Origin: Actinomycetota bacterium | GTDB taxonomy: Bacteria; Actinomycetota; Thermoleophilia; Miltoncostaeales; Miltoncostaeaceae | Assembly: GCA_016870155.1 (NCBI GenBank) | Contig: VGCE01000003.1 | Span: 118,055-182,054 of the forward strand | Direction of reading: 5' to 3' | Length of the DNA: 64,000 bases | Shown here: one piece after another, positions 1 through 64,000 of the stretch | Layout of the letters: every line of letters begins with the position of its first letter | Position numbering within the stretch: position 1 is the first letter of the stretch | Position numbers and translations under genes: made by a program | The notes under the pieces: model-generated | Seen by the model: only the letters and a program-made list of their open reading frames with translations | Told to the model about the DNA's origin: nothing | The model's database searches: none

Positions 1-778
1 CGGTGACCACCACGAAGCGCGATGAGTCGGATGACAAGAGCAACCTTACGGCCGTCGCCCGGTCGCTGAAGCCCTCGTACATGCCCTCGAACGACTGCAG
101 GAACTCCGAGATGTCGGTGAGCAGCTGCGCTCCGGTGAGGCGCTCCACGACGGACATCACCATGTGTCCACCGGCCTGCAGCGCGCGCCATCCGGTGCGC
201 CCCGCGCCCGCGCGCGGGCCAAGCAGCAGCCGCAGGCCCCGGCCCTGGACGAAGCGCGTCATGCGCTCGGGGGCGTCGAGGAAGTCCAGGGCATTGCGCG
301 CCGGCGGGGTGTCCAGCACCACGACGTCGTAGTCGCCCGAGTCCACGAGCTCGTGCAGGCGCTCCACCGCCATGAACTCCTGCGCGCCGGCCACGCCCGT
401 GGACAGATGCCGGTAGACGCGATTGCGCAGGATCTTCTTTCGGGCGGCCTCGTCGGGCGCCTCGCGCGCCACGAGGCGGTCGAAGGTGGCCTGCGGGTCG
501 AGCTGCAGGGCGTCGAGCGTCCCCTGCATGCGCATGCCCGCGGCCTCCACCCGCGACGGGTCCACGCGATGCGGGGTGTCGCCCAGGTGGTGGATCCCCA
601 GGGCGCTGGCCAGGCGCCGTGCCGGGTCGATGGTGACCACCGCCACGCGTGCCCCGCGGGCGGCGAGCCCGAGGGCCAGGGCCGCCGACACCGTGGTCTT
701 GCCCACGCCCCCTGCGCCGGCCACCACCACCACGCGGCGTCCCTCCAGCAGCTGCACGAGGTCGAACGTGTCGCTCAC
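1..778 (-). CDS. ArsA/Get3-family ATPase, second of a pair (partial, C-terminus outside window)
   Basis: Soluble P-loop ATPase of the ArsA/Get3 class; the first 259 codons are visible and the gene runs off the left edge. The P-loop reads AGAGGVGKT at residues 20-28 and the switch region DTPP at 156-159. The lysine that normally occupies the second P-loop position in this class (GKGGVGKT) is alanine here, whereas the partner gene keeps it. The GTG start at 778-776 overlaps the stop of the upstream partner (GTGA), so the two are probably co-translated and may form a heterodimer, as proposed for the adjacent mycobacterial Get3-like pair. Substrate is unknown; nothing here links it to arsenite. 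Confidence 0.85.
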   Translation of the reverse strand, partial: MSDTFDLVQLLEGRRVVVVAGAGGVGKTTVSAALALGLAARGARVAVVTIDPARRLASALGIHHLGDTPHRVDPSRVEAAGMRMQGTLDALQLDPQATFDRLVAREAPDEAARKKILRNRVYRHLSTGVAGAQEFMAVERLHELVDSGDYDVVVLDTPPARNALDFLDAPERMTRFVQGRGLRLLLGPRAGAGRTGWRALQAGGHMVMSVVERLTGAQLLTDISEFLQSFEGMYEGFSDRATAVRLLLSSDSSRFVVVT

Positions 779-1725
779 GCGGCGCCCCTCACGGCGGGGT
801 CGCGCATCAGCGCCGCAGAAAGCACCTCGAGCCCGCCTGACCCGGGTGCGAGGTCGGGGACCAGCGGCAGGACGGCCACCGGCAACGCGGAGTCGCGTGC
901 GAGCACCTCCACCTCGCGGTCGTCGTGGCGTGCGCCCTCGGCCACGGCGATTGCCGCCTGCGCGGCGGCGCGCTCGGCGTCGCCCGTCGCCGGGTCGGCA
1001 CGCACCGCGCCGAGTGCCTGGACATCGGCGTCGGTGAACAGCGACCGCCGCACAGCGTTGGCCACGGCGCACGTCACCGGCATCGAACGCGCGCGGAGCG
1101 CCTGCACGGCCTCCACCGCCTCCGTCACGGCCAGGTCCTCGGGCGTGGCCACCACGGCGATGCCCGTGGCGGCGGGGTGGCGCACCACCTTCTCGATCGC
1201 CTCGGCCTGGTCCTTGATGGGGCCCGACCCGGCGAGGGCGCGCGCGTTGCCCGCGGCCTCGAGCAGCGCGATGCCATGCCCGGTCGCGGGGGAGTCCACC
1301 ACCAGGCGATCCCACACGGGCGCGCCATCGCGCACGGTGGTTGCGAGGTCCCAGATCTTCCCGAGCGTCACCAGCTCAGCCAGCCCCGGCGCGGCCTGGG
1401 TCACCTGATGGAACGCGCGGCTGCGGGCCATCATCTCCACGAGGGGCCTCACCTTCAACTGGATGCCGAGGTACTCCTGCGTGGCCAGCTCGGCGTCGAC
1501 CGTGAGCGCGGACAGGCCCGGGCGCACCTCCACGGGGTCGGCAAGCGACGGGGCCGTGCCGAACAGCGCCTCGGTGCGGGTCTCGGCGCCCACTTCCACC
1601 AGCAGCGTGCGATGGCCAGCGTCCGCGAGGCCCAGCGCCAAGGCGGCCGCGACGGCCGTCTTGCCCGCACCGCCCTTCCCGAGCACGAATGCCAGTCGGC
1701 GGTCGGTGAGCGGTGGAACCCCCAT
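775..1725 (-). CDS. ArsA/Get3-family ATPase, first of a pair
   Basis: A 316-residue P-loop ATPase with GKGGAGKT at residues 16-23, which keeps the class-specific lysine. The family uses ATP-driven dimer switching to hand on cargo such as tail-anchored membrane proteins, or to drive anion export; which applies here cannot be told. The ATG at 1725 is chosen over two upstream in-frame options because GGAGG lies five bases before it. It overlaps the next ATPase gene by four bases, so they form one operon, possibly preceded by the small gene ending at 1736. Confidence 0.88.
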   Translation of the reverse strand: MGVPPLTDRRLAFVLGKGGAGKTAVAAALALGLADAGHRTLLVEVGAETRTEALFGTAPSLADPVEVRPGLSALTVDAELATQEYLGIQLKVRPLVEMMARSRAFHQVTQAAPGLAELVTLGKIWDLATTVRDGAPVWDRLVVDSPATGHGIALLEAAGNARALAGSGPIKDQAEAIEKVVRHPAATGIAVVATPEDLAVTEAVEAVQALRARSMPVTCAVANAVRRSLFTDADVQALGAVRADPATGDAERAAAQAAIAVAEGARHDDREVEVLARDSALPVAVLPLVPDLAPGSGGLEVLSAALMRDPAVRGAA

Positions 1726-1735
1726 TGCCTCCACC

Positions 1736-1957
1736 CTAGCCAGCACCGGGCCCCGGGCCGATGGCGCCCGTCGCGGCGGGCGCCATCGGCCCGCCCACCG
1801 TCACCGCCTCGGGCCCCATGCGCACGCCCACCGCCGGGCGTCCCGGGTGACCGAGGCAGTCGCCCGTCAGCACCGTGAGGCGCGCCGTCGTCCCGTGCCC
1901 CAGCGCGCGGAGGCCGTCGTGGGCGGCCCCCGTGGCGGCGACCCGGTTGAGGTGCAT
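1736..1957 (-). CDS. hypothetical small protein upstream of the ArsA pair
   Basis: A 73-codon reading frame ending 10 bases before the ArsA start. It is not recognised. Support for coding: nearly every third codon position is G or C, as in neighbouring real genes, and a GACACT hexamer sits six bases before the ATG, the spacing seen at leaderless genes in this window. The composition is Gly/Ala/Pro-rich without a clear domain. It could be a leader gene of the ArsA operon or chance open sequence in GC-rich DNA; an ATG at 1978 is an alternative start. Confidence 0.35.
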   Translation of the reverse strand: MHLNRVAATGAAHDGLRALGHGTTARLTVLTGDCLGHPGRPAVGVRMGPEAVTVGGPMAPAATGAIGPGPGAG

Positions 1958-1962
1958 GGCGG

Positions 1963-1969
1963 TAGTGTC
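1963..1969. promoter_or_regulatory. overlapping divergent -10 elements (TAGTGTC / GACACTA)
   Basis: Read rightward, TAGTGT ends eight bases before the ATG at 1977. Read leftward, GACACT ends six bases before the ATG at 1957. The same seven bases could serve both directions, giving two leaderless transcripts with mutually exclusive polymerase binding. Inferred from spacing only. Confidence 0.4.
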
Positions 1970-1976
1970 CCGGTCC

Positions 1977-2336
1977 ATGGGCTGGAACAGCTGGACAATC
2001 ACCGGGTCGGCCATCGCGCTCATCATCCTCCTCGCCCTCGGGCTTGCGTATGCGATCGTGCGCGGCCTGAGGCTGAAGCGCCGCGTGGGTGCGGCGATCA
2101 TGCGCATGTCGCCGATACTCGCGGGTATCAGCGCGAGCGCCGGGCAGATCGAGGATGGCATTGCGAAGGCCGAGGAAGGCGCCAGGGAGCTGTCGGCCGA
2201 GATTGAGCGCCTGCGCCTGAGGGTTGCTGAGCTGCAGGTGATCAGCGGCCACGCGCTGGCGGCCATCAAGGAGATTCGCGGTCCGCTGGGCTGGCTCGCG
2301 GGCGTGCGCGCCCTCGTGAAGTACCGCGGCCGGTAG
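1977..2336 (+). CDS. small single-span membrane protein with coiled coil
   Basis: A 119-residue protein. Residues 8-28 form one hydrophobic segment, followed by a basic patch (RLKRR, 32-36) that would hold the remainder in the cytoplasm, and a heptad-like Glu/Arg/Leu stretch at about 55-90 suggesting a coiled coil. The pattern recalls actinobacterial small envelope proteins (DUF948-like), but assignment is uncertain. The start at 1977 is chosen because TAGTGT lies eight bases upstream and no ribosome binding site is visible. It is followed after two bases by the Ppx/GppA gene, so the two are probably co-transcribed. Confidence 0.7.
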   Translation: MGWNSWTITGSAIALIILLALGLAYAIVRGLRLKRRVGAAIMRMSPILAGISASAGQIEDGIAKAEEGARELSAEIERLRLRVAELQVISGHALAAIKEIRGPLGWLAGVRALVKYRGR

Positions 2337-2338
2337 CC

Positions 2339-3259
2339 GTGCGGGCCGCCGTCGTGGACGTCGGCTCCAACTCCACGAGGCTGCTGCTGCTCGAGGCGAT
2401 CGGGCCGGACGGCGCCGCTGGGGAGAGGGTCACCACGCTCACCGGCCTCCGGCGCGGCGCGGCGCCCGATGGATCGTTGACGCCCGAGGCGCTGGAGCGG
2501 CTCGGCGCATGCCTGGATGCCTTCGCGGCGCGCATCGCCGCGGCTGGGTCGCCGCCCGTGGTGGCGGTCGGCACCTCGGCCGTGCGCGACGCGCCCAACC
2601 GCGGCCACGTCGTGGCGCTGGTGCGCGACCGGCTCGGCGCGGACCTCGAGGTGGTGGACGGCCGTCGCGAGGCCGCGCTGGCCTTCGCGGGCGCCCGCCT
2701 GGCGCTGGCGGATGGTTCATCGCCCTGCCGAATGCTCGACATCGGCGGCGGCAGCACCGAGGTGGTGCAGGGCGATGAGTCCGGTGCGCGCCATGCCGTG
2801 AGCCTGCCCCTCGGGGTGAACCGCCAGGGGGAGATGATCTGCGCGGATCCCCCGCCACCGGGCGACGTGATAGCGGTGCGCGCGGTGGCCCGCGCGCTGG
2901 TGCACGAGGCCGCGGGGGCGTTCCCGGCCGCGGGCCCGCTGCTGGGCGTGGCGGGAACCATCACCACGGCGGCGGCGATCCTCGACGGCGGGTACGACCC
3001 CGACGAGGTGCATGGCATGGTGATCACTCGCGATCAGGCAGAGGCCGTGCTGTCGCGGCTCGCGGCGATGGACGATGCCGACCGTCGGGCCGTGGCGGGA
3101 CTGCACCCCGATCGCGCCAACGTCATCGTACCGGGGCTGGCGATCCTTTGCGGGGCCCTGGAGGCCCTCGAAGCCGACAAGATCGTGGTGTCCGAGCGCG
3201 ACATCCTCGACGGCATCGCGCTGGAGTGGAATTCCTCGGGACCGCGCGCGGGCGAATAG
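2339..3259 (+). CDS. ppx: Ppx/GppA-family phosphatase (exopolyphosphatase or pppGpp phosphohydrolase)
   Basis: A 306-residue protein of the sugar-kinase/Hsp70/actin ATPase fold. The family removes terminal phosphate from polyphosphate or converts pppGpp to ppGpp; substrate cannot be assigned from sequence. Visible motifs are the N-terminal phosphate loop DVGSNSTRLL (7-16), the catalytic-glutamate region REAALAF (110-116) and the second phosphate loop DIGGGSTE (134-141). It has only the two core domains and lacks the long C-terminal extension of the enterobacterial enzyme, as is usual in actinobacteria. The GTG start at 2339 lies two bases after the stop of the upstream membrane protein. Confidence 0.9.
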   Translation: MRAAVVDVGSNSTRLLLLEAIGPDGAAGERVTTLTGLRRGAAPDGSLTPEALERLGACLDAFAARIAAAGSPPVVAVGTSAVRDAPNRGHVVALVRDRLGADLEVVDGRREAALAFAGARLALADGSSPCRMLDIGGGSTEVVQGDESGARHAVSLPLGVNRQGEMICADPPPPGDVIAVRAVARALVHEAAGAFPAAGPLLGVAGTITTAAAILDGGYDPDEVHGMVITRDQAEAVLSRLAAMDDADRRAVAGLHPDRANVIVPGLAILCGALEALEADKIVVSERDILDGIALEWNSSGPRAGE

Positions 3260-3262
3260 ACT
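3257..3262 (+). promoter_or_regulatory. leaderless-type -10 hexamer TAGACT
   Basis: TAGACT followed by six bases and the ATG at 3269, with no ribosome binding site. The first three bases are also the stop codon of the Ppx gene, so chance is possible; the downstream gene could equally be read from the upstream operon. Confidence 0.3.
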
Positions 3263-3268
3263 GCCGCC

Positions 3269-3535
3269 ATGGGCACCGAGCCGAGAGCAGACGCAGTGGC
3301 GCATGAGGACGCCGTGAACGCGGTGGACGGCCTCGCCGATGCCCTCGCGCGCACCGAGGACCCGACCGACGACCGTCGCATGATCTTCTCGAAGGGCGAG
3401 AACACGCGGCACATACGGTTCGAGCAGGTGCTCAACCGCTGGCCGCTGTTACCCGAGGACTGGGCACGGCGCGTGGAGGACACCCGCATGGCGTCGGTGG
3501 ATCGCACGCCGGGCGCCGCGACCTTCGGGCGCTGA
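3269..3535 (+). CDS. hypothetical protein (88 aa)
   Basis: An 88-residue soluble protein of unknown function with an acidic N-terminal half and a central basic/aromatic patch (residues about 36-66, including ENTRHIRFEQ and RWPLLPEDW). Codon use matches neighbouring genes, including G/C third positions. It starts nine bases after the Ppx stop and ends 20 bases before tRNA-Leu. No domain recognised. Confidence 0.6.
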   Translation: MGTEPRADAVAHEDAVNAVDGLADALARTEDPTDDRRMIFSKGENTRHIRFEQVLNRWPLLPEDWARRVEDTRMASVDRTPGAATFGR

Positions 3536-3555
3536 CCTCGTGCCCTCGACGGCGT

Positions 3556-3639
3556 GCCGGAGTGGCGGAACTGGTAGACGCGGGGGACTTAAAATCCCCG
3601 GTCCCTCGGGGCGTGCGGGTTCGAATCCCGCCTCCGGCT
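3556..3639 (+). tRNA. tRNA-Leu (anticodon TAA)
   Basis: Acceptor arms GCCGGAG (3556-3562) and CTCCGGC (3632-3638) pair fully. The anticodon stem GGGGA/TCCCC encloses CTTAAAA with anticodon TAA, a long class II variable arm follows, and the T-arm is GCGGG-TTCGAAT-CCCGC. The 3' CCA is not encoded. The discriminator base at 3639 is T, whereas bacterial tRNA-Leu normally carries A73, an identity element for leucyl-tRNA synthetase. Confidence 0.95.
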
Positions 3640-3647
3640 CATGCATC

Positions 3648-3686
3648 GTCCACCCGGCGGACCCGCGGGGGGCCCGCCGGGTGGAC
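3648..3686. terminator. bidirectional hairpin between tRNA-Leu and the HU gene
   Basis: A perfect 13-bp stem (3648-3660 with 3674-3686) and 13-base loop sits between the 3' ends of tRNA-Leu (rightward) and the HU gene (leftward). There is no T-run, as is common for GC-rich actinobacterial terminators. Confidence 0.65.
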
Positions 3687-3697
3687 ATGAGGATCGG

Positions 3698-3976
3698 CTA
3701 TCCGGCCGTCGAGCGCTTGAGCTGTGCGCCCGCCTGGAAGCGGGGCACCTTGCGCGCCGGGATGTGGATCTTCCTGCCGGGGTTCCGGGGGTCAACGCCC
3801 TCGCGTGCGGCGCGGTGCGACACCGAGAACTTGCCGAAGCCGGAGAACTGCACCTCGTCTCCGGCCTTGAGCGCGAGCTCGATCTCGTCCAGGACCGCCT
3901 GCACTGCACGGGTTGCCTGGTCGTTGGTGAGGTCGGCTGCACGCGCGACGCGCTTGACGAAGTCGGCCTTGGTCAT
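3698..3976 (-). CDS. hup: HU-family nucleoid DNA-binding protein
   Basis: A 92-residue histone-like protein that dimerises, binds and bends DNA with little sequence preference and compacts the nucleoid. The whole HU fold is present: N-terminal helices, GDEVQFSGFGKFSV (39-52) and the DNA-binding arm with NPGRKI (65-70). It lacks the long lysine/alanine-rich tail of mycobacterial HU. The ATG at 3976 follows GGAG with good spacing. A TACCGT hexamer at 4039-4044 on the same strand would give a leader of about 55 bases. Confidence 0.95.
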   Translation of the reverse strand: MTKADFVKRVARAADLTNDQATRAVQAVLDEIELALKAGDEVQFSGFGKFSVSHRAAREGVDPRNPGRKIHIPARKVPRFQAGAQLKRSTAG

Positions 3977-4038
3977 GGGTCTCCTCGCTTCGGTGATCTC
4001 CGGACGGAGGCTGCAGCGATCGCTGCGAAGTGCCGGTG

Positions 4039-4044
4039 ACGGTA
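4039..4044 (-). promoter_or_regulatory. candidate -10 (TACCGT) for the HU gene
   Basis: TACCGT on the leftward strand about 63 bases before the HU start, matching the TANNNT pattern seen across this window. Transcription from here would give a leadered mRNA with the GGAG ribosome binding site. Confidence 0.35.
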
Positions 4045-4108
4045 CCAACGCACCCGGACGCATCCCCGTCGGCGGGCATGAAAAATGGCTTCGCGCAGGG
4101 GTTTTTGC

Positions 4109-4738
4109 ATGTTGAAGCGCGATTCCACGCCGCGCATCGACGTGGACTTCCCCGGTCCGGGGCTGGCGGGCGTGCGGTGGTGGCCGGGGCGCGGCAGCGG
4201 GCGACCGCAGCAGGCCGACCGGCTCGACCTCACGCTGGGCCTGCTCGCATGGGGCATCCACCGCACGCACGAGGCCGAGGTGCGACCTGCGGCTGATCGC
4301 ATTCGCGAGCTCGCCACCGCGGTGTCCCGGAGCTCCGATGGCAGGGTGCCCGAGGGAGCCGTGCGCGTGGCCACGCGCACCCAGGGCGTGGTCCCCGTGC
4401 GGTTGTGCGCCTGGTCGGGTGATCGCGGACTCACGCGGGTGAGGGCCGGGATCTCGAAGTCGTCGGTTGGCCCGGTGCCGCTCGTGAAGGGATCCCCGGC
4501 GGCGGGAACACTGGTGCTGGCCGGCCTGTGCGCCGCGATGGACCAGTCGGAGTCGGGCGACGCCGACGACCGCCTCGCCCTCGCCCTGTCGCTCGAGGGG
4601 GTCATCGCCTGGTACGCCGAGGCCCACCGGATGACCCCCGCGCGCGACGCCGTGCGTGCGGCCCGGTCCCATGCCGTCGAGCGGCTGAAGGCGGTGGGCC
4701 AGGCGCTGCCCCCCTGCCTGGGGGATGGCCCGGGCTAG
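4109..4738 (+). CDS. hypothetical protein (209 aa)
   Basis: Unrecognised soluble protein, 209 residues from the ATG at 4109 (an ATG at 4085 adds eight). It is rich in Ala/Arg/Gly, with a predicted helical C-terminal third containing ALALSLEGVIAWYAEAH at about 165-181. It is divergent from HU and convergent with acetyl-CoA synthetase, sharing the CTAG at 4735-4738 as stop for both genes. Codon use is typical of the window. Confidence 0.6.
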   Translation: MLKRDSTPRIDVDFPGPGLAGVRWWPGRGSGRPQQADRLDLTLGLLAWGIHRTHEAEVRPAADRIRELATAVSRSSDGRVPEGAVRVATRTQGVVPVRLCAWSGDRGLTRVRAGISKSSVGPVPLVKGSPAAGTLVLAGLCAAMDQSESGDADDRLALALSLEGVIAWYAEAHRMTPARDAVRAARSHAVERLKAVGQALPPCLGDGPG

Positions 4739-6714
4739 TCCTCCTCGTGCGGGTTCGTCACCGCGAGCTCGGCGATCTCGGTGACGATCTCCTCGTTGGC
4801 GAGGGTGGTCACGTCGCCGAGCTTGCGGTGCTCGGACACATCGCGCAGGAGCCGCCGCATGATCTTCCCCGAGCGGGTCTTGGGCAGGTCGGGCGTGAGC
4901 ACGATGGACGCCGGCTTGGCGATGGGGCCGATCTGCTTGGCCACGTGGTCGCGCAGTTCGGCGATGAGCGCGTCGTCTCCCGCCACCCCGTCGCGCAGCG
5001 TCACGAAGGCCGCGATGGCCTCTCCAGTCACCTCATCGGCCCGGCCCACGACGGCGGCCTCGGCCACGGCAGCGTGGTCCACCAGCGCGCTCTCCACCTC
5101 GATCGTGGAGAGGCGATGCCCCGACACGTTCATGACGTCGTCGATGCGCCCGAGCAGCCAGAAGTCGCCGTCGTCGTCGATGCGGCAGCCGTCGCCCGCC
5201 AGGTAGAGGCCCGGGAACCGGCTCCAGTAGGTCTCCACGTAGCGGTCGTCATCACCGAGGATCGTGCGCAGCATCGAGGGCCACGGGCGGTCGATCACCA
5301 GGTAGCCCCCCTGCCCGCGCGGCACGTCCTCTCCATCCTCTCCCACCACGCGCGCCGAGATGCCCGGCATGGGGCGCGATGCCGAGCCGGGCTTGAGCGT
5401 GGTGATGGCCGGCAGCGGGCTGATCATGATGCTCCCGGTCTCGGTTTGCCACCAGGTGTCCACGACGGGGGCCGTGCCGCCGCCGATGTGGTCGCGGTAC
5501 CACTCCCAGGCCTCGGGGTTGATGGGCTCGCCGACGCTGCCGAGTACCCGGATGCGCGAGAGGTCGTGCACCTGCGGGAAGCTGTCGCCCCACTTCATGT
5601 ATGTGCGTATCGCCGTGGGCGCCGTGTAGAGGATCGACACGCGGTAGCGCTCGGCGATCTCCCAGATGCGGTTGTGCGACGGGAACGCCGGTGCCCCCTC
5701 GTACATCACGCTCGTGGCGCCGTTGGCCAGGGGTCCGTACACGATGTAGGAGTGGCCGGTGACCCACCCGATGTCGGCCGCGCACCAGTAGATGTCGTCA
5801 TCGCGCAGGTCGAATACCGTGCGATGCGTGGACGCCGCGCCGGTGAGGTATCCCCCGGTGGTGTGCACGATTCCCTTGGGCTTACCGGTGGTGCCGGACG
5901 TGTAGAGCGCGAAGAGCATCTGCTCGGCGTCCATGGGCTCGGCCGGGCGGTGGGGGTCGGCGGCGTCCTCGATGTCCTGGAACCACAGGTCGCGGCCGTC
6001 GGTCCACTCCACCGGCTCACCGCTTCGACGCGCCACCACGCAGTGCCTCACGCCGGGAACCTGCGCCAGCGCGTCGTCGGAGTTCGCCTTGAGCGGGACG
6101 TGCTTGCCTGCGCGGAACGAGTGATCCTGGGTCACCAGCACCGTGGCCCGGAAGTCCTCCATGCGGTCGCGCAGGGCCTCGGCCGAGAACCCGCCGAACA
6201 CCACCGTGTGGGCGGCGCCGAGGCGCGCGCACGCGAGCATGGCGATCGGCAACTCGAGGATCATCCCCATGTAGATGGCCACGCGCCCACCGCGCCCCAC
6301 CCCGAGGTCCTCCAGCGCATTGGCGAACCTGCACACGCGTTCGTGCAACTCGGCGTAGGTAATGCTCTGCCGGTCGCCGGGCTCGCCCTCCCAGTGGAAG
6401 GCCGCGCGGTCCCCGCGCTCGGGCAGGTGGCGATCGAGGCAGTTGGCGGCCACGTTGAGGGTGCCGCCGGTGAACCACCGGTAGAAGGGCGCGTCGGACT
6501 CGTCGAGCGCGACGTCCCATGGAGAATCCCACTGCAGGCGGTGCGCCTGCTCCTCCCACCATCCGATGGGATCGGCCTCGGCGCGGGCGTACACGGCGGA
6601 GCTGCCCAGCACCGCGTATGGGGCCATTCCCGCGGGAGGCGGGTAGGTGACGCCCTCCTGCTGAAGCGCGTCGATTGCCTGTCCCCTTCCCGCCACCGCG
6701 ACTCCCTCCGCCAT
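4735..6714 (-). CDS. acsA: acetyl-CoA synthetase (AMP-forming)
   Basis: A 659-residue acyl-adenylate enzyme converting acetate, ATP and CoA to acetyl-CoA, AMP and PPi in the cytoplasm. It has the N-terminal ACS segment, the adenylate core motif YTSGTTGKPKG (271-281), the acetate-pocket region WWQTETG (about 420) and the C-terminal catalytic lysine in TRSGKIMRR (K617), the usual site of regulatory acetylation. Length is typical. Transcription probably begins at TACACT (6731-6736), giving a very short leader. No acetylase or deacetylase gene is adjacent. Confidence 0.96.
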   Translation of the reverse strand: MAEGVAVAGRGQAIDALQQEGVTYPPPAGMAPYAVLGSSAVYARAEADPIGWWEEQAHRLQWDSPWDVALDESDAPFYRWFTGGTLNVAANCLDRHLPERGDRAAFHWEGEPGDRQSITYAELHERVCRFANALEDLGVGRGGRVAIYMGMILELPIAMLACARLGAAHTVVFGGFSAEALRDRMEDFRATVLVTQDHSFRAGKHVPLKANSDDALAQVPGVRHCVVARRSGEPVEWTDGRDLWFQDIEDAADPHRPAEPMDAEQMLFALYTSGTTGKPKGIVHTTGGYLTGAASTHRTVFDLRDDDIYWCAADIGWVTGHSYIVYGPLANGATSVMYEGAPAFPSHNRIWEIAERYRVSILYTAPTAIRTYMKWGDSFPQVHDLSRIRVLGSVGEPINPEAWEWYRDHIGGGTAPVVDTWWQTETGSIMISPLPAITTLKPGSASRPMPGISARVVGEDGEDVPRGQGGYLVIDRPWPSMLRTILGDDDRYVETYWSRFPGLYLAGDGCRIDDDGDFWLLGRIDDVMNVSGHRLSTIEVESALVDHAAVAEAAVVGRADEVTGEAIAAFVTLRDGVAGDDALIAELRDHVAKQIGPIAKPASIVLTPDLPKTRSGKIMRRLLRDVSEHRKLGDVTTLANEEIVTEIAELAVTNPHEED

Positions 6715-6730
6715 GCCTTAAGGTTCGGCG

Positions 6731-6736
6731 AGTGTA
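6731..6736 (-). promoter_or_regulatory. candidate -10 (TACACT) for acsA
   Basis: TACACT on the leftward strand, 16 bases before the acsA ATG at 6714. The leader would be about nine bases, with no ribosome binding site visible. Confidence 0.35.
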
Positions 6737-6783
6737 CGCGCGCCGCGTGCGTCGCGCGCGGCAACGCCCGAGGGGTGCAGGTG

Positions 6784-7080
6784 ATGGCCGAATACACGCC
6801 GGGACGGGGCGCGCCCACGGGCGCAGCCGGGCGCGAAGCCCGCTGGGCGGCCGTGCTCGCGCGCTGGCCGGTGCTCGCCGAGCCGTGGGCGCAGGACATG
6901 GAGCGCCGTCGCGTGGATGCCTCGGAGCCCGCGAGGGTCTCCCCGGCGGCCCGCACCGGCGCCAACGCCGTGGAGCTCGGCATCACCCCCCTGCAGGCGA
7001 TCAACCGCGCGCTCGGCCTGCCCGACGATCACGGCGTGGACGAGGTGCAGCGGCGCCGCGAGGACGCCTCCGGAGGCTAG
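6784..7080 (+). CDS. hypothetical protein (98 aa)
   Basis: A 98-residue Ala/Arg-rich soluble protein with a probable helical centre (WAAVLARWPVLAEPWAQD, about 21-38). The ATG at 6784 follows AGGGG at a workable distance. It lies between the divergent acsA promoter and the end of the VanW gene, whose stop begins two bases beyond its own. No family recognised; coding is supported mainly by third-position GC. Confidence 0.5.
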   Translation: MAEYTPGRGAPTGAAGREARWAAVLARWPVLAEPWAQDMERRRVDASEPARVSPAARTGANAVELGITPLQAINRALGLPDDHGVDEVQRRREDASGG

Positions 7081-7081
7081 G

Positions 7082-8923
7082 TCAGCCGGGCGACACCGGG
7101 GTCTCGGCGCCGGGGGTGCCCTCGGGCACGAGGATCACCTTCGGCGGCGCGAGGTACACGGTCGTGAACACGTCATCGCTCACGAGTTCGGAGCCCTTGA
7201 GCACCTTGCGGGTGATCCGCACGCTGAAGCCCTCACTGCCCTCGCTGTAGAGCACCTCGCCCTGGGTGACGTCCGGGCTCGCCACCCGCCTCTCCACCGG
7301 CTTGGTGAACTCGAAGCGCTCGCTCGTCTCGCTCTCGACCTTGCGGTCGAACGAGGTCGAGTAGAGGGCGATCGTGATGCTGTCGGCGGCGTTCGTGACC
7401 CGCACGAGGGCTGCGGCGTCCCAGTTGTTGGTGATCTTCAGGTCGGGCGTCGGCCACGACAGGGTGGCCTCGCGGCCCTCCGGGTAGCGGTAGATGTAGA
7501 GCTGGTGCGCAGTGTGATCGTTGAGCTCGAAGCCCGCGAAGAACGCGGCGTTGAAGAGCGTCGTGGCCACCTGGGACACGCCGCCGCCCACGGCATCCAC
7601 GTAGAGGCCGTCCGCCACCATCGGCGCGGCCACGAAGCCCCGCGCCTCGGTGCGGCGCCCGAGCACGGCATTGAGCGATAGCGAGCGCCCGGCCGGGATG
7701 ATGGTGCCGTTCAGGATCTTGCTCGCCTGCCGGATGTTGGTGACCCGTGCCTCGCCCGGCGAGTAGGGCGTCGTGTACGAGCCCACCTCCTCCTTGATGC
7801 CGAGCGACCTGGCCTTCTCGGTCGTGAACACGGGGGTCACGTCCACGAAGGCCGACTCCACGGGACGGTCCTCCCCCATGAGGCCGTCGGCCACCCGCCG
7901 GGCATCCACGAGCCGCCCGCTCCTCGACGGCACCACGATCGCGCGCTTGCCCCGGATGTCATAACGGGCTGGGCGCGGCACCACCGACCCGGCCGGATAT
8001 GCCACGAGCAGCGGCCGGCGCAGCGTCGACGCGGCAATGCGCAGGCCCTCGGGCGTGAAGCGCATCGCGCGGGCGACGTCCCCGGGCGGCAGCGCGGCCC
8101 GGAGGCCATCGACCACCACGTCGGTACCGCGCCGGATGACCTCGCCGGCCTGCGCCACCTGCTGCCGCGCCGCCTCGGTTGAGAGCGCCGGCCCCGTGGT
8201 GCGCAGGGGCAGGGTGATCGTCGCGGGCAGCGTGGAGAGGTCGCCCGATACCGCGGCTGAGAGCGCCGTGCGATCGAGCAGGCGGCCATCCTCGGCCGGG
8301 TTGACCGTGAAGTCGGTGCCGCGCACCAGCACGGCGGCGTCGCGCTCGGGGCGGTCGATGTTGTCGCTCACGGCCGCCACCCATCCGCCCAGCGCCCCCC
8401 TGCGGTATATCGCGCGCAGGGGTACCTCATTGGCCGACTGCCCGGTGACCGCCTTGAGGCCCCGCACAAGGCGGTTGGGCGACGATTCCTGCGCCTCGCG
8501 GATCGCCGCGTCCACGTCAACGGTGGCGCCGATGTCCGCGAGCCGCACCGTTGCCACGGTGCCGCCACCTGCCTGCAACGGCACCCGGCGCCGCAGCAGG
8601 TCCATGGCGCGCTTGGTGACGGCGGCCCTCACCTGTGCCTCATCGCCCCCCATGTCCACGCCGGCCACCGTGGTGCCCGGTGCCGTTCCACCACCGCCAC
8701 CGGCGATGAGCAGGATCACAAGGATGACCAGCACCGCCCCTGCGCTGAAGGCGATGGCACGCATGCGCCTTCCCGGGGCGCGGCGCGGCTGCCGCGGGCG
8801 GTCCCGCCGCTCACCGGGGTCGCGCCGTGAGGAGGAGCGTCCACCGGATCGCGAGCCTGGCCGTTCCCGTCGATCCCGAGCGGGCGTGGGGTCCCTGTCA
8901 GAAGGCCTGCTGGTGCCAGTCAT
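7082..8923 (-). CDS. membrane-anchored VanW-family protein
   Basis: A 613-residue protein with a strongly basic disordered N-terminus (1-53), one transmembrane helix (about 56-75) and a large extracytoplasmic part. The middle contains two repeats like the peptidoglycan-binding-4 domain, and the VanW domain lies at about 385-520, recognised by the segments SYTTPYSP, AGRSLSLNAVLG and GGGVSQVATTLFNA. VanW proteins occur beside glycopeptide-resistance genes but also widely alone; their reaction is unknown and a wall-related role is inferred. A TACCAT hexamer 15 bases before the ATG suggests an almost leaderless transcript. Confidence 0.88.
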   Translation of the reverse strand: MTGTSRPSDRDPTPARDRRERPGSRSGGRSSSRRDPGERRDRPRQPRRAPGRRMRAIAFSAGAVLVILVILLIAGGGGGTAPGTTVAGVDMGGDEAQVRAAVTKRAMDLLRRRVPLQAGGGTVATVRLADIGATVDVDAAIREAQESSPNRLVRGLKAVTGQSANEVPLRAIYRRGALGGWVAAVSDNIDRPERDAAVLVRGTDFTVNPAEDGRLLDRTALSAAVSGDLSTLPATITLPLRTTGPALSTEAARQQVAQAGEVIRRGTDVVVDGLRAALPPGDVARAMRFTPEGLRIAASTLRRPLLVAYPAGSVVPRPARYDIRGKRAIVVPSRSGRLVDARRVADGLMGEDRPVESAFVDVTPVFTTEKARSLGIKEEVGSYTTPYSPGEARVTNIRQASKILNGTIIPAGRSLSLNAVLGRRTEARGFVAAPMVADGLYVDAVGGGVSQVATTLFNAAFFAGFELNDHTAHQLYIYRYPEGREATLSWPTPDLKITNNWDAAALVRVTNAADSITIALYSTSFDRKVESETSERFEFTKPVERRVASPDVTQGEVLYSEGSEGFSVRITRKVLKGSELVSDDVFTTVYLAPPKVILVPEGTPGAETPVSPG

Positions 8924-8938
8924 CCGTCAGCTCGTGCG

Positions 8939-8944
8939 ATGGTA
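8939..8944 (-). promoter_or_regulatory. candidate -10 (TACCAT) for the VanW gene
   Basis: TACCAT on the leftward strand, 15 bases upstream of the ATG at 8923, matching TANNNT. It overlaps the remains of the PAP2 gene. Confidence 0.35.
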
Positions 8945-8958
8945 CCGGGGCGTGCACG

Positions 8959-9203
8959 TCAGCGCGTTTCGCGGGTGGTGCGTCGCGCGCCGGTGATGAG
9001 ACGTGCGATCGCCCAAGCGGGAAGGACCAGCGTGGCTCCGCGCGATGTCCGCGATGAAATGCTGCCCCGTCGCCACGACAATCGCGGCGACGGCGGGAGG
9101 ATAGGCCACGGCTGCGGCGCGCACGGGCAGGCTGGTCGACGATGACCGCACCGCCCGTGCGACCACGGAGCTATGCCCACGCGCAGGCAGACCGTCCCGG
9201 ACT
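8959..9203 (-). pseudogene. remnant of a PAP2-superfamily phosphatase, two frame changes
   Basis: Between hpnE and the VanW gene there is no intact gene, but three consecutive segments in different frames read as the C-terminal half of a PAP2-type membrane phosphatase. The first (about 9165-9203) gives CLRVGIA, resembling SLHVGIA with the catalytic His changed to Arg. The second (about 9050-9165) gives AAAVAYPPAVAAIVVATGQ then HFIAD, the third phosphatase motif with its His and Asp. The third (8959 to about 9048) gives RGATLVLPAWAIARLITGAR and a stop. N-terminal coding is absent. Decay is more likely than sequencing error because a catalytic residue has also changed, but this rests on recognition by eye. 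Confidence 0.5.
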
Positions 9204-9218
9204 CCCCGAGCACCCGCA

Positions 9219-10550
9219 TCACTTCGCGTGCCCGGCCACCTGCGCCGCGATCTCGTCCACGGCCATGATGCCGCTGCGCACGGCCCCCTCCATGGTGGCC
9301 GGCCACCCGGTGGCCGTCCAGGTGCCGGCGAGCACCAGGCCCTCCACCGGCGTGCGGGCGCTCGGGCGGCGCGCGGCCTGCCCGGGCGCGGGCGCGAAGG
9401 TGGCGCGGGCATCCTTGGTCACCGCCCACCGCGTCAGCGCCGCGCCGCGTGCGCCTGGCAGCAGGGTCCGCACCTCGGCGTCCATGGCCTCGGCCAGGTC
9501 AGCGCGCGGCACGCCCATCTCGGCCCGCGCGGCGGATAGCGACAGCGCCACGTGCTGCCCGGGCGCTCCCTCGCCCGTGATCGCCGTGCGGTCGAACATC
9601 CACTGCACCGGGCTGTCCACCACGGCGAGGATCGGCCGGTCGAGCACCGGGCGGTCGTACCACAGGTGCACGTTCACGATGGGCGACTCCCCGAGCCCGG
9701 GGTCGGCCGGCAGGGCCGCGGGCGCCGTGGCGTGCGCGCGGCCCGGCGGCAGGGCGATCACCACGGCGTCGGCGTCGATGCGGGTGCCGTCGTCGAGGTC
9801 GATCCCTCCGGCATCCGCCCCCGTGACGGCCCTGCCGGTGACCACCTGTCCGCCCGAGCCCGCGAGCAGGCGGCGCGTCGGGGGGTCGACCAGGTGCGAG
9901 AGCCCCACCAGCGCCCAGCCGATGGACGCGCCACCGGCCGTGCGCATGAGTCCCTCGGTGATGACGAACGCCGCGAGCGCCGCCGAGGTGCGATCGGATC
10001 GGTCGTTGCAGGTGGGGAGGATCACCACGTCCCAGAACCGCTCGATGGCGGCGTCGCGCTGGCCGTGGGCGCGCAGCCACTCGCCGAAGGTGATGCCGTC
10101 GAGCCCGTCGCGTCCCCGGGGGCCCAGGGCGGCGATGGCCGTGAGCGCGCGCAGGGCGCGCAGCCGCTCGGCGCGGGTGAGCAGCGCGTACCGGCCGAAG
10201 GCGGGCCCCATGTGCAGGGGAGGGGGGAGGTGCGTGGCGGTGAGCACGCCGTGGGTGCCCGCGCGGTCGCGCACGTCCACGTGCAGCATGGGTTGCATGG
10301 CCGTGAGGCCGAGCGAGCCGACGCGACCCAGCAGCGCGAGGTATGCCGTGCAGCAGCCCAGGTGCACGTGCTGGCCATTGTCGATCTCCACCCCGCTGCC
10401 GGGTTCGGTGAACGAGAACGCCTTGCCGCCGAGGAACGGCCGGCGCTCGACCAGGCTCACGCGCGCCCCCCGCCCGGCGGCCTCCACCGCGGCGGCGATG
10501 CCGGCGAGCCCGCCGCCCGCCACGGCCACGCGCATGCCGCGCAGGCTCAC
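9219..10550 (-). CDS. hpnE: hydroxysqualene dehydroxylase HpnE
   Basis: A 443-residue FAD-dependent amine-oxidase/phytoene-desaturase-like enzyme that reduces hydroxysqualene to squalene, the last of three steps from farnesyl diphosphate. The dinucleotide-binding motif VAGGGLAGIAAA lies near the N-terminus, and a C-terminal GLVLAGTWTATGWPATMEGAV segment is typical of the family. The GTG start at 10550 overlaps the hpnD stop (GTGA); an ATG five codons downstream is less likely. It is the last gene of the hopanoid operon. Confidence 0.9.
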   Translation of the reverse strand: MSLRGMRVAVAGGGLAGIAAAVEAAGRGARVSLVERRPFLGGKAFSFTEPGSGVEIDNGQHVHLGCCTAYLALLGRVGSLGLTAMQPMLHVDVRDRAGTHGVLTATHLPPPLHMGPAFGRYALLTRAERLRALRALTAIAALGPRGRDGLDGITFGEWLRAHGQRDAAIERFWDVVILPTCNDRSDRTSAALAAFVITEGLMRTAGGASIGWALVGLSHLVDPPTRRLLAGSGGQVVTGRAVTGADAGGIDLDDGTRIDADAVVIALPPGRAHATAPAALPADPGLGESPIVNVHLWYDRPVLDRPILAVVDSPVQWMFDRTAITGEGAPGQHVALSLSAARAEMGVPRADLAEAMDAEVRTLLPGARGAALTRWAVTKDARATFAPAPGQAARRPSARTPVEGLVLAGTWTATGWPATMEGAVRSGIMAVDEIAAQVAGHAK

Positions 10551-11413
10551 CGTCGCCTCGTGGCGAGGGCGCGCACCACCGAGCGCAGCATCAGCGACGC
10601 CTTGCGGCGACCCGGCAGCGACACCCGCCCCTGCGTGTAGTCGAAGCCCCGCGCGGCGAGCCGGGCGAGGATCTCCTCGTAAAGCCCCGCGAGCATCTGC
10701 ACGCACATGCGCGCGCGCAGGTCGAGCACGGGCAGCAGCATGTGCCCGCTCGCGAAGTAGTCGTCCGCGCGCCGCGCCTGCTGCTGCATCAGCTCCCGCA
10801 TTCCCGGGGTCATGCGGTCGCTCATGATGTCGGCCACGGCCACTCCGTGCGCGGCCATCTCGTCGGCCGGCAGGTAGATGCGGTCACGCAGGGAGTCCTC
10901 CTGCACGTCCCGCATGATGTTCACCACCTGCATGGCCACCCCGAGATCCTCGGCGTGGCCCACGGCGGCGGGGTCGCGGAACCCGAACACGTGCAGCGAC
11001 AGCACCCCCACTGCGCCCGCCACGCGGTCGCAGTAGGTCTTGAGCGCCGGCCAGTCGGCGTAGCGGTTGGTGCCGAGGTCCATCTCCACGCCGTCCACCA
11101 GGGCGTCCATGGGCGCGCGGGGGATGCCGAACCGCCTGATGGCATCTGCCAGGGCGATGAGCACGGGGTCGTCCGCCGGCACCGAGCCCGCGTAGGCGCG
11201 GTCCACGTCGCGCCGCCGCGCGGCGACCGCCGCCAACCTCTCGGTGGTGGTCTCGGCGCCGTCCACGGAGTCGTCGCAGAGCCGGCTGAAGGCGTAGAGG
11301 GCGTGGATGCCCCGGCGGCGCTCACGCGGCAGCAGGATGAACCCGAAGTAGAAGTTGCGGGCCTCATCGCGCGTGATCTGCGTGCAGCGCCCATAGGCCT
11401 CGTCCACCCTCAT
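10547..11413 (-). CDS. hpnD: presqualene diphosphate synthase HpnD
   Basis: A 288-residue squalene/phytoene-synthase-fold enzyme that condenses two farnesyl diphosphates to presqualene diphosphate. The first aspartate motif is DDSVD (47-51), preceded by NFYFGFILLP, the form found in HpnD; the second is in NIMRDVQED. Assignment as HpnD rather than HpnC rests on these segments and on gene order. Start and stop overlap hpnC and hpnE by four bases each, implying translational coupling of the three squalene-forming enzymes. Confidence 0.9.
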   Translation of the reverse strand: MRVDEAYGRCTQITRDEARNFYFGFILLPRERRRGIHALYAFSRLCDDSVDGAETTTERLAAVAARRRDVDRAYAGSVPADDPVLIALADAIRRFGIPRAPMDALVDGVEMDLGTNRYADWPALKTYCDRVAGAVGVLSLHVFGFRDPAAVGHAEDLGVAMQVVNIMRDVQEDSLRDRIYLPADEMAAHGVAVADIMSDRMTPGMRELMQQQARRADDYFASGHMLLPVLDLRARMCVQMLAGLYEEILARLAARGFDYTQGRVSLPGRRKASLMLRSVVRALATRRR

Positions 11414-12276
11414 GCGCGGCCCCCGCGCAGCATGCGCCACGCCACGCCCACCGCCATTCCGGCGCGCCCGCGGGCGCCGGGCGCCGGGCGGGCCGCGATG
11501 GTGTCGAAGTCCTGGCCTGCGATGGAGTCGCACACCCACAGGCCACCGGCCGTGAACATGGCGATGTCATGGCGCACGCGCCGGGGCACCATGCCGCGCA
11601 GCGGGGCACCCTGCACCAGGCGCGCGCGGGCGCGGCCCACCTCCATGCGCACCAGCTCGCGCAGCGCGGCCGATGCCGCGGGCGCCCGCAGGTCATCCAC
11701 CGTCACGCCGAACAGGTCCATGTCCTCGCGCGGCAGGTACACGCGGTCGCGCTCGTCGAGGTCGCGCCGGATGTCCTGCCAGAGGTTCACGAGCTGCAGA
11801 CCCTCGCATGTGGCGTCCGACAACGCCATCCGACGCGCATCACCGATGCCCAGCACCCCCAGCACCATGCGGCCCACGGGCGTGGCCGAGTGCGCGCAGT
11901 ACCAGAGCAGGTCCTCGTGGGTGTCCCAGCGGCTCACGCGCTGGTCGATGCGATTGGCCTCCACCAGCCGCTCGAACTGCTCCACGGGAAGGCGACGGCG
12001 GCGGATGACGTCGGCCAGCGCGATGAGCACCGGGTCATCCCCGCGGTCGTCCAGTGCCGCGTGCAGCCCGGCCTCCCAGGCGTCGAGGGCGGCGAGTCGC
12101 TCGTCGTGCGTGGCCACGCCGGCGTCCCCGATGTCGTCCGTGACACGGCAGTAGGCGTAGACGGCCCGCATGTCGTCACGCACGCCGCGCGGCGCGAGCA
12201 TGAACGCGACGGGGAAGTTCTCGTCGTGCTCGCGCGTGATGTCGGCGGCCCGGGCGCGGGCCTCGCCGGTGCTCAC
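11410..12276 (-). CDS. hpnC: hydroxysqualene synthase HpnC
   Basis: A 288-residue paralogue of HpnD that turns presqualene diphosphate into hydroxysqualene. It carries REHDENFPVAFML (15-27), typical of HpnC, the first aspartate motif DDIGD (47-51) and the second in NLWQDIRRDLDERDR. The GTG start at 12276 overlaps the stop of the cyclase gene (GTGA). Presence of HpnC, D and E together means this organism makes squalene by the three-enzyme bacterial route rather than by one squalene synthase. Confidence 0.9.
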   Translation of the reverse strand: MSTGEARARAADITREHDENFPVAFMLAPRGVRDDMRAVYAYCRVTDDIGDAGVATHDERLAALDAWEAGLHAALDDRGDDPVLIALADVIRRRRLPVEQFERLVEANRIDQRVSRWDTHEDLLWYCAHSATPVGRMVLGVLGIGDARRMALSDATCEGLQLVNLWQDIRRDLDERDRVYLPREDMDLFGVTVDDLRAPAASAALRELVRMEVGRARARLVQGAPLRGMVPRRVRHDIAMFTAGGLWVCDSIAGQDFDTIAARPAPGARGRAGMAVGVAWRMLRGGRA

Positions 12277-14153
12277 GCCGCGTACCGCCCCAGGGCCATC
12301 ACCGGGAAGTAGAGGCGGTAGTAGTGATACTTGATCATGAAGTCGAGCGGGAATCCCGTGCCGGTGAAGGCGTCCTCGTCCCAGCCGCCGTCGGCCGCCT
12401 GCGCGCGCACCAGCCACGCGATGCCGGCGTCGATCGGCGCGCTGCCGGGGTCGGCGGCCATGAGGCCCAGCAGGGCCCAGGCGGTCTGCGACGCCGTGGA
12501 GGGGCCCACGCCGGCCAGCGCGGGGTCGCGGTAGCTCTCGATGTCCTCGCCCCAGCCGCCGTCGTCGTTCTGGCACGCGCAGAGCCAGTCGACTGCGCGC
12601 CGCACCCACGGCTCGGACATGTCCACGCCGCAGGCCTCGAGCGCGGGCAGCACCGCGCCGGTGCCGTAGACGTGGTTCACGCCCCAGCGCCCCCACCACG
12701 ACCCGTCGTCGCGCTGGGTGTCGCGCAGGTAGCGCAGCCCTGCGCGCACGGCCGGGTGGCCGACGGGAACCCGGCAGTGCACCAGGGCCTCCAGCACGTG
12801 CGCGGTGACGTCCTCGGTAGGCGGGTCGATCACCTCGCCGAAATCGCATACGGGGAACTGCCCCACGAGCGTGCTGGTGTTGTCCACGTCGAACGCGCCC
12901 CAGCCGCCCCCCTTGCTCTGCATGGCGAGAAGCCACTCCACCGCGCGCTGCACCGCGCCGTCGTCGGGGGGCACCCCGGCCTTCAGCAGCGCCAGCAGCA
13001 CCTCGGCGGTGTCGTCGGTGTCGGGGTACCACTCGTTGTGGAACTCGAAGGCCCACCCGCCGGCCTCGCCCCGCCGCGGGATGCGCCGCCAGTCTCCCTC
13101 GCGGGTGATCTCGCGGGTCAGCAGCCAGTCGCGCGCCCGGTCGATGGAGTCGTCGTCGCCGGCCGTGCCGGAGTCGTGGATGGCGATGGCCGCCAGGCAG
13201 GTGTCCCACACGGGCGAGATGCACGACTGGATGCGCAGGCACCCGTCACGCCGTAGCGCGAAGGTGGAGAAGCCGTCGAGCGCGCGCTCGATCACGGGGT
13301 GATCCAGCGGCATGCCGAGCGCGCGCAGCGCGATGATGGAGTACACCCACGGCGGCTGGATGCCCGCCCATGAGCCATCGACCTCCTGGCGGTCGAGGAT
13401 CCAGCTGCGGATGCGGCGCTCGGATGCCCGGCGCACCGATGCAAGCGGACGTCGGTTGTAGGCACGTGCCAGCGGCATCATGCGCCGCATCGTCGACGTG
13501 AGCGGCCCCGGCGTGCGCGGCGGCGGCCCCTCCACGCTGCCGGGCGCCTCGGCGAAAATCTCCTCCACCGACGGCTGCTGGGTGAACGTGGGGTTGCGCG
13601 ACAGCACCACCAGCATCGGCACGAATGTGCCGCGTGCCCACGATGCGAAGCGGTACACCGACAGCGGGGCGCGCGGGGGCAGCAGCATCAGCTCGGGCGC
13701 CGCCGCCGGCAGCGACTCCCACGGGTACTTGCCGAGCACCGCCAGCCACAGGCGCGTGAAGAAGCGGGCCTTGTTGGCGCCGCCGAGCAACAGGATTCGG
13801 TCGCGCGCGCGGCGCATGGGCTCCGACTCGGCCGGCACCCCGGCCAGCCGCAGCGCGTACCAGGCCTCCACGGTCACCGACAGGTCGCCCGCGGCGCCGT
13901 GCCACACGGGCCAGCCACCGTCGTCCACCTGGGTGGCCAGCAGCTCGGCGGCGATCTCGCGGCGGTCGTCCTCGGTGGCGCGGCCCAGTGCCTCGAGCAG
14001 GAAGAGCTGCTCGGCGGTGATGGACGCGTTGGACTCCAGCTCACCCCACCAGAACCCCGAGGGATCCTGCAGGCCGCGCAGGTGCTGGGCGCCGCGATCG
14101 GCCGCGATGCGCGCCGCGGCGCGCAGCTCCCCCTGGGTGAGGCTGCTGCTCAT
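12273..14153 (-). CDS. shc: squalene-hopene cyclase
   Basis: A 626-residue monotopic membrane enzyme that cyclises squalene to hopene and hopanol. The catalytic acid motif is DTDD (378-381, followed by TAE). Several QW-type repeats are visible, for example QVDDGGW (75-81), QEVDGSW (256-262), QSKGGGW, QRDDGSW, QNDDGGW and QAADGGW. Length is typical. The ATG at 14153 overlaps the hpnA stop (ATGA) and the 3' end overlaps hpnC. Confidence 0.97.
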   Translation of the reverse strand: MSSSLTQGELRAAARIAADRGAQHLRGLQDPSGFWWGELESNASITAEQLFLLEALGRATEDDRREIAAELLATQVDDGGWPVWHGAAGDLSVTVEAWYALRLAGVPAESEPMRRARDRILLLGGANKARFFTRLWLAVLGKYPWESLPAAAPELMLLPPRAPLSVYRFASWARGTFVPMLVVLSRNPTFTQQPSVEEIFAEAPGSVEGPPPRTPGPLTSTMRRMMPLARAYNRRPLASVRRASERRIRSWILDRQEVDGSWAGIQPPWVYSIIALRALGMPLDHPVIERALDGFSTFALRRDGCLRIQSCISPVWDTCLAAIAIHDSGTAGDDDSIDRARDWLLTREITREGDWRRIPRRGEAGGWAFEFHNEWYPDTDDTAEVLLALLKAGVPPDDGAVQRAVEWLLAMQSKGGGWGAFDVDNTSTLVGQFPVCDFGEVIDPPTEDVTAHVLEALVHCRVPVGHPAVRAGLRYLRDTQRDDGSWWGRWGVNHVYGTGAVLPALEACGVDMSEPWVRRAVDWLCACQNDDGGWGEDIESYRDPALAGVGPSTASQTAWALLGLMAADPGSAPIDAGIAWLVRAQAADGGWDEDAFTGTGFPLDFMIKYHYYRLYFPVMALGRYAA

Positions 14154-15160
14154 GCCGTCACCATGCCACGCGCCCCGGCGCGCTCGCGCAGCCACCCCAC
14201 GGCGTCGGCCATCGCCGTGCCCGGGTCCGATTGGGGCAGGCCGAGCTCGGTGATCGCCCGCTGCGGCGAGACGAACATGCGCGTGCGCGCGAGCAGCGCG
14301 CCGTCCAGCGGCGCACGCGGCTCACGCCCCAGCAGGCGCCCTTCCACCAGTTCGTCCAGGGCGGCCGCGGCGATGGCCACGGCGTGGGGGATGCGCCTCC
14401 CGGGAGGTGGCGGGCCGCCCGCCCGGTGCACCATGGCGAGGATCTCCCCCAACGTCATGTTGCCCCACGCGTTGCCGAGGATGTACCGGCGCCCGGGCAC
14501 CCCGCGCTCGAGGGCCAGCAGGTGCCCCGCGGCCACGTCGCGGACATCCACGATGTTCAGGCCGGTGTCCACGTATGCCGCGATGCGTCCGGCGAGTGCA
14601 TCGACGATGAGATGCCCGGTGGGGGTGGGGCGGTGATCACCAGGGCCGATGGGCGCCGATGGATTGACCACGTAGCCCTCGAGCCCCCGGGCCACGGCGC
14701 GGCGCACCAGCGACTCGGCCTCCACCTTCGATCGCCTGTAGGCGCCGATCACCTGCGCTGACGGCTGCAGGGTCTCCTCATCGCCGTGCGTGCCGTCGCC
14801 CGGGATGCCGATGGTGGCCACCGACGAGGTATGCACCATGGGGATGCCGGCGGCGAGGGCGGTGTCGATCATCACCTGCGTGCCGCCCACGTTCACCGCG
14901 TGCACCTCGGCCGCCCGGCGGCGGCTGAGCGTGTGGATGGCGGCCGCGTGGAAGATGGCGTCGGTGCCGTCGGCCGCCCGGCGCACGGCATCGAGGTCGC
15001 GCACGTCGGCGTGCGCGGGCTCGATGCCATCGGGAAGCGCGCCGCCGGGCGTGCCGCCCGGGCGCACGAGTCCGCGCACCTCGAACCCGCGGTCGCGCAG
15101 GTGCATTGCCACGTGCGATCCGATGAACCCGGTGGCCCCGGTGACGAGTGCCCGCCTCAT
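14150..15160 (-). CDS. hpnA: hopanoid-associated sugar epimerase HpnA
   Basis: A 336-residue extended short-chain dehydrogenase/reductase. The NAD(P)-binding motif GATGFIGSH (8-16) and the catalytic YRRSK (141-145) are present. HpnA is found in hopanoid clusters and is assigned to side-chain processing, although its exact reaction is unproven in most species. The ATG start overlaps the hpnG stop (ATGA) and its stop overlaps the cyclase start. Confidence 0.88.
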   Translation of the reverse strand: MRRALVTGATGFIGSHVAMHLRDRGFEVRGLVRPGGTPGGALPDGIEPAHADVRDLDAVRRAADGTDAIFHAAAIHTLSRRRAAEVHAVNVGGTQVMIDTALAAGIPMVHTSSVATIGIPGDGTHGDEETLQPSAQVIGAYRRSKVEAESLVRRAVARGLEGYVVNPSAPIGPGDHRPTPTGHLIVDALAGRIAAYVDTGLNIVDVRDVAAGHLLALERGVPGRRYILGNAWGNMTLGEILAMVHRAGGPPPPGRRIPHAVAIAAAALDELVEGRLLGREPRAPLDGALLARTRMFVSPQRAITELGLPQSDPGTAMADAVGWLRERAGARGMVTA

Positions 15161-15804
15161 GCGGTGCCCCCGAGCGCTGCCTGCACGGCAGGCAGGAGCC
15201 CTCGCCGCGCCGAGCGCGCGCCGCGCGCGAGGCGAATCCACGCCGCGATCTCGGACGGCCGCGACGCCATGCGCCCGAGCACGCGCATGGCGTGCACGTC
15301 GCCGCGCCCATCCACCACGCCATGCAGGTCGGGCAGCACGTCGTCCGCGCGGTCGGTGACCGCGCGGATGGCGGCGAAGGGGATTCCCGCGCGCGCACAG
15401 GCGCGTGCGGTGCCCGCGCTCTCCATGTCCACCGCGAGGCCGCTGAGCGCGCTGCGCTCGACGGGGAGCGACACCACCCGGTCAGTGGTGACCAGCGTGC
15501 CACCCTGCGCCCCCGCCCCGCGGGCGAGATCCGCATCGCAGTGCCAGGCGTCGCCCGTGGTGGCATCGCGCACGGTGGCCGGAACCACCACGTCGCCGCG
15601 CTCGAGCGCGGGGTCGAGCGCGCCGCAGAAGCCCACCGAGATCGCGGCCGTCACCCCGCCCGCGATCGCCTCATCGGCCCGTGCCTCCGCGGGCCCGGCG
15701 CCCATGCCGGTGACGATCACCCGCACCCCCGGCCCCGCGAAGCGGCGCAGCATGCGCTCCTCGGCCGGCACGGCGCACATGAGCGCGAGCACACCGCCAC
15801 CCAT
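15157..15804 (-). CDS. hpnG: hopanoid-associated nucleosidase/phosphorylase HpnG
   Basis: A 215-residue protein of the purine-nucleoside-phosphorylase/MTA-nucleosidase fold. In the hopanoid pathway HpnG removes adenine from adenosylhopane to give ribosylhopane. Supporting features are the N-terminal CAVPAEERML, the glycine-rich GMGAGPAEA and the nucleoside-binding VDMESAGTARA segment (about 125-135). It lies 18 bases after hpnH and overlaps hpnA by four bases, which supports HpnG over a general nucleosidase. Confidence 0.85.
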   Translation of the reverse strand: MGGGVLALMCAVPAEERMLRRFAGPGVRVIVTGMGAGPAEARADEAIAGGVTAAISVGFCGALDPALERGDVVVPATVRDATTGDAWHCDADLARGAGAQGGTLVTTDRVVSLPVERSALSGLAVDMESAGTARACARAGIPFAAIRAVTDRADDVLPDLHGVVDGRGDVHAMRVLGRMASRPSEIAAWIRLARGARSARRGLLPAVQAALGGTA

Positions 15805-15822
15805 CGCCGGCGCCCCGTCGGA

Positions 15823-16830
15823 TCACCCGCGCGCGAGCGCGAGCAGATCCTTGGGGCTCGACATGGCCTCGAGGATCGTCGAGGCCTCGTAGCCGCAGTG
15901 CATGAGGCAGTTCGCGCATCGCGGGTCACGGTCGGTGCCGTACTTGTCCCAGTCGGTGTCCTCGAACAGCTCGCGGATGCTGCCCACATGCCTGTCGGCC
16001 AGCAGGTAGCAGGGCGAGCGCCAGCCCTCCACCGTGTAGGTCGGCATGCTCCATGCCGAGCAGCGGTAGTCGCGCTTGCCCTGCAGGAACTCGTGGAAGA
16101 GGGGGTTGTTGTAGAAGGGGATGTCCAGTCCGTCGCAGCGCTCGTGCACCTCGCTGTAGAGGGCCTGGGCCTCGGTGCGGGCAAGGAACTGCTCGCGATC
16201 GTGGGTGACCGACTCGTAGTCGTAGCCCGGGGACGTGATGCACCCCTCCACGCCCATGTCCTCGAGGTAGGTGAACAGCTCCACGTACTCCTCGGCCGGC
16301 GTGCCGCGGAAGATCGTGGTGTTGGTGCACACGCGGTAGCCGCGCGCGATGGCCTCGCGCATGTGGGCCGTGGCCTTCTTGAAGACGCCGCGGCGGTCCA
16401 CCGCGTGGTCGTGCACCGACTCCATGCCGTCGATGTGCACGACGAAGGCGAAGCGCTTCGACGGCTCGATGCGGTCGAACGCCCTGTTCATGAGGATCCC
16501 GTTCGTGCACAGGTACACGAAGCGGCCCTGATCGATGATGCCGTGCACGATCTCGTCGATCTGCTTGTGGATCAGCGGCTCGCCGCCCGGGATGTTCACG
16601 ATGGGCGCGCCGCACTCGTCGGCCACGCGCAGGCACTCCTCCACCGTGAGCCGCTTGTGGAAGACGTCCTTGTACTCCTGGATGCGACCGCAACCGGTGC
16701 AGGCGAGGTTGCAGAGCTCGAGGGGCTCGAGCATCAGCGTGAATGGAAAGCGCTCCTTGCGCTCGAGCAGCCTCTTCCTGGCGAGGTACGTGGCCATGCC
16801 GAGCTCGAGGGCAATGGGTCGTCGCGACAC
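15823..16830 (-). CDS. hpnH: adenosylhopane synthase HpnH (radical SAM)
   Basis: A 335-residue radical-SAM enzyme that adds the adenosyl group to hopene, the first step of the C35 side chain. The [4Fe-4S] motif is C40-x3-C44-x2-C47 and the SAM-binding GGEP follows at about 79-82; more cysteines occur near the C-terminus (CANCLMHC). The start is GTG at 16830, with AGGAG at correct spacing. It is the first gene of the hopanoid operon, so the side-chain gene precedes the cyclase and squalene genes. Confidence 0.93.
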   Translation of the reverse strand: MSRRPIALELGMATYLARKRLLERKERFPFTLMLEPLELCNLACTGCGRIQEYKDVFHKRLTVEECLRVADECGAPIVNIPGGEPLIHKQIDEIVHGIIDQGRFVYLCTNGILMNRAFDRIEPSKRFAFVVHIDGMESVHDHAVDRRGVFKKATAHMREAIARGYRVCTNTTIFRGTPAEEYVELFTYLEDMGVEGCITSPGYDYESVTHDREQFLARTEAQALYSEVHERCDGLDIPFYNNPLFHEFLQGKRDYRCSAWSMPTYTVEGWRSPCYLLADRHVGSIRELFEDTDWDKYGTDRDPRCANCLMHCGYEASTILEAMSSPKDLLALARG

Positions 16831-16867
16831 GCTGGGCTCCTGGGATAAGTACGGAACGGGCGACGGA

Positions 16868-16873
16868 ACGCTA
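16868..16873 (-). promoter_or_regulatory. candidate promoter of the hopanoid operon (TAGCGT)
   Basis: TAGCGT on the leftward strand, about 37 bases before the hpnH GTG. The leader contains the AGGAG ribosome binding site. It is the only TANNNT match between the prenyl synthase stop and hpnH with sensible spacing, so it probably drives all seven hpn genes. Confidence 0.45.
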
Positions 16874-16935
16874 ACCCACCCACCGGCGCAGCGCCGTGCC
16901 CGACATCCGCGGGGGCGGCGCCGGGGCCCGGGCGG

Positions 16936-17859
16936 CTAGCCCTGCCGGGCGAACGCCGTGTCGGCGATGGCGGCCAGGTCGTCCACCGGGCCGGGCAGGC
17001 CATCCAGCAGCGCCATTGCGCGCCCGCGCGATTCGGCGGCCAACTCGCGGGCCCGGTCCATGCCGTGGAGGCTCGTGTAGGTGACCTTGCCCATGCGCTC
17101 GTCGGCGCCCACGGCCTTGCCCATCTCGGCCTCCGACCCCGCCACGTCGAGGATGTCGTCCACGATCTGGAAGAGCAGCCCGACCTCGCGCGCGAACGCC
17201 CGGTAGATGGCGTCCTGCTCCGGGGGCGGGGGTGCCAGCACCAGCGCGATGTGCACCGACACGGCCATGAGCCGCCCGGTCTTGAGGGCGTGCATGGCCG
17301 CGAGGGCCCCGGGGCCGCCCGCGCCCGCGCCGGTGAGGTCGAGGTACTGGCCGCCCACCATGCCCGCCACGCCCGTGGCGCGGCTGAGCTCGCGCAGGAT
17401 CCCCACCTGCACGGCCGGGCCGCCGCCCTGCTCCTCGCACACCAGCCGCATGGCCTCGGCGAACAGGGCGTCGCCGGCGAGTATCGCGACGTCGTCCCCG
17501 TACACCACGTGGCACGTGGGTACCCCCCGGCGCAGGTCGTCGTCGTCCATCGCGGGCAGGTCGTCGTGGATGAGCGAGTAGGTGTGGATCAGCTCGATCG
17601 CGGCCGCCGAGGGCATGAGATCGGACGGATCGCACCCCAGCGCCTCCGCCGTGGAGAGCGCGAGCACCGGGCGGATGCGCTTTCCGCGGGCGAGCAGCGA
17701 GTAGCGCATGGCAGCCACCAGGCCCTCGGTGCCCCGGGCCTCCTCGGCCTGCTGCGCGTCGGCCGCGTTGAACCAGAGCCCGTCGAGGTAGTCGTCCACC
17801 TGCTGGCGCAGGTGGTCGGGATAGCGGGCGGGCACCGCGCTCATGCCGGGTTCGGACAT
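16936..17859 (-). CDS. polyprenyl (farnesyl/geranylgeranyl) diphosphate synthase
   Basis: A 307-residue short-chain trans-prenyltransferase condensing IPP with allylic diphosphates. The first aspartate-rich motif is DDLPAMD (99-105, DDx4D, as in bacterial farnesyl synthases) and the second is VDDILD in the C-terminal third. Product length is not certain; farnesyl diphosphate fits the adjacent hopanoid operon, which consumes it. The ATG at 17859 has TACCCT eight bases before it and no ribosome binding site, so it appears leaderless and separately transcribed from hpnH. Confidence 0.92.
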   Translation of the reverse strand: MSEPGMSAVPARYPDHLRQQVDDYLDGLWFNAADAQQAEEARGTEGLVAAMRYSLLARGKRIRPVLALSTAEALGCDPSDLMPSAAAIELIHTYSLIHDDLPAMDDDDLRRGVPTCHVVYGDDVAILAGDALFAEAMRLVCEEQGGGPAVQVGILRELSRATGVAGMVGGQYLDLTGAGAGGPGALAAMHALKTGRLMAVSVHIALVLAPPPPEQDAIYRAFAREVGLLFQIVDDILDVAGSEAEMGKAVGADERMGKVTYTSLHGMDRARELAAESRGRAMALLDGLPGPVDDLAAIADTAFARQG

Positions 17860-17867
17860 CGGGTCGC

Positions 17868-17888
17868 AGGGTACCGGGCTGGTACCGT
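17868..17888. promoter_or_regulatory. two divergent leaderless-type -10 hexamers
   Basis: TACCCT on the leftward strand (17868-17873) lies eight bases before the prenyl synthase ATG. TACCGT on the rightward strand (17883-17888) lies eight bases before the dehydrogenase ATG at 17897. The two start codons are only 37 bases apart, so polymerases cannot bind both at once. Confidence 0.5.
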
Positions 17889-17896
17889 CGGCCGCC

Positions 17897-18937
17897 ATGC
17901 GCGCCCTCGTGCTGCACGGCCCCGACGACCTGCGCCTCGAGGAGGTGCCCGTGCCCGTGCCCGGCCCCGGGGAGGTGCTGCTGCGCGTTACGGGCGCCCT
18001 CACGTGCGCCACCGACGCCAAGATGATGCGCCAGGGCGGCCATCCGGCGCTTCCCCCGAATCCCGCTCCCTTCGGCCACGAGGCCTGCGGGGTGGTGATC
18101 GCGATGGGGGACGGGGCGACCGGCGTGGCGGAGGGCGATGCCGTGGTGGTGGCCAATTCGGCCCCCTGCGGCGAATGCCCGCCGTGCATGGCGGGCCGGC
18201 CGTCGCTGTGCGAGTCGATCGTGTACCTGTCAGGCGCCTTCGCCGAGTACCTGCTGGTGCCCGCGCGCATCGCGCAGCGCAACATGCTGCCCCTGCCCGC
18301 GGGCCTGTCGCCGCGCCGCGCCGCCATGGTGGAGCCGCTGGCCTGCGCGGTGCGCGGCGCCGAGCGGGTGCAGGCCGGCGCGGCCGACGAGGTGGTGGTG
18401 CTGGGCGGAGGCGTGCAGGGCACGCTCATGGCGAGCCTGCTGGCGGGGCGCGGCTGCCGTGTGACGCTGTGCGACCCGCACGGGGCCCGGCGCGAGCGCG
18501 CCCTGCGCTTCGGTGCCGCGCGGGCCATGGACGCCCCGCGCGATGCCGCTGCCGTGCAGGCGGTGAAGGCCGCGCACGGCGGGGCGCGCGGGCCCGCCGC
18601 GGTGGTGGAGGCCGTCGGCCGCCCCGAGGCCTGGGAGGCCGCGGTGGCGATCGCGCGCCCCGGCGGCGAGGTGCTGCTCTACGGTGGCTGCGAGGCCGGC
18701 ACCGCGGTGACGCTACCCACCTTCCCGCTGCACTACGGGGAACTGTCGATACGCGGCTCGTACCATCACACGCCCGACGCCGTGCGCGCGGCCCTCGCGC
18801 GACTTGCCGCGGGCGACGCGCCCTATGACGAGCTCATCGGCGATGAGATCGGCCTGGATGAGGTGGCCGACGTGCTGCGGGCCGGCTCCGGCGAGAAGCG
18901 CCCGGTGCGCACGGCCCCCGAGGAGTTCCGCCCCTAG
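17897..18937 (+). CDS. zinc-dependent medium-chain alcohol/polyol dehydrogenase
   Basis: A 346-residue MDR-family enzyme. The catalytic zinc ligands are C37 and H61/E62 (GHE), and the four structural zinc cysteines C91, C94, C97 and C105 are all present, with a glycine-rich NAD(P) motif (VLGGGVQG) near residue 170. Substrate is unknown; the family covers alcohol, sorbitol, threonine and related dehydrogenases. It is read divergently from the prenyl synthase by a leaderless-type promoter and ends on a CTAG shared with the convergent gene. Confidence 0.88.
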   Translation: MRALVLHGPDDLRLEEVPVPVPGPGEVLLRVTGALTCATDAKMMRQGGHPALPPNPAPFGHEACGVVIAMGDGATGVAEGDAVVVANSAPCGECPPCMAGRPSLCESIVYLSGAFAEYLLVPARIAQRNMLPLPAGLSPRRAAMVEPLACAVRGAERVQAGAADEVVVLGGGVQGTLMASLLAGRGCRVTLCDPHGARRERALRFGAARAMDAPRDAAAVQAVKAAHGGARGPAAVVEAVGRPEAWEAAVAIARPGGEVLLYGGCEAGTAVTLPTFPLHYGELSIRGSYHHTPDAVRAALARLAAGDAPYDELIGDEIGLDEVADVLRAGSGEKRPVRTAPEEFRP

Positions 18938-19371
18938 GAGTTCTTCGCGATGAGCTTCTTCAGCTCATCGAACTGCGCGGCCTGGGCCCGCAGCGTGGCG
19001 AGCTCCGCCTCCTGGCGGCGCACCAGCTTGGCCAGCTCCTTCACGGCGTCGTCGAGCTTCGCGACGACGGCCTCCACGTCGGCCCGGGCACGGCCCGAGC
19101 CGCGCGGTCGACCGCGCCGGGTGCGCGGCTTCCTCGCCCCGTCGCGCTTTCGCGCGATGCGGTAGTAGTTGGCCGCCACGGTGCCGGATCGCCGGCCCGT
19201 GCGCTTCGAGATCTCCTCGAAGGCGTCGCTCTTCGACATCGCGCCGCCCGCGGTCATGGTCTCCACCTCGGCGAAGATCGCCTCGGCGATGCCGCCCCGG
19301 CCCGCACCGCCGCCTGCCGCGGCATCGGCGCCGTCGCTGGACGCCGTGGCGGTGCTCGCGCTGTTGCTCAT
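18934..19371 (-). CDS. hypothetical protein, possible DNA-binding regulator
   Basis: A 145-residue protein. The N-terminal third is low-complexity; residues about 35-75 contain AEAIFAEVETM and ISKRTGRRSGTVAANYYRIAR, which resembles a helix-turn-helix for specialised DNA recognition. A basic linker (RKPRTRRGRPRGSGR, a possible AT-hook) and a C-terminal coiled coil (about 105-145) follow. It may be a nucleoid or regulatory protein; no named family is claimed. GGGAG precedes the ATG and a near-consensus promoter lies just upstream. The 3' end shares CTAG with the dehydrogenase gene. Confidence 0.65.
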   Translation of the reverse strand: MSNSASTATASSDGADAAAGGGAGRGGIAEAIFAEVETMTAGGAMSKSDAFEEISKRTGRRSGTVAANYYRIARKRDGARKPRTRRGRPRGSGRARADVEAVVAKLDDAVKELAKLVRRQEAELATLRAQAAQFDELKKLIAKNS

Positions 19372-19400
19372 GGCCCATCTCCCGGTCGTGGTCGCCCGAG

Positions 19401-19429
19401 GTATTACACGTGTCACTTATACGTGTCAA
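19401..19429 (-). promoter_or_regulatory. near-consensus sigma-70-type promoter with repeat operator
   Basis: On the leftward strand TTGACA (19424-19429) is separated by 17 bases from TAATAC (19401-19406), about 30 bases before the gene start at 19371. This is the best match to the vegetative consensus in the window and lies in unusually AT-rich DNA. The rightward strand carries ACGTGTCA twice, 13 bases apart (19408-19415 and 19421-19428), inside the spacer and -35 box, so a bound repressor would block the promoter. Confidence 0.6.
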
Positions 19430-19462
19430 ATTCCATAAATTAAACGTTCAGGAAGTCGATAT

Positions 19463-20635
19463 TCATTCCGACATGAAGACGGCGAGGGTCGCGGTGAACC
19501 CGTGCAGGTGCGCGCGACCGCCCACCGGCCCGATCTCGCCGTTGCAGAAGAGCCCGGCCAGCGGGATGTCGCCCAGGGTCTCGGCCACGGCCCGGGCATC
19601 GTGGTGCGGGCCCGGGAACATGCGGGTGCCGCGGCCGTTGCAGGTGAACAGCAGGGCGCCCCCTGCCCCGCCCGCGGGAACCTCGCCGAGGGCACCTCGC
19701 AGGTCGGCGTCGGCCGACTCGTGGTCGCGCACCTGCAGGCGCATCACCTGGCCCATTCGCACGCGCTCGCCCACGATGATGGCCCCTGACTCCGGGTCGC
19801 CTCCGAGGATGCCCCGGATGAGGAAGTCGCCCTGTTCCAGTTGTGGCTTGTTGCCATCCTCCACCAGCCCGGCCAGCACGCCCTGGTCGACGAGCAGGCG
19901 GTCGTCGGGCGGGAGGTCCTCCACCACGGCGCGCACGCGCTCCAGCGCGGGGCGCCCTGCCAGCTGCTCCACCACGCCGTCGTGGCAGGCGGTGATGGTC
20001 ATCTCCGGCCCCACCGGCCGGCAGCCCTGCGACACCACGGCGCGGGCGCCCGGCACCACCACGCCCACCGCCCCCTCGGCCAGCACGTGCTCGCCGAAGA
20101 TCAGCCGGTGCTCGCCGGGCGCCCTGCCCCCTGACGCCATGCCCCCGATGATCGCGCGCGCCGCCGGCTTGCCCGATTCATCGTGGAGGGAGTCCGGCGG
20201 GAACGAGAACGGATCCGCGAGCACGATCACCGCATCGTCCGAGGCGATTCCGTCGGGCGCGCGCGGGTCGACCTGCGCGGGCCAGCCCGTGAGCACGGTG
20301 GCCCCGTCGGCGTCGAGGCCCGGGTCGAGCACGAACGCCTCCAGCGCGGCTCCGGGCAGCGACGCTGCCCAGATCGCGATGCCCGGAGGCGCCTCCACCT
20401 CGCGGCCCGTGCCCACCACTCCCTCGGCGGTGCACCCGATAGCGGCGCCGGGGGCGAGATCGGTCGCGATGATGGCGGCGATACCGGCGGCATTGGCCAT
20501 GAGGTCCGGCGTGGCGAACACCACCACCAGGTCGGCGGCGGCTCCGCGGAGCCCCTCGCGCACCGCCGCGCAGGCCTCGCGGGCGGCACCCCCGGGGTCC
20601 GCGTTGGTGCTCACCGCAGATGCGAAGGCATTCAC
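19463..20635 (-). CDS. FIST-domain sensory protein
   Basis: A 390-residue cytoplasmic protein with FIST N-terminal (about 1-190) and FIST C-terminal (about 200-385) domains, supposed to bind small ligands, perhaps amino acids, in signalling. Visible family segments include GCTAEGVVG, IGGMASGG and the C-terminal LFTCNGRG with GLFCNGEIGP. No kinase or output domain is fused or adjacent. The start is taken as GTG at 20635, which has CACACT six bases upstream; GTG at 20653 is an alternative. Confidence 0.85.
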   Translation of the reverse strand: MNAFASAVSTNADPGGAAREACAAVREGLRGAAADLVVVFATPDLMANAAGIAAIIATDLAPGAAIGCTAEGVVGTGREVEAPPGIAIWAASLPGAALEAFVLDPGLDADGATVLTGWPAQVDPRAPDGIASDDAVIVLADPFSFPPDSLHDESGKPAARAIIGGMASGGRAPGEHRLIFGEHVLAEGAVGVVVPGARAVVSQGCRPVGPEMTITACHDGVVEQLAGRPALERVRAVVEDLPPDDRLLVDQGVLAGLVEDGNKPQLEQGDFLIRGILGGDPESGAIIVGERVRMGQVMRLQVRDHESADADLRGALGEVPAGGAGGALLFTCNGRGTRMFPGPHHDARAVAETLGDIPLAGLFCNGEIGPVGGRAHLHGFTATLAVFMSE

Positions 20636-20766
20636 TCCCCCAGTGTGGCGCACGCCAGCCGCTTCCGGGGGACCTACAGGAAACCCCCGCAGGACCGGCG
20701 CGCCGCTTGACACCTGCGCTGCCGGCTGGTCAGGTTCAGCGTCATGATCCATCGTGCCCCGGCCCC

Positions 20767-21657
20767 GTGGCGACCGCAGTGAACCGACGGCCATTCCTCG
20801 CGAGGCGCATCACGGCGATTGTCGCCGCGCTCATCGCGGGGCTGGCCTGGCTGCTCGCGGTGTTCGTATGGACCTCCGCGTCAAAGGTCACCGGTACAGG
20901 CGGATTCACGTCGGTGACGGTGGAGACCATGCAGAGCCCCAAAGGCACCGCGGTGGTCACCGACGCCCTGCTCGACCGGGTGGACGCCTACGCGACGGCG
21001 CAGGGGTACGCATTCACATCCAGGGCGCGCGCGCAGCTTGAGCAGAAGATCGAGGAGGCCATTGACGACGCGCAGTTCCCGGGGCTCATCGCCCCGGCCG
21101 TCGAGGTGGCCCGCGAGGCCTACGCCGAGGCACCCGACGGCACCATCACGATCGACTTCGCCAGCCTCAGGCCGCTCGCCGTGCAGAAGGTGCAGCAGGT
21201 GAATCCCGGATTGGTGTCGCGCATACCTCCCGCCGAGGACCTGCAGGTGACCGTGCACAAGCAGAATGTCCCGCCGGTGCTGAAGACCATCGAGGACGCC
21301 AGCAGCACCCTGCGGTGGTCGCCCCTGTGGCTGCTGCTCATCGCGGTCGTCTTCGGTGCCCTCGGGCTGTGGGCATCGGCCAACCGCCGGCGTATGCTCA
21401 TGGGGTTCGGCATCGCCTCGCTCGTCATCGCGCTCGTGCCGCTGGCGATGTACCTGGCGATCCCGCCCATCACGGCGTCGTTCGTGGAGGCCGGCAACCC
21501 GGCCCAACTGGTGTCCACCGCCACGGTGGCGATCCTCTCGCGCTGGTGGGTCTCCCTGCTCGTGGCCCTGCTCGTGGGCGTCGCTCTCATCGCGGCGTCG
21601 CTCTACATCAACGGGCGTTCGATGCGGCGGAGCGATCCGGTGATGCTCGGCCGCTAG
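20767..21657 (+). CDS. multi-span membrane protein, unknown function
   Basis: A 296-residue protein with a transmembrane helix near the N-terminus (about 13-35), an extracytoplasmic domain of about 145 residues and three closely spaced helices at about 180-200, 210-235 and 255-280. The external domain has no recognised motif. The arrangement resembles proteins with a sensory or binding ectodomain. The GTG at 20767 is tentative; GTG at 20779 is also possible. It is convergent with the rhomboid gene and shares its stop in CTAG (21654-21657). Confidence 0.65.
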   Translation: MATAVNRRPFLARRITAIVAALIAGLAWLLAVFVWTSASKVTGTGGFTSVTVETMQSPKGTAVVTDALLDRVDAYATAQGYAFTSRARAQLEQKIEEAIDDAQFPGLIAPAVEVAREAYAEAPDGTITIDFASLRPLAVQKVQQVNPGLVSRIPPAEDLQVTVHKQNVPPVLKTIEDASSTLRWSPLWLLLIAVVFGALGLWASANRRRMLMGFGIASLVIALVPLAMYLAIPPITASFVEAGNPAQLVSTATVAILSRWWVSLLVALLVGVALIAASLYINGRSMRRSDPVMLGR

Positions 21658-22598
21658 CCGTCCGCCGCCGCGTCGCCGTCGGAGTCCAGCGGGTCGATGA
21701 GCGCGTGGGCCTCGAGGGCCCGGTCGCCAGGCACCATGATGTCCCTGGGGCCGCCCGCCAGGTAGTCGGGAACGTCGAAGCCCGCCATGCGGCGCACGTA
21801 AGCGGGTATCCCCGCCTCGGCCAGCATGCCCTGGACCATCTCGGCCTCGGGCTGGTTGCGCGCGATGGCCACCCGCACCCACTGCACCCCGGGCCGGGCC
21901 TCATCCGATCGTCCCGCGCCCGCGGGAATCGCCAGCAGCACCCCGAGCGCGAAGCCCACCACGTGCACCCAGTGCGCGGCGTCGGCCTGCGCCCCCGATA
22001 TCGCGGCGGCGGTCTCCCAGGCCACCCAGACCACGATGGGAACCCACGCGGGGATCCCGCCCCCGCGCCGCTCGCCGGTGACGGCCACGTGCAGCCGGGC
22101 CTTCGGGAACAGCACGATGTAGGCACCCAGCACGGCCGCGACGATGCCCGACCCGCCGATGACCGGCTGCACCGATGCGGCGTCGGACCAGGCCTCGGCC
22201 ACGAACGCCAGGTACCCCACGCCGATGGCGAAGGGCAGGAACCGCGCGCGCCCGAGGCGCTCCTCCACCGACGGCGCGAAAACCCAGATGAACAGCAGGT
22301 TGCCGAGCAGGTGCCACCACGACCCGTGCAGGAACTGCGCGGTGAGCGCCTCCACCCACGGTGAGTGCTCGGCCGACAGGACCACGCAGGGGTCGGTGGC
22401 CGCCGCACCGCCCTGCCCCGTGAGATGCGCGGGCACCATGCCCCACCGGCAGGCGAGCGCCTGCGAGGAGTCGACCACGTTGCCGTCGCCGGGGCGCAGC
22501 GCCTGGATGATCCACAGCACCACCCACCCGCCCATGAGCGCGTAGGTGAGCACGGGGACCCGCGGGCGCGGGAGGTCGTCCGAGAGGATCCGTGCCAT
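21654..22598 (-). CDS. rhomboid-family intramembrane serine protease with C-terminal DUF2007-like domain
   Basis: A 314-residue polytopic protein. Rhomboids cleave substrates within membrane helices using a Ser-His dyad. Here the serine is S150 in GGSG (148-151) and the histidine is H212 in AHWVHVVGFALG; HGSWWHLLGN (91-100) marks the conserved second-helix region. After the last helix, residues about 240-300 resemble the DUF2007 putative signal-transducing domain (IARNQPEAEMVQGMLAEAGI). The ATG at 22598 lies 11 bases after the argF stop, so the genes are probably co-transcribed. Confidence 0.87.
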   Translation of the reverse strand: MARILSDDLPRPRVPVLTYALMGGWVVLWIIQALRPGDGNVVDSSQALACRWGMVPAHLTGQGGAAATDPCVVLSAEHSPWVEALTAQFLHGSWWHLLGNLLFIWVFAPSVEERLGRARFLPFAIGVGYLAFVAEAWSDAASVQPVIGGSGIVAAVLGAYIVLFPKARLHVAVTGERRGGGIPAWVPIVVWVAWETAAAISGAQADAAHWVHVVGFALGVLLAIPAGAGRSDEARPGVQWVRVAIARNQPEAEMVQGMLAEAGIPAYVRRMAGFDVPDYLAGGPRDIMVPGDRALEAHALIDPLDSDGDAAADG

Positions 22599-22609
22599 CG
22601 CGCCGGTGG

Positions 22610-23551
22610 CTAGCCCAGCACGTGCATAAGAAGCGCCGCCTGCACGTGCAGGCGGTTCTGGGCCTCGTCCCACACGGCCGAGCGGCGCCCGTGGTACACG
22701 GCGCGGGTGATCTCAAGGCCATCGTGCGCGGGCAGCGGGTGCAGCGCGATGGCGTCGGGCGCGGCGGCGTCCATCAGCGCCTCGTCCACCCGGTAGGGCG
22801 CGAACACTCGCAGGCGCTCGGCCTCCTCGTCCTCGTCGCCCATCGACACCCATACGTCCGTGTAGACCGCCTTTGCCCCGTCCACGGCCTCGCGGGGGTC
22901 GGTGACCACCCACACGCGACCACCGCGCTCGCGGGCGATGGCATCGGCCCGCTCCACTACGGCGGGGTCGGGCAGGTAGCCGTCGGGGCAGCCGGCCACG
23001 ACCTCCATGCCCGTCAGCGCGCCCGCCACCATGAGCGAGTGGCAGCAGTTGTTGCCATCGCCCACGTATGCCGCACGCACGCCGGCCGGGTCGCCGAACC
23101 TCTCGCGGATCGTCATGACGTCGGCGAGCCCCTGGCATGGATGGTGGTCGTGCGTGAGGGCATTGATCACCGGCACCCCCGCGTGCTCGGCGAGCGCCAC
23201 CACCTTCGCGTGGTCGACGGTGCGGATGACGATGGCATCGACGAAGCGCGAGAGCACCTTGGCGGTGTCCTCGATGCTCTCGCCGCGCCCGAGTTGCATG
23301 TCGCGCCCGGCCAGGACCACGGGGTGGCCTCCGAGCCGGGCGATGCCCACCTCGAAGGACACCCTCGTGCGCGTGGACGGCTGCTCGAAGATAAGCGCCA
23401 CGCTGCGCCCGGCCAGCGCCTGCGGCCAGTCGGGGTCGGCCTTGAGCCGGTCGGCGAGGTCGAGCACCTCGCGCACGGCGTCGGCGGGGTGGTTCATGAG
23501 GCTTAGCACCGATCGACCGGCGAGAGCGGGGTGGGGTGCGAGCTCGGGCAC
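22610..23551 (-). CDS. argF: ornithine carbamoyltransferase-like enzyme with altered ornithine-site residue
   Basis: A 313-residue carbamoyltransferase. The carbamoyl-phosphate motif STRTR (59-63), HPCQGLADVMT and the ornithine loop SMG (236-238) all fit OTCase, as does the C-terminal tail AVWDEAQNRLHVQAALL. The motif that is HCLP in OTCases reads HPLP (271-274): the conserved cysteine is proline, as in aspartate carbamoyltransferases. The enzyme may have changed affinity or substrate. It stands apart from other arg genes; TACGCT six bases before the GTG suggests a leaderless mRNA. Confidence 0.85.
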   Translation of the reverse strand: MPELAPHPALAGRSVLSLMNHPADAVREVLDLADRLKADPDWPQALAGRSVALIFEQPSTRTRVSFEVGIARLGGHPVVLAGRDMQLGRGESIEDTAKVLSRFVDAIVIRTVDHAKVVALAEHAGVPVINALTHDHHPCQGLADVMTIRERFGDPAGVRAAYVGDGNNCCHSLMVAGALTGMEVVAGCPDGYLPDPAVVERADAIARERGGRVWVVTDPREAVDGAKAVYTDVWVSMGDEDEEAERLRVFAPYRVDEALMDAAAPDAIALHPLPAHDGLEITRAVYHGRRSAVWDEAQNRLHVQAALLMHVLG

Positions 23552-23557
23552 GCGTGA

Positions 23558-23563
23558 AGCGTA
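23558..23563 (-). promoter_or_regulatory. leaderless-type -10 (TACGCT) for argF
   Basis: TACGCT on the leftward strand ends six bases before the GTG at 23551. No ribosome binding site is visible. Confidence 0.45.
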
Positions 23564-23635
23564 TCGCGACGTTCGCGGGCGTCCGGTCCGCGGCACCCGG
23601 CACGATCGGTCCGTCAGGTCGACCGGGGAGGTGGA

Positions 23636-25249
23636 GTGTCCGCGTGGTGGTGGGTGCTCATCGGCATCGGGGCCTTCCTCGTGCTGGTCGCCATCCACGA
23701 CGTCGTGCAGCGACGCCACGCGATCCTGCGGGTGTTCCCGAACATCGGTCACCTGCGGTACATCCTCGAGGCCTTCGGCCCCGAGCTGCGGCACTACATC
23801 GTCACCAGCAACGACGAGGAGCGGCCCTTCAGCCACAGCCAGCGCCGGTGGATCTACGCCGGCGGCGAGCACCAGGACAACTCGTTCGGCTTCGCCACCG
23901 ACGCCGAGTTCGAGCGCTCGCCGGGCTACCTCATCATCAGCCCCTCGGCCTTCCCGGCCCCGCCCCCCGAGGAGGGCGACTCCGACGACCGGCCGCTGCC
24001 GTCGGCGAAGGTTCTGGGCGGCCCGCGTGATCGTCCGGGCGCCCTTCGCCCGGCATCGGTGGTGAACATCTCCGGCATGTCCTTCGGGGCGCTGTCCGCC
24101 CGCGCGGTGGAGTCGCTCAACGCCGGCGCGGCCCTCGCCGGCTGCATGCAGACCACGGGCGAGGGCGGGCTCACGCCGTACCACCTGCAGGGCGGCGAGC
24201 TGGTGATGCAGTTCGGCACCGGCTGGTACGGCGCGCGCGACTCCCGCGGTTGCCTCGACCTGCCGAGGCTGGTGGAGCTGGTGCAGGCCAACCCCATCCG
24301 CGCCGTCGAGATCAAGATGAGCCAGGGCGCCAAGCCCGGCGTGGGCGGCATGTTGCCGGGGTCGAAGGTGACCCCCGAGATCGCGGCCATCCGCGGCGTG
24401 GAGCCGGGCAGGCCCTGCGTGAGCCCGTCCGTGAACCCCGGGTTCGGGAACGTGGATGAGCTGCTCGACCCGGTGGAGCGCATCGCCGAGGCCACGGGCC
24501 TGCCGGTGGGCATCAAGTCGGCCGTGGGCGACCCCCGGTTCTGGTCGGACCTCGCGCGCCACATGGACGGCGGGTCGCGGGGCGTGGACTTCATCACCAT
24601 CGATGGCGGCGAGGGCGGCACGGGATCCGGCCCCTTGTCGTTCATCGACCACGTGAGGCTGCCGTACCGCCAGGCGCAGGCGCGGGCCCTGCGGGCATTC
24701 GCCGAGCGGGGGATACAGCATCGGGTCACGTGGATCGGCAGCGGGCGACCGGGCCTGCCCGAGGAGTCGATCATGGCGTTCGCGCTCGGCGCCGACATGA
24801 TCAACGTGGGGCGCGAGGCCATGCTGTCGATCGGCTGCATGCAGGCGCAGCGCTGCCACACGGGTCACTGCCCGAGCGGCGTGGCCACCCAGTCGGCATG
24901 GCGCCGGCGCGGCATCGACCCCACGCTCACCTCGGCGCGCGCGGCGGCCCACATCATCACCATGCGGCGCGAGATCACCCGGCTCGCGCGCGCCACGGGG
25001 GTTGATCACCCGTCGCAGGTGAGCCTCGACCACATCGAGGTGCTCGAGGGGGACATCCTCACCCCGGTGGCCCAGCGCTTCGGCATCACGCCGGGTGGGC
25101 CGTGCCCGTGGAGATCTCGGGGGCCTCAGCCGCTGGCCAGCGGGCCCTCGGCCCATCCGGCCCCGAGGCACATGGCCAGGTCGATGTCGGCGGGCGACGC
25201 CACGCCCTCGTCCGCCAGGCGCCGTGCCTCATCCATCGCGGCCGCGTAG
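23636..25249 (+). CDS. FMN-binding glutamate synthase-like protein
   Basis: A 537-residue protein matching the FMN/Fe-S synthase domain of glutamate synthase (GltB) but without the glutamine amidotransferase domain; one N-terminal transmembrane helix (about 4-21) anchors it. Visible motifs are NISGMSFGALS, the flavin-binding TIDGGEGGTGSGPLSFIDH region and the [3Fe-4S] pattern C-x5-C-x4-C in CMQAQRCHTGHC. The usual partner GltD is absent. GGGGAGG precedes the GTG start. The last 124 bases overlap the convergent dehydrogenase gene, and the final 45 or so residues are Arg/Ser/Ala-rich and probably not conserved. Confidence 0.88.
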   Translation: MSAWWWVLIGIGAFLVLVAIHDVVQRRHAILRVFPNIGHLRYILEAFGPELRHYIVTSNDEERPFSHSQRRWIYAGGEHQDNSFGFATDAEFERSPGYLIISPSAFPAPPPEEGDSDDRPLPSAKVLGGPRDRPGALRPASVVNISGMSFGALSARAVESLNAGAALAGCMQTTGEGGLTPYHLQGGELVMQFGTGWYGARDSRGCLDLPRLVELVQANPIRAVEIKMSQGAKPGVGGMLPGSKVTPEIAAIRGVEPGRPCVSPSVNPGFGNVDELLDPVERIAEATGLPVGIKSAVGDPRFWSDLARHMDGGSRGVDFITIDGGEGGTGSGPLSFIDHVRLPYRQAQARALRAFAERGIQHRVTWIGSGRPGLPEESIMAFALGADMINVGREAMLSIGCMQAQRCHTGHCPSGVATQSAWRRRGIDPTLTSARAAAHIITMRREITRLARATGVDHPSQVSLDHIEVLEGDILTPVAQRFGITPGGPCPWRSRGPQPLASGPSAHPAPRHMARSMSAGDATPSSARRRASSIAAA

Positions 25250-26133
25250 TAGACGGCCGCCACCACCGGTTCGGTGCCGGTCACCTGCCCCTCGGCCTCG
25301 GGCACGAGCCCGTCGCCCGACTTGCGCCCGAGCCGCCCGGCCGCCACGAGCGGGGCCAGGGTACGGGCATCATCGAAGCGATCGCCGTAGGCGGCCTCGA
25401 GGTCGGCCCGGATGCTGTCGAGCACGTCGAGGCCCACCAGGTCGCCCAGCGCGAACGGCCCCATGGGGGCCGGGCCGCCATCCACGACCATGGCATCGGC
25501 TGCGCGCCGGTCCACCGGGGCTCCGGCCGCCGCGCGGTAGGCCTCCGCCATCGCGCGCACCAGCACGCGGTTCACCACGAACCCCGGGCACTCGCGCACG
25601 CGCACGGGGGTCTTGCCGAGCTGCTCTGCCAGCGCAGTGGCACGGGCCACCGCGGCCTCGTCGGTGGCGGCACCCGCGATCACCTCGACTAGCCGCATGG
25701 TGCTCGCGGGGTTGAAGAAGTGCAGTCCCACCACGCGCGACGGCGTGCGCGTGGCATCGCCCAGGGCGGTGACCGACAGGCCCGAGGTATTGGTGGCCAC
25801 CAGGGCGTCGGCCGGCACCACCTGGTCGACGCGGCGATGCACGGCGATCTTCAGCGCGAGGTCCTCGGGCACCGCCTCGATCACCACGTCGACCCCGGCG
25901 AGGTCGTCGATGCTGGCCACGGCTCGCAGGCGCATGGCCGCGGCATCGGCGTCCGGGGCGTCGAGTCGCCCACGCTCCACCCGCCGCGCGCCGATCGCAC
26001 GGGCCCGGTCCACGCCCTGCTCCGCCCGGGCCAGGTCGGCGTCCGCCACGAGCACGTCCATGCCGGCGACCGCTGCCACGTGCGCGATCTCGGCGCCCAT
26101 GGTGCCTGCTCCGATGATGCCCACGGTGGTCAC
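25126..26133 (-). CDS. 3-hydroxyacyl-CoA dehydrogenase
   Basis: A 335-residue NAD-dependent enzyme of fatty-acid or butanoate metabolism oxidising 3-hydroxyacyl-CoA. It has the Rossmann motif GAGTMGAEIAH (8-18), the family segment LHFFNPASTMRLVEV including the catalytic histidine, and the 3HCDH C-terminal domain with PGFVVNRVL; a short second copy of that domain seems present at about 285-330. No thiolase or hydratase gene is adjacent. GTG at 26133 has TAGGCT six bases upstream, a leaderless arrangement. Confidence 0.92.
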   Translation of the reverse strand: MTTVGIIGAGTMGAEIAHVAAVAGMDVLVADADLARAEQGVDRARAIGARRVERGRLDAPDADAAAMRLRAVASIDDLAGVDVVIEAVPEDLALKIAVHRRVDQVVPADALVATNTSGLSVTALGDATRTPSRVVGLHFFNPASTMRLVEVIAGAATDEAAVARATALAEQLGKTPVRVRECPGFVVNRVLVRAMAEAYRAAAGAPVDRRAADAMVVDGGPAPMGPFALGDLVGLDVLDSIRADLEAAYGDRFDDARTLAPLVAAGRLGRKSGDGLVPEAEGQVTGTEPVVAAVYYAAAMDEARRLADEGVASPADIDLAMCLGAGWAEGPLASG

Positions 26134-26139
26134 GCGGCG

Positions 26140-26145
26140 AGCCTA
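26140..26145 (-). promoter_or_regulatory. leaderless-type -10 (TAGGCT) for the hydroxyacyl-CoA dehydrogenase
   Basis: TAGGCT on the leftward strand ends six bases before the GTG at 26133. The region just upstream (about 26161-26183) is locally AT-rich. Confidence 0.5.
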
Positions 26146-26217
26146 GCGGCAGCGTCCGGGACGCCCTTTAGTTTTCCGTAAACCGGATTGCCGAGGCCGG
26201 CAGATCGCAGGGAAGCG

Positions 26218-27111
26218 GTGTCCGACAGCCCTGATGAGCAAGACGTGACCGAGGCCGCCGCCGCGCGGTACCGGCAGCGCCGGGTCCTCCTGCTGGCAGC
26301 ACTGGTGCTGGTGATGGTGGTGCCCATCGTGGCGATGGGCACCTGGTGGATGTGGCCGCTGCTGGTCATCCCCGCCGCGCTCGCCGCCCCGCTCGCGGGC
26401 GGCACCGGGCTCATCGCCACGCTGCTCGCATGCGCCATCGGACTGGCGGCGGCGTCAGGCGGGGAGGTCACCTCGGGCGAGATGCTGATGGGCGTCATCG
26501 CGGTCATCGTGGTGGCCGGCCTCGGCGCTGCCCACGCCGGGATGGACCAGGGCGTCAGGGCGGCCATGCCGTCGTTTACGGGCCGCGCGCGCGCGGCCGG
26601 GCCCGCGCCCGAGGACGCGTTCGACATCATCGCCGCGCGCGACTGCCGCCGCGCCGCCGAGACCGGCAGCCCGGTGTCGGTGGCCATCGTCGCGGTGCCG
26701 CGGGTGGACTGGATCGCCGACCGCCATGGCGAGGACGTCCTCGCCGACCTGCTCGATGCCTGCTCGGCTGCCGTAGTGGGCGTCACGTCGGGGTCCGACC
26801 TGGTGGTGGAGCAGTCGGATGGGCGCGACGCGGCCCTGGTGCCCGGTTCGGCCGACGCCGCTCGCGAGCTGGGTGATCGCATCGCCATGGCACTCGAGGG
26901 GGTGGCGGTGCGCGACCACGATGGCCTGCGGGTGACCGCGGGATCGGTGGGGGTCGGGGTGGCCGAGTGGCGTTACGGCGACACCGGCCCCGACGTGCTG
27001 CTCGAGCGTGCCGGCGCGGCGCTTCAGCGGGACATGGTTCGCGCCGATGGGCCGGCTGACGACCAGCTCACCGACGAGTTCCGCCCCGCCGCCATCGCCG
27101 ACGCCGCGTGA
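26218..27111 (+). CDS. membrane protein with degenerate GGDEF domain
   Basis: A 297-residue protein with three or four hydrophobic segments in residues about 22-110 and a cytoplasmic C-terminal domain (about 135-280). That domain follows the GGDEF outline: an early conserved segment VSVAIVAVPRVDWIADRHGEDVL and a closing VTAGSVGVGVAEW. The site where GG(D/E)EF should be reads SDGRDAALVPG, so catalysis of cyclic-di-GMP synthesis is unlikely; a ligand-binding or scaffold role is inferred. GTG at 26218 has GGGAAG at proper distance. The 3' end overlaps the convergent PAP2 gene by 44 bases. Confidence 0.7.
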   Translation: MSDSPDEQDVTEAAAARYRQRRVLLLAALVLVMVVPIVAMGTWWMWPLLVIPAALAAPLAGGTGLIATLLACAIGLAAASGGEVTSGEMLMGVIAVIVVAGLGAAHAGMDQGVRAAMPSFTGRARAAGPAPEDAFDIIAARDCRRAAETGSPVSVAIVAVPRVDWIADRHGEDVLADLLDACSAAVVGVTSGSDLVVEQSDGRDAALVPGSADAARELGDRIAMALEGVAVRDHDGLRVTAGSVGVGVAEWRYGDTGPDVLLERAGAALQRDMVRADGPADDQLTDEFRPAAIADAA

Positions 27112-27583
27112 TGCGCGCCACGGCCGCGCCCACCCCGGCGCCGGCCACCACGTCGAGCGGGTCGTGATCGGCCGCGGCCACCCGTGCCGCGAGCCCCGCG
27201 AGCGCCCCCAGCATCGCCGCTGCGCCAAGCACAGGGCGCTGCCGGGCCACCACGAGCGCGATGGCCGTGGACGACGCCGCATGGCGGCTCGGGAACCCGC
27301 CCTCGCCGCGTTGACCGGGGCGTGGGCGGTCGATGGCATCGCGCGCCACCTTGGCCGCGAGTCCTGCCACCGTGCCGGCCACGGCGGCCCGCACCCCCAG
27401 CACGCGTGATCCCGGCAGGACGATCAGCGCCAGCACGAGGCCCTGGAAGCCAGGGGCCATGATGTCGGCCGTCAACCGGGCATACTCGTGCCCGCCGGGC
27501 ACGGACGCCACCGCCGACCGCACCTGCCCGCCCGCCCTGCGATCGATCGCGAGGATCGCCGAGGTGACCTCCGGAGACGACAT
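27068..27583 (-). CDS. PAP2-superfamily membrane phosphatase
   Basis: A 171-residue protein with the three phosphatase motifs: KVARDAIDRPRPG (first), PSRHAASSTA (second, with the catalytic histidine) and AADHDPLDVVAGAGVGA (third, with HxxxD). Hydrophobic helices lie between them. Such enzymes dephosphorylate lipid phosphates such as phosphatidate or undecaprenyl diphosphate; substrate is unknown. It is short for the family but has all catalytic residues, unlike the remnant at 8959. The start is ATG at 27583 with TAGCGT seven bases upstream. Confidence 0.85.
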   Translation of the reverse strand: MSSPEVTSAILAIDRRAGGQVRSAVASVPGGHEYARLTADIMAPGFQGLVLALIVLPGSRVLGVRAAVAGTVAGLAAKVARDAIDRPRPGQRGEGGFPSRHAASSTAIALVVARQRPVLGAAAMLGALAGLAARVAAADHDPLDVVAGAGVGAAVARITRRRRWRRGGTRR

Positions 27584-27590
27584 GGGCCGG

Positions 27591-27628
27591 ACGCTACGAC
27601 ACCCCCCGCCGCCCCGCCCGGGTAGTCT
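27591..27628. promoter_or_regulatory. divergent leaderless-type -10 hexamers (TAGCGT leftward, TAGTCT rightward)
   Basis: TAGCGT on the leftward strand (27591-27596) precedes the PAP2 ATG by seven bases; TAGTCT on the rightward strand (27623-27628) precedes the thioredoxin-like GTG at 27636 by seven bases. Neither gene has a ribosome binding site. Confidence 0.5.
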
Positions 27629-27635
27629 CGCACTC

Positions 27636-28175
27636 GTGAAGCGCCGGTCAATCATCGCGCTCGTGATCGCGCCGGCGGCGGCGGCCACGGTGGCGCTGGC
27701 GTCGGGGTGCGGGTCGTCGAGCGCCGGCGGCGGCCGCGCGCTGTTGACGCCCGCTGCCGATCGGCCTGCCGCGGTGCCGGTGTCCGTGCCCCGGCTCGAC
27801 GGGCCGGGGGACATCACCGTCGGACGGCCCGGGGCGCGGCCGACCGTGGTGAACCTGTGGGCGTCGTGGTGCGGCCCGTGCAAGGAGGAGATGCCGGCGG
27901 TTCAGCGCTTCGCCACCGCCACCCCCGGGGTGCGCGTGGTGGGAATCGCCGTGGACGATGCCCCGGACGCCGCGCGGGAGTTCGCCCGCGAGGTGGGCGT
28001 GGAGTTCCCGCTGGGAGTCGACTCCGACGACGGTGTGGCCGACGGCTACGGGTTCACGGGACTACCGACCACCTTCGTGCTCGACGCACAGGGGCGCCTG
28101 GCCAGCACATGGGCCGGCCCCGTCACCGAGTCCGACCTCACCGCGCTCGTGGATTCGCTCGAGGAGGGTTCGTGA
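27636..28175 (+). CDS. TlpA/ResA-like thiol-disulfide lipoprotein
   Basis: A 179-residue exported thioredoxin-fold protein. A basic N-terminus, hydrophobic core and lipobox ASGC (cysteine 25) indicate a lipoprotein on the outer face of the membrane. The redox site is WCGPC (C79, C82), and the cis-proline lies in GLPTT. It probably reduces or exchanges disulfides, for example in cytochrome maturation, but no cytochrome gene is nearby. Its stop overlaps the tilS start, so it heads the tilS-hpt transcript. Confidence 0.88.
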   Translation: MKRRSIIALVIAPAAAATVALASGCGSSSAGGGRALLTPAADRPAAVPVSVPRLDGPGDITVGRPGARPTVVNLWASWCGPCKEEMPAVQRFATATPGVRVVGIAVDDAPDAAREFAREVGVEFPLGVDSDDGVADGYGFTGLPTTFVLDAQGRLASTWAGPVTESDLTALVDSLEEGS

Positions 28176-29488
28176 TGGCCCGCGGTGTCGTACTGGAGGA
28201 TCGCGTTCGCGATTTCTGCGCGCGGCACGACCTGCTCCCCGCCCGCAGCGGGGTGCTGCTCATGGTGTCGGGCGGCGCCGACTCGATGTGCCTGATGCAC
28301 GTGATGGCATCCGTGCACGACGGACCCCTGACCGTGCTGTCGGTGGACCACGGCCTGCGCCCGTCCGCCGCCGCCGAGACCCGGGCCGTCGTGGCCGCGG
28401 CGCGCGACCTGGGGCTCGCCGCGCGCATGGAGTCGCTCGGGCTCGAACCCGGCCCCGGCGCGCTCGAGCGCGCCCGCGACGCGCGCCTGGGCGCTGGCGA
28501 GCGCGTGCGCGCCCGCGAGGGCCTCGACCTCATTGCCACCGGCCATACGCTCACCGACAACGCCGAGACCATCCTCTTTCGGGCCGCACGGGGCACGGGG
28601 CGCACCGGCGCCCTGGGCATCGCCCCGCGCCGCGACCGGCTGGTGCGGCCCTTGCTCGGGCTCACCCGCGACGAGGCACGCGAGTGGTGCCAGGCCAACG
28701 GGGTGGCGTTCGTCGACGACCCGACCAATCACGACCTCGCCACGGCGCGTGCGCGGGTGCGCCACGGCCTGGTGCCGGCACTCGAGGCCGTGCACCCGTC
28801 GGCGCAGCGCAACATTGCCCGTATGGCCGGGCTGCTCGCCGACGAGGCCGCCGTGGTGGACGCCGCGGCCGATGCCGCGTGGGCTCGCCTCGACCGGGGC
28901 GGCGGCCTGGACGCCGTGGCGCTCGCCGCCGAGCCCGTGGCCATCGCCCGGCTGCTGGTGCGCCGCCTGCTGCAGCGCGCCGGCCTGCCGTCAGCCGCAC
29001 GTGAGGCCGTCGCGGTGGACGCCGCGCTCGCCCGCGCGGCGAGCGGGCCGGGCATCACCGGGTTGCCCGGAGGCATCGTGGCCGTTGACGGCGGCGTGCT
29101 GGTGGCGGAGGTCGCGGGCCACCAGCCGGACCCAATCACCGAGGCCCCGCTCGCCGTGCCCGGATCGGTGAGCGTGCCCGGGCTGCAGCTTCGCGCCGCG
29201 CGCGGCGTGGCCGGGCGCTCCACCGGTGACAGCGCGTGGGTGCGCGCCACCGGTGGGCTCATCGTGCGCGCCCCGCGTGACGGGGACCGCATCGCCCTGG
29301 CCGGTGGCGGGCATCAGGCCGTGGGCCGCATGCTGCAGTCGGCAGGCGTGCCCGCCCGGCACCGCGCGGCCGTGCCGTTGGTGGCCGAGGGCGACCGCGT
29401 GCTGTGGGTGGCCGGCCACCGGGCGTCGGCCGATGCCGTGGCCGCCCCCGGCGAGCCGGCGGTCAATCTGGTGGCGGTGCCCGCATGA
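28175..29488 (+). CDS. tilS: tRNA(Ile)-lysidine synthase
   Basis: A 437-residue enzyme that ATP-dependently attaches lysine to C34 of the tRNA-Ile with CAU anticodon, so that it reads AUA and is charged with isoleucine. The PP-loop is SGGADS (32-37), followed by LSVDHGLRP and ATGHTLTDNAET, and a C-terminal TilS domain contains GRMLQSAGVPARHR. GAGGAGGG precedes the ATG at 28175, which overlaps the upstream stop by one base. The stop overlaps hpt (ATGA), an arrangement also conserved in Firmicutes. Confidence 0.95.
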   Translation: MARGVVLEDRVRDFCARHDLLPARSGVLLMVSGGADSMCLMHVMASVHDGPLTVLSVDHGLRPSAAAETRAVVAAARDLGLAARMESLGLEPGPGALERARDARLGAGERVRAREGLDLIATGHTLTDNAETILFRAARGTGRTGALGIAPRRDRLVRPLLGLTRDEAREWCQANGVAFVDDPTNHDLATARARVRHGLVPALEAVHPSAQRNIARMAGLLADEAAVVDAAADAAWARLDRGGGLDAVALAAEPVAIARLLVRRLLQRAGLPSAAREAVAVDAALARAASGPGITGLPGGIVAVDGGVLVAEVAGHQPDPITEAPLAVPGSVSVPGLQLRAARGVAGRSTGDSAWVRATGGLIVRAPRDGDRIALAGGGHQAVGRMLQSAGVPARHRAAVPLVAEGDRVLWVAGHRASADAVAAPGEPAVNLVAVPA

Positions 29489-30009
29489 GCGAGCGCAGCC
29501 CCGGCGACGTACTGGTGTCGCGGGACGACCTCACGGCTCGCGTGGGCGAGATGGCCGCCGAGATCTCGGCCGACTACGCGGGTCGCGACCTGCTGGTGAT
29601 CGGAATCCTCAAGGGCGCGGTGTTCTTCACCGCCGACCTCGTGCGCGAACTCAGCGTCCCGTGCGAGATCGACTTCATGGCGGTGTCGTCCTACGGCTTG
29701 ACCACCCACTCGTCGGGCGTGGTGCGCATCACCAAGGACCTCGACGTGGCCGTGGAGGGCCGTGACGTGCTGCTGGTGGAGGACGTCGTCGACTCCGGGC
29801 GCACGCTGCGGTACCTCATGCGCAACCTCGCGGCGCGCGACCCGGCATCGCTCGAGGCCTGCGCGCTGCTCAGCAAGCCCGCTGCCGACAGGCTTGACCT
29901 TCGCACCCGCTACGTGGGCTTCCGGCTGCCCGACGTGTTCGTGGTGGGCTACGGATTGGATGCCGGCGAGCGCTACCGCGAGCTGCCCTACATCAGCGCG
30001 CTGTGCTAG
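29485..30009 (+). CDS. hpt: hypoxanthine(-guanine) phosphoribosyltransferase
   Basis: A 174-residue purine-salvage enzyme transferring phosphoribosyl from PRPP to hypoxanthine or guanine. The PRPP-binding loop LLVEDVVDSGRTL (about 92-104) is intact, as are GILKGAVFF near residue 45 and the C-terminal VGYGLDAGERYRELPY. Length is typical. The start overlaps tilS by four bases. The order tilS-hpt-ftsH matches Bacillus subtilis. Confidence 0.95.
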   Translation: MSERSPGDVLVSRDDLTARVGEMAAEISADYAGRDLLVIGILKGAVFFTADLVRELSVPCEIDFMAVSSYGLTTHSSGVVRITKDLDVAVEGRDVLLVEDVVDSGRTLRYLMRNLAARDPASLEACALLSKPAADRLDLRTRYVGFRLPDVFVVGYGLDAGERYRELPYISALC

Positions 30010-30045
30010 CCGCACGTTGGGCACCGTGATCGCTCCGCACGCTGC

Positions 30046-30081
30046 TACCCTCGGGCCGAGCAACCGAACGGGAGTCCACCG
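30046..30081 (+). promoter_or_regulatory. ftsH promoter and leader: TACCCT, ribosome binding site GGGAG
   Basis: TACCCT at 30046-30051 is a TANNNT hexamer 30 bases before the presumed CTG start. GGGAG at 30070-30074 lies seven bases before it. The ribosome binding site is what identifies the CTG at 30082 as the initiation codon. Confidence 0.5.
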
Positions 30082-32031
30082 CTGAGCCGCTTCTTCAAGA
30101 GTGCCGCGTTTCCCATCCTGATCGTGATCCTGCTGGCCTTCGTTGCGCAACGGCTGGTCACGTCGTCGTCGCAGCCGGCCGAGCAGCCCACCTTCACCGC
30201 GTTCCAGAAGGACCTGACCGAGGGCAAGGTCTCCAAGGTCACGATGCAGACGAAGAGCCAGGAGCTGGAGGTCGCGCTCAAGGACGGCAAGACCTACATC
30301 ACTGGCTTCCCGGACAACTACGGCGCGCAGGTCACCGACAGCATCGACAAGGCGGACATCCCGCTCGTGGTCGAGGGCCGCGGTGGTTCGGCCTGGTGGG
30401 GCTTCCTCATCACGCTCGCCCCGTTCCTGCTGTTCTTCGTCTTCTGGATCTTCCTGATGAACCAGATGCAGGGCGGCGGATCCAAGGTGATGAGCTTCGG
30501 CAAGAGCCGAGCCAAGCGGATGGCGGTGGACCAGCCGAAGATCACCTTCCGCGACGTGGCGGGCGCCGATGAGGCGGTGGAGGAGCTCGAGGAGATCAAG
30601 GAATTCCTCGAGAATCCCAAGCGCTTCCAGGCGCTGGGCGCGCGAATCCCAAAGGGCGTGCTGCTCTACGGGCCGCCCGGCACAGGCAAGACGCTGCTGG
30701 CCCGCGCCGTCGCGGGCGAGGCCGGCGTGCCGTTCTTCTCCATCTCGGGCTCGGACTTCGTCGAGATGTTCGTGGGCGTCGGCGCCAGCCGCGTGCGCGA
30801 CCTCTTCGAGCAGGCCAAGCAGAACTCGCCCTGCATCATCTTCATGGACGAGATCGACGCCGTGGGCCGCCACCGCGGCGCCGGCATGGGCGGCGGCCAC
30901 GACGAGCGCGAGCAGACGCTCAACCAGCTGCTCGTCGAGATGGACGGATTCGAGGCCAAGGACAACATCATCCTCATCGCGGCCACCAACCGGCCGGACA
31001 TCCTCGACCCCGCCCTGCTGCGCCCGGGCCGCTTCGACCGACAGATCATGGTCGACCGCCCCGACCGCGCGGGTCGCGCGGAGATCCTGCGCGTGCACAC
31101 GCGTGGCAAGCCGATCGACAAGGAGATCGACCTCGACACCCTCGCGGGCCAGACGCCGGGCTTCACCGGCGCCGACCTCGCGAACCTGGTGAACGAGTCG
31201 GCCCTGCTCGCCGCCCGCAAGGGCAAGAAGGTCATCGATGCCCTGGAGCTGGAAGAGGGCATCCTGCGCGTGATCGCCGGCCCCGAGAAGAAGACCCGCC
31301 TGCTCTCCGACAAGGAGCGCGTGGTCACGGCCTACCACGAGATGGGCCACGCCATCGTGGGCCACTTCCTCCCGAACGCCGACCCGGTGCACAAGATCTC
31401 CATCGTCAGCCGCGGCCAGGCGCTGGGTTACACCATCTCCATGCCCGCCGAGGACAAGTTCCTCACCACCCGCGCGCAGCTGGAGGACACCATGGCCATG
31501 ACGCTCGGCGGCCGCGCCGCCGAGGAGCTGGTGTTCTCGGAGATCACCACCGGCGCCGCCAACGACCTCGAGAAGGTCACGGCCACGGCCAAGCAGATGA
31601 CCATGCGCTTCGGCATGAGCGAGAAGCTCGGCCCGCGCGTGCTGGGCCACAACCATGGCGCGCCGTTCCTCGGCCGCGACATGCACAGCGAGCCCGACTA
31701 CTCGGACGACATCGCCCGTCAGATCGACGCGGAGATCCGCCGCATCATCGAGGACGCCTACCAGCGCGCCAAGGACATCCTCTCCGAGCACCGCCACGAC
31801 CTCGAGAACATCACGCAGGTCCTGCTGCGCCGCGAGACCATCGAGCGCGAGGAGTTCCTTCGCCTGCTCGAGGGCGAGTCCGAGGCGGATGTCTTCCGCG
31901 TGAAGGACGAGCGCGCCCGCCAGAAGGCCGCCGAGGCCGAGCGGGCTGCCGACGAGGCCGAGGCCGAGAAGCGTCGTCAGCCGCTGCCTCCTCCCGCTCC
32001 CGGCACCAAGCCCGGTACCGCAGGGGCTTAG
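30082..32031 (+). CDS. ftsH: ATP-dependent membrane zinc protease FtsH (CTG start)
   Basis: A 649-residue AAA+ metalloprotease degrading membrane and short-lived cytoplasmic proteins as a hexamer. The first transmembrane helix is at 8-25 and the second at about 106-127; Walker A GPPGTGKT (197-204), Walker B FMDEID and the zinc site HEMGH (419-423, usually HEAGH) follow. No in-frame ATG, GTG or TTG exists before the GTG at 30124, which would cut away half of the first helix. CTG at 30082, preceded by GGGAG, restores the helix, so CTG initiation is inferred. The C-terminal 50 residues are charged and low-complexity. Confidence 0.93.
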
Positions 32032-32120
32032 GCACGCAGCAACGGGTCCCGGGCCGCATACCGCTGGGTCCCTTGGCTCGCTTGCCGCTGGCCCCCTGAT
32101 ACCGCTTCCCGGACTTCGTC

Positions 32121-32232
32121 GGCCCCCGCACAACGGGGTCGCGGCCACTCGCCGAAGCGGGATCGGCATGAGCGGGGGCCGCAAATGCATCATCCCCGGC
32201 TGCGATCGCCGCGACCCCGTTGTGCGGGGGCC
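32121..32232. repeat. long-stem structured repeat, copy 1 (before folP)
   Basis: A perfect 25-bp stem (32121-32145 with 32208-32232) encloses 62 bases. The inner region, read on the reverse strand, contains the strands GATCGCAGCCGGGG and CCCGCTTCGGCGAGTG, both identical to those of the second copy at 34043-34165; between them lies an imperfect hairpin. Apart from the innermost five base pairs, the outer stem has no sequence in common with that of copy 2. The element lies in the 221-base gap between ftsH and folP and ends eight bases before the folP -10 hexamer. No protein is encoded here. Confidence 0.8.
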
Positions 32233-32240
32233 TGCGCGGC

Positions 32241-32246
32241 TAGCCT
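32241..32246 (+). promoter_or_regulatory. leaderless-type -10 (TAGCCT) for folP
   Basis: TAGCCT ends six bases before the folP GTG at 32253, with no ribosome binding site. It starts nine bases after the right arm of the structured repeat, so the folate transcript does not include that repeat, although the -35 region would fall in the arm. Confidence 0.5.
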
Positions 32247-32252
32247 GCGGGC

Positions 32253-33077
32253 GTGGCTGCGTCCCTTGCCTGGCTCACCCGTCCGTGCGTGATGGGGATC
32301 CTCAACGTCACGCCCGACTCCTTCAGCGACGGGGGCGCGTATGCCGATCCCGGCCGGGCCGTGGCGGCCGCGCAGGGCATGGCCGCCGAGGGGGCCGCGA
32401 TCGTCGACGTCGGCGGCGAGAGCACGCGACCGGGTGCCGCGCCGCTGCCCTCCGACTTAGAGACCGCACGGGTTGCGCCGGTGCTGGAGGCGCTGTCCCG
32501 CGATGCGGCGGGGCTCCCCGCTTCGATCGACACGCGTAGCGCCGCCGTGGCGCAGGTGGCGCTCGACGCCGGGGCCGTACTGGTGAACGACGTCTCTGCC
32601 GGCGCCGATCCCGGCATGTTCCCGCTCGTTGCTGATCGGGGCGCGGGCATCTGCCTCATGCACATGCAGGGCGAGCCCGCCACCATGCAGGACGACCCCC
32701 GGTACGGCGACGTGGTGTCCGAGGTGGCGGCCTTCCTCGAGGCCCGCATGCGCGCGGCCGTCGAGATGGGCGTCGCGGAGCACGCCATCATCCTCGACCC
32801 GGGCATCGGCTTCGGCAAGACGGCGGAGCACAACGTGGCGCTGATGCGCGGACTGGGCACCATCGTGGCGCTGGGGCGCCCCGTGCTGGTGGGTGTCTCC
32901 CGCAAGGGGATCATCGGTGACATCACCGGGCGCGAGGTCGGGGACCGCCTGGCGGGGTCGATCGGCGCGGCCCTTGCGGCGGTGGAGGCGGGCGCGGCGG
33001 TGCTGAGGGTGCATGATGTGCGCGAGACCGTGGACGCGCTGAAGGCGTTCACCGAGATGCGTGGGAGCGGTGCATGA
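32253..33077 (+). CDS. folP: dihydropteroate synthase
   Basis: A 274-residue TIM-barrel enzyme joining p-aminobenzoate to dihydropterin diphosphate; it is the sulfonamide target. The signature MGILNVTPDSFSDGG (14-28) and VDVGGESTRPGA (51-62) are complete, as are LVNDVSAG, the HMQG segment and DPGIGFGKT. The GTG start is leaderless-type. The stop overlaps folB (ATGA). With folB and folK it forms a compact folate operon in the order known from Bacillus. Confidence 0.96.
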   Translation: MAASLAWLTRPCVMGILNVTPDSFSDGGAYADPGRAVAAAQGMAAEGAAIVDVGGESTRPGAAPLPSDLETARVAPVLEALSRDAAGLPASIDTRSAAVAQVALDAGAVLVNDVSAGADPGMFPLVADRGAGICLMHMQGEPATMQDDPRYGDVVSEVAAFLEARMRAAVEMGVAEHAIILDPGIGFGKTAEHNVALMRGLGTIVALGRPVLVGVSRKGIIGDITGREVGDRLAGSIGAALAAVEAGAAVLRVHDVRETVDALKAFTEMRGSGA

Positions 33078-33445
33078 GCGACGTGGTGGTGAGGATCCGG
33101 GGGCTCGAGGTGTACGGCCGGCACGGCGTGCACGACGCCGAGCGCGTGCTGGGCCAGCGCTTCGTGGTGGATGTCGACATGGTGCTCGCGCACGACCGGT
33201 CGACCACCAGCGACGAACTGGCCGACACCGTGGACTACGCCACGATCGCCGACGACGTCGCCGACATCGTTGGCGGCGAGCCCGTCGCGCTGCTGGAGCA
33301 CCTGTGCCGGGTGATCGCCGACCGCGTGCTGGCCGACCCGGTGGTGGCTGCGGTGACTGTCACCGTCGCCAAGCCGCAGGTGGCGATCCGCCACGTGCTC
33401 GACGACGTATCGGTGGCGCTGCACGTGGCGCGCGACGCGCCGTGA
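33074..33445 (+). CDS. folB: dihydroneopterin aldolase
   Basis: A 123-residue tunnelling-fold enzyme cleaving 7,8-dihydroneopterin to 6-hydroxymethyl-dihydropterin. Visible family features are GLEVYGRHGVHDAERVLGQ near the N-terminus, DTVDYATI and the pterin-anchoring glutamate in ALLEHLC. ATG overlaps the folP stop and the 3' end overlaps folK by four bases. Confidence 0.94.
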   Translation: MSDVVVRIRGLEVYGRHGVHDAERVLGQRFVVDVDMVLAHDRSTTSDELADTVDYATIADDVADIVGGEPVALLEHLCRVIADRVLADPVVAAVTVTVAKPQVAIRHVLDDVSVALHVARDAP

Positions 33446-33930
33446 GCGTGTTCTGGCTCGGCCTGGGGTCGAACCTGGGCGACCGGGCCGACGCCCTGCG
33501 CTGGGCAATCGACCGCCTGACCGAAGAGGGCGCACAGGTGCAGGCCGTGAGCAGCCTGTACGCCACTGCCCCCCAGGGCGTCGAGGACCAGCCGGAATTC
33601 CTCAATGCGGCCTGCCGGGTTGCCACCGACCTCGACCCGCCCGGAATGCTGGCCTTGGCGAAGCGCCTGGAGGCCAGCGCGGGCCGCGTGGACGGCCCGC
33701 GCTGGGGCCCCCGCCCGCTCGACATCGACATCCTCGCCTGGGACGGCGGCGCGTGGCGGGCCCCCGACCTCACCGTGCCCCATGAGCGCCTGCACGAGCG
33801 CCGATTCGCACTCCAGCCCCTGGTGGAGATCGACCCCGACATGGCTCTTCCATCAGGCGAGCGAATCAGCGCTCTGCTCGAGGCCATCCCCGCAGGCGAG
33901 CAGCGAGTGACGCGAGCGGCCTTTCCGTAG
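33442..33930 (+). CDS. folK: 6-hydroxymethyl-dihydropterin pyrophosphokinase
   Basis: A 162-residue enzyme transferring diphosphate from ATP to 6-hydroxymethyl-dihydropterin, the step before FolP. It has LGLGSNLGDR (6-15), the SSLYATAPQG and QPEFLNAAC segments, and the signature RWGPRPLDIDILAWDG with the magnesium-binding aspartates. The GTG start overlaps the folB stop (GTGA). Confidence 0.95.
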   Translation: MSVFWLGLGSNLGDRADALRWAIDRLTEEGAQVQAVSSLYATAPQGVEDQPEFLNAACRVATDLDPPGMLALAKRLEASAGRVDGPRWGPRPLDIDILAWDGGAWRAPDLTVPHERLHERRFALQPLVEIDPDMALPSGERISALLEAIPAGEQRVTRAAFP

Positions 33931-34042
33931 TCGGAGCGCAGCGCAAGGACGCGGGGCCGGCCCCATGGCCCAGGGGTGGTCCCGCCCAAGGGCTGTCCCG
34001 CAGCCGGGTGCCGAGGATGGCTCCAATGGCCGAGGAGGGAAG

Positions 34043-34165
34043 GCGCAGGGCCCCGGACGAAGGCGTTGCGGCGATCGCAGCCGGGGATAGTGCATTTGCG
34101 GCCCTCGCAAATGCACTATCCCGCTTCGGCGAGTGGCCGCAACGCCTTCGTCCGGGGCCCTGCGC
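34043..34165. repeat. long-stem structured repeat, copy 2 (after folK)
   Basis: A perfect 30-bp stem (34043-34072 with 34136-34165) encloses 63 bases. Inside, strand 34073-34085 (GATCGCAGCCGGG) and strand 34121-34135 (CCGCTTCGGCGAGTG) are the same as in copy 1, and a perfect 15-bp hairpin (34086-34100 with 34106-34120, loop GCCCT) lies between them. The orientation is opposite to copy 1. It occupies most of the 284-base gap between folK and the DUF2469 gene; the 112 bases before it (33931-34042) show GC-rich sequence with no gene or clear signal. Confidence 0.8.
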
Positions 34166-34199
34166 GTAGCGCGAAGCCCACCACGCACGAGCACGGGTC

Positions 34200-34205
34200 T
34201 ATGCT
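34200..34205 (+). promoter_or_regulatory. leaderless-type -10 (TATGCT) for the DUF2469 gene
   Basis: TATGCT ends nine bases before the ATG at 34215; no ribosome binding site is visible. Confidence 0.5.
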
Positions 34206-34214
34206 TGCCGCCCT

Positions 34215-34553
34215 ATGTCGCAGATCGACGAACTCGACGAATACGACGCTGAACTGGAGCTCCGGCTGAAGCGCGAGTACGCGGATGTGTTCCCGCTCTT
34301 CCGCTACTGCGTGCTGACGCAGGAGGCCACGTATCTCTGCAACAAGCTCGAGCGCCGGTACGAGCCGCAGGCCGCGTACCCGTTCTTCCACGTAGTGATG
34401 GAGGATGTCTGGGTGTGGGACAAGAACCGGCCCACGCGCATCATCCCGCGCGTGGAGATCCACACCACCCAGGACATCACGGTGGAGGTGCTGCGCACGG
34501 ACGAGGCCGACGGGCCGTTCGACGCCGAGCTCGAGCTGCCGGCCGAGGGCTGA
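34215..34553 (+). CDS. DUF2469-family protein
   Basis: A 112-residue soluble protein of a family typical of actinobacteria and of unknown function. Characteristic features are the N-terminal DEYDAELELRLKREYADVFPLF, a central region with ATYLCN, and the closing VWVWDKNRPTR. It starts 50 bases after the structured repeat and ends four bases before coaX, so the two may share a transcript. Its presence supports an actinobacterial origin. Confidence 0.8.
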   Translation: MSQIDELDEYDAELELRLKREYADVFPLFRYCVLTQEATYLCNKLERRYEPQAAYPFFHVVMEDVWVWDKNRPTRIIPRVEIHTTQDITVEVLRTDEADGPFDAELELPAEG

Positions 34554-34557
34554 TCCC

Positions 34558-35349
34558 ATGCTGCTCGTGGTGGACGTCGGCAACTCGCAGACGGTCGCGG
34601 GGCTGTTCTCGGGGGATGATCTGCTGCACGACTGGCGCATCTCCACCATCCGGCGCACCACGGTGGATGAGCTCGCGGCCGACCACGACAAGATCCTGCA
34701 GCTTCGCGGCGGCAGCCTCACCGAGGTCGAGAACGTCGTCGTGGCGTCGGTGGTGCCCGAGCTCACCGTGGCCTACCAGGCGTTGGCCGACCGCTACCTC
34801 GACCGCCCCGCGGTGATCGTGGGGCCCGGCGTGCGCACCGGAATGCCGCTGCTCGTGGACAACCCGCAGGAGGTCGGTGCCGACCGCATCGCCAACTCGG
34901 TGGCGGCATTCGACATCTATGGCGGACCGTGCGTGGTGGTGGACTTCGGCACGGCCACCACGCTCGACGCGGTATCTGCCGACGGGGAGTTCCTCGGCGG
35001 GGTGATTGCCCCTGGCATCGCCACGGCGCTCGACGCCCTGTCGCAGCGCGCCGCGCGTCTGATGCGCGTGGAGCTCGCCACCCCGCCGGCGGCGATCGGG
35101 CGGAACACCGTGGAGAGCATGCAGTCGGGCCTGGTGATCGGCGCCGCGGCGATGGTGGATGGCATGGTGGCCCGCCTGGCCGTCGAGCTCGGCGCGCAGC
35201 CGGTGGTGGTCGCCACCGGGGGCCTCGCCCCGCTGGTCTTGCCGCAGTCGACGACCATCGAGGAGCACGAGCCCATGCTCACGCTCGAGGGCCTGCGCCT
35301 GGTGCACGAGCGCACCGTGGGCGCGCCCTCGCGGAGCCGCCGCCGGTGA
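34558..35349 (+). CDS. coaX: type III pantothenate kinase
   Basis: A 263-residue ASKHA-fold kinase phosphorylating pantothenate, the first step of CoA synthesis; type III enzymes need a monovalent cation and resist CoA feedback. Visible motifs are the phosphate loop VDVGNSQTVAGLF (5-17), GADRIANSVAA (about 102-112) and VVDFGTATTLD (about 127-137). The start ATG follows the DUF2469 stop by four bases. The GTGA overlap with the next gene couples it to dusB. Confidence 0.95.
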   Translation: MLLVVDVGNSQTVAGLFSGDDLLHDWRISTIRRTTVDELAADHDKILQLRGGSLTEVENVVVASVVPELTVAYQALADRYLDRPAVIVGPGVRTGMPLLVDNPQEVGADRIANSVAAFDIYGGPCVVVDFGTATTLDAVSADGEFLGGVIAPGIATALDALSQRAARLMRVELATPPAAIGRNTVESMQSGLVIGAAAMVDGMVARLAVELGAQPVVVATGGLAPLVLPQSTTIEEHEPMLTLEGLRLVHERTVGAPSRSRRR

Positions 35350-36386
35350 AGAAGCGCATGCGCGCCCTGGTGGCGGCGCGCTCGCGCGAGCCTGTCGCCC
35401 CGCCCCGGGAATCGGGCCCCTGGCCGCTGGCCGAGCCCTTCCGCGTGGCGGAGGTGGAGCTTCCGAACCGCGTGGTGCAGGCGCCGCTCGCGGGCATCGG
35501 CAACCGGGTGTTCCGCGAGCAGTCGCGGCGCCACGGCGCCGGGCTCGTGGTATCGGAGATGGTGGCCGCGCACGGCATACGGCATGGCAACCGCCGCACT
35601 CAGGCGATGCTGGAGCTCGGGGAGGGGGAGAGCCCCGTGGCGATCCAGGTGTTCGGCGGCGATCCCGACGTGATGGCCGAGGCCGCGCGCGCGGTGCAGG
35701 ATGCCGGGGCCGACATGGTGGACATCAACATGGGCTGCCCGGTGCACAAGATCATGAAGACCGGCGCCGGCGCCGCGCTGCTGGATGACCCCGCGAAGGG
35801 CGAGGCCGTGGTGCGCGCCATGGCCGACGCCGTGACGATCCCCGTGACGGTGAAGATGCGACGCGGGGTGCGCCCGGGCGACATTGACCCCGGCGAGGTG
35901 GCCCGCAGGTTCGAGGCCGCCGGCGCGGCGCTCATCACCATCCACCCCCGCGCGGCGGTGGAGGAGTACTCCGGCTGCGCGGATCACGGCATCAGCGCCG
36001 AGGTGGTGCGCGCCGTGGACGTTCCCGTGGTGATCAGCGGCGACATCGCGAACGCCGCCGAGGCGCGCGACGCGCTCGAGATGACCGGCGCCGCCGGGGT
36101 GATGATCGGCCGCGCCGGGCTGGGCAATCCGTGGGTGCTCGGCGCGATCGCGCGCGGCGAGCCCGACGCCCGTCCGTCGCGGGCGCAGGTGATCGACGAG
36201 CTCACGGGATTCAGCGATGGCATCGCCGGGCTCATCGGCCCGGAACGCGCCTGCCGCTACCTGCGCAAGTTCCATTCGTGGTTCCTCGCCGGGCGGGGGA
36301 TTGCCGATGAAGACATCCAGGCGCTGATGGAGGCCCCCGCGTTCGATGAGGCCATGGCGCTGCTCGCCGCGCTGCGCGAGGGGTAA
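35346..36386 (+). CDS. dusB: tRNA-dihydrouridine synthase (DusB-like)
   Basis: A 346-residue FMN enzyme reducing uridine to dihydrouridine in tRNA D-loops. The TIM-barrel signature APLAGIGNR, the catalytic cysteine in DINMGCPVHKI and the flavin-phosphate segment GAAGVMIGRAGLGNPW are present, followed by the C-terminal helical tRNA-binding domain with KFHSWFLAG. GTG overlaps the coaX stop. A dus gene just before lysS is also the arrangement in Bacillus subtilis. Confidence 0.93.
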   Translation: MKKRMRALVAARSREPVAPPRESGPWPLAEPFRVAEVELPNRVVQAPLAGIGNRVFREQSRRHGAGLVVSEMVAAHGIRHGNRRTQAMLELGEGESPVAIQVFGGDPDVMAEAARAVQDAGADMVDINMGCPVHKIMKTGAGAALLDDPAKGEAVVRAMADAVTIPVTVKMRRGVRPGDIDPGEVARRFEAAGAALITIHPRAAVEEYSGCADHGISAEVVRAVDVPVVISGDIANAAEARDALEMTGAAGVMIGRAGLGNPWVLGAIARGEPDARPSRAQVIDELTGFSDGIAGLIGPERACRYLRKFHSWFLAGRGIADEDIQALMEAPAFDEAMALLAALREG

Positions 36387-36473
36387 CGGGGTCACCTGTC
36401 GGTTGCGGGCGGATGATGCGCTCGGTTATCGTCCGCGGCCGCATTCGGGTCGGAAACGTCGAGGGGAGTCGAA

Positions 36474-36953
36474 GTGGAGCGCGAGGTCATCCTCACCCAA
36501 GAGGGATACGACAAGCTCCAGGAGGAGATCGAGTACCTCACGTCGCACAAGCGCCGCGAGGTCGCCGATCGCATCAAGACCGCCCGTGAGTTCGGGGACA
36601 TCTCCGAGAACTCCGAGTATGACGACGCCAAGAACGAGCAGGCGCACGTGGAGTCGCGAATCACGCAGCTCGAGCATCAGCTGCGCAACGCACGCATCGT
36701 GGACAGCCACGACGTGGATACCGGCGTGGTCTCGATCGGCACCAGGGTGACCGTGCGCACCACGGCCGACAAGAAGACCAGGGCGTTCGCTCTGGTGGGA
36801 TCCGCCGAGGCCGACCCGCTGCAGGACCGGCTCTCGAACGAGAGCCCGCTCGGCAAGGCCCTGCTCGGGCGCAAGAAGGGCGAGAAGGTCAAGGTCTCGA
36901 CCCCGCGCGGCCAGGTGGAGTACCAGGTCGTGAAGATCGAGGCCGGCGACTGA
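36474..36953 (+). CDS. greA: transcription elongation factor GreA
   Basis: A 159-residue factor that enters the RNA polymerase secondary channel and stimulates cleavage of backtracked transcripts. The N-terminal coiled coil (about 8-76) has the acidic tip residues in FGDISENSEYDDAKNEQ, and the C-terminal FKBP-like domain contains ADPLQDRLSNESPLGKALLG. GGGGAG precedes the GTG start. The stop overlaps the presumed lysS CTG start (CTGA). Confidence 0.96.
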   Translation: MEREVILTQEGYDKLQEEIEYLTSHKRREVADRIKTAREFGDISENSEYDDAKNEQAHVESRITQLEHQLRNARIVDSHDVDTGVVSIGTRVTVRTTADKKTRAFALVGSAEADPLQDRLSNESPLGKALLGRKKGEKVKVSTPRGQVEYQVVKIEAGD

Positions 36954-38455
36954 GCACGCCCGATGACGTCGCGGCCGAGGAGGCCGACGGCGGAATCGAT
37001 CGCCTGATCGCCGACCGCCGCCAGAAGGCGGAGGACCTCCGGGCTGCCGGGATAAACCCATACCCGGCGCGGTTCATCGGCCGCATTCCCGTGGTCGAGG
37101 CCCGGGACATCGGCGATCTGCTCGGGGCCGGAGACGAGGCCGCGGGCCAGGTGGCCGTGGCCGGACGCCTGGTGGCCCGGCGCGGCCAAGGCAAGACCGT
37201 CTTCGCCGACATCGAGGACCGCACCGGGGCCATCCAGGTATGGGCCACGCTCGACCGCGTGGGCGAGCAGGGGCTCGGCCTGCTGGCCGAGGCCCACGTG
37301 GGCGACATCATCGGCGTACGCGGCAGCGTGGTGCGCACGCGGCGCGGCGAGGTGTCGGTGGCCGCTGACGCCGTGGAGATGCTCGCCAAGTCGCTGCGCC
37401 CGCCGCCCGACCGCCACGCGGGCCTGAAGGACCCCGAGACCCGCTATCGCCAGCGCTACCTCGACCTCATGGCGTCCGACGAGGTGCGCGCGCAGTTCGT
37501 CACCCGGGCGCGCTCCATTGCGGGCGTGCGCAGGTTCCTCGACGACCGTGGCTTCATCGAGGTGGAGACCCCCGTGCTGCAGCCCATCTATGGCGGGGCG
37601 GCCGCGCGGCCCTTCACCACGCACCACAATGAGCTTGATCGCGACCTCTACCTGCGCATCGCCACCGAGCTCTACCTCAAGCGCTGCCTCGTGGGCGGGC
37701 TCGAGAAGGTGTACGAGATCGGCAAGGACTTCCGCAACGAGGGCGTGTCGTTCAAGCACAACCCCGAGTTCACGATGCTCGAGACCTACGAGGCCTACGT
37801 CGGCTATGAGGAGGTCGCGGCCATGCTCGAGGAGATGGTGGCCGCCGTCGCCGTGCAGGCCACGGGCGGCACGGTGATCCCCTGGAAGGGCGGCGAGATC
37901 GACCTCACGCCGCCGTGGCGCCGCGTACGCCTGACCGACGCCCTCGAGGAGGCCACCGGCATCGACGTGCTGGCGCACCCCGACGCGGCCGATCTTCGGG
38001 CCCGCATGCGCGCCGCGGGCATGGATGCCCCCGACACCGCGCCCTGGGGCAGGCTGGTGGACGGCATCCTCACCCAGGCGCTGGAGCCCCAGCTGGCGCA
38101 GCCCACGATCCTTCTGGACTACCCGCTCGAGCTCTCGCCCTTCGCCAAGCGGCGCGAGGACGACCCGCGCCTGGTGGAGCGCTTCGAGGCCTTCTGCGGC
38201 GGCATGGAGATCGCCAACGCGTTCTCGGAGCTCAACGATCCCGATGACCAGCGCGAGCGATTCGCCATGCTGCAGGCCGATCGCGAGGCCGGGGACGACG
38301 AGGCGCAGCCCGCCGACGAGGACTTCCTCACGGCACTCGAGCACGGCATGCCGCCCACCGGGGGCCTCGGGCTGGGCCTTGACAGGCTCGTGATGCTGCT
38401 GACCGACCGGCAGTCGATCCGCGAGGTCATTCTGTTCCCCGCGATGCGCACGTAG
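36950..38455 (+). CDS. lysS: lysyl-tRNA synthetase, class II (CTG start)
   Basis: A 501-residue class II synthetase charging tRNA-Lys. An N-terminal OB-fold anticodon-binding domain (about 50-150) is followed by the catalytic core with motif 1 ([11 protein letters not shown]), motif 2 ([18 protein letters not shown]) and motif 3 ([13 protein letters not shown]). The conserved N-terminal [16 protein letters not shown] lies upstream of the first in-frame GTG (37091). No ATG, GTG or TTG precedes it in frame back to the greA stop, but CTG at 36950 overlaps that stop exactly as ATGA and GTGA do elsewhere here. CTG initiation is inferred. Confidence 0.93.
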
Positions 38456-38478
38456 GTTGCGGACGGGCGCTGAGGTGA

Positions 38479-38484
38479 TAGCGT
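38479..38484 (+). promoter_or_regulatory. candidate -10 (TAGCGT) for the bS18 gene
   Basis: TAGCGT lies 40 bases before the bS18 ATG. The transcript would carry the GGAAGG ribosome binding site. A TTGCGG 16 bases upstream could act as -35. Confidence 0.4.
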
Positions 38485-38524
38485 CTCGCGCCGTTTCAAG
38501 GTGCACGCACAAACGGAAGGTCAC

Positions 38525-38992
38525 ATGGCGAAGCCGCGCGGACGCGGACGCATAAAGAAGAAGAAGGGTGGGGCGCCTGCGCCGCGCAAGCGTCGCCCGC
38601 TTCTGTCCGCTGAGGAGCTCGACTGGAAGAATGTCTCCTCGCTGCGCCGGTTCCTGTCGGAGCGGGGCAAGCTTCGCTCCCGTCGCATCACGGGCCTCTC
38701 GCGTCGCCAGCAGACCCAGTTGGCGCAGGCCGTCAAGCGCGCGCGCATCATGGGCCTGCTGCCGTACCCCGACCAGGATCGCTCGGTCAAGGCCCACCAC
38801 GCCGCGGGCGGTGCCTCGGGGGGCGTGCCCGAGGGCGTCGAGGGCGTGGCCGCCGAGGTGCTGGTCGAGGAGAACATCGAAGTCGAGGGCGACGCCACCG
38901 ACCTGGTGGAGGCCGAGGCCATCGAGGTGGTCGACGAGGTCGAGGAGCCGGTTGCCGTTGGCGCCGGCGAGCCCGAGGACGCCGAGGCCTAG
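38525..38992 (+). CDS. rpsR: ribosomal protein bS18 with long acidic C-terminal extension
   Basis: A 155-residue protein. Residues about 20-85 match the S18 core of the small subunit: KRRPLLSAEELDWKN, LRRFLSERGKLRSRRITGLS and RQQTQLAQAVKRARIMGLLP. Usual S18 length is about 75-90; here about 60 extra residues, mostly Glu, Asp, Val and Ala, follow the core. The gene stands alone after lysS rather than in an rpsF-ssb-rpsR-rplI operon, so it may be a second S18 copy or a relocated one. GGAAGG precedes the ATG. Confidence 0.88.
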   Translation: MAKPRGRGRIKKKKGGAPAPRKRRPLLSAEELDWKNVSSLRRFLSERGKLRSRRITGLSRRQQTQLAQAVKRARIMGLLPYPDQDRSVKAHHAAGGASGGVPEGVEGVAAEVLVEENIEVEGDATDLVEAEAIEVVDEVEEPVAVGAGEPEDAEA

Positions 38993-38998
38993 CCCCCT

Positions 38999-39014
38999 GC
39001 GGGCCAGGGCCCGC
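38999..39014 (+). terminator. short GC hairpin after the bS18 gene
   Basis: GCGGGC and GCCCGC pair around a four-base loop a few bases after the bS18 stop. There is no T-run; it is a possible intrinsic terminator of the GC-rich kind. Confidence 0.4.
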
Positions 39015-39098
39015 GCGCCGGCACTGGGGAGGGACGAGAGGCACCCGCCCAGGGCCGCTCGGCAGCCGCGCGTCGGGCCCCGCTGTCATCATCCCGGA

Positions 39099-39266
39099 AT
39101 GGAAATGGGTGCTTGTCCGGCCTGCGACGCGGCCCTCACGTGGCGGCACAACGGCCTCTGGTGCGACCGCTGCCACCGCAAGGTGGAGACCTGTTGCGAG
39201 GGCGCGCCCCAGCAGTGCCCGAATCCGGCGCCTGCAGGCGACCGCTCAGGCTCCCGCAAGCCCTGA
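39099..39266 (+). CDS. cysteine-rich small protein, probable zinc ribbon
   Basis: A 55-residue protein with cysteines at C6/C9 (CPAC), C22/C25 (CDRC), C32/C33 and C40, a layout expected for one zinc ribbon plus extra thiols; His17 and His26 could also bind metal. Codon use fits the window. It lies between bS18 and clpC, where Firmicutes have the cysteine-rich ClpC partner McsA; homology is not claimed because the UVR-like tail is missing. A second ATG at 39105 is an alternative start. Confidence 0.5.
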   Translation: MEMGACPACDAALTWRHNGLWCDRCHRKVETCCEGAPQQCPNPAPAGDRSGSRKP

Positions 39267-39273
39267 CCGGTGC

Positions 39274-39320
39274 TACCTTCCCGTCTCATCGCACCGGTCG
39301 TTTACGGCCCCTGAAGGGGC
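39274..39320 (+). promoter_or_regulatory. clpC promoter (TACCTT) and leader hairpin
   Basis: TACCTT at 39274-39279 is the likely -10. The leader of about 55 bases contains a small hairpin (GCCCC-TGAA-GGGGC, 39307-39320) five bases before the GGAGG ribosome binding site. No CtsR or HspR operator was seen. Confidence 0.4.
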
Positions 39321-39340
39321 TCCTGGAGGATTGAGGCACG

Positions 39341-41857
<2,517 letters not shown>

Positions 41858-41862
41858 GCCAC

Positions 41863-41896
41863 GCACCGGCCGCCGGGTCACCCCTGCGGCCGGTGC
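41863..41896 (+). terminator. hairpin downstream of clpC
   Basis: A perfect 11-bp stem (41863-41873 with 41886-41896) and 12-base loop begins five bases after the clpC stop. No T-run. A second hairpin (41978-41985 with 41995-42002) lies further on, before the PIN/TRAM gene. The remaining sequence in this 198-base gap shows no gene. Confidence 0.6.
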
Positions 41897-42055
41897 ACGC
41901 GCACTCGCAGCGCGCGATGCGTCAGGGCACGAGGGCATTTTCGCGCCCGACGTATGGCGGGGAGCCCCGGCGCGTGCAATCCTCGGTGCGCGCGCGAGGA
42001 TTCCGCAGGAGGCGGGAGAGCGCAGGTGGAAATACGGACCGAAGGTGAGGGGGTG

Positions 42056-43213
42056 ATGACGACGTCAACCGACAGGGAACGGTCCGCCGAGGCGGCCCCG
42101 CCCGGGGCCAGCGCCCCGCGCACCGGCCTGCCCTACCCCGGCCCCGAGCCGCGCGGGCGGCGCGGCATCGTCGCGCTCGTCACCCAGGCCGTGCTGATGC
42201 TGCTCGGGGCCCTGGGCGCCTACCAGATCAGCCGCAGCGTGGATCTCGGCGCCGCCCTCGGCGAACCCTGGCACTACCTCGCGTACGTCGGCGTGATCGC
42301 GCTGGGCGCGCTCGTCGGCTGGGGCGTGGGCGGCCTGGTCGCGCGCTGGCTGCCCTCGCGCATGCGTGCCATCGATCGCGCGGCCGACAGGCGATCGGCC
42401 GGCGAGCTGATCGTGGGCGCCCTGGGCCTGGTGGTGGGCCTGGTGGCCGCAGCGCTGGCCGGGGTGGCCGTGGCCCGCCTCCCCGTGGTGGGCCCGTACC
42501 TGCTGCTTCCCGTGGTGCTGCTCGTGGCCTACGTCTTCACGCGCATCGCCGCGCGAAAGCACGCGGACATCCTGCGCTTGGTGGGCATCCGCTCGCGCAG
42601 CGCGTCGTCCGTGGCGCCGCGCCTCATTGACTCCAGCGCCATCATCGACGGCCGCATCATCGACGTGATGGACGCCCGATTCATGCCCGGCCAGATCATC
42701 ATCCCGACCTTCGTGCTCGAGGAACTCCAGCACCTCGCCGACTCGGTCGACCCCGAGAAGCGCCAGCGCGGGCGCCGCGGGCTCGACCTCGTGGAGCGCA
42801 TCCGCGCGGTGGGCGAGCAGCGCGTGCAGATCCGCGCCGGCGAGGTGGCGGGAGAGGGCGTGGATGCCAAGCTCGTGAACCTGGCTCGCGACATGCACGC
42901 ATGCATCGTCACCACCGACTACGGGCTCAACAAGGTCGCGCGCATCCAGGGCATCGAGGTGCTCAACATCAACGAGCTGGCCATCGCGCTCAAGCCCGTG
43001 GCGCTGCCGGGCGAGACCCTCAGCGTGCGCGTCATCCGCGAGGGCCGCGAGTATGACCAGGGCGTGGGCTACCTCGAGGACGGCACCATGGTGGTGGTGG
43101 AGGGCGGCCGCGCGCTGGTGGGCGGCGAGGTTGCCGACGTCGAGGTGACCAGCGCCATCCAGAACCCGTCAGGGAAGATGATCTTCGCGCGCATCCCGGC
43201 CACCGGACGGTGA
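42056..43213 (+). CDS. membrane-anchored PIN/TRAM-domain protein (YacL family)
   Basis: A 385-residue protein with four hydrophobic segments in residues about 35-180, a PIN ribonuclease-fold domain from about 195 (LIDSSAIIDGRIIDVM, with conserved acidic residues, and later VTTDYGLNKVA) and a C-terminal TRAM RNA-binding domain (about 325-380). The same architecture occurs next to ispD in Firmicutes (yacL). RNA cleavage is inferred from the PIN fold; targets are unknown. GTG at 42053 directly precedes the chosen ATG. The stop overlaps ispD (GTGA). Confidence 0.9.
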   Translation: MTTSTDRERSAEAAPPGASAPRTGLPYPGPEPRGRRGIVALVTQAVLMLLGALGAYQISRSVDLGAALGEPWHYLAYVGVIALGALVGWGVGGLVARWLPSRMRAIDRAADRRSAGELIVGALGLVVGLVAAALAGVAVARLPVVGPYLLLPVVLLVAYVFTRIAARKHADILRLVGIRSRSASSVAPRLIDSSAIIDGRIIDVMDARFMPGQIIIPTFVLEELQHLADSVDPEKRQRGRRGLDLVERIRAVGEQRVQIRAGEVAGEGVDAKLVNLARDMHACIVTTDYGLNKVARIQGIEVLNINELAIALKPVALPGETLSVRVIREGREYDQGVGYLEDGTMVVVEGGRALVGGEVADVEVTSAIQNPSGKMIFARIPATGR

Positions 43214-43899
43214 GGACCGCCGCGGTCATCGTGGCCGCCGGGTCGGGTGACAGGCTCGGAGCCGGGGTGCCCAAGGCCGTCGTGCCGGTGGCGGGCCTTC
43301 CGCTGGTCGCGTGGTCGGCCCGGGCGTTCCACGAGGCCCCCGAGGTGGAGTGCATCGTCATCGCCTGCCCGCCGGGTGGCGAGGACGACATGGCCGAGGC
43401 CGTCGCAGGCCATGCCGACGTGCACGCCATCGTGCCGGGGGGCAACAGGCGGCAGCGCTCGGTGGCTGCCGCGCTGGCGGTGGTGCCGGACGACGTCGAA
43501 GCCATCCTCGTGCACGACGCCGCGCGCCCGCTCATCACCCCCGCCCTGGTGTCGCGCCTCGTGGCACGGCTGCGCTCGGCCCCGGCGGTCATCGCCGCCG
43601 CGCCGGTGGCCGACACGCTCAAGCGCGGGGGGAAGTCGGGCACGGTCGAGGCCACGGTCGACCGCGCCGGGCTGTGGGGGGCACAGACCCCGCAGGCATT
43701 CCGGGCCGACACCCTGCGCTGGGTGTTCGCCGATGCCGACGACGCCGAGCTCGGGTCGGCCACCGACTGCGCGGGGATGGCCGAGCGCCGCGACGTGCAG
43801 GTGCTGCTTCACGACCCGGGCACGCCCAACTTCAAGGTGACCACGCCGGCCGATCTGCGGCTCGCCGAGGTGCTGCTGGGTACCGGCCGCATCGGGTAA
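43210..43899 (+). CDS. ispD: 2-C-methyl-D-erythritol 4-phosphate cytidylyltransferase
   Basis: A 229-residue nucleotidyltransferase of the MEP isoprenoid pathway, converting MEP and CTP to CDP-methylerythritol. The CTP-binding N-terminus VAAGSGDRLGAGVPKA (8-23), IVPGGNRRQRSVAAAL and the signature VHDAARPLI (about 96-104) are present. The GTG start overlaps the PIN/TRAM stop. Together with ispF 0.9 kb downstream it supplies precursors for the prenyl synthase and hopanoid genes elsewhere in the window. Confidence 0.95.
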   Translation: MRTAAVIVAAGSGDRLGAGVPKAVVPVAGLPLVAWSARAFHEAPEVECIVIACPPGGEDDMAEAVAGHADVHAIVPGGNRRQRSVAAALAVVPDDVEAILVHDAARPLITPALVSRLVARLRSAPAVIAAAPVADTLKRGGKSGTVEATVDRAGLWGAQTPQAFRADTLRWVFADADDAELGSATDCAGMAERRDVQVLLHDPGTPNFKVTTPADLRLAEVLLGTGRIG

Positions 43900-43902
43900 C
43901 GT
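43897..43902 (+). promoter_or_regulatory. leaderless-type -10 (TAACGT) for the PHP gene
   Basis: TAACGT ends nine bases before the GTG at 43912. Its first three bases are also the ispD stop codon, so coincidence is possible. Confidence 0.35.
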
Positions 43903-43911
43903 CCCGCGCCG

Positions 43912-44772
43912 GTGCTCACCGACTACCACCTCCACCTGCAGCCCGACGGCCCCGAGGCCCGCGAGGCCGATCGCCACCGCTGGGACGCCGACGGCGGGCC
44001 GCGAACTGCCGCGTGGATCGGCCGCTACGTGGATGCCGCCCGGGCGCGGGCGGTGGATGAGATCGCCATCACCGAGCATGTGCACCGGTTTGCCGAGGTG
44101 CGCGACTGGCACCCCAACCCCTGGTGGCAGGCCGAGGCCACGGAGGACTTGGGCGCCCACTGCGCGGCGCTGTCAGCGGCGCGGGATGCGGGCCTGCCCG
44201 TGCTGATCGGCATCGAGATGGACTGGATCCCGGGGCGCGAGGACGACATCCGCGCGCTGCTGGCCTCGCAGCCGTTCGACATCGTGCTGGGATCGGTGCA
44301 CTGGCTGGGAGACCTGGCGGTAGACCACCCCGACTACCCGTGCTGGGACTCCCTCGGCCCCGACGAGACCTGGGGCCTGTACCTCGACGAACTGGTGGCC
44401 GCCGCGCGAAGCGGATTGTTCGACGTGCTGGCGCACCCCGATCTCCCCAAGGTGTTCGGCACGCCGATGCCGACCTCGCTGGGCGCCCGGCGCGACGACG
44501 CCATCGCGGCCATCGCCGAGTCGGGCGTGGCGGTGGAGTGCTCGTCGGCGGGGCTCCGGAAGCCCTGCGCGGCGTTGTACCCCGACCCCGACTGGCTCGC
44601 GGCATTGCGCGCGGCAGGTGTGCCGGTGACGCTCAGCAGCGACGCCCATCGCCCCGAGGACGTCGCGCGCGATTACCCCACGGCGGTCGCGGCGCTGCGC
44701 GGCGCGGGCTATGAGACCATCACGCGATTCCGGTCGCGCGAACCCGAGCAGGTGGAGATCCGATGGGCATGA
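43912..44772 (+). CDS. PHP-domain phosphoesterase (histidinol-phosphatase-like)
   Basis: A 286-residue metal-dependent phosphoesterase of the PHP fold. Metal ligands are visible in DYHLHLQ (4-10), ITEHVHRF, GIEMDW, GSVHW, AHPDLPK and SSDAHRPEDV near the C-terminus. The nearest named relatives are HisK-type histidinol phosphatases, but no histidine gene is near, so substrate is open. It sits between ispD and ispF, which are adjacent or fused in most bacteria. The stop overlaps the ispF start region by ten bases. Confidence 0.85.
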   Translation: MLTDYHLHLQPDGPEAREADRHRWDADGGPRTAAWIGRYVDAARARAVDEIAITEHVHRFAEVRDWHPNPWWQAEATEDLGAHCAALSAARDAGLPVLIGIEMDWIPGREDDIRALLASQPFDIVLGSVHWLGDLAVDHPDYPCWDSLGPDETWGLYLDELVAAARSGLFDVLAHPDLPKVFGTPMPTSLGARRDDAIAAIAESGVAVECSSAGLRKPCAALYPDPDWLAALRAAGVPVTLSSDAHRPEDVARDYPTAVAALRGAGYETITRFRSREPEQVEIRWA

Positions 44773-45232
44773 GGGTGGGACTCGGCGTGGACGCGCACCG
44801 GCTGGAGCCGGGCGTGCCCTTGGTGCTGGGGCTCATCGCCTTCGAGCACCCCACGGGCCTCGCGGGCCACTCCGATGGCGACGTGGTGGCGCACGCGGTG
44901 TGCGACGCCCTGCTCGCGGCATCGGGTGGCCCCGACATCGGCGTGCTGTTCCCATCCGGGGCGGATGAATGGAAGGGCGTCACCGGCGCCGCCATGATCA
45001 CCCATGTGCTCGAGTGGATGGCGGGGGAGGGCGCCGAGCCGGTCAACGTGCACGCGGTGATCGTGTGCGAGAGCCCGCGCATCGGCCCGCACCGCGATGC
45101 CATGCAGGAGGCCCTCACGCGCGCGTTGGGCGCGCCGGTGTCGGTGCACGCCACCACCACCGACCAGATGGGCTTCACCGGCCGCGGCGAGGGGATCTCG
45201 TGCCAGGCCGTGGCGCTGGTCGAGATGGGCGG

Positions 45233-45236
<4 letters not shown>
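44763..45236 (+). CDS. ispF: 2-C-methyl-D-erythritol 2,4-cyclodiphosphate synthase
   Basis: A 157-residue trimeric zinc enzyme cyclising CDP-methylerythritol 2-phosphate. The zinc motif GVDAHRL (DxH, about 8-14), the LAGHSDGDVVAHAVCDALL signature (about 33-51) and the C-terminal TTDQMGFTGRGEG are typical. The ATG at 44763 is preferred because GGTGGAG lies six bases upstream; ATG at 44769 would give an ATGA overlap. The stop overlaps cysS (GTGA). Confidence 0.95.
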
Positions 45237-46629
<1,393 letters not shown>

Positions 46630-46633
<4 letters not shown>

Positions 46634-47385
46634 GCACGCGGCGCCCGGGCCGGCGCGCGCGCACGCCCGACGGCGAGGGCCCCGTGCTGGTGTACGGCCG
46701 CAACCCCGTGCGCGAGCTCATCCGCGCTGATCGCAGGCCCGTGAGCGAGGTATGGGCGCTGGAGCAGGCCGCCGGCGACCCTGTGCTGCAGGGCGTGAGC
46801 GTGCGGGTGAAGAGCCGCGACGCTTTGGCGCGCCTCGCGGGCACCGGCGACCACCAGGGCATGGTGGCCATCACCGAGGACTACCCCTACGCCGACCCTC
46901 AATCAGTGCTTGAGGGTTCTGGCCCCATCATGGTGCTCGACGAGGTGCAGGACCCCCGCAACCTCGGGGCGGTGGCCCGCGTGGCCGACGCCGCGGGCTT
47001 CGCGGGGCTGGTCATCCCCACGCGCGGGAGCCCGGGAATCACCGCGGTGGCCTGCAAGGCATCGGCCGGCGCGGTGGAGCACCTGCATATCGCCCGGGTG
47101 GGCTCGATCGTCGCATTCATCAACGATCTGGCGGGTTCCGGGCGCTGGGCGGCGGGGGCCGATGCCGATGCCGGCACCGACTACCGCGAGCTCGCATGGG
47201 ACCCCTCCGCGGCCATCGTCCTGGGTGCCGAGGGCGCGGGGCTCCGCCCACGGGTGCGCGAGGTGTGCGGCCGCCTGGTGCGCATTCCCATGCGGGGGAG
47301 CGTGGGGTCCCTGAACCTGTCTACGGCCGCTGCGGTGCTGGCATTCCAGGCCGTGGCGGGGGACGGATTTGGCTCCAGAGGTTGA
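46630..47385 (+). CDS. rlmB: 23S rRNA (guanosine-2'-O)-methyltransferase, SpoU/RlmB family
   Basis: A 251-residue SPOUT methyltransferase. An N-terminal substrate-binding domain (about 18-90) precedes the trefoil-knot core with motif 1 (LDEVQDPRNLGAVAR, 102-116), motif 2 (IVLGAEGAGLRP) and motif 3 (IPMRGSVGSLNLSTAAAVL). The likely target is the ribose of G2251 in the peptidyl-transferase loop, inferred from family and from the cysS-rlmB order shared with Firmicutes. ATG overlaps the cysS stop. Confidence 0.92.
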
Positions 47386-47410
47386 CAGCGTCTGACGCGA
47401 CCGGTATCAA
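47382..47410 (+). promoter_or_regulatory. promoter of the sigma factor gene (TTGACA-N17-TATCAA)
   Basis: TTGACA (47382-47387), overlapping the rlmB stop, is 17 bases before TATCAA (47405-47410). The start codon at 47509 is about 98 bases on, giving a leader of roughly 90 bases with a GGAG ribosome binding site. A perfect -35 is rare in this window. Confidence 0.55.
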
Positions 47411-47508
47411 TCCCGCATCTCTTACCTTCAAGTGCACATTAAGGGTATGTCTCAGGTGAAGGTTGAGGGATCGGGCACCGCCCGCCGAAACGCCGAAATG
47501 GAGTGAGA

Positions 47509-48174
47509 ATGGGAGCCGCCGCCCGCAGGCTGACCGACCTGGACCAGCAGGGCCATGTCGACATCGTCGACGAGGGCCTGGTGCGCCGAGCGCGCGCCGG
47601 GGACCAGCAGGCCATGGACCAGATCATCGCCCGCTACCGGGGCTTCGTGCGGCTCAAGGCCAGCGCGTACTTCCTGGCCGGCGGAGACTCCGAGGACCTC
47701 ATCCAGGAGGGCCTGATCGGCCTTTTCAAGGCCGTGCGCGACTACCGGCCCGAGCGCGAGGCATCGTTCCGCTCGTTCGCCGAACTGTGCGTCACACGCC
47801 AGATCATCACGGCCATCAAGACCGCCGCGCGCAACAAGCACACCCCCCTCAACACCTACGTGTCGTTCAGTAACACGCGCGCCGGCAGCGAGCAGGAGAC
47901 CACGCTCGCGGACGTCCTCCCCGACGACCCGGTCACCGACCCCATCAACCAGGCCATCTCCACCGAGGAGCTCCAGAGCCTGGTCGAGTGCCTCGGCAAG
48001 GTGCTGAGCCCGCTCGAGAGCCAGGTGCTCGCGATGTACCTCGAGGGGCGCTCGTACGAGGAGGTGGCCGAGAAGCTCGAGTGCAACCCGAAGAGCGTCG
48101 ACAACGCACTCCAGCGCGTCAAGCGCAAGGTCGAGGTGCACCTCAAGGATCGCGAAGTACTCGACCTCGGCTAG
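47509..48174 (+). CDS. sigH: sigma-70-family sigma factor, SigH type
   Basis: A 221-residue sigma factor with region 2 (about 35-110; DLIQEGLIGLFKAVRDYRPE and SFRSFAELCVTRQI) and region 4 with its helix-turn-helix (about 170-212; LSPLESQVLAMYLEGRSYEEVAEKL), but no region 1.1 or full region 3. It resembles sigma-30/SigH of Firmicutes and follows rlmB as sigH does there. No anti-sigma gene is adjacent. The ATG at 47509 has GGAGTGAG just before; a GTG two codons upstream is possible. Confidence 0.9.
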   Translation: MGAAARRLTDLDQQGHVDIVDEGLVRRARAGDQQAMDQIIARYRGFVRLKASAYFLAGGDSEDLIQEGLIGLFKAVRDYRPEREASFRSFAELCVTRQIITAIKTAARNKHTPLNTYVSFSNTRAGSEQETTLADVLPDDPVTDPINQAISTEELQSLVECLGKVLSPLESQVLAMYLEGRSYEEVAEKLECNPKSVDNALQRVKRKVEVHLKDREVLDLG

Positions 48175-48212
48175 AGGCTTATGCATACCCTCAAGTAGAG
48201 AGTGAGTCTTTG

Positions 48213-48244
48213 ACGTGATGCCGCCATTTCAGGCGGCATCACGT
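48213..48244 (+). terminator. strong hairpin after the sigma factor gene
   Basis: A perfect 13-bp stem (48213-48225 with 48232-48244) with a six-base loop ATTTCA, followed by GTTTCT. It is the best intrinsic terminator in the window and separates the housekeeping block from the stress genes. Confidence 0.8.
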
Positions 48245-48307
48245 GTTTCTGGCTACGTTTGCGGACGTCCGAGGGCCACAGAGGTCCTGATCAACCCGGG
48301 GGACCCC

Positions 48308-48754
48308 ATGAGCGCACCCATCCTGGTCGGCTACGACCGCAGCGATTCGTCCAAGCGCGCGCTGCAGCGCGCCATCGAGCGCTGCAGCGAGAAGCACGCC
48401 CCGCTGCTCGTGGTGGCCATCCACGAGGCCATCCTCGACCCCACGGGCCCGCGCGCCTTCGGCACGATGGGCGACGGCAGCCCCATGCAGGGCCCGTTCC
48501 CCGAGATGCCGGACGTGCACGAGGCCCTGCAGGAGGCCCGCGACCTGGTGGAGGACGGCGCGGTGGCCAAGGCCGAGTACGCCTGGGCCATCGGCGAGCC
48601 GGCCGCGCTCATCGTGGAGACAGCCCAGGACTACAAGGCGCAGCTCGTGGTGGTGGGCCACACCCACCATGGGTTCCTCGGCAAGATGTTCGGCGCGGAT
48701 ATCTCGGAAGAGGTCGAGAAGCACGCCGGTTGCCCCGTCGAGGTGGTCGACTAG
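48308..48754 (+). CDS. universal stress protein (UspA family)
   Basis: A 148-residue single Usp domain. The N-terminal VGYDRSDSSKRALQRAIE and the ATP-binding stretch near the end (VVGHTHHGFLGKMFGADIS) are recognisable; the second glycine loop is HHGFLG rather than the fully canonical GSRG form. The role in stress survival is inferred. The ATG at 48308 is preceded by GGGGGA. It stands between a terminator and tRNA-Thr. Confidence 0.88.
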   Translation: MSAPILVGYDRSDSSKRALQRAIERCSEKHAPLLVVAIHEAILDPTGPRAFGTMGDGSPMQGPFPEMPDVHEALQEARDLVEDGAVAKAEYAWAIGEPAALIVETAQDYKAQLVVVGHTHHGFLGKMFGADISEEVEKHAGCPVEVVD

Positions 48755-48784
48755 AACCCCTCGTGCGTGCCCCGGCGCGCACCC

Positions 48785-48858
48785 GCCGGAGTAGCTCAGA
48801 TGGTCAGAGCACCTGTCTTGTAAACAGGGGGTCGCCGGTTCGAATCCGGCCTCCGGCT
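48785..48858 (+). tRNA. tRNA-Thr (anticodon TGT)
   Basis: Acceptor arms GCCGGAG (48785-48791) and CTCCGGC (48851-48857), anticodon stem CCTGT/ACAGG with loop CTTGTAA, T-arm GCCGG-TTCGAAT-CCGGC, discriminator T at 48858. CCA is not encoded. The acceptor stem has the same sequence as that of the tRNA-Leu at 3556. Confidence 0.96.
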
Positions 48859-48875
48859 TGCCCCCGGCCCCGGCC

Positions 48876-48891
48876 ACGGGCGCAGGCCCGT
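48876..48891 (+). terminator. short hairpin after tRNA-Thr
   Basis: ACGGGC and GCCCGT pair around GCAG, 18 bases after the tRNA. There is no T-run; weak candidate. Confidence 0.3.
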
Positions 48892-48996
48892 CAGCGGGCG
48901 TGATGCCACCGAGAAGCACAGGGGCGGGCGGTGGCGCGGCGAGCGGGGGTGGTCCCGGTGTACCGTCACGCCAAATCAGACCGGGAGTGGTGTGCA

Positions 48997-49428
48997 ATGG
49001 CAGCAGAACGCAGTGCGACGGTGAGGTGGAACGGCGACCTCCTGAGTGGCGACGGCAGCATCCTCGAGGTAACGAGCGGCACGATTTCGTCGCTGGGGGT
49101 CTCGTGGCCATCCCGCACGGAGGAGCCCGGGGGCAACACCAGCCCCGAGGAGCTCATCGCGGCCGCGCACGCCTCGTGCTACTGCATGGCGCTCTCGAGC
49201 GGGCTCGCGAAGCAGGGGACGCCGCCGGAGCGCCTGGACGTCTCGGCCACGGTCACATTCGTGCCCGGCCAGGGCATCACCTCATCCGCGCTCACGGTGT
49301 CCGGGACGGTGCCCGGCATTGACGCCGACGCCTTCCGCGAGGCCGCCGAGGCTGCCAAGGACGGCTGTCCGGTGTCCGGCGCGCTCAAGGGCAACGTCGA
49401 GCTGTCGGTCGACGCATCCCTTGCCTGA
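48997..49428 (+). CDS. OsmC-family peroxiredoxin
   Basis: A 143-residue protein that reduces organic hydroperoxides with a cysteine pair. The peroxidatic cysteine lies in AAAHASCYCMALS (about 59-71) and the resolving cysteine in DGCPVSGAL near the C-terminus; the N-terminal WNGDLLSGDG hairpin and TSPEELIAAA are typical. It is close to the OsmC rather than the Ohr branch. TACCGT (48961-48966) is a probable -10 and GGGAG lies in the short leader. Confidence 0.9.
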   Translation: MAAERSATVRWNGDLLSGDGSILEVTSGTISSLGVSWPSRTEEPGGNTSPEELIAAAHASCYCMALSSGLAKQGTPPERLDVSATVTFVPGQGITSSALTVSGTVPGIDADAFREAAEAAKDGCPVSGALKGNVELSVDASLA

Positions 49429-49535
49429 TCGGAGCTAGTGCCGTGGTTCCCGCGGGGGCGGGGGTGCAGGTGGGCGCCGCGTCCGCCGGAACACCCTCGC
49501 CCGCCCGCGCGGTGACCGCTCGTTAGAACTACCGC

Positions 49536-50477
49536 ATGGACCGCCCCGACCTCGAGGAGCGGCGTGCCGAGCAGCGCGCCCGCAGGCGCCGGCGGCGCAC
49601 CGGCGCCCTTGCGGCCGTGGCGGTGGTGGCCGTGGCCGGGGTGGCCACGTCGGGAGTGGTGATGTCGGGCGGGGGCTCGGGCGGCGATGATCCCCCCGCT
49701 GCCTCGACGGCGACGTCGACCACCCCGGCATACCGCCAGCCCACCACGGCGTCGCCCGCGCCGGAGCCCCCGCCGGTCGACACCACGGCCGAGGCCCGGG
49801 CCGAGTCGCCCCAGCGCATCCGCCCGCCTGCTCCGGGCCCCGCCACGGTGATCACCGAGGGGCCCGCCAGCGCCGGGCGCAAGGTGGCGCTCACGATCGA
49901 CGACGGCACGTGCGCGAGTTGCGTGGATCGCATCCTCGACGCGGTCGAGAAGACGGGCGGCAAGGTGACCCTGTTCCCGAACGGCGTGTATCGCAGCAGC
50001 TGGGAGCCGCAGGCGGCGCGCATCCGCAAGCTGGTGGATGCGGGCCAGGTGACGCTCGGCAACCACACCTACAGCCACCAGGTGTCCACGCAGATCGGCC
50101 CCACGGCGTTCGCCGCCGACCTGCAGCGCAACGAGGACTGGATCCAGAAGACCTTCAAGGTGACCGGGCGCCCGTGGTTCCGGCCGCCGTATGGCGACCA
50201 CAACGCCTCCATCGACGCCGCGGCCGGCCAGCGCGGATACCGCAAGGTGATCATGTGGTCGGGCACGGTGGCCGACTCCCAGCCGCGCAGCGAGGGGTAC
50301 ATCCTCGATGCAATCGACTACTGGGCGCGCCCGGGTTCCATCATCCTCATGCACGCCAACTATCCGGCCACCGCGAAGGCCCTGCCGAAGATCTTCCGGG
50401 CGCTCGAGAAGAAGCGCCTGCAGCCCGTGACCCTTGCCGAGCTGCTGGACGGGTCGGCACGGGCCCCGCAGCCGTGA
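49536..50477 (+). CDS. exported polysaccharide deacetylase (NodB domain)
   Basis: A 313-residue protein with an Arg-rich N-terminus, one membrane segment (about 23-44), a Pro/Thr/Ser-rich linker (about 52-105) and a NodB deacetylase domain. Motif 1 is TIDDG (usually TFDDG; two aspartates for catalysis and metal), motif 2 NHTYSH, motif 3 RPPYGD and a late ILMHAN. It probably removes acetyl groups from peptidoglycan or another wall glycan outside the cell. It is followed by another exported protein, its stop overlapping that start by one base. Confidence 0.9.
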   Translation: MDRPDLEERRAEQRARRRRRRTGALAAVAVVAVAGVATSGVVMSGGGSGGDDPPAASTATSTTPAYRQPTTASPAPEPPPVDTTAEARAESPQRIRPPAPGPATVITEGPASAGRKVALTIDDGTCASCVDRILDAVEKTGGKVTLFPNGVYRSSWEPQAARIRKLVDAGQVTLGNHTYSHQVSTQIGPTAFAADLQRNEDWIQKTFKVTGRPWFRPPYGDHNASIDAAAGQRGYRKVIMWSGTVADSQPRSEGYILDAIDYWARPGSIILMHANYPATAKALPKIFRALEKKRLQPVTLAELLDGSARAPQP

Positions 50478-51121
50478 TGCGCCGGGCCCACCGGATGGCC
50501 CTCGGCATCGTCGTGCCCGCGATCGCGGTCGTGGCCGCGCGACCCGCCTCCACCCTGGCCGCTCCGCCACCGGATGCACCTGCGCCCAGTTCCAGTCGCA
50601 TCGGCGCGGCACTGCCCACGGTGGCCGACTTCCCGGGCTCGGGGCTGAAGCTGCGCACCGCGCAGGCGCTGGCGCCGAGCGCACGCCGTGCGCCCTACCC
50701 GTGCACCGACTACCGGGCCCGCGCCATGCGCGGCACGGACCGTTGGGCGGAGTGGAAGGCCCGCGGTGGCGGCCGCAGCGTGCGGGTGATCACCTTCGCG
50801 TACCCCGCCAGCAATGCCGGCGCCACCTGGCGCTCTCTCCGCTCGGCAATTGACGCCTGCCCGCGCATTGGCGCGATGCGCCAGGACGATGGCTCGCGCG
50901 GCACGGCCACCCTGAGCATCCGGTCGTCGTCGCGCGATGCCATCGGGATGGAGATCGTCACGCGGTCGGCATCGGGCTCATCCCCATGGGGCAAGGACCG
51001 CGTCATCGTGTACCGGCGCGTGGGCAGCGCCATCCAGAAGGTGCAGGTGTCGAGAGGCATCCTCACCCCTGGCGACCGTGCGCTGTTGCAGCGCGTGGCG
51101 CGGGTCAGCCGCGCCAGGTAG
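50477..51121 (+). CDS. exported hypothetical protein
   Basis: A 214-residue protein with a signal peptide (about 1-29, hydrophobic core ALGIVVPAIAVVAA) and no recognised domain; two cysteines in the mature part could form a disulfide. The ATG shares one base with the upstream stop (TGATG), so it is co-translated with the deacetylase. The SGNH hydrolase gene follows after six bases. It could be a small secreted binding protein of that envelope operon. Confidence 0.7.
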   Translation: MRRAHRMALGIVVPAIAVVAARPASTLAAPPPDAPAPSSSRIGAALPTVADFPGSGLKLRTAQALAPSARRAPYPCTDYRARAMRGTDRWAEWKARGGGRSVRVITFAYPASNAGATWRSLRSAIDACPRIGAMRQDDGSRGTATLSIRSSSRDAIGMEIVTRSASGSSPWGKDRVIVYRRVGSAIQKVQVSRGILTPGDRALLQRVARVSRAR

Positions 51122-51127
51122 CTGGCG

Positions 51128-52270
51128 ATGGCCGAAGGGCCCCCTGCCCGGCGCGACGTGGATGCCGCGGGCGCCGATGCCGATGCCCTGGTGGCCCGCA
51201 TGCTGCCGCGCGTGCCCGCGGGCGCGAGGCTCAACGTGGCGATCGGCGACTCCATGGCGTCAGGCGTGGCCGGGCGCTGGCGCGGCAACGTGCTGTGGCA
51301 CGCCAACTGGGCGCGCTGCGATGCGTTCGGGAAGCAGGCCTATTGGGACAACCCCCGCGGGGGAGTCGGTGCCGGGCTGCCACCGGGCGAGGGGGGGCAT
51401 CAACGTGCCGGGCACCTACGCGATCAACCTCGCGTGCTCCGGTGCGCTCACCACCAGCATGTGGTCCACCCGGCTGCTCGACTACGGGCAGTACAAGCCG
51501 GGCGTGGACGACGGCGCGGTGGACCCGTCCGCGGGCAGGCGGGCGCCGGGGCAGTTGACCCTGCTGGCCCGCGTGGCGCGCCAGGCGTTGGTTGGCACCA
51601 TCGTGATGTCGATCGGCGGCAACGACATGGGGTTCGGCGAGGTGATGGTGGCGTGCATCAGCGCGTTCATGTGGCCATGGCCGTTCGATGCCCGGTGCGA
51701 GGACGACCCCGAGGTGCGCCGCAGGCTGTCCGACGAGTCGCTGGCGCAGGTGGAGGGCAAAGTGGAGGTCGCGATCGTGCGCGCGGTCATGTCGGCGGCC
51801 GGCCACGCGAACGGCTCGTGGCAGATGATCGTGCAGGGCCTCCCGCGCCTCATCGCCGAGGACTCCCGCTTCGCGGAGAGCGCCGCGGGTCGGTCCACGC
51901 GGGCGGCTGCCCGGTGCACTCCGCGGACGTGGCCTGGCTGAACGATCGCCTGCCGATGACGGCCACCATGCGTGCTGCCGCCCGCAGGGCGTCAGCAGCC
52001 ACCGGCCAGCCGGTGCAGGTGATGGACCCGAGCGGCGTGTTCGCGGGGCGCGAGCTCCGCGCCCGCGGTGCCGCGCACGTGGACCAGGTGCCGCCCTTCG
52101 GCACCACCGAAGGCTTCCATCCCAACCAGATCGGCCAACAGGCGCTTCAGGGGTGCATCCGCCACGCCACCGTGGGGGGCACGGCGAGGTCGGGACGCTG
52201 CGAGGCCCCGCTCTACCGGGCGCAGGTCTATGCCAGCGGTCTGCCGTCGGTGCGCTTCACCCCCGGGTAA
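51128..52270 (+). pseudogene. secreted SGNH/GDSL hydrolase gene with two compensating frame changes
   Basis: The three catalytic blocks are present but not in one frame. Block I (AIGDSMASG, catalytic serine) lies in the frame of the ATG at 51128. Block III (MSIGGNDMGFGE) and about 165 surrounding residues lie in another frame, from about 51391 to 51893. Block V (TEGFHPNQIG, catalytic histidine) is back in the first frame. The first change coincides with a run of seven G at 51391-51397 where six would keep the frame; the second lies near 51885-51895. As written, the first frame stays open for 380 codons but with a scrambled middle. Recent pseudogene or consensus error. Confidence 0.75.
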
Positions 52271-52351
52271 CCGCTGCCGCCCTGCCCCCGGGGCGCATGG
52301 CCATGAGCCGCCACGGGCACGCGGCGAACTTCTCTCATGCTGCCCGCGCCT

Positions 52352-52690
52352 TTAGCCCGTCACGGCGCAGGGCCGCACTCCGAGCTTTGGCAGCACCACG
52401 GTCTGCGTGGACGTCCTGGCCGTCCCGCCGGTGGGCCTGAACGTGGTGGCTACCCGCAGCGTCACGGCACCCGCGCGACGGGCCGCGCGGGTGGCGGCGT
52501 TCAGCGTGCAGCTGATCGTGACCATGCCGGCCTTCGCAGCCGTGCGGGCGCCGGTGCAGGCCGTTACCCGCCCCACGGCATGGGCCATGCTGCTGCGCGT
52601 GGGCCGGGTGCCGCGCCGGGCCAGGCGTCCGGGCCCGGGCACCGTGACCCGCGGCTCGGGGAATGATCCCCACCGACCATGACGTGACAC
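52352..52690 (-). CDS. hypothetical secreted-protein fragment (Ig-like C-terminus)
   Basis: A 112-codon leftward frame whose last 70 residues (ATRAARRAGAVTLRVATTF, then TPTGGTAR-like text) resemble the C-terminal beta-sandwich repeats of large secreted proteins common in Solirubrobacterales. There is no signal peptide and no convincing start (GTG at 52690), so it looks like the end of a lost larger gene. The flank 52271-52351 shows nothing recognisable. Confidence 0.35.
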   Translation of the reverse strand: MSRHGRWGSFPEPRVTVPGPGRLARRGTRPTRSSMAHAVGRVTACTGARTAAKAGMVTISCTLNAATRAARRAGAVTLRVATTFRPTGGTARTSTQTVVLPKLGVRPCAVTG

Positions 52691-52739
52691 GCTCCGGCCG
52701 TCTGGGTTGACCGCCGCTGCTGGGTGCCCGCGTTACCGG

Positions 52740-52913
52740 TTATCGCGGGTCAAAAACGGCCCACACGAACACCACCACCGGGGCCATCACGACGGCGGCC
52801 ACCACGCCGACCAGGGCGGCGGTGATGGTCGGCACCCCCACGCTCGCCCGGATGAACCCGGCGGCCGCGCCAAACACGGCGCAAAGTCCGGCCTTGACGA
52901 TCCAGCGAGCCAT
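52740..52913 (-). CDS. small membrane protein (57 aa)
   Basis: A 57-residue protein from ATG 52913 to TAA, with two hydrophobic stretches (about 8-22 and 29-53) and basic residues at the N-terminus (MARWIVK). Codon third positions are mainly G/C, and no competing frame is better. It could be a holin-like or stress-related membrane peptide; no family assigned. Confidence 0.5.
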   Translation of the reverse strand: MARWIVKAGLCAVFGAAAGFIRASVGVPTITAALVGVVAAVVMAPVVVFVWAVFDPR

Positions 52914-53035
52914 GCGGGAAATGTACCCGAGGCCTTGCCCGCTGGTTTAGGGCCGGCGAGCGAAAGAGCCGGTGGCCGCGGCCAGCAAAGGCAAATGTTG
53001 CACCGCACCTCGCGCGGACCCTCGTTCACGTACGA

Positions 53036-53185
53036 CTACACCGGGCGGTTGTTCCAGGTGAGTTGCAGGCGGCCGTTGTCCGGGTTCCCCACCGTGCCGA
53101 ACACCCCGGTGTACCCGGGGATGCGCCTCGGCGCCGTTACCCCCTTGGGGACCGTGAAGAGGCTGTGAGGATCGCACGGGGTCAG
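53036..53185 (-). CDS. possible small CTG-start gene or gene remnant after the permease
   Basis: A 49-codon leftward frame begins with CTG overlapping the permease stop (CTGA), the same junction as greA/lysS. It contains TPCDPHSLFTVPKGV and GVFGTVGNPDNGRLQLTWNN with good codon bias and ends in TAG. Beyond the TAG the same frame stays open with protein-like text (SYVNEGPREVRCNICLC), so a nonsense-mutated longer gene is equally possible. A rightward frame across the same DNA (to 53168) is also open. Low certainty. Confidence 0.25.
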   Translation of the reverse strand: MTPCDPHSLFTVPKGVTAPRRIPGYTGVFGTVGNPDNGRLQLTWNNRPV

Positions 53186-55155
53186 TCGCGCGCTGCGCTG
53201 CGGGGCGCCGCATAGGGCGCCCGGGTGGCCGTGGCCACCACGTCCGACAGCGCCGCCCCCGCCGCCTCGGCCGAGGTGGATCCCGGCGCCGCCGCGTCAC
53301 TGGCGATCACCACCCTGCAGGGGGCGTGGCGCAGCACGTAGATGACGGTGCGCCCGAAGATGCCCTCACCCAACCGGCGCTTGCGGGCGACGCCCATCAT
53401 GATGACCTCGGCGTTCGTGCGACGCGCCTCCTCCACGATCGCCCGGCCCGCCTGGCGGCCGTTGACCACGGTGGTGTCCACCGTGGCGCCGTATTCCTCG
53501 GCGATCTGCCGGGCATGCGCCAGCAGCTGCTCGGCGCCCCGCTGCTCACGGGGCATCTCGGCATCGAGCGGCAGCTCCACCGGCACCTCCACCACCGTGA
53601 TGGCGTGGATCGTCACCCCGCGATCGGCCGCCAGCTTGCCGGCCGTGGCCATCATCTCCTCCGACGACTCGGTGGCCACCACCGGCACGAGGATGTTGGT
53701 GTAGGCCACATCCACCTCGAGCGCGAGCTCCTGGCGCTGCATCGTGGTGGTCTGGGTCCACGGAACGCCGATGCGCTTCCTGTAGGCGATGTACATGAGG
53801 AACCCGAAGGCCATCCATGCGATGCCCACCCAGCGGGCGTCGGGGCGCAGGATGAGCACGGCCACCAGTGCGCCGCCGGTGCCCAGTACCCCGAACACCG
53901 CGAACAGGGGGATGCTGCGGCCGCGGAACGACACGTTCGGGCGGCCCCGGTAGGGCCGTCGCATCTCGGGGCGCTTCCAGCGCATCCAGATGATGGCCAG
54001 GTGCGCGATGCTAAACGACAGCATCGCGCCGAATGCGTAGAGGTTCGACAGGAAGATGGCCTGCCCGGGGATCATGACCAGCGCGGCGACGGCGCAGAAG
54101 ATCACGATGGCCACCGTGGGCGTGTTGAACCGCGGATGCAGACGTCGTATGCCGGAGGGCAACTGCCGGTGGTAGCCCATGGCGTACGTGAGCCGCGACA
54201 CGCCGATGACACCGGCATTAGTGGCGATCACCAGGATCGTGGCGGCGAGGACTCCCACGAAGCCCTCAGCCAGCGCCTGCCACACCCCCGTGAGCCCGAG
54301 CTGGCTGACGATGCCGAGGATCGGGTCGCCGGCGTAGGTGGTGCCGAGCTCGGTGGCGTAGCTGCCGTCGGGCTGCTGGGTGACGGGCAGCGCGGAGAGC
54401 GCCACGATGGGGATGAGGGCGTACATCACGAGCACCGTGATGACCGTGGCGCGGATGGAGGCCGGGATGGTGCGCTCCGGCACCTGGGCCTCCTCGGCCA
54501 TGTTCGAGATGGTCTCGATGCCCGTGTAGGCGATCATCGCGAGGGTTACGCCGATTATCACGTTGGTCCACGTGGGCGCCACGCCCCACACGATGTTGTC
54601 CCACACCTGCGTGGGGGAGAACACCACGAAGAGCCCCACGATCACCAGCAGCACCTGCGTGCCCAGGTCGAGCAGGGCGAGGCCGATGTTGAGCTTGGCG
54701 GCCTCCTTGATGCCCACGATGTTCAGCAGCGCGATGAGCGCCACCACGCCGATGCCGACGATGATGTCCCAGGGGTTGCTGCGAAGCGGCTCCCAGAACA
54801 CGCCGAGGTAGTGGGGCACGAAGAACGCCGAGATGGCGATCGTGATGATGTAGTTGAGCATCTGGCCCCAGGCCGCCCCGAAGGCCGCGCCCTCGTTGAA
54901 CGCCTGGCGCGCGAACGACGATGAGCCCCCGGCCTCCGGGAACATCGCGGTGCCCTCGGTGTAGGTGACGGCCGTCGCCGCGAAGATAAGGCCGGCGAAC
55001 AGGAACACCAGCGGCGTGAGCCCCAGGGCGTAGACGGCCACGAGGCCCAGCGCGTAGTAGATGGATGAGCCGACGTTGCCGTATGCCGTGGCCCAGAGCC
55101 CGGGCACCCCGACCACCCGCTCCATCCGCTCGCGCCTGCGGCGCCGGATGGCCAT
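53182..55155 (-). CDS. APC-family amino-acid permease fused to a universal stress protein domain
   Basis: A 657-residue protein. Residues about 15-455 form an amino acid-polyamine-organocation transporter with about 12 helices; GNVGSSIYYALG in the first helix and MFPEAGGSSSFARQAF fit the family. Residues about 485-630 form a Usp domain (TNILVPVVATESSEEMM near its start and VIMMGVARKRRLGEGIFG near its end), which could bind ATP or AMP and regulate transport. The substrate is unknown. A leader of about 36 bases with AGGAA precedes the ATG, and TACGCT is the likely -10. Confidence 0.9.
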   Translation of the reverse strand: MAIRRRRRERMERVVGVPGLWATAYGNVGSSIYYALGLVAVYALGLTPLVFLFAGLIFAATAVTYTEGTAMFPEAGGSSSFARQAFNEGAAFGAAWGQMLNYIITIAISAFFVPHYLGVFWEPLRSNPWDIIVGIGVVALIALLNIVGIKEAAKLNIGLALLDLGTQVLLVIVGLFVVFSPTQVWDNIVWGVAPTWTNVIIGVTLAMIAYTGIETISNMAEEAQVPERTIPASIRATVITVLVMYALIPIVALSALPVTQQPDGSYATELGTTYAGDPILGIVSQLGLTGVWQALAEGFVGVLAATILVIATNAGVIGVSRLTYAMGYHRQLPSGIRRLHPRFNTPTVAIVIFCAVAALVMIPGQAIFLSNLYAFGAMLSFSIAHLAIIWMRWKRPEMRRPYRGRPNVSFRGRSIPLFAVFGVLGTGGALVAVLILRPDARWVGIAWMAFGFLMYIAYRKRIGVPWTQTTTMQRQELALEVDVAYTNILVPVVATESSEEMMATAGKLAADRGVTIHAITVVEVPVELPLDAEMPREQRGAEQLLAHARQIAEEYGATVDTTVVNGRQAGRAIVEEARRTNAEVIMMGVARKRRLGEGIFGRTVIYVLRHAPCRVVIASDAAAPGSTSAEAAGAALSDVVATATRAPYAAPRSAARD

Positions 55156-55257
55156 CTTCTATTCCTGTCTCATTCAACCCATCAGCGTACTCCGGTGCGG
55201 GTAGCATCGCGATGCGGGCTCCCGCCGGGGGCCGCGGACACGGGGAGCACTGAGCAC

Positions 55258-55614
55258 GTGGCACTGATCGAGGGCGTCGACGTCGTCTTCTATGGCATCT
55301 GCAACATGGACCGGGCCATCGCGTTCTACGAGGGTGTGCTGGGCCTCGAGCTGAGCCACCGGGCCGGCAACGACTGGGCGCAGTTCTCCGTGGGTGGCAC
55401 CGAGCTCGGGCTGTTCGGCGAGCTCGCCACATCGCCGCACCAGGGCGGTGCCACCGTGACCTTCCGGGTGCCCGACATCCGCGCGCTCGAGGCCGCCCTC
55501 GACGCCGCAGGCGCCAAGAGGGACCCGGTCGAGGACATGGGCGGCGCTCCCTCGATGGAGTTCCTCGATCCCGACGGCAACAAGATGGTGGCGGTGGAGC
55601 TGCAGCAGGCGTAG
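55258..55614 (+). CDS. VOC-family (glyoxalase/bleomycin-resistance/dioxygenase fold) protein
   Basis: A 118-residue protein with two beta-alpha-beta-beta-beta modules. N-terminal FYGICNMDRAIAFYEGVLGL and C-terminal FLDPDGNKMVAVEL are standard, the latter with the metal-ligand glutamate; the first ligand position is tyrosine or absent. The reaction is not assignable. The GTG at 55258 has GGGGAG upstream at a slightly long distance, and TAGCAT at about 55200 may be its -10. Confidence 0.8.
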   Translation: MALIEGVDVVFYGICNMDRAIAFYEGVLGLELSHRAGNDWAQFSVGGTELGLFGELATSPHQGGATVTFRVPDIRALEAALDAAGAKRDPVEDMGGAPSMEFLDPDGNKMVAVELQQA

Positions 55615-55632
55615 GGCGCCTGCGGGGCCGGG

Positions 55633-56007
55633 CTAGCCCTCGCTCGCCGCCCGCCGGGCGGCAACCGCCCCGGCGAACGCCGCCGGGTCGCGCACCATCA
55701 CCAGCACCCGCGAGGTGCTCCACTCCATCGGGCAGCGCACCGTGATGGGTTCGTCGGTTTCGAGCACCACCCCCTCGCCGGCGGACGGCGCGAACACCAC
55801 CATGCCCCTCGTGATGCGCACGCCGAGGCCGGCCCACCACGGCCACCTGAGCCGGAGCACGCGAACCACGCGCGCGATCGGCACCTCTGCATGGCCGACC
55901 CACCCGATGCGCACGTTCACCGACTCATCGGTCACGTCGGCCTCGTACGGTCCACCGGAGGACGTCCACAGCCTCGACCAGCGCGAACTCTTGAGCGGGA
56001 AGATCAT
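55633..56007 (-). CDS. hypothetical protein (124 aa)
   Basis: A 124-residue protein without signal peptide. The alternation of beta-strand-like segments (VNVRIGWVGHAEVPIARVVR, GVRITRGMVVFAP, VVLETDEPITVRC) suggests a small PH-like or barrel domain; no family assigned. The ATG overlaps the stop of the beta-propeller gene (ATGA), so both are read as one unit. Confidence 0.65.
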   Translation of the reverse strand: MIFPLKSSRWSRLWTSSGGPYEADVTDESVNVRIGWVGHAEVPIARVVRVLRLRWPWWAGLGVRITRGMVVFAPSAGEGVVLETDEPITVRCPMEWSTSRVLVMVRDPAAFAGAVAARRAASEG

Positions 56008-57845
56008 GGGATGGTGATCGTACGTGCCGTCGTGCCGAGGCCGAGGGCCGACGACACCAGCACGCGCACCTGGTAGCGCCCCGGAGCCGTGCGGGACGGG
56101 ATGCGCACGCGCACAGCGCGCCGCCCGGCCGCGGCAGGGCCCGACTTCGACGCCACCAGGCGGAACGCCGCGACGCGGGCGGGGCCCTGCACGCGCTTGC
56201 GCAGCTCCACCCGCCAGGACGCCGTCGCGGGCAGCGTGAAGCCCACGCGCGCCCAAGGCCGGGTCACGCTCACGCGCAGCCCGCGTGGGCGCGGGGCGGA
56301 CTGCGCGCGTCCACGCGACGCACCCGGTCGCGTGACCGACGTGGTGGCCGACGCGCTGGCACCGAGGCCGTTGGTGGCCTGCACGGTCACCGACTCGGTG
56401 CCGATCGGTGCGGTGTAGGTGACCCTGTAGGTGCCGTCATCGGCGATGCGGGCCGCGCGGCGCCCCACCATCACCGACGTCACGCCGCTGCTATCGCTGG
56501 CGCGCCCCGACACCGTGAGGCGTCGTCCGGCGAGGGCAGCCGACGCGGTGACCACCGGGGCCCCGGCATCGGCGGCGCCCATGTCCGTGGTCCAGGCAAC
56601 GGTGAGCCCGCCGGGTGCCTCGGCGGTGGTGAACGACGCCATGCCGCCGCTGCCGCTGATGGCGGCGCGGGTGCTGGGCTGCGACGGCGCGGCCCCCGAG
56701 GCCGTGCGCGAGGCCCGGTAGAGGGCGTTGGTGGCCAGCGTGCGCACGTAGACATCGTCGGCGACGTTCGTGTCGTCGGCGTCCCCGCCCGTGGTGGCGC
56801 CCGCGAATGCAACGCGGGCGCCGTTCGTGCTGATGGCCGGCGCGTTCATGATGGTCTCGCCGGAGACCCGACGGGTGGTGCCCGCCTCGAGGTCGCGCAC
56901 GTAGGCGTCGCGGTCGGCCCCGGTATCCGTGGCCACGAGCGCAGCAGCCGATGAGAAGGCGACGAGGGAGCCGTCGCCCGAAATGGACGGCAGCGAGGAG
57001 TCACCGTTGTCCGTGCCTCCGCCCGGCAGGCTGGCCACCACGATGGTGCGTGACTGCGGGCGCGCCACGTAGACGTCCGCGAAGCCATCTGCGTCGCCCT
57101 GGGCCAGCACCGATGCCGCAGCCGGGCCCTCGAAGGCGATCGAGCGCCCGTCGGCGCTGATGGACGGCCGGCCCACCGCCTGTGGCGACTGCACCCCGCC
57201 CGAGGTTCGGCTCACCAGCGCGAGCGTGCCCCCCGCGCGCACGTCGGCCACGTAGACGTCGGCCACCCCGTTGGTGTCGGCGGCAAGCAGCGCCCCGGTG
57301 CCCGACGTGAATGCCACCTTCGATCCGTCTGCCGATATCGACGGCTGCCCGGTGACCCCGCCGGGCGCGGCGTCGCCACGGGAATCACGCGACAGCAGCA
57401 GCACGCGACCGGTCTGGGTGTCCTTGCGGAACACGTCGATGGCGCCGTTCAGGTCGCCCGCCACGAGGTTGGATGCCGCGGTGGCGAAAACCACATACCG
57501 GCCGTCCAGCGATATGCCGTAGGCGCGGGCGGGGTCGGGGTCGTCCACCGCGGCCGAGGCGGGCTGGCCGGACGCGCTCGTGGAGACCATCGCGGTGCGA
57601 TTCGTGGTGCGGTCGTGCATGAAGAGCTGCCGCACGCCCCCCGTCGACGTGCCGGACAGGGCCGCCGTGGACGTGATGAGCGCGTATCGGCCATCGGACG
57701 AGAACGCCGCGCCCTGCACCGATGCGGCCGCAGGGGAGCCGTTTGGCAGCAACCCCAGGCGCGCGACATCGCCCGTAGCCGCCATGGCGGCGAGCGGCGC
57801 GAGGGCGAGGGCCCCGGCGGCGGCGATCACTGCGGCGCGCGGCAT
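56004..57845 (-). CDS. secreted beta-propeller protein (TolB/PD40-like repeats)
   Basis: A 613-residue exported protein. A signal peptide (about 1-22) is followed by seven or so repeats of a TolB-type propeller blade, each with a phrase such as AFSSDGRYALI, GISLDGRYVVF, SISADGSKVAF or SISGDGSLVAF and a spacer of about 50 residues. The last 200 residues form Ig-like beta-sandwich modules ending in an Arg-rich stretch. Likely surface or extracellular binding role. ATG at 57845 has TAGCCT six bases upstream. Confidence 0.85.
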   Translation of the reverse strand: MPRAAVIAAAGALALAPLAAMAATGDVARLGLLPNGSPAAASVQGAAFSSDGRYALITSTAALSGTSTGGVRQLFMHDRTTNRTAMVSTSASGQPASAAVDDPDPARAYGISLDGRYVVFATAASNLVAGDLNGAIDVFRKDTQTGRVLLLSRDSRGDAAPGGVTGQPSISADGSKVAFTSGTGALLAADTNGVADVYVADVRAGGTLALVSRTSGGVQSPQAVGRPSISADGRSIAFEGPAAASVLAQGDADGFADVYVARPQSRTIVVASLPGGGTDNGDSSLPSISGDGSLVAFSSAAALVATDTGADRDAYVRDLEAGTTRRVSGETIMNAPAISTNGARVAFAGATTGGDADDTNVADDVYVRTLATNALYRASRTASGAAPSQPSTRAAISGSGGMASFTTAEAPGGLTVAWTTDMGAADAGAPVVTASAALAGRRLTVSGRASDSSGVTSVMVGRRAARIADDGTYRVTYTAPIGTESVTVQATNGLGASASATTSVTRPGASRGRAQSAPRPRGLRVSVTRPWARVGFTLPATASWRVELRKRVQGPARVAAFRLVASKSGPAAAGRRAVRVRIPSRTAPGRYQVRVLVSSALGLGTTARTITIP

Positions 57846-57851
57846 GGGATG

Positions 57852-57857
57852 AGGCTA
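57852..57857 (-). promoter_or_regulatory. leaderless-type -10 (TAGCCT) for the beta-propeller gene
   Basis: TAGCCT on the leftward strand ends six bases before the ATG at 57845; no ribosome binding site. Confidence 0.5.
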
Positions 57858-57934
57858 GCCACGCGCGCGGCGTCGGCCGCGGGGCAGGTCGGCGCGCGAC
57901 ATCCCCGGCCGACGACGCCGGGCGAGCGGCTTAG

Positions 57935-58978
57935 ATGCCCTCCGTGCGTCCCGCCCGGACACTCCTCGCCGCGCTCTCCATCGCCCTCGCCACGGCCTCC
58001 GCAGCCGCAGCGTTGCCGGTGGTGGCCATCGATCCCGGCCATGGCGGGGCCGATTCCGGTGCCGTGGGAGTCCTTCCGCCTGGCGCGGTCACCGGCCTCG
58101 AGCCCCGGTTCGATGCCCAGCTGCAGCCGGTGCTCTTCGAGAAGGACGTGAACCTCGACGTCGCGAACCGGCTCAATGCCTGGCTGATGGCCCGCGGATT
58201 CCCCACGCTCATGACGCGCAACACCGACAACGCGGGTGGTGATGTGCCCTACACCGACGTCGGCACCGACCTGCGGGCGCGCACCGACCTGGCGAATGCC
58301 CGCCCGGCGGAGATCTTCGTCTCGATCCACCAGAACAGCGCGAAGACGACCGCCAGTGGCACCGAGACCTATGTGAAGATCGGCGCGCCCGCGCCGACGC
58401 AGGCGCTGGCCGCGGCGATCCAGCGTTCGCTCGTGGCGTGCCTGGCACTGACCGATCGCGGCGTGCGCGAGCGGTCGTTCTTCGTCGTGCGCGAGACCAC
58501 CATGCCGGCGGTGCTCGTGGAGGGCGGGTTCCTGTCGAGCGCCGTCGACGTTGCGCTGCTCGCGCAGCCGGACTTCCGCCAGAAGATGGCCGAGGCCATC
58601 GGCGGGGCAGTGTGGTCGTACGCGGGCCTGGGCGATCCCGGTCCCATCTGCTCGGGTGCCGTCGCCGCAACCCCGCCACCCGTGCCGAAGACCATCACGC
58701 TCGCGCGCGCCGGACGCGCGCTCACCCAGCGGGCGGGGATCAACCCGCGCAGGGGCGACCTGTGGATCGCCACCGTGCGCGATTCCGCGGGCAACCCGAT
58801 GTCGAGCATTCCCGTGCGCGCGCGGTTGCCCAACGGCAAGGGTGTGGCGGCTACGAGCCGTCCGGATGGCAAGACGCTGCTCGCGGTGCCGAGGCGCGGG
58901 GGCAGGTTGGCCGTGGCCGTCGCGATGCCCGGCATCGCGGTGTCCGCCACCGCGCAGGTTCCCGCGCGGGTCCGCTAG
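57935..58978 (+). CDS. N-acetylmuramoyl-L-alanine amidase (Amidase_3)
   Basis: A 347-residue exported zinc amidase cutting the amide between MurNAc and the stem peptide. A signal peptide (about 1-26) precedes the catalytic domain: zinc ligands in IDPGHGG, LFEKDVN and SIHQNS, and the catalytic glutamate in VLVEGGFLS. The last 100 residues look like a separate beta domain with no named family. TTAGAT immediately before the ATG would make GTG at 57944 the true leaderless start (three residues shorter). The stop shares CTAG with the MarR gene. Confidence 0.92.
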   Translation: MPSVRPARTLLAALSIALATASAAAALPVVAIDPGHGGADSGAVGVLPPGAVTGLEPRFDAQLQPVLFEKDVNLDVANRLNAWLMARGFPTLMTRNTDNAGGDVPYTDVGTDLRARTDLANARPAEIFVSIHQNSAKTTASGTETYVKIGAPAPTQALAAAIQRSLVACLALTDRGVRERSFFVVRETTMPAVLVEGGFLSSAVDVALLAQPDFRQKMAEAIGGAVWSYAGLGDPGPICSGAVAATPPPVPKTITLARAGRALTQRAGINPRRGDLWIATVRDSAGNPMSSIPVRARLPNGKGVAATSRPDGKTLLAVPRRGGRLAVAVAMPGIAVSATAQVPARVR

Positions 58979-59442
58979 GCGGCGGGCTCGTCCAGGGCCT
59001 GCCAGGTCTCGTTGAGCGCCGGCAGGACATCGTCAGGCAGGCGGTCGATGAAGAGGCGATGCACCCCGCGGTGATGGGTGGGCTGGGCCTCGCGGAACCG
59101 CTTGCGTCCGACGGGGGTGAGGCAGGCAAGCGAGCTGCGGCGGTCGCTCGGGCATTGCGCGCGCTGCACCAGGCCCATGGCAACCAGTCTGTCGATCAGG
59201 CGCGACAGTCCGGATAGCGACAGCAGGGCGCCGTCCGCGAGGTCGCTCATGCGGGCGGTACCGCCGTCGGAGTTCGAAAGCAGCAGCAGCACCTCGTATT
59301 GGGTGAGTGACAACCCGTGCTCGGCCTGCATCTCCACGTCCAGCTCGCGGACGAGTGCGGAGTGGGCGCGGAGGAACCCGTGCCACGCATCCATCTGCTG
59401 GTCCTCGAGGGCAACCCGACCGGGATGGCGCTGCGTGGACAT
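58975..59442 (-). CDS. MarR-family transcriptional regulator
   Basis: A 155-residue winged-helix dimeric repressor. The DNA-binding part contains LTQYEVLLLLSNSDGG, MSDLADGALLSLSGLSRLIDRL (recognition helix) and the wing VQRAQCPSDRRSS. The ligand is unknown. It is divergent from the exonuclease gene with both -10 elements inside the 98-base gap, so it may control that gene or itself. TACCCT lies six bases before the ATG at 59442. Confidence 0.9.
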   Translation of the reverse strand: MSTQRHPGRVALEDQQMDAWHGFLRAHSALVRELDVEMQAEHGLSLTQYEVLLLLSNSDGGTARMSDLADGALLSLSGLSRLIDRLVAMGLVQRAQCPSDRRSSLACLTPVGRKRFREAQPTHHRGVHRLFIDRLPDDVLPALNETWQALDEPAA

Positions 59443-59448
59443 GGGCGA

Positions 59449-59454
59449 AGGGTA
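59449..59454 (-). promoter_or_regulatory. leaderless-type -10 (TACCCT) for the MarR gene
   Basis: TACCCT on the leftward strand ends six bases before the ATG at 59442; no ribosome binding site. Confidence 0.5.
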
Positions 59455-59526
59455 AGCACGCGCGCCCCCGGGGTGGTGGGAGTACGGGCGTCCGCGCGCG
59501 GGGCCCGTGGCGTCGGAGGGCGTTCG

Positions 59527-59532
59527 TAGGAT
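59527..59532 (+). promoter_or_regulatory. leaderless-type -10 (TAGGAT) for the exonuclease gene
   Basis: TAGGAT ends eight bases before the ATG at 59541; no ribosome binding site. Confidence 0.5.
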
Positions 59533-59540
59533 CCACGGCG

Positions 59541-60437
59541 ATGGGAGACCCCGAGCCGCCGACCGACACGTCGATGATCCCATCCAGGGTTCCCACTCCC
59601 GGGTCGGAGGGAGCGCACACGGCAGGTGATCGCGTGCGCGACCTCATCTCCCGGCTCGGCCGCCCGGTGTCGGCTGCCGAGGTCGCGGTGGAGGCCCTGG
59701 GGATCGGCGGCTGCCCCGAGTCGGTGGCGCGCCGCCTCGCCGGGGACATCGTGGCGGGTGACTCGCGGCTCGCCTTCGAGGGGGACCTCGTCACCGACGC
59801 CGGCGGCCACCGGGACGCCACGGTGCTCGGCGCCACCAGCTTCTGCATCGTCGACCTCGAGACCACAGGGGGGGCACCGGGGTCGTCGGCGATCACCGAG
59901 ATCGGCGCGGTGCGGGTGGAGGGCCTCCGCGTCACCGAGCGGTTCTCCACGCTGGTCGATCCGGAGTGCCCGATCCCGCCGCACATCACGGGCATCACCG
60001 GCATCGACGACTCCATGGTGCGGGGGCAGCCAGTGATCGACGTCGCGCTCTCGGCGTTCATCGCCTTCGCGCGGGACGACGTGCTGGTGGCGCACAACGC
60101 GCCGTTCGACCTCAGGTTCCTCAACTACGAGCGCCTGCGGCTGCGCAATGGCTACTTTACGCAGCCGTGGCTTGACACCCTGGTGCTCGCCCGACGTCTT
60201 CTGAACGGCGCCGTGCCACGACATGATCTCTCCACCCTCGCCACCTGGGCCGGGTCGCCGGTGCGCCCCGCACACCGCGCGCTGGCCGACGCCGAGGCCA
60301 CCGCCAGCGTGCTGCTCGCGCTCATCGCGCTCATGGGCGCGGGCGCCGAGACCACACTCGACCACGCCATGTCCATCGGGCAGCCCGCCGCGCGAAAGGG
60401 CCCGAGCGGCCCGGGGGAGTCCGCCGCGGCGGCGTAG
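59541..60437 (+). CDS. DEDDh 3'-5' exonuclease (DnaQ/PolC-epsilon-like)
   Basis: A 298-residue protein. An N-terminal region (about 30-90) of unknown fold precedes the exonuclease domain: Exo I VDLETTG (about 107-113), Exo II AHNAPFDLRF and Exo III HRALADAEAT with the DEDDh histidine. Such proteins proofread with a polymerase or trim DNA ends. It lacks the C-terminal UvrC-like domain found fused in some actinobacterial relatives. Leaderless-type start; followed 60 bases later by mutY, also a DNA-repair gene. Confidence 0.88.
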   Translation: MGDPEPPTDTSMIPSRVPTPGSEGAHTAGDRVRDLISRLGRPVSAAEVAVEALGIGGCPESVARRLAGDIVAGDSRLAFEGDLVTDAGGHRDATVLGATSFCIVDLETTGGAPGSSAITEIGAVRVEGLRVTERFSTLVDPECPIPPHITGITGIDDSMVRGQPVIDVALSAFIAFARDDVLVAHNAPFDLRFLNYERLRLRNGYFTQPWLDTLVLARRLLNGAVPRHDLSTLATWAGSPVRPAHRALADAEATASVLLALIALMGAGAETTLDHAMSIGQPAARKGPSGPGESAAAA

Positions 60438-60497
60438 CGGCGCGAGGCGGGTGCGGTTCGCGGTCGCGGCGCCCCCCGCGCATGGGACACTCGCCGC

Positions 60498-61295
60498 GTG
60501 GCTCCCGATCCCTCGGCGCAGGCGGTGGGGAAGCTCGTCCGGTGGTTCCGCGACGAGGGCCCCGACCTGCCGTGGCGTCGCACCCGGGATCGCTGGGCCA
60601 TCCTGGTGTCGGAGGTCATGTTGCAGGCCACGCCGGTGTCGCGGGTGCTGCCGTACTACGAGGCCTGGATGAGTCGCTGGCCCCGTGCCACCGACCTCGC
60701 AGGGGCTCCGGTGGGCGACGTCATCGCGGCGTGGCAGGGCCTCGGCTACCCGCGCCGCGCGCGCAACCTGCACGCCGCCGCGTCTGTGGTGGCCCGCGAT
60801 GGCTGGCCCGCGCCGGAGCACTACGAGGACCTCCCGGGGGTGGGCGCGTACACCGCCGATGCGCTCCGCTGCTTCGCCGATGAGATTCCGGTACTGCCCG
60901 AGGACGTCAACGTGAAGCGCGTGCTGGCCCGGCGGTTTCCCACCGGCTGGCCGGGCGCTGCGCGCGGGCGGGCCTGGGATGCCGGGCAGGCCATGATGGA
61001 CCTCGGGCGCGACTACTGCAGGGCGCGGGCGCCCCGGTGCGACGATGGCTGCCCGCTGCGCACGGGCTGCCCGGCCGCCGATGCCGGCGTAGTGCATGAT
61101 GTGACCCCGCGCGGCAGGCGCCAGGCGCGCTACGAGGGGTCGATGCGCCAGCGTCGGGGGCTCCTGCTCCGCGCGCTGGCGGAGGACGGCAGGGCCGCCG
61201 TGGACGCCGACCCCGAGGCCGCCGAGAGCCTGGTGGCCGAGGGCCTGGCCGATCGCCGGGGTGCCGTGCTGGTGCCGGCCGGGAGCGCCACATGA
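60498..61295 (+). CDS. mutY: A/G-specific adenine glycosylase MutY, short form
   Basis: A 265-residue HhH glycosylase that removes adenine mispaired with 8-oxoguanine. The catalytic glutamate lies in SEVMLQATP (usually LQQT), the helix-hairpin-helix is LPGVGAYTADAL and the catalytic aspartate is in EDVNVKRV. The iron-sulfur loop is C-x6-C-x3-C-x5-C, one residue longer than the canonical C-x6-C-x2-C-x5-C. The C-terminal MutT-like 8-oxoG recognition domain is missing or vestigial. The stop overlaps a Nudix gene (ATGA). GACACT six bases before the GTG may be the -10. Confidence 0.9.
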   Translation: MAPDPSAQAVGKLVRWFRDEGPDLPWRRTRDRWAILVSEVMLQATPVSRVLPYYEAWMSRWPRATDLAGAPVGDVIAAWQGLGYPRRARNLHAAASVVARDGWPAPEHYEDLPGVGAYTADALRCFADEIPVLPEDVNVKRVLARRFPTGWPGAARGRAWDAGQAMMDLGRDYCRARAPRCDDGCPLRTGCPAADAGVVHDVTPRGRRQARYEGSMRQRRGLLLRALAEDGRAAVDADPEAAESLVAEGLADRRGAVLVPAGSAT

Positions 61296-61750
61296 TGGGT
61301 CGCCACGACGAGCCCGTGATCGTCGTGGCCGCGGTGATCCGCGTGGGCCCGTGGGTGCTCATCACCCAGCGCCCCGAGGGCGCCGGGCATGCCGGGCGCT
61401 GGGAGTTCCCCGGCGGCAAGCGCGAACCCGGCGAGCGCGACGTGCAGGCGCTCAGGCGCGAGCTGCGGGAGGAGCTCGGAATCGAGGTGGGCGTCACCCG
61501 CATGATCTGGCGCGAGGATGCCGGGCCGCTGCGCCTGCGCTTTTACGAGTGCGAGTACCTGCCCGTGCAGCGCCCGCGGCCGTTGGTGAGCCCGCAGTTC
61601 CGTTGGGTGCGGCCTGAGGACCTGCCCTCGTATGACTTCCCGCCCGCTGACGATCGTCTGGTGAGGGCCCTGGCAACCGACCGCATCGGTCGGCGCACGC
61701 GACGGGCTCGGCGGCGACGTCGCTCCCGGCGGGTACCATCCCGTTCGTAA
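61292..61750 (+). CDS. mutT: Nudix hydrolase, MutT-like (8-oxo-dGTP diphosphatase)
   Basis: A 152-residue enzyme with a complete Nudix box (GGKREPGERDVQALRRELRE, then ELGI, about 41-64). Length, position and the N-terminal VVAAVIRVGPWVLITQRPE fit MutT, which clears 8-oxo-dGTP. The C-terminal 20 residues are very Arg-rich. Overlap with mutY by four bases suggests that the two parts of oxidised-guanine defence are coexpressed, and the separate Nudix protein might also stand in for the domain MutY lacks. Confidence 0.88.
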   Translation: MMGRHDEPVIVVAAVIRVGPWVLITQRPEGAGHAGRWEFPGGKREPGERDVQALRRELREELGIEVGVTRMIWREDAGPLRLRFYECEYLPVQRPRPLVSPQFRWVRPEDLPSYDFPPADDRLVRALATDRIGRRTRRARRRRRSRRVPSRS

Positions 61751-61765
61751 TCGGGGGAGGTCCAG

Positions 61766-61939
61766 ATGGCGAAGGCCAAAAAGGAGCGCCGGAGCAGCTT
61801 CCGGACAATGCAGGGTGGTGACGATGTCCTCTCGCGCCTCGACGCCCTCGCGGCGATCGAGGAGGCCGAGGAGAAGGCGCGCGCCGAGGCCGTTCCCGAC
61901 AACGGGGACGACCCGGGCGAGGAGCCCCGCGAGGGCTAG
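61766..61939 (+). CDS. small highly charged hypothetical protein (57 aa)
   Basis: A 57-residue protein with a basic N-terminus (MAKAKKERRSSFR) and an acidic C-terminal half. A strong ribosome binding site (GGGGGAGG) lies six bases before the ATG, and TACCAT at 61734-61739 is a plausible -10 inside the mutT 3' end. No family recognised; clear translation signals are the reason for calling it. Confidence 0.6.
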   Translation: MAKAKKERRSSFRTMQGGDDVLSRLDALAAIEEAEEKARAEAVPDNGDDPGEEPREG

Positions 61940-61997
61940 TCGTCCTCGGCTGGGCCCGTGCCCGGCCGATCCCGGCGTGGTTCGGGGGAGCCGGGTC

Positions 61998-62003
61998 TAA
62001 CCT
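61998..62003 (+). promoter_or_regulatory. leaderless-type -10 (TAACCT)
   Basis: TAACCT ends seven bases before the GTG at 62011; no ribosome binding site. Confidence 0.5.
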
Positions 62004-62010
62004 GAACTTC

Positions 62011-62808
62011 GTGAGCATTCTCGATGCCGCCGGGCGCCCCGTCGCGCCCCTGCCCCTTCCGCGCCGCCTCTGGGCAGCCGTGATGGTGGTGCTGGAGCGC
62101 CCCCGCTTCTTCGTCCCGTTCCTCGTGGTACTGACGTCCATGGGCCTGTGGCTCGACTCCCTCGGCGGGATCGGCTGGCAGATCGCCCTGTCGGTGGTGG
62201 CCTGGACGGTGCTCATCGCAGCGTGCGTGCCGCTCAGCCCCCTCGACCGCTCGCGCGTCCTCGTGGTGGTCGTGGTGGCAACCACGGCAGAGCTCATCTT
62301 CTCGATGCTGTTGGGCGTGTACGACTACCGCCTCGGCAACCTGCCCCTGTTCGTGCCGGCGGGCCACGGGCTGGTCTACCTCGCGGGCTATCGCTTCTCG
62401 CAGACGCGGATCGCGAGGGTGCACCCGCGCATCATCGTGGGAATCGCCATCGCCGGAGCGCTGGGCTGGGGCATCCTGGGCCTCACCGACTGGCTCGGTC
62501 GCGTGGATGTCGCCGGCGCCATCGCGGTGGCCGTGCTCGCGGTGTTCCTCATCATCGGCCGCGCGCCGGTGCTCTACGCCGGGGTGTTCTTCTTCGTGGC
62601 CTTCCTCGAGATCTGGGGCACGTGGGTGGGCACCTGGGTGTGGCATGAGTACGTGCCGGGCCTCGGAATCACCAACGGCAACCCGCCGAGCGGAGCCGCC
62701 GCCGGGTACGTGCTGTTCGACATCTGCGCCCTGGCCTTTGCGCCGGCCGTGCTGGCGGCGTGGCGCGTGGGCGCCCAGCGCCTGCGCCGGGGTTCCAGCG
62801 GGGCCTGA
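62011..62808 (+). CDS. polytopic membrane protein, unknown function
   Basis: A 265-residue protein with about seven or eight transmembrane helices. Polar residues recur in or near the helices: GVYDYRLGNLPLFVPAGHG (about 101-119) and GTWVGTWVWHEYVPGLG (about 208-224), which may form a catalytic or binding pocket and recall membrane enzymes such as carotenoid hydratase-like proteins, without firm assignment. The leaderless-type GTG start is well supported. Confidence 0.75.
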   Translation: MSILDAAGRPVAPLPLPRRLWAAVMVVLERPRFFVPFLVVLTSMGLWLDSLGGIGWQIALSVVAWTVLIAACVPLSPLDRSRVLVVVVVATTAELIFSMLLGVYDYRLGNLPLFVPAGHGLVYLAGYRFSQTRIARVHPRIIVGIAIAGALGWGILGLTDWLGRVDVAGAIAVAVLAVFLIIGRAPVLYAGVFFFVAFLEIWGTWVGTWVWHEYVPGLGITNGNPPSGAAAGYVLFDICALAFAPAVLAAWRVGAQRLRRGSSGA

Positions 62809-62912
62809 TGGGCACGGACGGGCCGACCGGCTGCCGCCCGGCGGCGCACCCCCTTTTCTCGGGCGACGTGGACATCCCGCCCGCCCGGGACGCCCTGCCC
62901 GACGGGCAGTAG
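62808..62912 (+). CDS. possible 34-residue peptide
   Basis: An ATG overlapping the upstream stop (TGATG) opens a 34-codon frame with biased third positions, ending in a TAG that is also part of the next -10 hexamer. Too short for recognition; could be chance. Confidence 0.25.
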   Translation: MGTDGPTGCRPAAHPLFSGDVDIPPARDALPDGQ

Positions 62913-62915
62913 GGT
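62910..62915 (+). promoter_or_regulatory. leaderless-type -10 (TAGGGT)
   Basis: TAGGGT ends seven bases before the GTG at 62923, which favours that start over the in-frame GTG at 62914. Confidence 0.45.
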
Positions 62916-62922
62916 GGCGCCC

Positions 62923-63783
62923 GTGCGCGTCGGAGTCATCGGGGCCGGCCTCATGGGCGCCGGCATGATCCGCAACCTGGCGGCGGGCGGCTGCGAGGTG
63001 ACGGTGTATGCGCGCACCCCGTCGAAGGCCGAGGGCCTGCCCGCCCGCCCGGTGGGGGGGGTGGTGGAGGCCGTGGACGGGGCCGACGTCGCCCTGCTCT
63101 CGGTGACCGACTCCGCCCACGTGCTCGAGGTGGTCGGGCTCATCACCCGGGCCGATGCACCGCCGGCGATCATCATCGACACCTCCACGCACTCCCCGGT
63201 GGCCGCCCGCGATGCCGCGGCGATGGCTGCGTCCGCGGGCGCGGAGTACCTCGACTGCCCGGTGAGCGGCGGCCCGCCCGGCGCGGCGGCCGGCACCCTG
63301 GCGGTGATGTGCGGGGGCAGCAGAGCGGCGCTGGCCGCGGCGACGCCGGTGCTCGACCTCATCGGCGACCCGGCCAAGCGCGTGCACTGCGGCCCGGTGG
63401 GGTCGGGCCTCGTTGCGAAGCTCGTGAACAACCTGCTGGTGGCCGTGATCGCCGCCGGCACCGCCGAGGCGTTCGGCATCGGCCAGCGGGCCGGGGTCGA
63501 CCCCGAGGTGCTCGCCCGCGTGGTGATGGCCTCGTCGGGCGACTCCTGGCAGCTGCGCAATCTCTTTCCCCGCGTGCTGGCGGGCAACCACGCGCCCGGG
63601 TTCCGCACGCGCGACCTGCGCAAGGACCTGGGCCACGCCCGCGAGCTCGCCGGTGCGCCGCTGGCCATCGGCGACCCGGTGGCCCGGCTGTTCGAGGGGG
63701 TGGACGGCGCGCTCGACTACGGCGCGGTGGCGCGCCTGCTGATGGACCTTCCCGAGCCAGACCCGCCCGAGGAGGCGCGATGA
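62923..63783 (+). CDS. 3-hydroxyisobutyrate dehydrogenase-family oxidoreductase
   Basis: A 286-residue beta-hydroxyacid dehydrogenase. The NAD(P) motif GVIGAGLMGAGM (about 4-15), the substrate-binding DCPVSGGPPGAAAGTL (about 110-125) and the catalytic lysine in GLVAKLVNN are present. Substrates of this family include 3-hydroxyisobutyrate, tartronate semialdehyde and succinic semialdehyde; none can be chosen here. The stop overlaps the next gene (ATGA). Confidence 0.9.
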   Translation: MRVGVIGAGLMGAGMIRNLAAGGCEVTVYARTPSKAEGLPARPVGGVVEAVDGADVALLSVTDSAHVLEVVGLITRADAPPAIIIDTSTHSPVAARDAAAMAASAGAEYLDCPVSGGPPGAAAGTLAVMCGGSRAALAAATPVLDLIGDPAKRVHCGPVGSGLVAKLVNNLLVAVIAAGTAEAFGIGQRAGVDPEVLARVVMASSGDSWQLRNLFPRVLAGNHAPGFRTRDLRKDLGHARELAGAPLAIGDPVARLFEGVDGALDYGAVARLLMDLPEPDPPEEAR

Positions 63784-64000
63784 TCACCCTGTTCCAGATC
63801 ACCGGTTCGTCGTCGTTCGCGGCGCGCGCGGCGCTGGAGTGCGCCGGTGCCGAGTACGAGGTGGTGGACGTGCACCCGCGCAGGCGCGACGAGGCCCCAG
63901 GATTCGCCGAGACCAATCCGCTGCAGCGCGTGCCCGCGCTGCGCGAGGGCGACGTGCGCCTGGCCGAGACGGGGGCGATCCTGCTGTGGATCGGCGACCG
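63780..64000 (+). CDS. glutathione S-transferase-like protein (partial, N-terminus only)
   Basis: The first 73 codons are visible, running off the right edge. The thioredoxin-like N-terminal domain of GSTs is recognisable from a SSSFAARAALECAGAEYE start, NPLQRVPALREG (with the cis-proline) and ETGAILLWIGDR. Actinobacteria mostly use mycothiol, so a substrate other than glutathione is possible. ATG overlaps the dehydrogenase stop. Confidence 0.82.
   Translation, partial: MITLFQITGSSSFAARAALECAGAEYEVVDVHPRRRDEAPGFAETNPLQRVPALREGDVRLAETGAILLWIGD

Follow-up and report, generated by a model that had tools for sequence, protein, structure and literature searches.

Related repeats and mutational processes

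MITEs carry conserved terminal repeats that match a transposase. Like MITEs and the small mobile sequences of enterobacteria (PMC2229807), the repeat described here is small and dispersed and contains inverted repeats; however, its termini are locus-specific, differing even between near-identical copies in a single genome (G019), and no common terminus was seen. REP/BIME sequences and their RAYTs (PMC3733652, PMC2817692) offer a second comparison, as they are also intergenic, palindromic, multicopy and lineage specific. REPs are 20 to 40 bp long and have conserved stems, often with G-T pairs, and a GTAG/CGTC tag, whereas the present repeat has a conserved core between variable arms of 25 to 30 bp or more, no tag or shared foot that could be seen, and no association with Y1 transposases. 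The repetitive or double hairpin elements of fungal and sponge mitochondria (PMC2800124) are likewise dispersed, intergenic, limited to close relatives and suspected of mobility with no known enzyme, but in the sponge elements the stems are conserved and the loops vary, the opposite of what is found here, and the present elements lie in bacterial chromosomes. The coding palindromes of Nematomorpha mitochondria (PMC6649704) are likewise long, perfect inverted repeats that extend into genes, although they are mitochondrial and the abstract mentions no shared dispersed core.

A different parallel is provided by quasipalindrome template-switch mutagenesis (PMC8604942, PMC8794818, PMC7202029), which shares with the present family identical arms, a flipped spacer, apparently one-step multibase mirrored changes and stem extension. 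Template switching between inverted repeats is described as leaving homogenized arms and an inverted spacer (PMC8604942), and it has been put forward as a means by which hairpin stems arise and persist (PMC8794818). Those reports concern scattered single events in yeast, rRNA and reporters, whereas here we infer that the process acted genus-wide on a dispersed, long-armed family. We consider it probable that the element examined below belongs to a genus-restricted repeat with a near-constant core, whose arms have been homogenized by repeated templated copying, likely template switching during replication. The repeat family itself appears to be undescribed, the underlying process is already known, and the scale and modularity of the family are unusual.

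Structure of the element

The window (the whole 64,000-nucleotide stretch analyzed, from contig VGCE01000003.1) contains only two inverted repeats of comparable strength, at 34043-34165 and 32121-32232. The features of both and of their neighboring genes are as follows.

30124..32031, plus strand: ftsH, upstream of the second copy
32121..32232, minus strand: second copy of the element, between ftsH and folP, core oppositely oriented
32253..33077, plus strand: folP, downstream of the second copy
33445..33930, plus strand: folK, upstream neighbor of the window element, an open reading frame with the FolK-type sequence RWGPRPLDIDIL
34043..34072, plus strand: left arm, 30 bp, perfect complement of 34136-34165
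34073..34083, plus strand: internal loop, conserved left strand GATCGCAGCCG, invariant within the A subfamily
34084..34100, plus strand: inner stem, left half, perfected here, with GATAGTGC mirrored by GCACTATC
34101..34105, plus strand: apical loop GCCCT (family form GCGG-CCC-CCGC)
34106..34122, plus strand: inner stem, right half
34123..34135, plus strand: internal loop, conserved right strand GCTTCGGCGAGTG
34136..34165, plus strand: right arm, 30 bp
34215..34553, plus strand: gene for a small protein that we take to be DUF2469-type, downstream neighbor of the window element

The first-pass annotation described the arms as perfect, and this is confirmed: 34043-34072 and 34136-34165 are 30 nt each and 100% complementary. 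They enclose a 63-nt spacer, the core, which contains a perfect inner stem of 17 bp (34084-34100/34106-34122); at the same place most other copies retain an asymmetric loop of 3 versus 2 nt. Within the internal loop, GCCG of the left strand GATCGCAGCCG could pair with CGGC of the opposite strand. The RNA fold of 34033-34175 has a minimum free energy of -116.7 kcal/mol, versus -66 ± 3.8 for shuffles (z = -13.5), and the DNA fold gives -74.1 (z = -16.3), so that the strength of the hairpin is far above the level of chance. The second copy has perfect 25-bp arms unlike in sequence to those of the window element, and its core is the same. The annotation had also singled out the strands of the internal loop as the conserved part, a view upheld by comparison of the copies.

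Distribution of the repeat

The hairpin belongs to a family of palindromic repeats with at least 80 copies in one genus of uncultured freshwater bacteria. BLAST searches of 60 relatives returned approximately 85 copies; the sole matches outside the genus were five, each about 20 bases long with E above 0.003. Using a covariance model derived from 15 elements, it was found that 17 of 20 genomes of one Miltoncostaeales-type genus (Thermoleophilia) carried the repeat, compared with none of 22 genomes from 11 other genera of the order. The genome from which the window derives (1.81 Mb in 16 contigs) holds four close copies and some diverged ones. A pattern scan across 85,000 species gave matches confined to metagenome-assembled genomes (MAGs) that resemble the same lineage; the names Thermoleophilia or Miltoncostaeales are attached to some of them, and evidently wrong bin names to others. 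Public bins labeled Bifidobacterium breve or Acidobacteria that carry repeats (e.g., L175 and L150) appear to be mislabeled members of the genus. No match to the core was identified in phage, plasmid and viral collections, and at the gathering score Rfam returned only tRNAs, its weak miRNA matches being a mere reflection of a long hairpin. The copies fall into at least four core subfamilies (A to D), all of which have a TTGCGGCCCCCGCAA-type hairpin at the apex together with an internal loop that is conserved. The repeat is real, genus restricted, modular and palindromic.

FolK orthologues were used to locate the corresponding site in other genomes, and orthologues of the DUF2469-type protein share 82 to 95% identity across the genus. 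The folK/DUF2469 gap holds a hairpin of the family in eight species (G000, G005, G007, G011, G013, G014, G016 and G019), measures 7 to 62 nt without a family hairpin in ten others, and contains a hairpin of a different family, E, in G001. The window stem had been called private, and recent formation had been suggested for it. The first description does not hold: the arm is locus-specific, but the same gap has orthologous hairpins with alignable arms in seven further species. Recent formation is not supported, since eight species have the hairpin at this site. Of the species read at the rlmN/yciI site, ten have the element; the genome of the window has none there, its gap being 55 nt. The folE2/plsY site carries in five species a nested palindrome of E and A that spans about 254 nt between the two stop codons, and in six a gap of 0 to 11 nt. 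As sites are filled in some species and empty in others, the hairpins are dispensable yet conserved in place over several species. Convergent, codirectional and (in subfamily C) divergent gene pairs all occur as contexts.

Spread of copies between sites

Presence and absence that vary among species are also what would be expected if the repeat were a nonautonomous REP- or MITE-like mobile element, with a transposase recognizing the core as a single-strand hairpin and the arms being passengers or target sequence. Three composite copies in G019 lie at different sites, with an identical inner part and different outermost palindromes, and comparison of cores from different sites gives a slightly higher identity within genomes than between them (0.949 versus 0.937; permutation p = 0.001), which implies that copies exchange sequence or have spread recently. 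Conserved terminal sequences and target duplications are nevertheless absent, as are matches in the phage, plasmid and viral collections, and mobility of this kind would cover the spread of the repeat and not the coevolution of its arms. We regard a mobile element as possible but on the doubtful side; it is compatible with the templated copying that we favor for the arms.

A Y1/RAYT transposase had been put forward as the agent. PF01797 is present in 11 of the 20 genus genomes and was not found in the copy-rich G014, G019, G007 and G016, with the caveat that MAGs are incomplete. A Y1 transposase, whose presence does not track copy number, is not supported as the mover, and the single candidate tested lends no support to a recombinase origin. 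It had further been proposed that an uninterrupted single arm at an empty site would reveal that the second arm is made on insertion. The empty sites in ten species, mostly distant ones, contain neither a hairpin nor a recognizable arm, and so lend no support to such an origin of the second arm. In the sister pair G006 (empty) and G001 (E hairpin), 10 of 11 bases at the right end of the insertion (CCCCCGTGCGG) mirror the preexisting left flank (CCGCCCGGGGG), which only hints at an arm made from such a flank, in a different family, E, and with loss in G006 possible.

The same mirroring of flank bases, and the G019 composites that share their interior but not their outermost palindromes (one of which includes a mirrored stop codon), hint at propagation without a transposase. 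Under this speculative and rather unlikely scheme, a hairpin would be copied by long-range template switching, one flank would on landing be copied onto the other side as a new outer palindrome, and the conserved core would make the nascent strand fold and reprime. Loss of the SbcCD hairpin nuclease is a possible permissive background for long palindromes, and is offered as a lead. SbcD scored above the cut-off in none of the 20 genus genomes versus 13 of 17 other genomes of the family, with a diverged SbcD/Mre11-like phosphoesterase scoring below the cut-offs in the genus (L281:1580-2716 in the window's genome). Long hairpins occur at 20 and 17 per Mb versus 7.5 per Mb in an SbcD-bearing relative, a modest difference between small samples.

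Concerted evolution of the arms

The orthologous folK/DUF2469 hairpins of the eight species have diverged in their arms and retained self-complementarity. Twenty-six arm pairs were scored in 15 complete elements at three sites. In 20 of the 26 pairs both sides had changed, and no pair had a one-sided change; double-change cells numbered 106. Pairing over the whole structure was 98.7%; shuffles gave 81.0%, and sliding the partners brought it down to 47% or less. The arms were more alike inside an element (identity of 0.92 to 0.97) than between orthologues (0.73 to 0.91). Pairwise counts, which are not independent of one another, gave 265 transversions versus 207 transitions among arm co-changes, and 312 mirrored versus 35 unmirrored arm indels, the mirrored count depending on the alignment method. 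Arms diverge faster and the core more slowly than the flanking genes: identity was 0.88 to 0.95 for the core, 0.83 to 0.89 for the flanking genes and 0.65 to 0.88 for the arms.

Strong covariation of this kind, together with the very stable fold and the position of several sites between convergent genes, approximately 20 nt past both stop codons, could also mark a transcribed structured RNA or a terminator working in both directions, in which purifying selection and ordinary compensatory mutations preserve the stem. G-U pairs, however, occupy 4 of 390 arm cells, fewer than the 9 taken by other mismatches, and no pair shows one-sided variation. Across 74 unique elements GT and AC mismatches were about equal (31 versus 26; p = 0.60, from nonindependent counts), so neither strand shows the excess of G-U that selection on an RNA stem would be expected to produce, although a bidirectional terminator would also give G-U/A-C symmetry and the count is not decisive alone. 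A T tract is absent at both window copies, and no terminator-like site (a GC-rich hairpin followed by a T tract) was identified in 31900-34400. In addition, the orthologous gaps of many species (0 to 62 nt) have no such hairpin, subfamily C lies between divergent genes, and there is no Rfam match at the gathering score. A structured RNA or terminator is accordingly judged improbable. As read from the alignments, the concerted change of the arms is the footprint of templated arm-to-arm copying and not of RNA-level compensation; selection in favor of a long stem, as DNA or RNA, could play a part, all comparisons being between species, with no between-strain mutation caught. Perfect covariation of a long stem therefore need not imply RNA function. 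Near-absent G-U intermediates and one-sided changes distinguish DNA-level arm conversion from RNA-level compensation, a test usable where structured-RNA candidates rest on covariation alone.

Signatures of probable templated copying

Further changes within the elements are of the mirrored type. Three copies, namely the window element, L086 of G014 (near a contig end) and L102 of G004, have in place of the asymmetric inner loop of 3 versus 2 nt a sequence that mirrors the 5' strand exactly, each perfection requiring two substitutions and one insertion at once. At folK/DUF2469 the core is inverted in G007 and G016 relative to G011 and G014, with the arms alignable, and inversions were also found at rlmN/yciI (G019) and folE2/plsY (G007 and G012). 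Palindromes extend into coding sequence as well: rlmN ends in GCC TGA in five species, mirroring the end of yciI, and mostly in TAG in the others, and the 24-bp outer palindrome of L089, one of the three G019 composites, takes in the last codon and stop of the neighboring gene. Both parts of the published quasipalindrome signature, arm homogenization and spacer inversion between intact arms, are thus present. The suggestion in the first-pass annotation of ongoing arm-to-arm conversion or template switching is supported by the lack of one-sided changes among the 26 pairs, G-U pairs that do not outnumber mismatches, co-changes that are mostly transversions, the mirrored indels, the core inversions and the perfected inner loops.

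In the templated-copying explanation, a core of about 63 nt (internal loop and inner hairpin) would be held nearly constant, and the outer arms would be kept identical in inverted orientation through repeated copying of one from the other. The agent would most likely be template switching by a nascent strand at the quasipalindrome, either within the fork or across it, a process that would flip the core too. A mutation in one arm would be either erased or copied to the other, so that the arms would drift fast yet stay perfect, and each locus and species would thereby acquire its own stem. Template switching appears in this natural system to shape a whole dispersed repeat family over the lifetime of a genus. 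It does not account for the conservation of the core, which may reflect a protein or mobility requirement, or for the founding of new sites.

Variation in core orientation between species at three sites could also suggest an invertible switch, in which a site-specific recombinase flips the core via the arms. This is highly improbable, as the arms differ at every locus and therefore provide no common recombination site, no promoter-like site was found around the core (sigma-70 consensus only), and inversion would in any case be expected to arise between long inverted repeats. Assembly artifacts that mirror sequence at hairpins may explain some of the many MAG copies at contig ends, where assemblers can do so and where such palindromes were set aside (e.g., G006 L099/L100, with implausible mirror arms of 60/60, which were left out of the strict count), but this is barely credible for the family. 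For interior copies it is refuted by the independent assemblies in which orthologous sites occur; the window copy, like many others, lies well within its contig, between flanks that are unique and orthologous on either side.

Subfamilies and nested modules

Elements of subfamily C (L113, L088, L069, L065, L096 and L059) are located between divergently transcribed genes for an ABC-F ATPase and a thioredoxin-type protein. On one or both sides of these elements a CTCTAGG-type sequence occurs near the start codon, and such sequences may be promoter -10 elements of leaderless genes.

In most species the tip of the E module (GCCGAAAAAGCGCGAGAGGCGG / GCCGCACTGCTGTGGTATTCGGC; L112, L091, L090 and L089) is occupied by core A, and in G001 and G006 (loci L345-L351) it holds an unrelated core, H. 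E, A and H are nested, exchangeable modules with locus-specific outer arms. Another core, F (around TCGCGAATCGGAATCGC / GCGTCGTTTCGTC), has perfect outer arms of its own and was identified in G013 at folE2/plsY (L235) and ftsH/folP (L124), sites at which other species have A or E. In one cluster of sites (L044, L085 and L093), core A is flanked by another conserved internal-loop module, GCGGACAACTCGCGGATAGCCGGG / CCGGACCGCTGCGGTAGTCCGC, and a sequence related to this module is found in a palindrome without core A in the window's genome (L298:19627-19746). The arm sequence GGTGTCAGGCACRTAACC (L072 and L040) doubles as the 3' end of the coding sequence (VSGT-stop) in a neighboring tyrosine-recombinase-like gene.
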